Position numbers and translations under genes: made by a program. The notes below the pieces were generated by a model. It was not told the origin of the DNA, made no database searches, and saw only the letters and a list, made by a program, of their open reading frames with translations. This document shows positions 1 to 28,937 of a DNA stretch of 28,937 nt, piece after piece. This DNA comes from a virus. Where the stretch lies: positions 1-28,937 of IMG/VR virus record IMGVR_UViG_3300020185_000194; one strand, 5' to 3'. Each line of letters opens with the position of its first letter. Position 1 is the first letter of the stretch.

Positions 1-25
1 GATATATATCCGCAAGTAAACGCGA

Positions 26-38
26 TTTCCGCGGGAAA
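26..38. repeat. short inverted repeat upstream of the first leader
   Basis: TTTCC and GGAAA (26-30 and 34-38) form a 5-bp inverted repeat around GCG. The window also opens with the 10-base palindrome GATATATATC. The reading frame of the first gene stays open back to base 1, so an upstream coding extension cannot be excluded, but the shared leader element that follows argues that this is non-coding. Confidence 0.3.
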
Positions 39-58
39 ATGTGGAGATGCAAGGGAGG

Positions 59-120
59 GTTCGTATATTTACGGGGTAAGGTTGCGGTGGCAGCCGAGCG
101 TAATTAAAAACCCAATTGTG
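59..120 (+). promoter_or_regulatory. shared leader element, copy A
   Basis: A 29-base core (59-87) begins GTTCGTATATT and ends GGTTGCGG. It is identical to copy C (4991-5019) and differs at four bases from copy B (473-501). The TATATT inside it could be a -10 box (inference). The core runs into a hairpin, GGTTGC (80-85), loop GGTG, GCAGCC (90-95), six pairs including one G-U. The leader ends with ACCCAATT just before the ATG at 121. It probably directs transcription of the small gene at 121. Confidence 0.6.
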
Positions 121-450
121 ATGAGAAGGAAATGGAATGCTGATTTAGTTGTTAATATGGTTAAGTATGAACTTGAGCAGATGGGTTTAGGCCATTTTGA
201 GACAAAGCATTTGCTGGATGGTGAGAGCGGTAAAGAGCCTCACATCATGGTTACCATGGATCCGAGCGATCGTCAATTCGGTTATGTAATTGAAGCACTC
301 GATCGTTATTTCAGCATTGATATGCTGGTTAACCGGTTTAAATGCCGTCAAAATTATTACAAGCTCCCCCAGTCCAAGAAGGACGAGTTGTTTGCTCAAC
401 GCATTCACCCGGAGTTGTGGGAGCAAGAGTTCCTAAAATCAATCGCATAA
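121..450 (+). CDS. hypothetical small phage protein (109 aa)
   Basis: I do not recognise this protein. It is short, soluble and mixed in charge, with no signal peptide, membrane segment or known catalytic motif; tyrosine and basic residues are common in its second half. The start at 121 is preferred over a TTG at 82 in the same frame because 59-120 is a shared leader, and because the CCC of ACCCAATT lies 10 bases before this ATG exactly as at 532 and 623. It lies first in a segment with the RadA-like ATPase, which suggests an early or middle gene, but nothing in the sequence gives its function. The frame is open to the window edge, so an N-terminal extension is possible but unlikely. Confidence 0.65.
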   Translation: MRRKWNADLVVNMVKYELEQMGLGHFETKHLLDGESGKEPHIMVTMDPSDRQFGYVIEALDRYFSIDMLVNRFKCRQNYYKLPQSKKDELFAQRIHPELWEQEFLKSIA

Positions 451-472
451 GTTTTTGGGATTGCAAGGATTC

Positions 473-531
473 GTTCGTATATTCATGGGGTCCGGTTGCG
501 GGCAAAGCAGTTAAATTAAAACCCGATTGAT
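473..531 (+). promoter_or_regulatory. shared leader element, copy B
   Basis: The core 473-501 matches copies A and C at 25 of 29 positions. The hairpin arms are GGTTGC (494-499) and GCAGTT (507-512); they still pair, using G-U wobbles where copies A and C have G-C. The ten bases or so before the core (TTGCAAGGA) also resemble copy A. ACCCGATT follows, with its CCC 10 bases before the ATG at 532. It probably drives the 24-codon ORF and the ATPase downstream. Confidence 0.6.
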
Positions 532-606
532 ATGTGGATTGATGATGTGTGTAGTTTGGTGTTGATTGAAGCGATAGCGATAGAAGAAATTAGTGAGAAT
601 AAATAA
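532..606 (+). CDS. 24-codon small ORF or leader peptide
   Basis: This ORF encodes a 24-residue acidic, hydrophobic peptide that begins MWIDDVCSLV and ends EEISENK. It is supported by position rather than length: its ATG stands at the same distance from leader copy B (30 bases) as the starts at 121 (33) and 5052 (32), and it carries the start-proximal ACCCGATT with CCC at -10. Its stop at 604-606 lies 16 bases before the ATPase start at 623, so it may be a leader peptide that tunes ATPase translation, a genuine microprotein, or the remnant of a deleted gene. No homology can be judged at this length. Confidence 0.4.
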   Translation: MWIDDVCSLVLIEAIAIEEISENK

Positions 607-611
607 AAAAA

Positions 612-622
612 ACCCAATTAAT
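612..622 (+). promoter_or_regulatory. start-proximal ACCCAATTAAT motif of the ATPase gene
   Basis: ACCCAATT occurs directly before the starts at 121 and 623, and ACCCGATT before 532, always with CCC beginning 10 bases upstream of the ATG. None is a Shine-Dalgarno sequence. The copy here is complementary over 11 bases to 1366-1376, immediately after the same gene, so it may be a target for RNA pairing that blocks initiation. Confidence 0.5.
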
Positions 623-1360
623 ATGTTGCAAGTAAAAGTTACCAAGATGAATGACCTGAAGTTCGAGAAGAACTTATTCAACCCGTTGAAAACAGGCCGT
701 GCGATTGATAGTTATTTTAGTAGTGAAGGTGGTGTAATGCCAGGAACGAATACCGTTGTTACGGGTGATCCAGGTGTTGGTAAAACAACAGTGTTGCTAG
801 ATATCCTTGCTGACATGAATAATAAGGGCAAGAAAGTGTTGTTTGTGTCGGGTGAGATGAATCAGATTGATATGGTTGGTTACGTTAAGCGTTTCCCCAA
901 GTTTGGTGATGTGCCGATTTTGTTTTTAGGCGATAGCGATGATGAGGATCCGCTTGAAGTATTGCGTGGTGCATTTAATGTTGGTTATGATTGTGTGTTG
1001 ATTGATTCGATTGCGGAGGTAGCAGTCATGATTCAAGATTATTACGGTGGCACTTATAAGGGTGCGACGACGAAGCTACTGACGTTGCTTGAAGAACAGA
1101 ATATGGGTGAGAATATGCGTGGTATTAATACGGCAACGTTGCTCATCCAGCAAGTAACCAAATCAGGTTCGTTCGCTGGTTCAAATCGCATTAAGCATAT
1201 GACGACAGCGATGGGTCATTTAAAATTCGATAATGAAGGTAATCGTTACCTCGCATTTAGTAAAAACCGTCGTGGTGGTAGCATGAATAAATTTTTCTTC
1301 AATTTAAACACCAAGAATCAAGTGAATTGGATGTATGAAGAAGCAGCAAACGCTGAATAA
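623..1360 (+). CDS. RadA/RecA-superfamily ATPase (phage RadA-like)
   Basis: This is a RecA-fold ATPase of 245 residues. Walker A is GDPGVGKTT (48-56), an SGE follows at 76-78 as in RadA/Sms, Walker B is CVLIDS (124-129), and KNRRGG (215-220) matches the KNRFG-type motif of RadA. The preceding HMTTAMGHL resembles the RadA segment before that motif. It lacks the N-terminal zinc finger and the C-terminal Lon-like domain of bacterial RadA, so it is the ATPase core only. The role is probably ATP-driven DNA strand exchange or branch migration in phage recombination or replication; a KaiC/DnaB-like relative is an alternative. The start at 623 is chosen over 593 because ACCCAATT sits before it at the conserved spacing and 593 lies inside the upstream 24-codon ORF. 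Confidence 0.75.
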   Translation: MLQVKVTKMNDLKFEKNLFNPLKTGRAIDSYFSSEGGVMPGTNTVVTGDPGVGKTTVLLDILADMNNKGKKVLFVSGEMNQIDMVGYVKRFPKFGDVPILFLGDSDDEDPLEVLRGAFNVGYDCVLIDSIAEVAVMIQDYYGGTYKGATTKLLTLLEEQNMGENMRGINTATLLIQQVTKSGSFAGSNRIKHMTTAMGHLKFDNEGNRYLAFSKNRRGGSMNKFFFNLNTKNQVNWMYEEAANAE

Positions 1361-1365
1361 AAAAC

Positions 1366-1452
1366 ATTAATTGGGTGATGGGGGTGCGGTCATAACGGTG
1401 ACGGTGCCCCCGTCTTACCAACGGGGTGCGTGCGTGCGTACGGCGTACCGTA
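1366..1452 (+). ncRNA. candidate GC-rich structured RNA with anti-leader sequence
   Basis: This stretch begins six bases after the ATPase stop with ATTAATTGGGT, the exact complement of 612-622. It is followed by two hairpins that compete for the same C run: 1380-1387 with 1404-1411 (GGGGGTGC/GTGCCCCC, eight pairs, two of them G-U) and 1408-1413 with 1421-1426 (CCCCGT/ACGGGG, loop CTTACCA). A third stem, TACGG/CCGTA, lies at 1439-1452. Bases 1381-1440 have 40 G or C in 60, far above the rest of the window. TGCG is repeated three times near 1427-1438. No T run follows, so it is not a standard terminator. It could be a 3' UTR element or a small regulatory RNA; the limits are uncertain. Confidence 0.35.
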
Positions 1453-1600
1453 TAGGTATCCCACCGGCGCTGATGTCCATCGACGTGTATATTACCATAC
1501 GTGTAGTTACGATATATTAGTGTATCGAAAATAACTATAGTACCTCGACAAGTATATACGAATATCCTCAATTAACATGGATACCTTACTATCCCCTCAC

Positions 1601-1610
1601 ATATTTATAC
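1601..1610 (+). promoter_or_regulatory. late-promoter-like ATATTTATAC
   Basis: This is a variant of ATATTTATAA, which recurs upstream of 6209, 8675, 11072 and 21456. It lies 19 bases before the ATG at 1630 and would start the run of virion-type genes. Assignment as a promoter is inference. Confidence 0.4.
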
Positions 1611-1629
1611 GCAACATTTAAGAACACTC

Positions 1630-2688
1630 ATGAAAGAATTAAGCACATTTAGAGAATTCCTCAACGAAAACGAGGACGATGGATACGATAGAGCATCTAA
1701 AGAACTATTTGATATGACTTGGGACGAAGTACGCAGAGAAAATGATCCACGTATGAGACAAGCAGTTCACGATGAAGTTCAAAAAGACGATGATACTTAC
1801 ATTGATGATGTTCAAGAAAACCAATCATCTTCACAAGAATTTTACGAAGTAGAATTTGTTGAAATGAACGGTAACGAAGTCACTCGAGACTTCAGACATT
1901 TTACCGACGAGAACGAAGCAAAACAAATGTTTAACGATCTCAAATCCAATCCAGAGATTGTTAGGATTACAAGAACCGAATTATTTAAAGGCGACGGAAA
2001 AAACTACTTAGGTGGTTCGGAAGAAAGAGAATCCGCCGTAAATAAAGAAACAGATTTACACCGTATATTTCTTAACTCTCGTTTAGGAGATAAGAGATTC
2101 GAAGAACCAGAATCTATCATGCAGTTTTTCAAAAGAAAAAACCAAGCACGTGAAGAGTTTCTATCTTCACCAGAACTTAACGAATTTGACGACAAATCCA
2201 TGAAGGATTACGGTGATGCTATGAAAGTTGCTTTAGGAGCGGATAAAGAAGAAACTTCCATCGAAAAAATATATATGGATATGTTGAAGAATGAATTACC
2301 ATCACAAGATGAGGTAAACGATGCATTCGAAAAATTTGAAAGAGAAACTCATTATTTAAATAATAAGCCAGTTGGTGAGTGGGATGCTATGGATATGTCA
2401 AATTGGAAATCAATTTTACGTAAAGATGGTAAAATAATGGAAAGTATGGCTAGGCATAGAGTTTCTTACACTAAGAAAGATTCTTCTAAAGATTCTATTG
2501 ATTTTATAGGTGGATTAAATGCCGAGGATGAATTTTATGAATTGATGGATAATGATGAGATCGTTTCTGCTAGCCTTGAAATGCTTCGAGGAGATAAAAT
2601 GGAGGTAGTAGACACATGGTCCAGAGATGAGAATGGAAAAGTTTCTGTTAAATTGGACAGTGGAAAAACCTTTAACATGGGTGAATGA
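1630..2688 (+). CDS. putative internal head protein with capsid-targeting-like N terminus
   Basis: The 352-residue product is acidic, hydrophilic and rich in Asp, Glu and Lys, with no membrane segment. Its N terminus, MKELSTFREFLNE, resembles the capsid-targeting peptide of T4 internal proteins (MKTYQEFIAEA), including a hydrophobic-x-Glu site of the type cut by the T4 prohead protease gp21. Residues 71-120 form a compact segment with alternating strand-like and helical sequence (EFYEVEFVEMNG, then FTDENEAKQMF). The rest is low in recognisable motifs. It is followed by a 19-codon ORF and the ADP-ribosyltransferase-like gene, which also starts with a targeting-like peptide. I infer a protein packaged in the head and injected with DNA; the specific function is unknown. 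C-ending codons are commoner in the first half than in the second, which could mark a mosaic junction. Confidence 0.6.
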   Translation: MKELSTFREFLNENEDDGYDRASKELFDMTWDEVRRENDPRMRQAVHDEVQKDDDTYIDDVQENQSSSQEFYEVEFVEMNGNEVTRDFRHFTDENEAKQMFNDLKSNPEIVRITRTELFKGDGKNYLGGSEERESAVNKETDLHRIFLNSRLGDKRFEEPESIMQFFKRKNQAREEFLSSPELNEFDDKSMKDYGDAMKVALGADKEETSIEKIYMDMLKNELPSQDEVNDAFEKFERETHYLNNKPVGEWDAMDMSNWKSILRKDGKIMESMARHRVSYTKKDSSKDSIDFIGGLNAEDEFYELMDNDEIVSASLEMLRGDKMEVVDTWSRDENGKVSVKLDSGKTFNMGE

Positions 2689-2744
2689 AAAAAGTAAAAA
2701 GAATCATTTGGGAGAATTGGATCAAACCATGGCATCAACTTTAA
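2685..2744 (+). CDS. 19-residue basic Trp-rich micro-ORF
   Basis: The translation is MKKVKRIIWENWIKPWHQL. The ATG overlaps the previous stop in the four bases ATGA (2685-2688), and the stop TAA (2742-2744) directly abuts the ATG of the next gene at 2745, so it exactly fills the gap and keeps translation coupled. The peptide is short, strongly basic and has three tryptophans, compatible with an amphipathic or membrane-active helix. I recognise no family. It could also be only a coupling device whose peptide is irrelevant. Confidence 0.45.
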   Translation: MKKVKRIIWENWIKPWHQL

Positions 2745-4184
2745 ATGAAGCTCGAACAATTATATAGGAATATCCAAGAACGACTCGATGTCGGCGATAA
2801 ACTATGGGCGGATGTTGATGGTGGAGGAAAAAAGTCATGGAATGATTTTATTTCAAAACTATACGCACCCGATTTTGAACCTAATACCGAGGATGAAGAA
2901 AAGGTATTAGGGTTATTAATGAATTACTTCCGAACTAATAAATCAAGCGGATTAGAAATATATTTAAAAGATTTGCTACCTTTAAAATCTAAATTTCCTA
3001 AAATTTTAGATCCTCAAGCCCAAGACTACATACCTGCTGCTAGCGAAGAAACCGAATGGGTTTCAAACGGAGGAGATTACGCATGGAGAGGAGCTACTAT
3101 GCCCCTAAATCAAGCTCAAAAACTTATCCGGGATGCAGAGTACAAACACACACCGATGTTTTCGGATCGAGGGTTCGTCATCAATCAACCCAATATAACC
3201 TATGTTTCCAGGGGTGAACGTGGGTTTACCTCATTCTCTTCAGACTTAAGAGGAGCATTACAATTTAAAGGTAAAATGGGCACAGATGCCGTTTCAGTCA
3301 TCTACGGGGTAAAAAAATCCAACCCCAATCTGATAATGAATCCTGATGCTTCCGATAGCATCTCTATGTTTAAAGAAAACGAGACCTTATACGTCGGAGA
3401 TAACGTTCAACCCGATGTTGTTATTATCAATGACGTACGCATAATGGGTCAAATGTACCAAGAAGCAAGACCATGGATCAAAGCCATCGAAGATGATACT
3501 AGTTCACCCCCCATGAGATCCCAATGGGAAGCTTATGGCACTCAATGGGCAGAAAAAGTCACACTAAACCCTAGCTATGATAATGTAGATCCTGTTGATT
3601 TTAAAAACTCCCCAAAAGATACTAAAATGAAATCGCTAGAAGAGATATATACGGAGATACGTTTGAGAGAGGTCGGTGAAGGAACTTCTGAGCCATTCAA
3701 GTACAAGAAGAACTTCGAAAGAGGTGGTTCATTTGGCTATCTAATTGATGGTTATATAATTGATGGGCCTACTGGTGATGAAAAAATCCCAATTAAACTT
3801 CAAGGAATTACTTATAAAGAGCGTGTTTCTGATGATATGGAAATGGATCGCCCCGAATTTTATGAATTTGTAAATGAGCCTAACGGTACTGTTTTAGATG
3901 GAATTGAAATTATTTTCTCGCATGCTGGGGATAGTAGTTTTGGTTTGGTTAATGATGTTAAGTTTATGTTTCGTTTGATGTCTACAATTAAAGAAATCCT
4001 ACAAAAAGAATTTGCTAGTAATATGCCTAATCTTTTGATTTACTCTCCTAATAAAAAAGGTAGTGAACAAATCGAGGATACTGGTCGGCATAGGTTGTAT
4101 AAGGCGTTTATTTCAAAAGCATTTCCTAAAGCAGAAATGTTTATCGATGATCAAGGTGAAGAAATAATATTTAAATTAAAGTAG
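2745..4184 (+). CDS. putative ADP-ribosyltransferase with extra C-terminal domain (virion-delivered effector)
   Basis: Residues about 110-230 show the R-S-E pattern of arginine-type ADP-ribosyltransferases: Arg115 in AWRGAT, GFTSFSSD (160-167) as the STS-like strand, and Glu211-x-Glu213 in ENETLYVGD as the ExE motif. Such enzymes move ADP-ribose from NAD+ to a host protein; T4 Alt does this to RNA polymerase after injection with the DNA. The N terminus (MKLEQLYRNIQE) again looks like a capsid-targeting peptide. From Met295, MKSLEEIYTEIRLREVGEG repeats that layout and opens a separate C-terminal domain of 185 residues, so this may be a fusion or may contain an internal start at 3627. The start at 2745 abuts the preceding micro-ORF stop. 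The target is unknown. Confidence 0.65.
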   Translation: MKLEQLYRNIQERLDVGDKLWADVDGGGKKSWNDFISKLYAPDFEPNTEDEEKVLGLLMNYFRTNKSSGLEIYLKDLLPLKSKFPKILDPQAQDYIPAASEETEWVSNGGDYAWRGATMPLNQAQKLIRDAEYKHTPMFSDRGFVINQPNITYVSRGERGFTSFSSDLRGALQFKGKMGTDAVSVIYGVKKSNPNLIMNPDASDSISMFKENETLYVGDNVQPDVVIINDVRIMGQMYQEARPWIKAIEDDTSSPPMRSQWEAYGTQWAEKVTLNPSYDNVDPVDFKNSPKDTKMKSLEEIYTEIRLREVGEGTSEPFKYKKNFERGGSFGYLIDGYIIDGPTGDEKIPIKLQGITYKERVSDDMEMDRPEFYEFVNEPNGTVLDGIEIIFSHAGDSSFGLVNDVKFMFRLMSTIKEILQKEFASNMPNLLIYSPNKKGSEQIEDTGRHRLYKAFISKAFPKAEMFIDDQGEEIIFKLK

Positions 4185-4475
4185 ATGCGTATATCGGTTA
4201 TTATAATGGTTATATTGTGTATTACATCGTGTAGTACCACATCAAACATGCAATGTGATGAGATGTATGGGATTGATTATGATTGCGATATACCACAAAA
4301 AAACTCATATGCTGTAGATAGACATTATTATCCAAATGTTCAATCTATTTATTATTATCCTCGCTATACTCGCATTATTCGTCCCACAACGCAACCTCTT
4401 CCCCATAGTGAGCAAAAAAACGTAATATCTAAAAAACGGCCTTCAATCGTAAAAACAACTCGTGGTAGCGAGTAA
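4185..4475 (+). CDS. small phage lipoprotein
   Basis: The 96-residue product has a classic lipoprotein signal: a short basic start (MR), a hydrophobic core and the lipobox ITSC with the acceptor Cys16, followed by STT. The mature part is rich in Tyr, Pro and Arg, with a YYYPRYTR stretch, and ends basic. It should be lipidated and held in the host envelope. Phage lipoproteins of this size are usually outer spanins or superinfection-exclusion proteins; no spanin partner with an internal membrane segment is adjacent, so I leave the role open. Its ATG follows the previous stop with no gap, so it is translated with the ADP-ribosyltransferase-like gene. Confidence 0.65.
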   Translation: MRISVIIMVILCITSCSTTSNMQCDEMYGIDYDCDIPQKNSYAVDRHYYPNVQSIYYYPRYTRIIRPTTQPLPHSEQKNVISKKRPSIVKTTRGSE

Positions 4476-4526
4476 AGTATATACGGAGATATAGGAGGGG
4501 GAGTGGTGTTAAGTTAGGTTTTTTGG

Positions 4527-4536
4527 ATATTTATTA
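4527..4536 (+). promoter_or_regulatory. late-promoter-like ATATTTATTA
   Basis: This variant of the recurring ATATTTATAA motif ends two bases before the ATG at 4539. The upstream gap 4476-4526 also holds TATATACGGA and a purine run (GGAGGGGG) that lies too far from the ATG to act as a ribosome binding site. Confidence 0.3.
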
Positions 4537-4538
4537 TT

Positions 4539-4940
4539 ATGGCAACATCCTATACAAGATTACAATTAAGAAGTTTTCAAACATCTTCTGCTGATTTAAC
4601 TGCTCAAGCATATACTTTTACTTTAGCAAATAATAATAATTCTACTGCATATTTTGCTATGGAAGGTGTAAGGATTTGGGATGGTAATAAGTTTGTTTAT
4701 AAAACTTTATTTCCTTCTGCCTCTTTATCGGCATTAACTAATTGTACTGTGGTGAGTGGATCTACTAATGCTGCTTTTATAATTGATCCTAATGCTACTG
4801 CTACTTTTGCTTTTACTCCTACTGCTACTATAGCTAAAGAGCAAATGCAATTTTCAGCTCCTAACGCTCAGATATTTAGTTTAGGAGATGCAACGGCTTC
4901 TGGTTCATTACTAGGTGTAGATTTAGCTATTACCCCTTAA
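4539..4940 (+). CDS. putative small virion structural protein (133 aa)
   Basis: This product is rich in Ala, Ser, Thr and Asn with alternating beta-type sequence, such as AYTFTLANNNNSTAYFAMEG and SGSTNAAFIIDPNATATFAF, and has almost no charged residues. That composition is typical of phage decoration, tail or fibre-type proteins. It has no signal peptide or catalytic motif. It stands alone between the lipoprotein and leader copy C and has its own motif upstream, so it is probably expressed late. I do not recognise its family. Confidence 0.6.
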   Translation: MATSYTRLQLRSFQTSSADLTAQAYTFTLANNNNSTAYFAMEGVRIWDGNKFVYKTLFPSASLSALTNCTVVSGSTNAAFIIDPNATATFAFTPTATIAKEQMQFSAPNAQIFSLGDATASGSLLGVDLAITP

Positions 4941-4947
4941 GAAGGGG
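4933..4947 (+). terminator. GC hairpin over the stop codon, possible weak terminator
   Basis: CCCCTT (4933-4938) and AAGGGG (4942-4947) make a perfect 6-bp stem with a 3-base loop that contains the stop codon of the gene at 4539. No T run follows, so it could instead protect the 3' end of the mRNA or separate this gene from leader copy C. Confidence 0.35.
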
Positions 4948-4948
4948 C

Positions 4949-4970
4949 GTCATATTAAAGTCATATTAAA
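4949..4970 (+). repeat. tandem 11-base repeat GTCATATTAAA x2
   Basis: Two perfect, adjacent copies of GTCATATTAAA occupy 4949-4959 and 4960-4970, ending 20 bases before leader copy C. The 11-base period is about one helical turn, as expected for a pair of protein-binding sites. It is not seen before leader copies A or B. Confidence 0.5.
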
Positions 4971-4990
4971 ATTTGGCTCCACCGGAGATC

Positions 4991-5051
4991 GTTCGTATAT
5001 TTACGGGGTAAGGTTGCGGGCGAATCGCAGCTGTAATTTAAATTTTTAGTT
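4991..5051 (+). promoter_or_regulatory. shared leader element, copy C
   Basis: The core 4991-5019 is identical to copy A over all 29 bases, although the two lie 4.9 kb apart. The hairpin is GGTTGC (5012-5017) with GCAGCT (5027-5032), extended by the inner pair G5018-C5026. The start-proximal ACCCAATT of copies A and B is absent here and replaced by a T-rich run. It drives the DUF932 gene, whose unit closes with a terminator at 5910. Confidence 0.6.
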
Positions 5052-5888
5052 ATGAGTGATTTAATGTTTTCAGCGACTGTAAAAGATGTTCAATTCTTGA
5101 ACGACGAGCAAATTAAAGAAGTTTGCCCAGTTGCATTTTCTGAGAGTGCTAGTAGTGAAGTTTCAAAACACTACACACACATTCCAACCAATCAAGTAAT
5201 TGATGATATGCGTAAGCTAGGTTGGGGGGTTATTGAAGCGAAACAAGTTGCAGCTCGAAAAACAGCAACAACGGGTTTCCAAAAACACATGATGGTTTTC
5301 CGCCACCCAGATTTGATGGTTGAAGGAAAAGATGGTGATAATGTTTGGCCTCAAATCATCATGACTAATTCCCATGATGGTAAAAATTCATTCACGTTCC
5401 AAGCAGGAATGTATCGATTTGTTTGTTCAAATGGATTGGTAATTGCCGATGAAGAGTTCGGTTCAATGAAAATCCGTCACATGGGTTATGATTTTGATAC
5501 TTTGCGTGAAACCATCAATGAGATGGTTGATAAATTGCCCCTTACAGTTGATAGTATGAATAAGTTTAAAGCCACTACACTTGATAAAAATCAAAAGTAT
5601 GATTTGGCTCGTAAAGCACTTGAGACACGATTTAAAGTCCAAGAAAACCAGAAGGTTGACCAGCTTTATAAGATTGATCTTGATGAGTTTCTTACCCCAG
5701 TGCGTAAGGAAGATGCAGGAGATGATTTGTGGAGTGTGTTTAATCTCGTACAAGAGCGTGTAGTTACAGGAGATTTTGAATATGTTTCCGGTGCTAAAAT
5801 GCGTAAAGCTCGTGAGATTAAGAACTTTAAGCAGGATTTGAAAGTAAACCAAGAGCTCTTTGAGGTAGCGAAAGAATTCGCAGCATAA
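5052..5888 (+). CDS. DUF932 family phage protein
   Basis: The 278-residue product carries the hallmark segment of DUF932 (also known as phage/plasmid-like TIGR03299 proteins): GMYRFVCSNGLVI at 119-131, preceded by SHDGKNSF at 107-114. These proteins are common in phages and plasmids; their biochemical role is not established, and a DNA-linked role is usually suspected. The C-terminal third is charged and helical. The gene is a single unit: leader copy C upstream, a strong terminator downstream, and no coupled neighbour. Sharing its leader with the segment of the RadA-like ATPase suggests the same temporal class, probably early or middle. No signal peptide or membrane segment is present. Confidence 0.75.
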   Translation: MSDLMFSATVKDVQFLNDEQIKEVCPVAFSESASSEVSKHYTHIPTNQVIDDMRKLGWGVIEAKQVAARKTATTGFQKHMMVFRHPDLMVEGKDGDNVWPQIIMTNSHDGKNSFTFQAGMYRFVCSNGLVIADEEFGSMKIRHMGYDFDTLRETINEMVDKLPLTVDSMNKFKATTLDKNQKYDLARKALETRFKVQENQKVDQLYKIDLDEFLTPVRKEDAGDDLWSVFNLVQERVVTGDFEYVSGAKMRKAREIKNFKQDLKVNQELFEVAKEFAA

Positions 5889-5909
5889 GAGCAATGCCAT
5901 GTTGATTGG

Positions 5910-5941
5910 AGGGGGAGGATGTTAACCTCCCCCTACTTTTA
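5910..5941 (+). terminator. rho-independent terminator after the DUF932 gene
   Basis: AGGGGGAGG (5910-5918) and CCTCCCCCT (5926-5934) form a perfect 9-bp stem with a 7-base loop, followed by CTTTT and further T-rich sequence. This is the clearest terminator in the window. Confidence 0.85.
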
Positions 5942-5956
5942 ATTTAATTTTACTAA

Positions 5957-6145
5957 ATGCCTAAAAATACAAATCCATATACAATGAAAACAAAAGATGT
6001 AGTTCAAATGATTCTATCTAAAGCTGATGATTATGAGCTAAGAAATGAAGTAAGGGCTGAAGCAATAGCGATTTTAAAGGAGAATCCTAATATAGATACT
6101 GGGTCTGCTTATTTGATGGCTGCTATAGAATGGGATGTAGCATGA
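5957..6145 (+). CDS. hypothetical small protein (62 aa)
   Basis: This short, mostly helical protein has Lys/Asn/Thr-rich first residues and then charged helices. It has no signal peptide, membrane span or catalytic motif that I recognise. The ATG follows an AT-rich run after the terminator at 5910, with no Shine-Dalgarno sequence. Its stop overlaps the ATG of a 21-codon ORF in ATGA (6142-6145), typical of real coupled genes. Function unknown. Confidence 0.55.
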   Translation: MPKNTNPYTMKTKDVVQMILSKADDYELRNEVRAEAIAILKENPNIDTGSAYLMAAIEWDVA

Positions 6146-6207
6146 AAAATTATTGGACTTATAATACTACTATAGGAGATCTTGAGATCAACTATATTTA
6201 TAAATGA
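6142..6207 (+). CDS. 21-codon small ORF coupled by ATGA overlap
   Basis: The peptide starts MKNYWTYNTTIGDLEI and ends NYIYK; it is aromatic and strand-like, unlike its helical neighbours. The ATG overlaps the previous stop (ATGA) and its own stop lies one base before the ATG of the next gene at 6209, so it fills the gap completely. It may be a microprotein, a coupling peptide, or the N-terminal remnant of a larger beta-type phage protein. Length is too short for a family call. Confidence 0.35.
   Translation: MKNYWTYNTTIGDLEINYIYK
6194..6203 (+). promoter_or_regulatory. late-promoter-like ATATTTATAA
   Basis: An exact ATATTTATAA lies five bases before the ATG at 6209, inside the end of the 21-codon ORF. 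Transcription from it would give an almost leaderless mRNA. Promoter function is inferred from recurrence of the motif. Confidence 0.35.
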
Positions 6208-6208
6208 T

Positions 6209-6661
6209 ATGGACATTAACAAAATTTTTGGGGCATTTAATTCTGATAAAGAAGATGATGGGGTAGATATCCCAACTCCTGATTTTGTTAAAAAGATGTT
6301 AGATGAAAATCATCCTAGATATTTTATTGGGATGTTTTCTAAACTCATTAATAATAATCTTTCTTATCAAAAGGGTTTAGTTAAAATGTTTAAGGAAGCT
6401 GATCCTTCCTTTGATGTAGACGGTGTAGAAAAAGCAGGCCGTTACATGTTATTTAATAGAGCATGGGAATATGTTAATAAATTTGATCTTAATGACCCGT
6501 ATTCCCAACACATATTAGAAGATATTTCTAATAAAGAAGAATCATATAAAAATTTAAAGAAGGCATTGAACACATCAATGCAGTATTTTGAGGAGCAAGA
6601 AGAATATGAAAAGTGTGCTTTTCTTAAAAAACTACTTGATTCCCCAAATCTTAATTCGTAA
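6209..6661 (+). CDS. hypothetical protein with UVR-like C-terminal helix pair (150 aa)
   Basis: I do not recognise the full protein. Its last 30 residues (LNTSMQYFEEQEEYEKCAFLKKLL, residues 120-143, quoted in parts: LNTSMQYFEEQ and EEYEKCAFLKKLL) resemble a UVR motif, the helical hairpin used by UvrB, UvrC and ClpC-type proteins to bind partners. The first 110 residues are acidic and helical. I prefer the ATG at 6209 over a TTG at 6182 in the same frame, because 6182-6208 is covered by the coupled 21-codon ORF and the ATATTTATAA motif. A protein-binding adaptor role is inference only. Confidence 0.55.
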   Translation: MDINKIFGAFNSDKEDDGVDIPTPDFVKKMLDENHPRYFIGMFSKLINNNLSYQKGLVKMFKEADPSFDVDGVEKAGRYMLFNRAWEYVNKFDLNDPYSQHILEDISNKEESYKNLKKALNTSMQYFEEQEEYEKCAFLKKLLDSPNLNS

Positions 6662-6684
6662 CTTCAGTTTTAAACCACTTAAAA

Positions 6685-6879
6685 ATGTATTTTAGACAAC
6701 ACATCCAGAGAAAGCTCGAAAATCTCGAAGCTAAATTAAAGCATATTGAATTCCATAATGGAAGAGGAAATAGCCAAGAAATCAATAACGTAAAAGTAGA
6801 GTGTGAGGAATTAGTTGAGGAAATCAAGGCTACGGTAGACCGTGAACCTATGACCCCAAACGAACAAAACCGAGTATAA
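6685..6879 (+). CDS. hypothetical small coiled-coil protein (64 aa)
   Basis: This charged 64-residue protein is predicted by eye to be mostly one long helix with heptad-like spacing of Leu and Ile (RKLENLEAKLKHIEF, then ECEELVEEIK), ending in a flexible tail. Its stop overlaps the next ATG in TAATG, so it is coupled to the HD hydrolase gene and may be a partner of it. No family is recognised. Confidence 0.55.
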   Translation: MYFRQHIQRKLENLEAKLKHIEFHNGRGNSQEINNVKVECEELVEEIKATVDREPMTPNEQNRV

Positions 6880-7649
6880 TGCTTACAGCCGAACAAATCC
6901 AAGCTAATTGGGAAGAATTCTGCAAGAATATTACAGGTCACATTACAGGTGATAGAAAGAATAAACTTATTGAATTTTATAAAAAATATGAGGACCGCAT
7001 TATGATAATGCCAGCTGCTCATAAAAAAGAATATCATAATTCATTCCCAGGAGGATATGTTGAGCATGTTAATCGAGTAGTTCGATGTGCTCTTAAACAA
7101 TCCAAATTATGGGAAGAAGAAGGAGCAGATATGTCTACTTTTACTAATGAAGAACTTGTTTTTTCTGCTATTAACCATGATCTTGGTAAGATGGGGAATG
7201 AGGAACATGAATCTTATATCCCTCAAACTGATAAGTGGAGGAAAGACAAGTTAGGGGAGGATTACATGTTTAATAAACAAGTTCCATTTGCTTCAGTTCC
7301 CGATCGAGGTTTATTTATGCTTCAGTCACATGGTGTCTCGTATACTTTCAATGAGATGTTAGCAATCCAAACTCATGATGGGTTATATGATGAAGCTAAT
7401 AGTAAGTACCTTAAGGCATTTATGCCCGAACAAAAACCACGAACTTCTTTACCATTTATTTTACATCAGGCCGATTTAATGGCAGCTCGTATCGAATTTG
7501 AACGTGAGTGGTTACCTAAATTTAAAAATTCCGTGCCTACCCAGGCAGAAAATTTTACATTGACGAAAGAAGCTAGAAAGTCCACAAAAGATAAAGCACT
7601 TTCCCAACTTGAAAGTAAAGGTCTTAAAGATTTATTTGATAAGCTATGA
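6879..7649 (+). CDS. HD-domain metal-dependent phosphohydrolase
   Basis: The 256-residue protein shows an HD-superfamily metal site: His63 in GGYVEHV, the His100-Asp101 pair in INHDLGK, His151 (SHG), His166-Asp167 in QTHDG, and Asp199 in HQADLMAARIE. Members hydrolyse phosphate esters of nucleotides or nucleic acids; the FPGGYVEH context recalls the YhaM-type exoribonuclease HD domain, but the OB-fold half of YhaM is missing. A role in nucleotide turnover or RNA trimming during infection is reasonable; the substrate cannot be read from sequence. It overlaps the gene before (TAATG) and after (ATGA), so it sits in a coupled operon that ends with the late sigma factor. Confidence 0.75.
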   Translation: MLTAEQIQANWEEFCKNITGHITGDRKNKLIEFYKKYEDRIMIMPAAHKKEYHNSFPGGYVEHVNRVVRCALKQSKLWEEEGADMSTFTNEELVFSAINHDLGKMGNEEHESYIPQTDKWRKDKLGEDYMFNKQVPFASVPDRGLFMLQSHGVSYTFNEMLAIQTHDGLYDEANSKYLKAFMPEQKPRTSLPFILHQADLMAARIEFEREWLPKFKNSVPTQAENFTLTKEARKSTKDKALSQLESKGLKDLFDKL

Positions 7650-7927
7650 TAGAAACAGTAGTAATTAGTGTATTAAGTGTATTGGTTGTAGCCTTAGCGT
7701 TTACTACCATTAATCTTTTACGCAAAAACGAAAAGCAGGAAGACATATTGGCAGGATATATAACATATCTTGATCAATTCAGTAGAATAATAGAATTTTC
7801 GGATGAAAAGATGAAGAAAATTGATGAGAAAGGAATATTTAAAAGCGATGATGAAATCGGTTTTATGTATGAGCAAATTAAAGATCTCCAGAAAATTCTA
7901 TCTAACTTTAGGATAGACAAATTATGA
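7646..7927 (+). CDS. single-span membrane protein (93 aa)
   Basis: Residues 4-25 (VVISVLSVLVVALAFTT and following) form one N-terminal membrane helix, followed by basic LLRKNEK, which would place the remaining 65 residues in the cytoplasm. That tail is charged and helical, with DDEIGFMYEQIKDLQKIL near the end. There is no cleavage site for a signal peptidase. It overlaps the HD gene by ATGA and the sigma-factor gene by four bases. It does not look like a holin or spanin by length and topology alone. Function unknown. Confidence 0.65.
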   Translation: MIETVVISVLSVLVVALAFTTINLLRKNEKQEDILAGYITYLDQFSRIIEFSDEKMKKIDEKGIFKSDDEIGFMYEQIKDLQKILSNFRIDKL

Positions 7928-8661
7928 GCACATTACCCCCTAGAAAAAGGAAGAAGAAGACAAAAAACCAATATTTTACTCAAGAAACAGAAGACGCTAT
8001 TGTTAGATACAATGGCTCTTCTGATCCCGAAGAAAGGAGTGAAATTTATCGTACAGGTATCCATTATGGTTTTTTTAAACTTACCGAAAATATAATTCAT
8101 ACTTTTAAATTTTATTATACAGAAGTAAATGAAATTGAACATCTCCAACACGAGGTGATAACATTTTTATTGAGTAAAATCCATTTATTTGATCCTACAC
8201 GGGGGGCAAAAGCATTTTCATACTTTGGTACGATTGCTAAACGGTATTTGATTATACAAAATACTAAAAATTATAAGAAAAGGGTAGACAAAGCACCAGT
8301 TGAAGAATTATACCATAATTTAAATTATTCATATGATATGGATTATGATCCTATGGAAAAAGATAATGATTCACTTTTTATGGATGAATATGTTAGGTAT
8401 TGCCAAAATAATCTTTCCGAATTATTCCCAAAGCTTAGAGATGCTAAAATAGCGGATGCAATTTTATCTATATTTGAACAAAGAGATTCTTTAGATATTT
8501 TTAATAAAAAAGCACTTTATATCTACATAAGAGAAATGGTAGAGGTTAAAACACCTCAAATTACTAAAATAGCCGATAGATTAGGTAAAATTTATAAAGA
8601 ACATTACCTCTTCTACAAAAATAATGGTTATACTAATTTTAAAGAGGAACCATATTTATAA
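7924..8661 (+). CDS. gp55: gp55-like late transcription sigma factor
   Basis: The 245-residue protein begins with a strongly basic stretch (RKRKKKTK) and has a sigma region 2-like core at about 85-122: FDPTRGAKAFSYFGTIAKR followed by YLIIQNTKNYKKR. T4 gp55 and its cyanophage relatives have the matching AFAYFTQI segment. gp55 replaces the host sigma factor on RNA polymerase and recognises the late -10 element TATAAATA without a -35 box. An ATATTTATAAATA string occurs at 8652-8664, straddling the end of this gene. It should control the long tail and baseplate block that follows. The protein is longer than T4 gp55 (185 residues), mainly at the C terminus, which ends in a helical domain that could bind promoter DNA. 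Confidence 0.7.
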   Translation: MSTLPPRKRKKKTKNQYFTQETEDAIVRYNGSSDPEERSEIYRTGIHYGFFKLTENIIHTFKFYYTEVNEIEHLQHEVITFLLSKIHLFDPTRGAKAFSYFGTIAKRYLIIQNTKNYKKRVDKAPVEELYHNLNYSYDMDYDPMEKDNDSLFMDEYVRYCQNNLSELFPKLRDAKIADAILSIFEQRDSLDIFNKKALYIYIREMVEVKTPQITKIADRLGKIYKEHYLFYKNNGYTNFKEEPYL

Positions 8662-8664
8662 ATA
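8652..8664 (+). promoter_or_regulatory. late-promoter-like ATATTTATAAATA
   Basis: This site holds both the recurring ATATTTATAA and a perfect T4 late consensus TATAAATA (8657-8664) on the + strand, 10 bases before the ATG at 8675. It is the best candidate for a promoter of the tail and baseplate block. Confidence 0.5.
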
Positions 8665-8674
8665 AAGAATAAAT

Positions 8675-9016
8675 ATGGGACAGCTCGATAAAAAAATATT
8701 TGGTAAGAAAAAATTTTCCGACATATTGGAAGAAATTTACCTAAATCAAAAGAAAAAGGAAGAACAAATTTCTACCCTTATATCCGAGCTAAAACCTTTA
8801 ATCCAAGATATTGGGGATGCTACTCTAGTAGTTCCCTTACTTAAAGAATATCTTGAAATATCTGTTAAAAATGATGAACAACTCATCAAAATGGCTACTA
8901 TCATCCAACGTGCAGTAAATAATGAAGGAAATGATGATGGTAATTTTGGAATGACAGAAGATGAGAAATATCAGTTATTAGAAGAAGTAAAAAAATTCAA
9001 GGACGATAAAAAGTAA
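8675..9016 (+). CDS. conserved hypothetical helical protein before the spike gene (113 aa)
   Basis: The protein is charged and helical throughout, with a basic N terminus (MGQLDKKIFGKKKFSD), a central helical hairpin (IQDIGDATLVVPLLKEYLEI) and an acidic, Gly/Asn-rich linker before the last helix. It is not a membrane protein. TAATG overlap couples it to the spike/hub gene, so a tail or baseplate assembly role is plausible but inferred from position only. I do not recognise a characterised family. Confidence 0.55.
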   Translation: MGQLDKKIFGKKKFSDILEEIYLNQKKKEEQISTLISELKPLIQDIGDATLVVPLLKEYLEISVKNDEQLIKMATIIQRAVNNEGNDDGNFGMTEDEKYQLLEEVKKFKDDKK

Positions 9017-10200
9017 TGCCTAATTTTCAATATGGCATAGCGGGACTTTCTCAGGGAGTTTTGAGTGGGAATGATAAACCCACTAAATCTAAAGGAAATA
9101 AAAATATATTTTCTAGCAGAGTTAAGGATATTATTTTAAATGAATCTCACCCCGAATTTGAAAATTTCGGAGAATGGGCTTCCATTGGTGCAATTTTTAT
9201 TGAAGACGTACTCCAGCCTACAACTACAAATTCAATATCTATTGCTTATCCCTTATTTCCTAATATTAAGCAATATCCTTTATTAAATGAAGTTGTCGTT
9301 GTATTATCTTTACCTTCTACAGGATTAGAAAGCAATCCTACTTCTAATAGGTTATATTATTTACCCCCTATTAATGTTTGGGGAAGCCAACACCATAATG
9401 CAATACCAGGATTTTCAGAATTAGCCCCATCACAACAAAAAGATTATGTTCAAACTTCCGCAGGGAGTGTGAGGCAAGTTACAGATGGTGGAACTGAGAT
9501 TAATCTAGGAGAAGGATTTGTTGAACAATTAAACATAAACCCACTTCAACCTTACATTGGTGATTATATTATAGAAGGAAGATTTGGTAATTCAATAAGA
9601 CTTGCAGGATATGAAGGAAAGGATCCTATTACTAAAATTAGAAATGGGCAAGGGCCCCGAACGGATGAGGGGTGGACTACAGTAAATGAAGATGTGAATG
9701 AAGATAGTGGGTCTTTATATTTAACTTCAACACAACAAGTTAATTTAGAACCTAATATTTTTAATTACAATTCATACACTAGTTCATTAGCACCCGAATT
9801 AGTTCCCGAATATTCGTCTCCTCAAGTTTTAATCAATTCTGGTAGGTTAGTTTTAAATGCTAAAGAAGATAGTATATTACTAAGTTCAGCTAAATCTATA
9901 AATTTAAATTCTCAATATTCAGTTAATGTAGATAGTGAATATTCTTTTGTGGTAAATTCTCCTAATATATTGTTGGGTGATAAAGAAGCAACAGAACCCC
10001 TATTAAAAGGAGATATAACTATAGAACTTTTATCTGAGTTGGTTGGTGAATTGCAGAAATGGATGGGTCAATTTAATAAAAATCCATCTCCTTATTTAAC
10101 AACTATGGTAGCTTCTACTACTCCTTTAATTACTACATTAGTTAAAATCAAAGCTGACTTAGAAACTAAAACTAAATCTAAAGTAAGTAAAACTATCTAA
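9016..10200 (+). CDS. gp5: gp5-like baseplate central spike / hub protein
   Basis: The 394-residue protein resembles the gp5 group of T4-like cyanophages. A first domain (about 40-200) includes the segment FPNIKQYPLLNEVVVVLSLP and then QPYIGDYIIEGRFGNSIRL, as expected for the OB-fold hub domain. Residues 285-325 (SGRLVLNAKEDSILLSS, then short alternating strands) look like the beta-helical needle. I see no lysozyme domain between them, unlike T4 gp5. It would form the trimeric membrane-piercing tip of the tail. It lies in a coupled chain with the next gene (TAATG at 10198-10202). A VgrG-type spike is the same general call. Confidence 0.65.
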   Translation: MPNFQYGIAGLSQGVLSGNDKPTKSKGNKNIFSSRVKDIILNESHPEFENFGEWASIGAIFIEDVLQPTTTNSISIAYPLFPNIKQYPLLNEVVVVLSLPSTGLESNPTSNRLYYLPPINVWGSQHHNAIPGFSELAPSQQKDYVQTSAGSVRQVTDGGTEINLGEGFVEQLNINPLQPYIGDYIIEGRFGNSIRLAGYEGKDPITKIRNGQGPRTDEGWTTVNEDVNEDSGSLYLTSTQQVNLEPNIFNYNSYTSSLAPELVPEYSSPQVLINSGRLVLNAKEDSILLSSAKSINLNSQYSVNVDSEYSFVVNSPNILLGDKEATEPLLKGDITIELLSELVGELQKWMGQFNKNPSPYLTTMVASTTPLITTLVKIKADLETKTKSKVSKTI

Positions 10201-11054
10201 TGGCTAAGATTGAAGAAAATATTATTAATAACTCCACTGTTGGTGCGCTTAAACAAAGTGGGATATACTTGATTATAGGGTTAGTAACCAAACAAGCTAT
10301 GATATTCGCCGATCGAATTGTCCCTAGCTTAGAAAAGCAATTAGTAAAGTTTGATAAAGGATGTCCTACCCCTGAGGAAGTAGCTAATGTAATTTTTATT
10401 AGGAATAATGTGTTAGATCAAGCTAATACTATATCTAACATATTAAAGGGGTTTAAGATAACATTAGGTTTAGCTAAATTTGGAATTGATTCTTTAATAA
10501 AACTAATTATTGCATTAAAGATAGCCAAAACAGGTATTTCATTAGGCTCTAAATTTATTCCTGTTATACCTGGAGCTATAGTATCTGGGTTGAGTGATTT
10601 AGATGATTTAATTACTAATAAAACATTTGATAAATTTGGGAATTCTAAAATTGCTCCTACTAAGTTTGCTATTGACGGGTTTTCAGTCCCCGTAGCTTTA
10701 ATGTCATTCTATGTAAATGATTTTATTAAAAAATTAGAATCACTAGATGAAAAAATTCAAACTTGTAGCCCTCCTAATACTATAACTTTGCCTCCTCCTT
10801 CACCTGAGTTGGTTGAGATTGCTCAAGTTGAACAGCAAGCTGAGGAGTCACCTAATTTATCAACATATCAAGGGTTTATTTTAGAAATAGAAAAAGTTCC
10901 TTATTCACCTACTGTAAATAGGATAAGGGCACTTGGAAAAAACCAAGATGGAATAGTGTTAATTCAAACCGAACTTTCATTTACCCAAGTAGAACAAATA
11001 ATGATTAATGAATTAAAATTCGTTATTGACAGAGATAATTTAAAAGCTTATTAA
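10200..11054 (+). CDS. putative baseplate/tail-hub protein with hydrophobic core (284 aa)
   Basis: The N-terminal half has several hydrophobic stretches (IYLIIGLVTKQAMIF near 23-37, SLIKLIIALKIAKTGI near 97-112, FIPVIPGAIVSGL near 119-131), then a Pro-rich linker (ITLPPPSPELVEI) and a C-terminal globular domain that ends KFVIDRDNLKAY. It has no signal peptide. Its position between the spike and gp25, and coupling to the spike gene, suggest a hub or tape-measure-related part or a protein that contacts the membrane at DNA entry. I do not recognise a named family. Confidence 0.5.
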   Translation: MAKIEENIINNSTVGALKQSGIYLIIGLVTKQAMIFADRIVPSLEKQLVKFDKGCPTPEEVANVIFIRNNVLDQANTISNILKGFKITLGLAKFGIDSLIKLIIALKIAKTGISLGSKFIPVIPGAIVSGLSDLDDLITNKTFDKFGNSKIAPTKFAIDGFSVPVALMSFYVNDFIKKLESLDEKIQTCSPPNTITLPPPSPELVEIAQVEQQAEESPNLSTYQGFILEIEKVPYSPTVNRIRALGKNQDGIVLIQTELSFTQVEQIMINELKFVIDRDNLKAY

Positions 11055-11058
11055 GTAA

Positions 11059-11068
11059 ATATTTATAA
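11059..11068 (+). promoter_or_regulatory. late-promoter-like ATATTTATAA
   Basis: An exact ATATTTATAA ends three bases before the ATG at 11072, with AAC between. The same ATATTTATAAACAATG string occurs at 21443-21458. Use as a promoter would make the mRNA nearly leaderless. Confidence 0.4.
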
Positions 11069-11071
11069 ACA

Positions 11072-11392
11072 ATGAAATCGCAAGTATTAAAATCTTTAAT
11101 TAAAGAGGCCGTTAAAGAGGCCATACAAGAAGAATTAAGAGAAATTTTATTGGAAGCTGTAAAGGCTCCTAAACAAACAGTAATAGAATCTTCTCCTAAA
11201 GTTATTCAACCAACACCCGTAAATGAAGATAGAAGAGCCCAATATGCTAGTATCTTAGGCGAAACTGCAGCTTCATTTACTTCAGCAGACGTTAAACCTA
11301 GATTTAACCCCCAAGGCACAATGCCTGGTGGAGATTTACCTCCCGGAGAATTAGGAATGGACCAAATAATGGGATTAATAAGTAAAAAATAA
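11072..11392 (+). CDS. hypothetical virion-associated protein with N-terminal helix (106 aa)
   Basis: The first 31 residues form one amphipathic, charged helix (MKSQVLKSLIKEAVKEAIQE and following Glu/Leu-rich turns). The rest is Pro/Gly-rich and probably extended (GTMPGGDLPPGELGMDQIMG). Such a helix plus flexible tail suits a small connector or scaffold-type protein. TAATG overlap couples it to gp25. No family is recognised. Confidence 0.55.
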   Translation: MKSQVLKSLIKEAVKEAIQEELREILLEAVKAPKQTVIESSPKVIQPTPVNEDRRAQYASILGETAASFTSADVKPRFNPQGTMPGGDLPPGELGMDQIMGLISKK

Positions 11393-11880
11393 TGGCTATA
11401 AAAGTTGGAAATATACCGGCGTTTGATCAATACCCCACTGTGGGTATTGGGTTGTCTGTACCTTTCCAATCAACTCCATTAGACATTAATACCCCAGGAA
11501 GTTTATTACCCCCCACAGGTTCAGACGTAATTGCTAATGCTACTTCAGGTTCTGATTCCATTTTTAATATTAATTATACTACAGCCGAACAAGTAAAGTA
11601 TAATCTTATTAATTATTTTTTGACAAGTAAGGGAGAACGAGTTTTCAATCCTTCTTTTGGCAGTAATGTTCAAGCCTTCCTTTTTGAACAAAATGATCCT
11701 TCTTCACTTGAAATCCTTAAAAAAAGTATAGAAGAAGATATTAGTCTGGTGTTTTCTGTAATTGAATTAAAAGAGGTAAAAATTATAGCTGATGAAGATT
11801 ACTATTCAGTTACAATCCAAATATTTTACTCAGTTTTCTCTAGTTTAAATGAGTTTGTAGAATTTAATATGCCCCTATAA
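11392..11880 (+). CDS. gp25: gp25-like baseplate wedge protein
   Basis: The GPW/gp25 signature is clear at residues 62-100: YTTAEQVKYNLINYFLTSKG followed by ERVFNPSFGSNVQAFLFE. gp25 anchors the inner baseplate and starts the tail sheath; it is among the most conserved contractile-tail proteins. At 162 residues it is longer than T4 gp25 (132), partly because of an insertion near 33-57 that holds GSLLPPTGSDVI, a motif repeated almost exactly in the 1210-residue protein at 15287. TAATG overlaps join it to the gene before and to gp6 after, the usual wedge gene pair. Confidence 0.85.
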   Translation: MAIKVGNIPAFDQYPTVGIGLSVPFQSTPLDINTPGSLLPPTGSDVIANATSGSDSIFNINYTTAEQVKYNLINYFLTSKGERVFNPSFGSNVQAFLFEQNDPSSLEILKKSIEEDISLVFSVIELKEVKIIADEDYYSVTIQIFYSVFSSLNEFVEFNMPL

Positions 11881-13796
11881 TGTCCTTATCTTCAAATACA
11901 AGTAAAAAAGTTAATAGAAACGTTGAATATATCAACAGGAACTTCACTGAGATGAGGTCGAATCTTATTAATTTTTCAAAAACATATTTTCCTAATACTT
12001 TTACAGACTTTAGTGCTGCTACACCAGGAATGATGTTTATTGAAATGGCTTCTTATGTAGGGGATGTTATGGCTTTTTATACTGACAATCAGATTCAAGA
12101 AAATTTCATTCAATATGCTAAACAAAGCAACAATCTATATGATCTAGCTTACATGTTTGGTTATAAACCTTCTGTTTCATCAGCTGCTACTACTGAATTA
12201 GATGTTTTTCAAACTGTACCTGCAATTTTAGAGGGGGGAGAATATGTACCTGATTTTAATTATGCTTTAATAATTCAGGAAAATTCAACAGTTACGGGTA
12301 CGGCTAATGTATCTTTTTTAACCCAAAATAGAATTGATTTTAGCCAATCTAGCTCTTTAGATCCTACAACAGTAACTATATATGAGGTATCAGGGGGTAA
12401 CCCAACATCATTCCTTCTTAAAAAGAAAGTAGAGGCAGCTTCAGCTACTATCAATAGTACAACTATATCAGTTGGAGATCCTCAACAGTTTTTAACAACT
12501 AATATTGTAGCTAGTCAACCTTTAGGGATATTAGATATAATTGATAGTGATGGGAATGAATGGACTGAGGTAGATTACTTGGCTCAAGAAACAGTATTTG
12601 AAACTATACAAAATACAAATCCTTTTGGTCCTGATCCAAATACAACAGATGAATCTGGTGAGGTTCCTTCACTTTTAAGATTAAAAAAAGTTCCTAACAG
12701 GTTTGTTTCTAGATTTATAAGTAGTAACAATTTAAACAGTGGCTCTGCTACTCTACAATTACAGTTTGGTGCAGGTACTACTAACGACTTTAGTGAGGAG
12801 ATAGTACCCAACCCTAATAATGTAGGTATAGGTTTACCTTTTGGACAAAATAAGTTAACAACCGCTTATTCTCCTACTAATTTTATGTTTGATAAAACTT
12901 ATGGTGTTGCTCCTTCTAATACTACTTTAACTATAAGGTATCTAACTGGTGGTGGTGTTGGGGCAAATGTCCCTGCAAATTCATTGAGTTCTATAACTAA
13001 TACAGGTAATGTATTATTCAGTACTGATAATTTAAATGCTGCTTTAGCTCAAACTACTTTTAATTCTTTAGCTGTAGATAATCCTAATCCCGCTACTGGG
13101 GGAGGGGATGGTGATTCTCCACAAGATCTAAGACTTAATTCTTTATCAAGTTATGCATCTCAACTTAGAGCAGTTACTCAAGAAGATTATTTAGTAAGAT
13201 CTTATAGTTTACCTTCTCAATATGGTTCTATAGCAAAAGTGTATGCTGAGTCTCCTAAACTAGAAAACACTCTACCAGGGGAATCTAATTCAGTTTTAGA
13301 CTTATACATTTTAGCTTATAATGATACCAACCAATTTGTAAATGCTAGCAGTGCTTTAAAGCAAAATTTATCTACCTATCTATCTCAATATAGAATGATT
13401 AATGATTCTATTAAAATAAAAGATGCTTTTGTTATTAACATAGGTATTAACTTTGAAATAGTAGTATTACCTAATTATAATAGCAATGAAGTATTATCGG
13501 GTTGTATAAGAAGATTACAAGAATATTTTAATGTAGAGAATATGCAGATTAATAAGCCTATTCTTATAAATGAGTTATATACTATACTAAGTACTTGTGA
13601 TAGTGTTAAAGGAGTTCAAAATATTAAAAGTATTGAAATTGTAAATAAAGTTGGTGAAAGTTTAGGTTATTCTAAATATGCTTATGATGTAATAGGAGCT
13701 ACCCAAAGTGGAGTAGTTTACCCATCACAAGATCCTTCTATTTTTGAAGTTAAATTTCCTAATACCGATATTAAAGGTAGAGTAGTACCATTATAA
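11880..13796 (+). CDS. gp6: gp6-like baseplate wedge protein (baseplate J family)
   Basis: The N-terminal segment TPGMMFIEMASYVGDVMAFY, then TDNQIQENFIQYA (about 48-81), is characteristic of gp6/baseplate J proteins of T4-like phages. The 638-residue length is close to T4 gp6 (660). The C-terminal part (QLRAVTQEDYLVRSYSLPSQ, then YGSIAKVYA) is the other conserved region, where J proteins dimerise to build the iris around the hub. It follows gp25 with a TAATG overlap. The middle 200 residues, with Ser/Thr/Asn-rich strands, are the variable part. Confidence 0.85.
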   Translation: MSLSSNTSKKVNRNVEYINRNFTEMRSNLINFSKTYFPNTFTDFSAATPGMMFIEMASYVGDVMAFYTDNQIQENFIQYAKQSNNLYDLAYMFGYKPSVSSAATTELDVFQTVPAILEGGEYVPDFNYALIIQENSTVTGTANVSFLTQNRIDFSQSSSLDPTTVTIYEVSGGNPTSFLLKKKVEAASATINSTTISVGDPQQFLTTNIVASQPLGILDIIDSDGNEWTEVDYLAQETVFETIQNTNPFGPDPNTTDESGEVPSLLRLKKVPNRFVSRFISSNNLNSGSATLQLQFGAGTTNDFSEEIVPNPNNVGIGLPFGQNKLTTAYSPTNFMFDKTYGVAPSNTTLTIRYLTGGGVGANVPANSLSSITNTGNVLFSTDNLNAALAQTTFNSLAVDNPNPATGGGDGDSPQDLRLNSLSSYASQLRAVTQEDYLVRSYSLPSQYGSIAKVYAESPKLENTLPGESNSVLDLYILAYNDTNQFVNASSALKQNLSTYLSQYRMINDSIKIKDAFVINIGINFEIVVLPNYNSNEVLSGCIRRLQEYFNVENMQINKPILINELYTILSTCDSVKGVQNIKSIEIVNKVGESLGYSKYAYDVIGATQSGVVYPSQDPSIFEVKFPNTDIKGRVVPL

Positions 13797-13805
13797 AAAT
13801 AAATT

Positions 13806-14936
13806 ATGGCCGTATATAAATTATTTCCCGAAAAAGATGCTTCTATATATTCTCAATTTCCCTTACTTAATACAGGAGTTGATGAAATATTAGATGTATC
13901 TACTTTTTTTACATCTGCTGATCCACAGGTAAGTAGATTTTTAATTAAATTCTCGCAATCTGAAATAGAGGATGTATTAACTAATAAAATAGGGACGGCT
14001 TCATTTCAATCTAATTTAAAAACTTATATAGCAGATATAACGGGTTTAAACTCTACTACTACTCTAGAAGTTTACCCTGCATCAGGTTCATGGAATATGG
14101 GTACAGGTAGGTACTCTAGTTTGCCTCAAACCCAAAATGGAGTATGTTGGACTTCTAGGTTAAGTGCTAATGATGGAAATTGGCCTACTACTTTTACCCC
14201 ATATGTAACTGCTTCATATCAAACAGCAACTCCTGGGGGAGGGACTTGGTATACAGGTTCTAGTTTAGGTTTAAATGTTACTCAATCCCAAGAATTAAGT
14301 TATTCAAGTGATAAAGATTTAAATGTAGATGTAACTAACACAGTTTTAACTTGGTATAGTGGATCTAATTCTTTAGGAGGATTTTTAAATGATGGATTTA
14401 TAGTTAAACAAAGTAATAGTGATGAATTTGTAGCAAATAGAAATTATGTTACTACAGTAAAATATTTTTCTATAGATACTCATACTATATATCCTCCTGA
14501 GTTAGCGATGAAGTGGAGAGATTATAATTTTAATACAGGGTCTTCAACCAATACTATTATTGATACTACTCAAATGGTAGCCTCTTTAGATAACAACCCA
14601 GGAACTTTTAATAGAGGAAGTATTGAAAAATTTAGAATAAATTGCAGACCTCAATTTCCACAAAGGGTATTTCAAACTGCTTCCTTATATTCTATTAATC
14701 ATTATTTACCTACATCCTCATACTATGCTATAAAGGATTTGGATACTAATGAATTTGTAATAGATTTTGATACTAACTACACTCAAATAAGTGCTGATAA
14801 TAAAAGTAGCTATTTTACTTTATACATGAATGGTCTAGAGCCTGAGAGATATTATCAAGTTTTAATTAAGACTATTTTAGGAGGTGAAACACTCATACTA
14901 AATGATAACTACTATTTTAAGGTAATAAATGGATAA
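13806..14936 (+). CDS. putative baseplate/tail protein with DNRLRE-like domain (376 aa)
   Basis: The N-terminal 110 residues read like a DNRLRE/CBM-type beta-sandwich: KDASIYSQFPLLNTGVDEIL, SRFLIKFSQSEI, then LEVYPASGSWNMGTGR. In secreted proteins that fold often binds polysaccharide, so host-surface glycan contact is possible (inference). The rest is Ser/Tyr/Thr-rich and beta-like. It follows gp6 after nine bases and overlaps the next gene by eight bases. By position it could take the place of T4 gp7 or gp8 partners, but no T4 homology is visible. Confidence 0.55.
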   Translation: MAVYKLFPEKDASIYSQFPLLNTGVDEILDVSTFFTSADPQVSRFLIKFSQSEIEDVLTNKIGTASFQSNLKTYIADITGLNSTTTLEVYPASGSWNMGTGRYSSLPQTQNGVCWTSRLSANDGNWPTTFTPYVTASYQTATPGGGTWYTGSSLGLNVTQSQELSYSSDKDLNVDVTNTVLTWYSGSNSLGGFLNDGFIVKQSNSDEFVANRNYVTTVKYFSIDTHTIYPPELAMKWRDYNFNTGSSTNTIIDTTQMVASLDNNPGTFNRGSIEKFRINCRPQFPQRVFQTASLYSINHYLPTSSYYAIKDLDTNEFVIDFDTNYTQISADNKSSYFTLYMNGLEPERYYQVLIKTILGGETLILNDNYYFKVING

Positions 14937-15312
14937 TTCACTTAAACCATATAACTCAGGGAGTGAACTAAAATTATCTAAGAAGCTTTATAATAAATCT
15001 GCTTATTTAAATGTCATTGACACTCAATTTACTGAATTAGTTCCCCCAACTCCACCTGTTGAGGAACCTGTTAGTGTTGATGAATTTTTTGTATTATACA
15101 ATGATTTATTTTATGAAATTCCAAAAGAAGGTGATATAAATTCACATGAATTTTTAATAAAACAAAGCACAGAATATGTGGGGGCTCAAGGTATTTCAGA
15201 TGAAATACAAGCCCTTTTTGATGAAATTACTGTTTTAAGAGAAGAAAATCTTGAATTACAACAAAATATTATAGATTTAACAACTGATGATAACACTAAC
15301 TCCACTAGCTAA
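14929..15312 (+). CDS. hypothetical baseplate-linked protein with coiled-coil tail (127 aa)
   Basis: The protein has a basic start, a Pro-rich linker (ELVPPTPPVEEPVSVDEF) and a C-terminal acidic coiled coil (about 93-117, DEIQALFDEITVLREENLEL). It overlaps the previous gene by eight bases and the following giant gene by 26 bases, the longest overlap in the window, so it is tightly co-translated with its neighbours. It probably bridges baseplate parts; no family is recognised. Confidence 0.55.
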   Translation: MDNSLKPYNSGSELKLSKKLYNKSAYLNVIDTQFTELVPPTPPVEEPVSVDEFFVLYNDLFYEIPKEGDINSHEFLIKQSTEYVGAQGISDEIQALFDEITVLREENLELQQNIIDLTTDDNTNSTS

Positions 15313-18300
15313 TCCCGAAGGAGCTACCCAACAAGAATATAATGCTTCCCAAGAAGTACTTATTCCTGTAATAAACTCCTCTTCAGAATTTAATCCTGTA
15401 ACGGATCAAGTTATTTTCTCTGTGGAAACAGTTACTGGTGATTTATTGTCAAGTGGGAAGGTTTCTAACTTTAGTATTAGAAATTATGAAAATACATTAA
15501 ACGAAGAAAGTATATCTTCTGTTGTTGTCTTCCCTGTTAGGGATATTGAAAAAGTTGGATATAATGAAGGAATTTATAATGTATATTATAATTTTTATCA
15601 GACAGCTTTAAAATCAGATGAATATAGTTATTTTATCCAAACTATATCTCCTAGTAGAACAGAAATAAGATTATCGGTAAATAATGTTCCTAATAATGAG
15701 GTAGAAGAATTAGTTCAAAACTTTAGTTCTTCATTAAAAGTAGAAGGGTTATTTAAGGATTTTTATGTTGAAATTGGTAATTCATACTACATAGCTAATA
15801 ACATCCTTTTAGATACTTCTACTGAGGAGTATAGCATTTTAATCAAATTATATCAACCTCTACCTAATTCTATTGAGGTTGATGACCAACTTAGAGTAGT
15901 ACTTGAATCAGCAGAAACAGTAGGGTTTAATTTAGTACTACCTCCTACCCCTATTATTATTGAAGAAGATATTCAACAAATAAAGGGTCCTAATTTTAGC
16001 TATCAATTATCGGATCAAACTAATAACTCTACAGTTCAACAAGATTATACTTCTTTAGAACAAAGTACCCAATTAACTTCTTCATATAATGAACTCCAAA
16101 ATGTTCTTAACCAAAAGGGCATAACAGTTAATGTAGATTATACTAATTTTGATAACTTTATTCATTTTAGTTCTGCTTATCAAAGAATATTAAATTTCTA
16201 TTATAAAGTAGGTCAAATAGAATCTTACCAAAATAGTATAGATATTTTAACAGGAGTATCATCTCCTGGGGGTAATGTATCTTCTTCTTTAGGAGTTTAT
16301 CAAAATCAAATTACGGATGTAATTAAAAATTTTGATGGGTATGAAAATTACTTGTATTATACCTCAGGAGCTTTAGCTTATCCTAAATCTAATTCCACTC
16401 AACCTTATAATCTTCAATCAACAGGAAGTGCTGAAGTAATAAATTGGATGGGGAGTGCTAATGAATCTTCTGCTTATTATGGGGGTAGATTATATACTGC
16501 TTCATTTTATGATGAAGAAAATCAAGATAATTTATGTAATACAATTCCTACTTATTTAAGGGAAGATCCTGCAAATGAAGGATACGAATTGTTTTTAAAT
16601 ATGATAGGTCAACATTTTGATATATTATATTCTTATATAAACACTTTAACTGATAGGTTTAATAATGATAATAGGTTAGATTATGGTATTTCTAAAGATT
16701 TAGTAGCAGATGCCCTAAGAGGAGCGGGACTAAAATTATACCAAAATAACTTCTCATCAGATGATTTATACTCAGCATTATTAGGTATAAATGCTTCAGG
16801 AAGTTTACTACCTCCTACAGGCTCAGAAGTAATTACTAATTATATTACTGCTTCTAATGATGCTTATCCTTTAGAAAACATAAATAAATCTACATACAAA
16901 CGTTTATATCACAATTTACCTTATCTTTTAAATAAAAAAGGTACAGTAGAAGGTTTAAGGGCACTTATTAATTGCTTTGGTATACCTGATACAATTTTAA
17001 GGATATCCGAGTTTGGGGGAAAGGATAAAAATAATACAAACGATTGGGATTATTTTCAAAACCAATTTAATTATGCTGCTTACGTTAGTAGTTCTTCTAC
17101 TAGCAATCATATAGAAATACCATGGAATGTAAATACTGCTTGGGATAGTTATGATGACAATCCTGAATCTATATTTTTTAGATTCCAAGCAGGAAATAAT
17201 TTACCATCAGAGGACAAATATAGTATAGTTTCTTTTAATGAAGGGGCTGCTAATTTTTATGTAACTTTAGATTACACAGGTTCAGGATATAGTAGTGCAT
17301 CATACTCAGGCGCAATACCATCTGCTTCTAATGAATACGCTAAATTATCTTTATGGGATGGTACAACTAAACTTACTAGTGTTGATGCACCTTTTTATGA
17401 TGGAAATTGGTGGGGTGTTCATGCTGCTAGAGAAGAAGGAGCCTCGGGTAATAGTGTTGATGTAATTTTAAGAGCAGCTAATTCTATATATAATGGAAAT
17501 GATGGTTTTAAAATAGGATTTACTACTAGCAGTGTTGTAAATACAACATTTACAGCATGGATTAACCCTACATTTGCGGCACTTAATTTTCCTTATAATA
17601 ATAATAATAGTGTTACCTTAGGAGGAAATGCTTATTATGGGTTAACAGGATCCTTCCAAGAAATAAGATTTTATAATGTAACCCAAAGTGAAGCTGCATT
17701 TCATGATTATGTAATGAATCCTTATTCTATTGAGGGGGTTCATGTTTCATCATCTGCAGATAATCTTATATTTAGAGCTCCTTTAGGTAGTGAATTAAGT
17801 ACTAGCACAGGTACTTTAACTTCAATTCATCCTAAAGTAACAGGTTCATATATTACTAGTTCTTTTTTGAGTAATAATAATAACTATACTGTTAATTCTG
17901 ATGTAGTATTCTATCCTCAAACTGAAGTCATATATTATGATCAACCTGCAGTCGGTATCAAAAATCGTATTTCTGAGAAAATTAGAAGTCAAGATTTAGT
18001 TTTACCTGCTACAGGAAGTACTTTATCCCCTTATAGAAGTATTCAACAAAACTACCCACAAAGTAGTAGTGCTTATACTAGAGATGTAAATTATGTTGAA
18101 GTAGCATTTTCACCACAAAATGAGATCAATGATGACATTAATGCTTCCCTAGGATACTTTAATATAGGGGATTATATCGGAGACCCCCGATTATTGTCGC
18201 AGTCTGTCACCTCATATCCTGAATTGGATAGATTACGAGATACTTACTTTGAAAAATATTCTAGCAATTATAATTGGACAGATTATATAAGACTTATTAA

Positions 18301-18919
18301 GTATTTTGATAATTCTCTTTTCAAAATGATTAAAGATTTTATCCCAGCTAGTACTTCACTAGCTTCAGGGGTAGTAATTAAACAACATTTACTTGAAAGA
18401 AATAGAGTTCCACTTCCTGAAGTATCTTACTCAGAACCTTATTACACAGGATCTATAGAATCGGGATTTATAAGTGGTAGTACGGGGGGTGGATTTAATA
18501 ATGTTAATACTTTAGCAAATAGTCCTGAGAATGTTGATTTTCATTCTCAATCCTTATTCAATCCTGTATCCCCCTTTGTAACCCAAAGTTGGTCATCTTC
18601 AGTAGATACACCTGTAGGACCTCAAATTATAATTCATACTACCCAAGAAGAATTTTATGATGGAGAGTTTAGTGGTAGTGAATTTGTAGCTACTACAGGA
18701 GAATTAAATGATGAAAATACTGTTAAAAAACCTTCTACTTTAGAAATAAATTATGATATTATTTTTTATACTAGTAGTGTAACTCCATCTTCTCCATTTT
18801 TAAATGCACGTTCTATACCAAAACAAGGAGAAATATATTTATGGTATGATACTGGTAGTTTCTTAGATACAGGGGAAGGAAGTCCATTAGGACCTCAATC
18901 AGGATTTACCGGAGGATAA
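15287..18919 (+). CDS. large baseplate wedge/tail protein with LamG-like insertion (1210 aa)
   Basis: This is the largest gene here. A central segment at about 540-581 (YLLNKKGTVEGLRALINCFG followed by IPDTILRISEFGGKD) is of the tail protein I / wedge type. Immediately after it, residues about 605-815 look like a LamG/concanavalin-type sandwich, with FFRFQAGNNLPSEDKYSIVS at the start and SFQEIRFYNVTQSEAAFHDY near the end, a fold that often binds sugars. GSLLPPTGSEVI at 505-516 repeats a motif of gp25. Size and place after gp6 suggest the counterpart of T4 gp7 (1032 residues), but this is positional inference. Start 15287 lies inside the previous gene; the next in-frame choices would cut conserved-looking sequence little, so the exact start is uncertain. 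Confidence 0.65.
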   Translation: MITLTPLANPEGATQQEYNASQEVLIPVINSSSEFNPVTDQVIFSVETVTGDLLSSGKVSNFSIRNYENTLNEESISSVVVFPVRDIEKVGYNEGIYNVYYNFYQTALKSDEYSYFIQTISPSRTEIRLSVNNVPNNEVEELVQNFSSSLKVEGLFKDFYVEIGNSYYIANNILLDTSTEEYSILIKLYQPLPNSIEVDDQLRVVLESAETVGFNLVLPPTPIIIEEDIQQIKGPNFSYQLSDQTNNSTVQQDYTSLEQSTQLTSSYNELQNVLNQKGITVNVDYTNFDNFIHFSSAYQRILNFYYKVGQIESYQNSIDILTGVSSPGGNVSSSLGVYQNQITDVIKNFDGYENYLYYTSGALAYPKSNSTQPYNLQSTGSAEVINWMGSANESSAYYGGRLYTASFYDEENQDNLCNTIPTYLREDPANEGYELFLNMIGQHFDILYSYINTLTDRFNNDNRLDYGISKDLVADALRGAGLKLYQNNFSSDDLYSALLGINASGSLLPPTGSEVITNYITASNDAYPLENINKSTYKRLYHNLPYLLNKKGTVEGLRALINCFGIPDTILRISEFGGKDKNNTNDWDYFQNQFNYAAYVSSSSTSNHIEIPWNVNTAWDSYDDNPESIFFRFQAGNNLPSEDKYSIVSFNEGAANFYVTLDYTGSGYSSASYSGAIPSASNEYAKLSLWDGTTKLTSVDAPFYDGNWWGVHAAREEGASGNSVDVILRAANSIYNGNDGFKIGFTTSSVVNTTFTAWINPTFAALNFPYNNNNSVTLGGNAYYGLTGSFQEIRFYNVTQSEAAFHDYVMNPYSIEGVHVSSSADNLIFRAPLGSELSTSTGTLTSIHPKVTGSYITSSFLSNNNNYTVNSDVVFYPQTEVIYYDQPAVGIKNRISEKIRSQDLVLPATGSTLSPYRSIQQNYPQSSSAYTRDVNYVEVAFSPQNEINDDINASLGYFNIGDYIGDPRLLSQSVTSYPELDRLRDTYFEKYSSNYNWTDYIRLIKYFDNSLFKMIKDFIPASTSLASGVVIKQHLLERNRVPLPEVSYSEPYYTGSIESGFISGSTGGGFNNVNTLANSPENVDFHSQSLFNPVSPFVTQSWSSSVDTPVGPQIIIHTTQEEFYDGEFSGSEFVATTGELNDENTVKKPSTLEINYDIIFYTSSVTPSSPFLNARSIPKQGEIYLWYDTGSFLDTGEGSPLGPQSGFTGG

Positions 18920-18931
18920 AAATAATAAAAA

Positions 18932-19963
18932 ATGGCAGCAGCACCACCACCACCAGAATATGGTCAAACCTTTACAAAAGGGGTAAAATATATTAAAGTT
19001 AATAAACTTGATAAAGATGGGGAAGACTTTGGATCTCAACTAAATGCTGCTGATAATATTGAAATTAACTATCCTGATATAGGTCCAACTCAATATAATA
19101 TTTTAACTACTCAAGAACAGGATGGGTGTTATTTAATGGGAGTTATTCCTGTTGAAAATACTTCTTCACTTAATAATGTTAAAAATTTAGATCTTAATAT
19201 ATTTAAAGCCCCTGTATCTAAAACTTTAGATCAATTAGAAGTAGCAGTGTGGAATCCTGGTAATGATGGGGGGTTATTTGTTGCGGGTGGAAATGGGGGT
19301 GGGTATTATGATGATGCTACTGATCTTTTGGATTTTAATTTAGCAAATACTCCTACATCTGTAACTTCTAGTATAACCGTAAGTAATGTAGTGGGATCAC
19401 CTATTTATCTTTCAGTTTTAATACCTGAAACAAGTGTTAATGCTTGGGTTGAAGGAATTCCTATTAATCTTTGGGAAAATTATGGAATACAGCTTTTAAA
19501 TGTACTTTCTATAACTGGGGCAGGTACCCAAACTATTAGCGCTCAAAGTAGTTTAAATGATAATTTTGGTGGTAGATACTATTTTGGAGGGGTAAATTTT
19601 AGTTTATTTGGGGGGTCTTTTACTATTATTCAAGTAATAGAAGAAATTAACCAATCTACCATACAACCTCCTCAGGTCTCCAATCCTATATTAATTAATA
19701 TTAATCCTTCAGTAAATCAATTTGAATGGTCTGATTATAATGCTGTTTTTGGGAATGTTGATATGCCTCAATACTCTCAAACTTTTATGCAAATAGATTA
19801 TAATACAGGAGGTACAATTCCTACTAATTTTGAATTATTATATAATGGATCAGCCGTTAAGGCATCCATTCAGGATTCAAATTATACCCAAAGAGGATGG
19901 TCTAATGGTAGGTATAATGGAAGTAGTAATAGTTCAATAGATTTTAATACTTATACAAAATAA
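18932..19963 (+). CDS. putative tail/baseplate structural protein (343 aa)
   Basis: The product opens with MAAAPPPPEYGQTFTKGV, is Gly/Asn/Ser-rich and beta-like, and ends with NYTQRGWSNGRYNGSSNSS. It has no catalytic motif, signal or membrane span. The ATG follows an A-rich run without Shine-Dalgarno pairing; the GGAGG about 16 bases upstream belongs to the end of the previous gene. It overlaps the next gene in TAATG. A structural role is inferred from composition and from its place inside the tail block. Confidence 0.55.
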   Translation: MAAAPPPPEYGQTFTKGVKYIKVNKLDKDGEDFGSQLNAADNIEINYPDIGPTQYNILTTQEQDGCYLMGVIPVENTSSLNNVKNLDLNIFKAPVSKTLDQLEVAVWNPGNDGGLFVAGGNGGGYYDDATDLLDFNLANTPTSVTSSITVSNVVGSPIYLSVLIPETSVNAWVEGIPINLWENYGIQLLNVLSITGAGTQTISAQSSLNDNFGGRYYFGGVNFSLFGGSFTIIQVIEEINQSTIQPPQVSNPILININPSVNQFEWSDYNAVFGNVDMPQYSQTFMQIDYNTGGTIPTNFELLYNGSAVKASIQDSNYTQRGWSNGRYNGSSNSSIDFNTYTK

Positions 19964-21420
19964 TGCCATTAGCACCATCACCATCTGCATTACCAGTTAA
20001 TGATATAACTGTTTCGGTTGAACAAGAACAATTAAATAATTTTTTAGGCTCTGTAAATGGGGCTTTGGGAGGTTTACCTGTTGCTGAAAGGAATCAAAGT
20101 TATTTTGCAGTATTTATTGGGGCAGGAGGTACAGGACCTGAGATTATAGATCAAACTGCATATTTTATTACTTATTTAGTTGATGAAAATGGTAATGTAA
20201 GTAAGCCCTCTGAAGATTATGATTCTTTAAATAATTTAAATCAAAATTTTGAAATTGGGAGAAACGTAATTGTTAGAAATGATGCTGCAAGTGCTGTAAA
20301 TGGTCAGTTAGTAGGGAGGAAAAAAATTGCAGCAATTGGTAAACAAGAACCTATTTTATATTCTCAAACCGGATCTAGTATAGGGGCTAATGTTAATTCT
20401 CTTAATTTTGACAGTGCTATAGATACAAATATTGTTCCAAGAGCTTTATTTTGGATGAATAAAGGAGCAGCTGCTATTAGTGATGGAGCTAATTCATTTA
20501 GTACTTATAATGCACCATTCCAATCTCCAGAAGCTACAGTAGCAACTGTAGATGCAACTGCGGGTACTTATACTGTAACTAATTTAAATGTTTCTCCTGC
20601 AGATGAAATACAAAATGTAATATTTTCAATAAGTACCCAATTAGAAAGTTGGAATGATGAAACAGTTTCAGGGGAAATCCAATTAACAAAGGATGGAGAT
20701 GTAATTGGTACTGTCTTACCTTTTGATTTACAACCCGCTCCTTCTACAGGTAATCCTTTTATTCAGGATTTTACCCATTTAATACAAGTACAAGCAGCTG
20801 ATTTAGCAGGAGGTGTATTTAAGGCTCAAATAACCATGAATTTACCAGATGGTGCAACTAGCCAATTACAAATTAATTATCTTAACTTTAAAGTAACTAA
20901 TCAAAACCCTGAAACTACTGTTCCTGCTACTGATTTGCCATTTTGGAATAGATCCGATACTAATACATGGGTAACCGCATCAAACGAAATTTCTTTAAAT
21001 TATGGGAATACTCAAAATTCCCAAAATGTATTAAATGAAATTGAGCCTGGTTTTAATTTTTCTCCTGTTACTATACCTTTTACTGTTACCCCAGGTGATA
21101 GAATTAGGTTTGGATATAATAAGGAAAATGATTATACTATCTATGAAGTAATAGAACCTTCACAAGATGTTGATGGTAGATTAAAATTAAGACTTAATTC
21201 ACCTCCACCACCTTCTAATACTTTAAACAGCTTTGTTTTACATAAAGTAGATGTTAATAATCCTGTTTATATAATTTTAGATGTTCCCAAAATAGGAGGA
21301 ACAAATGGTTTTAATGGTATTATACTACCAGAATACCCAACTAAAAAATTAAGAAAAAATTTAGATAATATAATCCTTAATTTAAAAGAAAGAGGAATAA
21401 TAACAGATAACGAAACTTAA
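19963..21420 (+). CDS. putative tail structural protein (485 aa)
   Basis: This beta-rich, acidic protein starts MPLAPSPSALPVNDITVSVE. Its N-terminal half contains a domain with YFAVFIGAGGTGPEIIDQTA; its C-terminal third has RIRFGYNKENDYTIYEVIEP and ends in a helical basic segment (KKLRKNLDNIILNLKERGII) that could anchor it to a partner. It is coupled to the previous gene (TAATG), and both share Pro-rich starts. I do not recognise a named family. Confidence 0.55.
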   Translation: MPLAPSPSALPVNDITVSVEQEQLNNFLGSVNGALGGLPVAERNQSYFAVFIGAGGTGPEIIDQTAYFITYLVDENGNVSKPSEDYDSLNNLNQNFEIGRNVIVRNDAASAVNGQLVGRKKIAAIGKQEPILYSQTGSSIGANVNSLNFDSAIDTNIVPRALFWMNKGAAAISDGANSFSTYNAPFQSPEATVATVDATAGTYTVTNLNVSPADEIQNVIFSISTQLESWNDETVSGEIQLTKDGDVIGTVLPFDLQPAPSTGNPFIQDFTHLIQVQAADLAGGVFKAQITMNLPDGATSQLQINYLNFKVTNQNPETTVPATDLPFWNRSDTNTWVTASNEISLNYGNTQNSQNVLNEIEPGFNFSPVTIPFTVTPGDRIRFGYNKENDYTIYEVIEPSQDVDGRLKLRLNSPPPPSNTLNSFVLHKVDVNNPVYIILDVPKIGGTNGFNGIILPEYPTKKLRKNLDNIILNLKERGIITDNET

Positions 21421-21428
21421 AAATAATA

Positions 21429-21452
21429 ATATTTATAACCACATATTTATAA
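21429..21452 (+). promoter_or_regulatory. doubled late-promoter-like ATATTTATAA
   Basis: Two exact ATATTTATAA copies (21429-21438 and 21443-21452) lie 14 bases apart, before the ATG at 21456. This is the only doubled site and would begin a second late subunit holding the paralogous tail proteins and the fibres. Confidence 0.45.
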
Positions 21453-21455
21453 ACA

Positions 21456-22115
21456 ATGGGATATTTAAATAATTCGGTAGTAACAGTAGATGCTATCTTA
21501 ACAAACAAAGGCAGAGAACTCTTAGCAAGAGGTGATGGTTCTTTTAGAATCACTCAATTTGCTCTTTCGGATGATGAAATTGATTATACTTTATATAATC
21601 CAACTCATCCTTCAGGAAGTGCTTTTTATGGTCAAGCTATAGAAAACATGCCTTTATTAGAGGCTTTTCCTGAAACTACTCAAAATTTAAGATATAAATT
21701 AGTAACTTTACCTAGAGGTACAGCTAAAATGCCTGTATTAGATTTAGGTTTTTCTCAAGTTACTTTAAAACAAGGTGCTTCATTAGCAATTACACCACAA
21801 ACTTTAAATTACTTAGGTAATAACCAAGTATTTGAAGCTAATGGGTACACAGCTACTATAGCTGATGTTAGAGTATTAAATACATTTAATGGTGTAGGAA
21901 TTCAAACAGAAGGTGCTGTAGCCCTAAATCAAACAGAAACATTAGGTACTAACGTTTCAAGTACAGTTGTTGGTACAACTATTAATATGACAGCTACTAC
22001 AGTAAATACTTTATTTGGGTCAAATACTGAATTAAATACTACCTTACAGGTTATTGGAAGAGATAGTGGAGCTAGAATAACCATCCCAATAAAAATTACA
22101 AAAACTAACGCATAA
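21456..22115 (+). CDS. conserved tail/virion protein (219 aa)
   Basis: The N-terminal 70 residues are distinctive: MGYLNNSVVTVDAILTNKGR, ELLARGDGSFRITQFALSDD, then EIDYTLYNP, which reads like a compact alpha/beta domain. Residues beyond 100 are beta-rich, with many Thr and Asn. It has no enzyme motif. It has its own doubled upstream motif and is coupled to the next gene by TAATG. It is probably a virion protein made in quantity; the exact place in the tail is unknown. Confidence 0.6.
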   Translation: MGYLNNSVVTVDAILTNKGRELLARGDGSFRITQFALSDDEIDYTLYNPTHPSGSAFYGQAIENMPLLEAFPETTQNLRYKLVTLPRGTAKMPVLDLGFSQVTLKQGASLAITPQTLNYLGNNQVFEANGYTATIADVRVLNTFNGVGIQTEGAVALNQTETLGTNVSSTVVGTTINMTATTVNTLFGSNTELNTTLQVIGRDSGARITIPIKITKTNA

Positions 22116-23167
22116 TGTCATTTACTAGACTTTCTCCTGACGACTTTTTAATTAGTGCTGATAGTGTTACTGCAGGTGCCTGGACTGGTAATGTTCCTAC
22201 ATTAACTAGCTTTAATACCTCCTCAGTTCAAGTAGCTTCAACAAGCGGAAATTATTATTTAAATATATACCAAACAGGTTCTACTCAAACCGCTGCAGAA
22301 ATACAATTTAATATTGCTTTTGGGGATGCTGCAGGATCTGGGTCATTATTATATGATGCTGGGATTAATGGTAAATCATTTACTTCTACAGTTTACGGGC
22401 AATGGCAAAATATTGTTTTAGGAGATGAAAATAACCAATTTATATTCGGAGGTGTAACTCCTGTTACTCAAAGTTTTTATGCTATTTCAGTAGAAAGAAG
22501 TAAATATAAAGGTAGCATATTTCCTGGGACTTTGGCCTTAACAATTCAAAGTTCAAGTGCAGGAGGTAACTTTGATCTTCAATTAACTGATAATAGTAAT
22601 GATGTTTCAACTACTGTATTTAATGAAGCAGGAAGAGTATTCCAGATAGTATCAGGATCAGCAGGTAAAGCAATAGGATCAGGAGCAACTCCTTCAGATG
22701 CAGTTGCTAATGGGATGACTGCATCAGGCTCTTATGGATTATTTTTACCCGATGTTGGGGCTATAATTTTAAATGCAACAGCTTTAGGTTTAGAATCAAG
22801 TGGAGGAGGTGTTGGATTAAATACTTTATATAATTCAAATACAACAGATAATAATCCTGCTATATTATATAATGCCATATCAGCTTCAGGGAATTTTACT
22901 TTAAATAGTCAAGAAAATATAACTTCAGATTATGTTTTTGTAAGAGCAAAAAATAGCCAATTTAATTATTCTTCAAACCCTTCATTTATATCAGGTTCTA
23001 CAGGAGAAGTGCTTTATAATAACTTTATAAATGCCCCACAAACTTTTGTTACAACTATAGGGATGTATAATGATGAAAATGAGCTATTAGCAGTAGCTAA
23101 ATTAAGCAAACCCCTTATTAAAGACTTTACAAAAGAAGCACTCGTTAGAGTTAAGTTAGATTTCTAA
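22115..23167 (+). CDS. tail structural protein, paralogue 1 of a pair (350 aa)
   Basis: This protein and the next (23171) are diverged copies. Shared landmarks are VYGQ...ILGD..NQ near the first third, a K(Y/L)YG-x-I-x-P segment, and above all the C-terminal domain: NYSSNPSFISGSTGEVLYNN, then VTTIGMYNDENELLAVAKLS and KP. It is Ser/Gly/Thr-rich and lacks catalytic motifs, so a structural role is likely. The gene is coupled upstream by TAATG; its stop lies three bases before the next start. The duplication may allow a hetero-oligomeric ring or collar (inference). Confidence 0.6.
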   Translation: MSFTRLSPDDFLISADSVTAGAWTGNVPTLTSFNTSSVQVASTSGNYYLNIYQTGSTQTAAEIQFNIAFGDAAGSGSLLYDAGINGKSFTSTVYGQWQNIVLGDENNQFIFGGVTPVTQSFYAISVERSKYKGSIFPGTLALTIQSSSAGGNFDLQLTDNSNDVSTTVFNEAGRVFQIVSGSAGKAIGSGATPSDAVANGMTASGSYGLFLPDVGAIILNATALGLESSGGGVGLNTLYNSNTTDNNPAILYNAISASGNFTLNSQENITSDYVFVRAKNSQFNYSSNPSFISGSTGEVLYNNFINAPQTFVTTIGMYNDENELLAVAKLSKPLIKDFTKEALVRVKLDF

Positions 23168-23170
23168 TGA

Positions 23171-24271
23171 ATGAGCTATTTAAAAACACTTACAAACCAA
23201 GACGTAATTATAACTCCATTTGGGGTTAATAAAGGACTATCCTTTATTGGTAGAAGTGTACAATCTTTATCCCCTTATGGAGGAGCTATTTACGGAACTG
23301 GTGTGTATGGGCAGGAGATTATATTAGGAGATACTTTAAATCAAGCTTATATAGATAGATTTTTAGCTGTTAATATTCCTGAAGGGGAATTTTTTGATAC
23401 TATTACAGAACCCACTACGGGATATTTTTCTACCCAATATCAAAAATTAGTATATGATTCTGTTAAACAACTTTATTATTCTAATTTTACTATATCCTCT
23501 ACGGGAGATGCTCCTGCTACTGCAAGTTTAGTACCTGGTGTTACTCCTGAAGGTGATAGGTTAACAGGATTAAAAACTTCTAGGGGAAGATTTTATAATT
23601 TTTCTCAATCAGATTTAACACCTCAAAAAGAATTTCCTAACCAAAATTACGGTACTTTAGGAATATTATCAATACCTTCTAAATTATATGGTAATTATAT
23701 TCAACCTTCTTCATTTACTATAAGATTTGGATCTGGTTCTGCAGGAGCTACCTATTATGATATAAAAGATGATGGTGAAGGTAATTTATTATTAGATAAT
23801 CAACACTGTGGTAATATTATATATGAACAGGGAGTTGCAATTTTAACAGGAAGAGTTGTTAGTGGATATGGGGCAGATATTTATGGAAATAATTTTTATG
23901 GAGGGGATACTGGGAGTTTTACTAATGACCCAAATTGGGTAAAAGATTTTGTAGATACTAGAAATATTAGTTGTTCTTTTTCTTCTTCATTTGACATATA
24001 TGAAACTCAATATAAGTGTACTATACGAGCAAATGAATATAACTATTCATTAAATCCTAGTTTATTGAAAAACTTTGGACAAAATGAAATTCTTATTTCT
24101 GGGAGTAATCAATATAAAGATTTTACAACAGGTTCAAATTTTAGCCCTTATGTTTCTACTGTAGGGTTATATAATGAAAATCAAGATTTAATAGCAATAG
24201 GAAAATTATCTCAACCACTTCCTACTTCACAAACTACAGATACTACCATACTTATAAACATAGATAGATAA
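23171..24271 (+). CDS. tail structural protein, paralogue 2 of a pair (366 aa)
   Basis: The C terminus (NYSLNPSLLKNFGQNEILIS, then VSTVGLYNENQDLIAIGKLS and QP) aligns with that of the previous gene, and the middle segment SIPSKLYGNYIQPSSFTIRF matches its KYKGSIFPGTLALTI. The N-terminal part differs and is Gly/Tyr-rich (PYGGAIYGTGVYGQ). It probably occupies an equivalent structural position. The start at 23171 is preferred; an ATG at 23167 opens another, short frame. Confidence 0.6.
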   Translation: MSYLKTLTNQDVIITPFGVNKGLSFIGRSVQSLSPYGGAIYGTGVYGQEIILGDTLNQAYIDRFLAVNIPEGEFFDTITEPTTGYFSTQYQKLVYDSVKQLYYSNFTISSTGDAPATASLVPGVTPEGDRLTGLKTSRGRFYNFSQSDLTPQKEFPNQNYGTLGILSIPSKLYGNYIQPSSFTIRFGSGSAGATYYDIKDDGEGNLLLDNQHCGNIIYEQGVAILTGRVVSGYGADIYGNNFYGGDTGSFTNDPNWVKDFVDTRNISCSFSSSFDIYETQYKCTIRANEYNYSLNPSLLKNFGQNEILISGSNQYKDFTTGSNFSPYVSTVGLYNENQDLIAIGKLSQPLPTSQTTDTTILINIDR

Positions 24272-24275
24272 TCTC

Positions 24276-26054
24276 ATGGCAAAACAACTTAAAAAAATAT
24301 TCGCAGCAGGTACTGATGAGGTAGTACAAGACTTTACTATAAACTCATGGCATGTATCTCAATCTGTAGATGCTCTTACCGCTGCTGAAGCTTATGATAT
24401 TTCAATTAGTGGTAGTTTAAATGTAACTGGATCTGTTAATATCAAAGAATTAGACACAGATGCTGCTCTTACTAATTTTGTAGTTATTGATACTTCTACA
24501 GGTACTTTAAAAAAACGTACTGGGGGGTCAGCAGGTACTAATGGTTCATCAGGTACTTCAGGATCAAGTGGTTCGTCAGGTACTAGTGGTTCATCAGGTT
24601 CTTCGGGTACTTCAGGTACTTCAGTTGTTGGTCCTACAGGTAATTCGGGTTCATCAGGCTCATCAGGTACTTCAGGTACATCAGCTGGGGGTATAACAGG
24701 ATTAGATACTCAAGTTTTGTATTTTGATGGGGATGATAATCCTGCAGGTGATAGTGAATTAACTTGGGATGATGTTAATAAAACATTAAGAATTTCTTCC
24801 GCAGATAATGGAACCTCAGGAAAATCTAATTTAATATTAACTAACGATGTTGCTAATCCTACACTTTCTACAATTAATTTAGGAAATATTGTTGGAAAAA
24901 TGCCTGATGATGCTACGGGTATAGAACATGCTAAAATACAATTTGAACCAGATAATGCCGATTGGGTATATGCTAGTGGAGAATGGAAAATAGCACCTTC
25001 AGCTATAACTTTTTGGACTAATACTACTAATGTTTCTACTTTAAAAATGAAAATTGGGTATAATGGGCAAATTCAATTAGCTAAATATGGTAATTCGGGA
25101 AATTTTGTATCTTCATCTCCTACCTATAACTTAGGAGTAGACACTACAGGAAATATAGTAGAAGTTAGTACTAATTACTCAGGATCTAATTATCAAGTTA
25201 ATACTGTAGATAGAATAGATTATAATAGTTATACTAATGAGGATTTAACGGGGGCAGCTTCATATCAATTTGTAGTAGATGGAACAGTTGGGTTTAATAC
25301 GGCAGTACCTGATACTAATAAAATTTTAATTCAAACTACTACTAAATCATCTTCTACTAGAATAAAGATTAATATTGGTTCTTTTACAGAAGAAATGAAT
25401 ATTATGACTCCTGTCTCCCAATCTAGATTATTAATCGGAAATACAAATGCAGGAGTAGGTAATGATTGGGCTGTATATGAAGTTACACAAGTAAGTTTAT
25501 TAAATGATGCTACTAAAGGTGATTATTTAGATTTATATTTAGAATATATTTCTGAAGTAGGTGGTACTACATTTACAGCAGGTACGGGACTTGAAGTATT
25601 ACAATTTAGACCTACTAACACTACTTCAACAACTACTATATATCCCATATCAAATTATTATACTAGAATAACTTTTGGTAATCTATCAGATGATGCTATT
25701 GATACTTTATTTGGATTTTGGTTAGATGAAAATTTTAGAACTAATACATTAAAAACAGGAGATGAATTAATTGTAGAAGCTAAATGGTTTAGTGATGGTG
25801 TCTTTGGTGAAAGTGGGGGAACTATTAATTTTATAGCTTTTGCTACTCAAGATGGTTCTACTCTTCGTAGAAGGTTTTTATCAAGAGATAATGGAAACGG
25901 ATCTGAAGTATTCCAAGTTGGGAATTCAACAGATGCAAATTATGGAAAAACCCAAATTTTTAAATTTCAATATTGGGAAAGATCATCTACAGAATATGGT
26001 TTAATTCCTTTATCAGCTTATGATTCATATCAACAACCTTCTGTATTAAACTAA
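24276..26054 (+). CDS. tail fibre protein with Gly-X-Y repeats, paralogue 1 (592 aa)
   Basis: Layout: an 83-residue N-terminal domain (MAKQLKKIF, SWHVSQSVDA, YDISISGSL) nearly identical in plan to that of the next fibre and therefore probably the attachment domain; a collagen-like Gly-X-Y stretch (84-136); and a long beta-rich C-terminal part. The final domain contains NLSDDAIDTLFGFWLDE and ends with IFKFQYWERSSTEYGLIPLS, related to the end of the next protein, and is probably the receptor-binding tip. Trimeric assembly through the repeats is expected from known collagen-like phage fibres. The start has no Shine-Dalgarno sequence; the previous gene ends four bases upstream. Confidence 0.75.
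   Translation: MAKQLKKIFAAGTDEVVQDFTINSWHVSQSVDALTAAEAYDISISGSLNVTGSVNIKELDTDAALTNFVVIDTSTGTLKKRTGGSAGTNGSSGTSGSSGSSGTSGSSGSSGTSGTSVVGPTGNSGSSGSSGTSGTSAGGITGLDTQVLYFDGDDNPAGDSELTWDDVNKTLRISSADNGTSGKSNLILTNDVANPTLSTINLGNIVGKMPDDATGIEHAKIQFEPDNADWVYASGEWKIAPSAITFWTNTTNVSTLKMKIGYNGQIQLAKYGNSGNFVSSSPTYNLGVDTTGNIVEVSTNYSGSNYQVNTVDRIDYNSYTNEDLTGAASYQFVVDGTVGFNTAVPDTNKILIQTTTKSSSTRIKINIGSFTEEMNIMTPVSQSRLLIGNTNAGVGNDWAVYEVTQVSLLNDATKGDYLDLYLEYISEVGGTTFTAGTGLEVLQFRPTNTTSTTTIYPISNYYTRITFGNLSDDAIDTLFGFWLDENFRTNTLKTGDELIVEAKWFSDGVFGESGGTINFIAFATQDGSTLRRRFLSRDNGNGSEVFQVGNSTDANYGKTQIFKFQYWERSSTEYGLIPLSAYDSYQQPSVLN
24525..24683 (+). repeat. Gly-X-Y repeat coding region, fibre 1
   Basis: Residues 84-116 give 11 Gly-X-Y triplets (mostly GSS and GTS), then VV breaks the phase, then six more triplets (119-136). 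Serine is written with TCA, TCG, TCT and AGT codons, so the repeat is maintained at the protein level rather than as a clean DNA repeat. Confidence 0.85.
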
Positions 26055-26067
26055 TATTTAAAGTAAC

Positions 26068-28068
26068 ATGGCAAAACAACTCAAAAAGATATTTATTCCT
26101 GCTACTGATGAGGTAGTACAAAATTTTAGGATACAATCATGGCATGTATCTCAATCTGTAGATGCATTTACAGCAGCCCAAGATTACGATATTTCAATTA
26201 GTGGAAGCCTTACTACATCAGGAAGTGTAACTTTTAAAGGATTAAGTACTACTACAGGTCAAACTGATGTTTTAGTTTTAGATGGTGATATCATTAAAAA
26301 ACAAACAACAACTTTAGGTACTTCAGGTACATCAGGATCTTCAGGTACATCAGGCACATCAGGATCTTCAGGTACAAGTGGTACTTCAGGTACAAGCGGT
26401 TCTTCAGGTACTTCAGGTACTTCAGGTTCATCGGGTACAAGCGGTACTTCAGGTACAAGTGGTTCTTCAGGCACTTCGGGTTCAAGTGGTTCTTCAGGTT
26501 CATCGGGTACTAGCGGTACTTCAGGACAATCAATAGCAGGTTCTTCAGGTACATCAGGATCTTCAGGTTCTTCAGGTACATCAGGTAGTTCAGGCACATC
26601 CGGGTCAAGTGGTACAAGTGGTTTGACTTGTTATCAATATTCTATAACTCCCAGTACTTCAGGTCAATCTACTATAACATATGATAGTTGTGAATGTGAT
26701 GGAGGTACGCAAAATTTAATAGTATTACCTCCTATTGATTGTGGAAATAGTGCAGCATATTCTGGCGGAGTTGGGTACCCTATTCAACAACCTGTTAATT
26801 TTGGAACTTCAACAGGTACGGTTGCTATAGTAGGAATTGCTTATAGTGTACCTGATAGATTTATAGTTGAGTATAATGGAAGTATAGTTGCTGATAGTGG
26901 ATATAGAGGAGCTTCTTCATATAATATTGGGGGAGGTAACAGATCATCATTTACTACGGCATTAAATGGTCTTGTAGACCCCGTCACTAACCTTGCTTAT
27001 CCAAATACATCAATCCCAGGTACTGAAAGTGATGGGTATCCTACAGTAACTTCTCCAGGGACTACTACTATTACCTTTAATAAAAATCTTTCTACTGTAG
27101 AGTATGGTGATTTTAAAGTATATGCTCCTATGAGTAATACTGCATGGGACGCTGAAATCGGATGTCCTAATGGGGAAGCTTCACCTGTAGGTACTTCTAC
27201 TTATTCTGCTACAGTATTTGCTACAAGTGCTCCTACAGTAACTTCAGGAGAAGCAGCTACAATAACTTGTCAGGGAATTGCCGGGAGTATAGATAATTCA
27301 ACTGCTGGGGGAGGTACTACTACAGGTGGTAATGGGGATAATAATTACATTAGAGTAGTTCAACCTAATATTGTGTATAGTATAGATGAAAGCGTACCAG
27401 GGTATACTATTGATACTACGGTGGTTTCAGGTAATCCCGGAGCGGATACTATTGGATTTTCAAGTACTACTCCCACAGCTCCAGGTCAACTTTTTATAAA
27501 TACGGGAAGTGCAACAGGGGCAGGGGATTATTATTATTTATTTACTCAACAACTTGTTAATAGTGGATCAATTAGACTTGTTGGAGCAGCAGGTGGTGAT
27601 CGCACATTTAGTGGTTTAAGTGTTTCTGAAGGAGTTGGGTTTATTACAGTAACTTATGACACAGTAACAGTTGATAATGCTACTGCTTATGTTAGAGGTG
27701 AAAGTGCAGCTACATTTGATGTTAATGCTGATTGGTATGAATATACAATCCCTAGAGGATATAATCGTATAGCGATTCAAAATCTTAGCGATGATACAAC
27801 TACACCTTTTATTTTAAGAGCAGATAGTACCTTAGATGTAGGAGATAATGCTATTTTAGAAGTAGAATTAATAGCAGGAAGTTCAAGAACTTTTTATGGA
27901 TATTTCTATAATGTAGGACATAACTCAAGTAGTTTTTATAATAATGCGGGAACCCAAATATTAGCAGATGCCGATACTACATCAGTATTCCAAGTAATGT
28001 ATTGGGAATCCGGAAGCAGTGCTAATAATGGTTTAGTACCTTTAACAGCACAAAACGTTAATCCTTAA
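26068..28068 (+). CDS. tail fibre protein with Gly-X-Y repeats, paralogue 2 (666 aa)
   Basis: The N-terminal 83 residues match fibre 1 closely (MAKQLKKIF, DEVVQNF, SWHVSQSVDA, YDISISGSL). The Gly-X-Y stretch is about twice as long (33 triplets, 84-184). After it comes a domain with five Cys (CYQYSITPS, YDSCECDGG, IDCGNSA), which fibre 1 lacks, then beta-rich sequence. The last 100 residues (AIQNLSDD, VFQVMYWESGSS, NGLVPLTA) align with the end of fibre 1. Two fibres with a shared base and tip but different middles suggest alternative or paired receptor binding. The gene starts 13 bases after fibre 1. Confidence 0.75.
   Translation: MAKQLKKIFIPATDEVVQNFRIQSWHVSQSVDAFTAAQDYDISISGSLTTSGSVTFKGLSTTTGQTDVLVLDGDIIKKQTTTLGTSGTSGSSGTSGTSGSSGTSGTSGTSGSSGTSGTSGSSGTSGTSGTSGSSGTSGSSGSSGSSGTSGTSGQSIAGSSGTSGSSGSSGTSGSSGTSGSSGTSGLTCYQYSITPSTSGQSTITYDSCECDGGTQNLIVLPPIDCGNSAAYSGGVGYPIQQPVNFGTSTGTVAIVGIAYSVPDRFIVEYNGSIVADSGYRGASSYNIGGGNRSSFTTALNGLVDPVTNLAYPNTSIPGTESDGYPTVTSPGTTTITFNKNLSTVEYGDFKVYAPMSNTAWDAEIGCPNGEASPVGTSTYSATVFATSAPTVTSGEAATITCQGIAGSIDNSTAGGGTTTGGNGDNNYIRVVQPNIVYSIDESVPGYTIDTTVVSGNPGADTIGFSSTTPTAPGQLFINTGSATGAGDYYYLFTQQLVNSGSIRLVGAAGGDRTFSGLSVSEGVGFITVTYDTVTVDNATAYVRGESAATFDVNADWYEYTIPRGYNRIAIQNLSDDTTTPFILRADSTLDVGDNAILEVELIAGSSRTFYGYFYNVGHNSSSFYNNAGTQILADADTTSVFQVMYWESGSSANNGLVPLTAQNVNP
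26317..26619 (+). repeat. Gly-X-Y repeat coding region, fibre 2
   Basis: There are 24 consecutive triplets of the GTS/GSS type (residues 84-155, the last being GQS), then IA interrupts the phase, then nine more triplets (158-184). No proline occurs in the repeats, unlike animal collagen. Long open frames on the other strand here are shadows of the repeat. Confidence 0.9.
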
Positions 28069-28078
28069 AAAATAAATA

Positions 28079-28528
28079 ATGAATTGGTTATATAATAATG
28101 AAAAAATCACAGACATATCACAATTTCCACTTGGAACATTTGGGTTTATCTATGAAGTGAGTACCCCCGAGGGTAAAAAATATATTGGAAAAAAAGTTTT
28201 ATATCACAACAAAAAAACAAAACTCAAAAAATCCGAACTAGCAGAACAAAGCGGTCGGGGGAGAAGAGCATTGCATAAAATTGTGAGTAAAGAAAGTGAT
28301 TGGAAAAAATATTATGGATCTAATAAACATCTAAAAAACCAAATCGCTGAAGGTGAAGTTACGCTGGAAAGTTTGGGTAAACAAATTATAGAGATAGGTT
28401 TTAATAAAAAACATCTTACTTATCTGGAAACTAAATATTTATTCCAGTTGGAGGTCTTGGAAAAACCCGATTTATATTATAACGATAACATTTTAGGAAA
28501 ATTCTTCACTAAAGACTTGGATATCTAA
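28079..28528 (+). CDS. GIY-YIG-type endonuclease (putative)
   Basis: The 149-residue protein shows FGFIYEVSTPEGKKYIGKK (21-39), which contains the GIY- and YIG-equivalents FIY (23-25) and YIG (35-37). KKYYGSNKH (76-84) and Glu117 in YLETKYLF fit the later catalytic positions; the basic stretch around 58-68 (SGRGRRALHKI) could hold the arginine. These nucleases cut DNA; in T4-like phages they act as homing enzymes or degrade host DNA. It is a stand-alone gene between the fibre block and the primase. No intron or intein is seen beside it, so a homing role is only possible, not shown. Confidence 0.65.
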   Translation: MNWLYNNEKITDISQFPLGTFGFIYEVSTPEGKKYIGKKVLYHNKKTKLKKSELAEQSGRGRRALHKIVSKESDWKKYYGSNKHLKNQIAEGEVTLESLGKQIIEIGFNKKHLTYLETKYLFQLEVLEKPDLYYNDNILGKFFTKDLDI

Positions 28529-28535
28529 ATTCCTC

Positions 28536-28551
28536 AGCGTATATTCACGCT
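28536..28551 (+). promoter_or_regulatory. inverted repeat with CGTATATTCA before the primase gene
   Basis: AGCGT (28536-28540) and ACGCT (28547-28551) flank ATATTC directly before the ATG at 28553. The ten bases CGTATATTCA are identical to part of leader copy B. It could be a degenerate relative of the shared element, or an operator that overlaps the start site. The GGTTGC hairpin is absent. Confidence 0.35.
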
Positions 28552-28552
28552 C

Positions 28553-28937
28553 ATGGTAAATCACTTACTAGTAACTCTAGTTGATTCTGTTTTAGGGAGA
28601 GGAAAAACCACATCCAGAGGTAATTATGCTTACCACTGTCCTTTCTGTAAACATCAGAAACCCAAATTAGAAGTTAATTTTACGGAGAATAAAAAGGGTC
28701 ATAATCCTTGGCATTGTTGGGTATGTAATACTAGAGGTAAAACTATACCTAATTTACTTAAAAAAGCAGAGGCATATGATAAAATAGCCGAAGCCAAAAA
28801 ATTAATCCCCCAGGGATCATTTGTTGAGGAAACAATAGTAAAACATGATTTATCACTTCCCCCAGAATTTACTAGATTTATAGACAAACCTACCAGCCTA
28901 ATGTCTCGTCATGCCTTAGCATATTTAAAAAAACGAG
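28553..28937 (+). CDS. gp61: DNA primase with CHC2-type zinc ribbon (gp61-like), truncated by window end
   Basis: The 128 residues visible contain a zinc ribbon: HCPFCKH (Cys29, Cys32) and HCWVCNTRG (Cys55, Cys58), placed near the N terminus as in DnaG/T4 gp61-type primases. The sequence then runs into a linker, with RHALAYLKKR at the edge, as expected before the catalytic core. The enzyme would make RNA primers for lagging-strand synthesis with the replicative helicase. The start at 28553 is the first ATG after the GIY-YIG stop and leaves a normal lead-in to the zinc ribbon. The catalytic TOPRIM part lies beyond the window. Confidence 0.75.
   Translation, partial: MVNHLLVTLVDSVLGRGKTTSRGNYAYHCPFCKHQKPKLEVNFTENKKGHNPWHCWVCNTRGKTIPNLLKKAEAYDKIAEAKKLIPQGSFVEETIVKHDLSLPPEFTRFIDKPTSLMSRHALAYLKKR

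Follow-up and report, generated by a model that had tools for sequence, protein, structure and literature searches.

The mRNA of a RadA/RecA-like ATPase gene in this virus carries, between its stop codon and a terminator-like hairpin, an exact complement of its own leader. The complementarity is a real pairing between the 5' and 3' UTRs of the message, a conclusion that follows from dinucleotide shuffles, compensatory change in relatives, control genes, swaps of partners between loci and the folding of whole mRNAs. The same layout is present, as far as sequence can tell, in many viruses of Bacteroidota bacteria, and the self-pairing message probably limits its own translation.

Genome and gene context

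The window, that is, the whole stretch of DNA analysed, is an entire viral record of 28,937 bases in which baseplate and other tail genes are present. Two consecutive fibre-like ORFs (24276-28068) have a common start, MAKQLKKIF, and long GTSGSSGTSG repeats. A blastn search of named phages gave no match; in cellular genomes, radA relatives sharing more than 40% identity come mostly from Bacteroidota assemblies. The radA-like gene itself (623-1360, plus strand, 245 aa) matches PF06745, and its product matched chains of the DNA repair protein RadA at E about 1e-12, as well as RecA chains. The RecA-fold ATPase core is conserved: Walker A, GDPG[VI]GK[ST], and a KNRRG motif that resembles KNRFG, which we take to be the RadA motif, are retained in all 11 aligned RadA-like proteins.

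Near the left end of the window lies a neighbouring gene of unassigned function (121-450, plus strand), followed by a putative early promoter and transcript start for the radA-like unit (474-498, plus strand), consisting of TTCGTATATT, a -7-type box, at 474-483 and GGGGTCCGGTTG at 487-498; the block recurs at other early genes and in relatives. The putative promoter block TTCGTATATTYAYGGGGT stands at 60 and at 474, ahead of gene 121 and of a 24-codon ORF (532-606, plus strand), with the radA-like gene downstream of the second copy. An early promoter and 5'-UTR block, TTCGTATATTYAYGGGGTNNGGTTG, is common to three genes (at 60, 474 and 4992) and is found in relatives too.

Complementarity of leader and 3' UTR

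The leader segment ACCCAATTAAT (612-622, plus strand) abuts the ATG at 623 and contains no Shine-Dalgarno-like sequence. Its exact complement, the anti-leader ATTAATTGGGT (1366-1376, plus strand), begins five bases past the TAA (1358-1360) of the gene, and the 11-base match claimed in the first-pass annotation was confirmed in the sequence. That annotation had also asked whether shuffled 3' regions would reach 11-base matches to the leader as often; in 5000 dinucleotide shuffles the 90-base 3' region (1361-1450) never did, and the shorter region 1361-1400 did so only twice in 5000. Among 5756 plus-strand 40-base windows of the 28.9-kb contig, the 11-base match is unique to the site at 1366-1376.

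The radA-like gene is found in four IMG/VR contigs at a protein identity of 82-89%. The leader is included in three of them, each of which retains the match between leader and 3' UTR despite changes on both sides: ACCCAATTAAAATG / CGTTTTAATTGGGT in L006 (14 bp with one G-U, running through the AUG), CCAATCAAA / TTTGATTGG in L003 and ACCCAATTAA / TTAATTGGGT in L002. Two base pairs are altered on both sides, from U-A to C-G and from U-A to A-U, and the check on covariation proposed for related phages shows the two sites changing in step and staying complementary. Taken within the four closest phages alone, covariation as high was reached in 64 of 500 shuffles, which is too little data by itself. 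A further case is provided by L160 and L159, holding the 5' and the 3' part, respectively, with a gene 89% identical; their two parts fit each other, with A-U where L031 has C-G.

Distant lineages and gene specificity

When 113 RadA-like loci were viewed without selection, the same layout was seen with unrelated sequences in separate radA lineages. Loci L028-L030 pair ACACAAAACAAA with TTTGTTTTGTGT, and L031-L033 together with L231 pair GTAAATAATAAACCAC with GTGGTTTTTACTAATTATTTAC; the partner of GTAAATAATAAACCAC, as an example from a separate lineage, is also written GTGGTTT..ATTATTTAC. Another lineage has TAATAATAAAGG..AAATAAAGGT / ACCTTTATTT..TATTATTA, L176-L184 have GTAAATAATTAATAATAATAAAGG / CCTTTATTAATTATTTAC, and the layout is also present in L211, L187 (9 bp across the AUG), L188 and L191, L197 and L166. 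On a tree of the RadA-like loci, from which the window sequence was left out with its 89% relative L002 kept in, and on which a few low-complexity members were scored as paired by eye, the trait falls in at least six separate clades.

For the statistical comparison the 3' UTR was cut at the hairpin and each case was set against 300 shuffles, with other genes of the same phages as controls. Of the RadA-like loci, 53 have a free 3' end, and in 18 of these the pairing of the gene's own leader with its own 3' UTR reached p<=0.05, vs. 22 of 518 control genes (Fisher 4e-10, a value that overstates independence because the RadA-like loci share ancestry); some radA copies were present among the controls, and in this respect the comparison is conservative. 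Where the hairpin is below -16 kcal/mol, the proportions become 15/24 and 5/79. When partners were swapped between loci, the cognate mean was -9.62 vs. -6.99 (sd 0.36) for permuted partners, and none of 5000 permutations reached the cognate value; with one locus per sequence type 2 of 5000 did so, and the same swap on control genes gave 583 of 5000, i.e. no signal. Over whole contigs, the 3' UTR was among the leader's top six plus-strand partners in 10 of 10 genomes. Where radA lies within an operon, pairing with the operon end was at the null level (2 of 46 loci), and L024, L214 and L207 have a strong hairpin yet no leader/3'-UTR pairing.

The idea that such pairing is a general feature of all genes was ruled out by the 518 controls, which stand at null. 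A few other genes do have it: a 3' UTR that before its hairpin is complementary to the gene's own leader was seen at L220:4338-5135, L219:1419-2510, L190:5000-5821 and L200:518-1426, all four without a Pfam match. The design is therefore not strictly tied to radA.

Duplex, hairpin and folding of the mRNA

In the 23 closed cases the duplex measures 9-22 bp and falls within -39 to +4 relative to the AUG, overlapping the ribosome landing site as in the icaR type of pairing; 10 of the 23 finish no more than 4 nt from the AUG. The anti-leader is listed at 9 nt or less from the stop in 21 of 23, though in L003 the true distance is about 26, 15 nt having been trimmed first. In L031-33, L209 and L177 the duplex stops 13-15 nt ahead of the AUG, and for this reason a simple block of initiation is not obvious there.

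Directly after the anti-leader of the window follows a 38-nt hairpin (1377-1414, plus strand, -27.6 kcal/mol), terminator-like or 3'-end-protecting, the upper stem of which keeps its pairing in relatives with different bases. In L178, L184 and L188 the order of stop, seed and intrinsic terminator is seen in full, with a typical terminator and U-run; the hairpins of the window and its group are without a U-run. Folding of eight whole mRNAs, with transcript starts guessed from the promoter box, gave leader-3'UTR pairing probabilities from 0.74 (the window) to 0.99, and the ends were closed in 22 of 32 hairpin-ended RadA-like mRNAs vs. 14 of 60 controls, some of the latter being radA copies. Closed ends are thus predicted for the mRNA of the window and of about 20 relatives. 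Complementarity, conservation, compensatory change, gene specificity and predicted closure are established.

Other leaders as possible targets

A set of target genes had been proposed along with the pairing, and the additional matches claimed before 121 and 532 were indeed found: ACCCAATT (110-117, plus strand), which precedes the ATG at 121 and is a possible second target, and ACCCGATT (521-528, plus strand), which precedes the ATG at 532 and is a weak one. The leader core is common to radA and gene 121 in three phages, the partly matching leader of gene 121 being retained in the window, G001 and G004, and in L006 the neighbour's leader is as strong a partner as radA's own (-18.3 vs. -17.7). 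The 24-codon ORF has a separate copy of the leader motif, but it occurs in this contig only and is missing from the closest relatives, which makes the count of three leaders particular to this contig. When the leaders of a locus were ranked against the pre-hairpin part of the 3' UTR, the own leader came first in 13 of 20 cases, with 2.0 expected; a ranking against 40 nt of 3' UTR, hairpin included, was dropped as uninformative because the G-rich hairpin dominates it. The first-pass annotation had offered a UTR-derived RNA or a long-range circularisation as the agent, and the basis that both share, the pairing of leader and 3' UTR, held up under shuffles, compensation, swaps, controls and folding. 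The wider claim of a set of genes came out weaker: the message's own leader is the best partner, and the targets in trans amount to one neighbour and a tiny ORF specific to the contig.

At 5889-5945 of the window, a DUF932 gene likewise ends in a strong hairpin, with TTGATTGG ahead of it; allowing one G-U, this segment could form a duplex with CCAATTAA leaders.

The downstream GC-rich stretch

The anti-leader had been described as heading a GC-rich structured stretch. Of that stretch, only the hairpin at 1377-1414 is part of the 3' end; from about 1430 a separate conserved non-coding element begins (1430-1570), outside the pairing and ending in the box TCGACAAGTATATACGAATAT (1545-1565). This element of about 130 nt has palindromes around GCGTACGGCGTAC, a core CCAC..CGCG..TGATGTCCAT and a tail box TCGACAAGTATATACRAATAT; about 20 copies, in several gene contexts, occur across the phage contigs examined, and in L110, L116, L117 and L169 a second tail box stands about 95-145 nt beyond it. 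It is perhaps a late promoter, an origin or a packaging site. RNAalifold gave no consensus fold for it, and no Rfam family was matched at the gathering score, a permissive threshold giving nothing meaningful. A single structured RNA over 1366-1580 was rejected, as the downstream part occurs elsewhere without the anti-leader and has no RNAalifold consensus.

Function and comparison with known systems

Functional 5'-3' UTR pairing in bacteria is known from a handful of single genes, and we know of no description of self-complementary mRNA ends in phages. Bacteroidota mRNAs often lack Shine-Dalgarno sites. The hbs gene of Bacillus subtilis, one of the systems considered below, encodes a DNA-binding protein.

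By analogy with icaR, the pairing most likely serves to sequester the leader, a form of translational autocontrol, and among the versions that invoke repression, protection or a small RNA we favour a repressed initiation. On this reading the radA-like mRNA would be short, about 0.9 kb, and most paired relatives apparently have one gene per transcript, the complement of the leader being placed right past the stop and ahead of the terminator-like hairpin. With no ribosome on the stop codon, the ends would pair over 9-22 bp, and the duplex would hide the site immediately before the AUG where the ribosome lands, and at times the AUG itself; initiation would drop, and the amount of protein would be limited. 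The anti-leader starts immediately after the stop codon (0-5 nt past it in most members); a terminating ribosome would therefore cover it and re-open the leader, which would leave a message open while it is being translated and closed when idle, a lock set by translation that the geometry suggests. We infer a lowered translation, a reset by the terminating ribosome and action within a single mRNA, not by way of a processed 3' fragment; the chances that end-pairing in cis covers the landing zone, lowers initiation and is reset in this way appear to us about even.

A small RNA derived from the 3' UTR, cut near the stop, with the anti-leader as 5' seed and the terminator hairpin behind it, would predict the same sequences as pairing in cis, and would repress both its parent mRNA and the neighbouring gene, whose leader is similar. 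Processed 3'-UTR small RNAs have this order of stop, seed and terminator, OppZ and CarZ target their own transcript (PMC7398697) and the leader of gene 121 matches in part in three phages; nevertheless we think this route unlikely, since a gene's own leader usually pairs best, additional targets are not retained across lineages and bulged duplexes across the whole leader resemble an end closure more than a short seed. Similarly doubtful is the reading that the closed ends protect the mRNA, with nucleases kept off by the hairpin and by the pairing of the 5' end. It has a precedent in hbs, as described in PMC7821165, it agrees with the duplex of several groups taking in the probable first transcribed bases (GTAAATAAT, just past the promoter box) with the AUG free, and it fits equally in the groups whose duplex stops 13-15 nt short of the AUG, but in the group of the window it is the AUG, not the 5' end, that the pairing adjoins or covers.

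The two copies also flank the gene as inverted repeats at the DNA level, where they might serve a recombinase or a DNA-binding protein. This is very improbable, as the complement spans the transcribed leader and not the promoter box, and one-sided bulges, G-U pairs, the position between stop and hairpin and the absence in operons speak against it as well. An antisense promoter was rejected on the same ground, the 3' UTR mirroring the transcribed leader only. Least credible of all is chance or composition, with A-rich leaders pairing with U-rich 3' ends: the low-complexity pairs of L030, L188 and L191 are indeed not significant by shuffling, but the dinucleotide shuffles, the null rate of the 518 control genes and the partner swaps contradict it. 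Repression of initiation apart, a rather improbable form of end-pairing would be closed-loop translation, in which the antiparallel duplex puts the stop beside the start and the terminating ribosome opens the leader and is handed to the AUG of that message; this would require the layout to have originated, or been rewritten, repeatedly in a single gene family, whose RecA-family product might itself promote annealing.

Among known systems, RNAIII/delta-haemolysin of S. aureus also has long-range pairing between both UTRs of one RNA; it also regulates other mRNAs in trans, and the effect of its end-pairing on translation is, by the account in the 2021 review (PMC7821165), not proven by mutation. 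The same review states that the applicability of 5'-3' UTR pairing to other genes needs further work (PMC7821165). OppZ and CarZ of Vibrio cholerae share the terminator-bearing 3' UTR with a seed that represses its own transcript, and differ in RNase E processing, Hfq binding and action in trans (PMC7398697). The 14-nt 5'-3' UTR duplex of hbs is close in form but belongs to a bacterial host gene and protects from RNase Y, as set out in the review (PMC7821165). Closest to the favoured repression is icaR of Staphylococcus aureus, in which a motif of the 3' UTR pairs with the region of its own mRNA where the ribosome lands, such pairing can block initiation and complementary mutations restored the pairing in vitro; there, a 7-nt UCCCCUG lying 260 nt past the stop targets the Shine-Dalgarno sequence and RNase III cuts the duplex (PMC3868564). 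Here, in contrast, the pairing is of 9-22 bp and mostly 0-12 nt past the stop, the window leader is without a Shine-Dalgarno, and the gene is a phage gene with many independent sequence versions.

The pairing is thus linked to a gene and recurs with unrelated sequences in six clades or more; the phages belong to a phylum whose mRNAs often do without Shine-Dalgarno sites, and dozens of natural compensatory variants are on hand for working out how the closure of mRNA ends operates.
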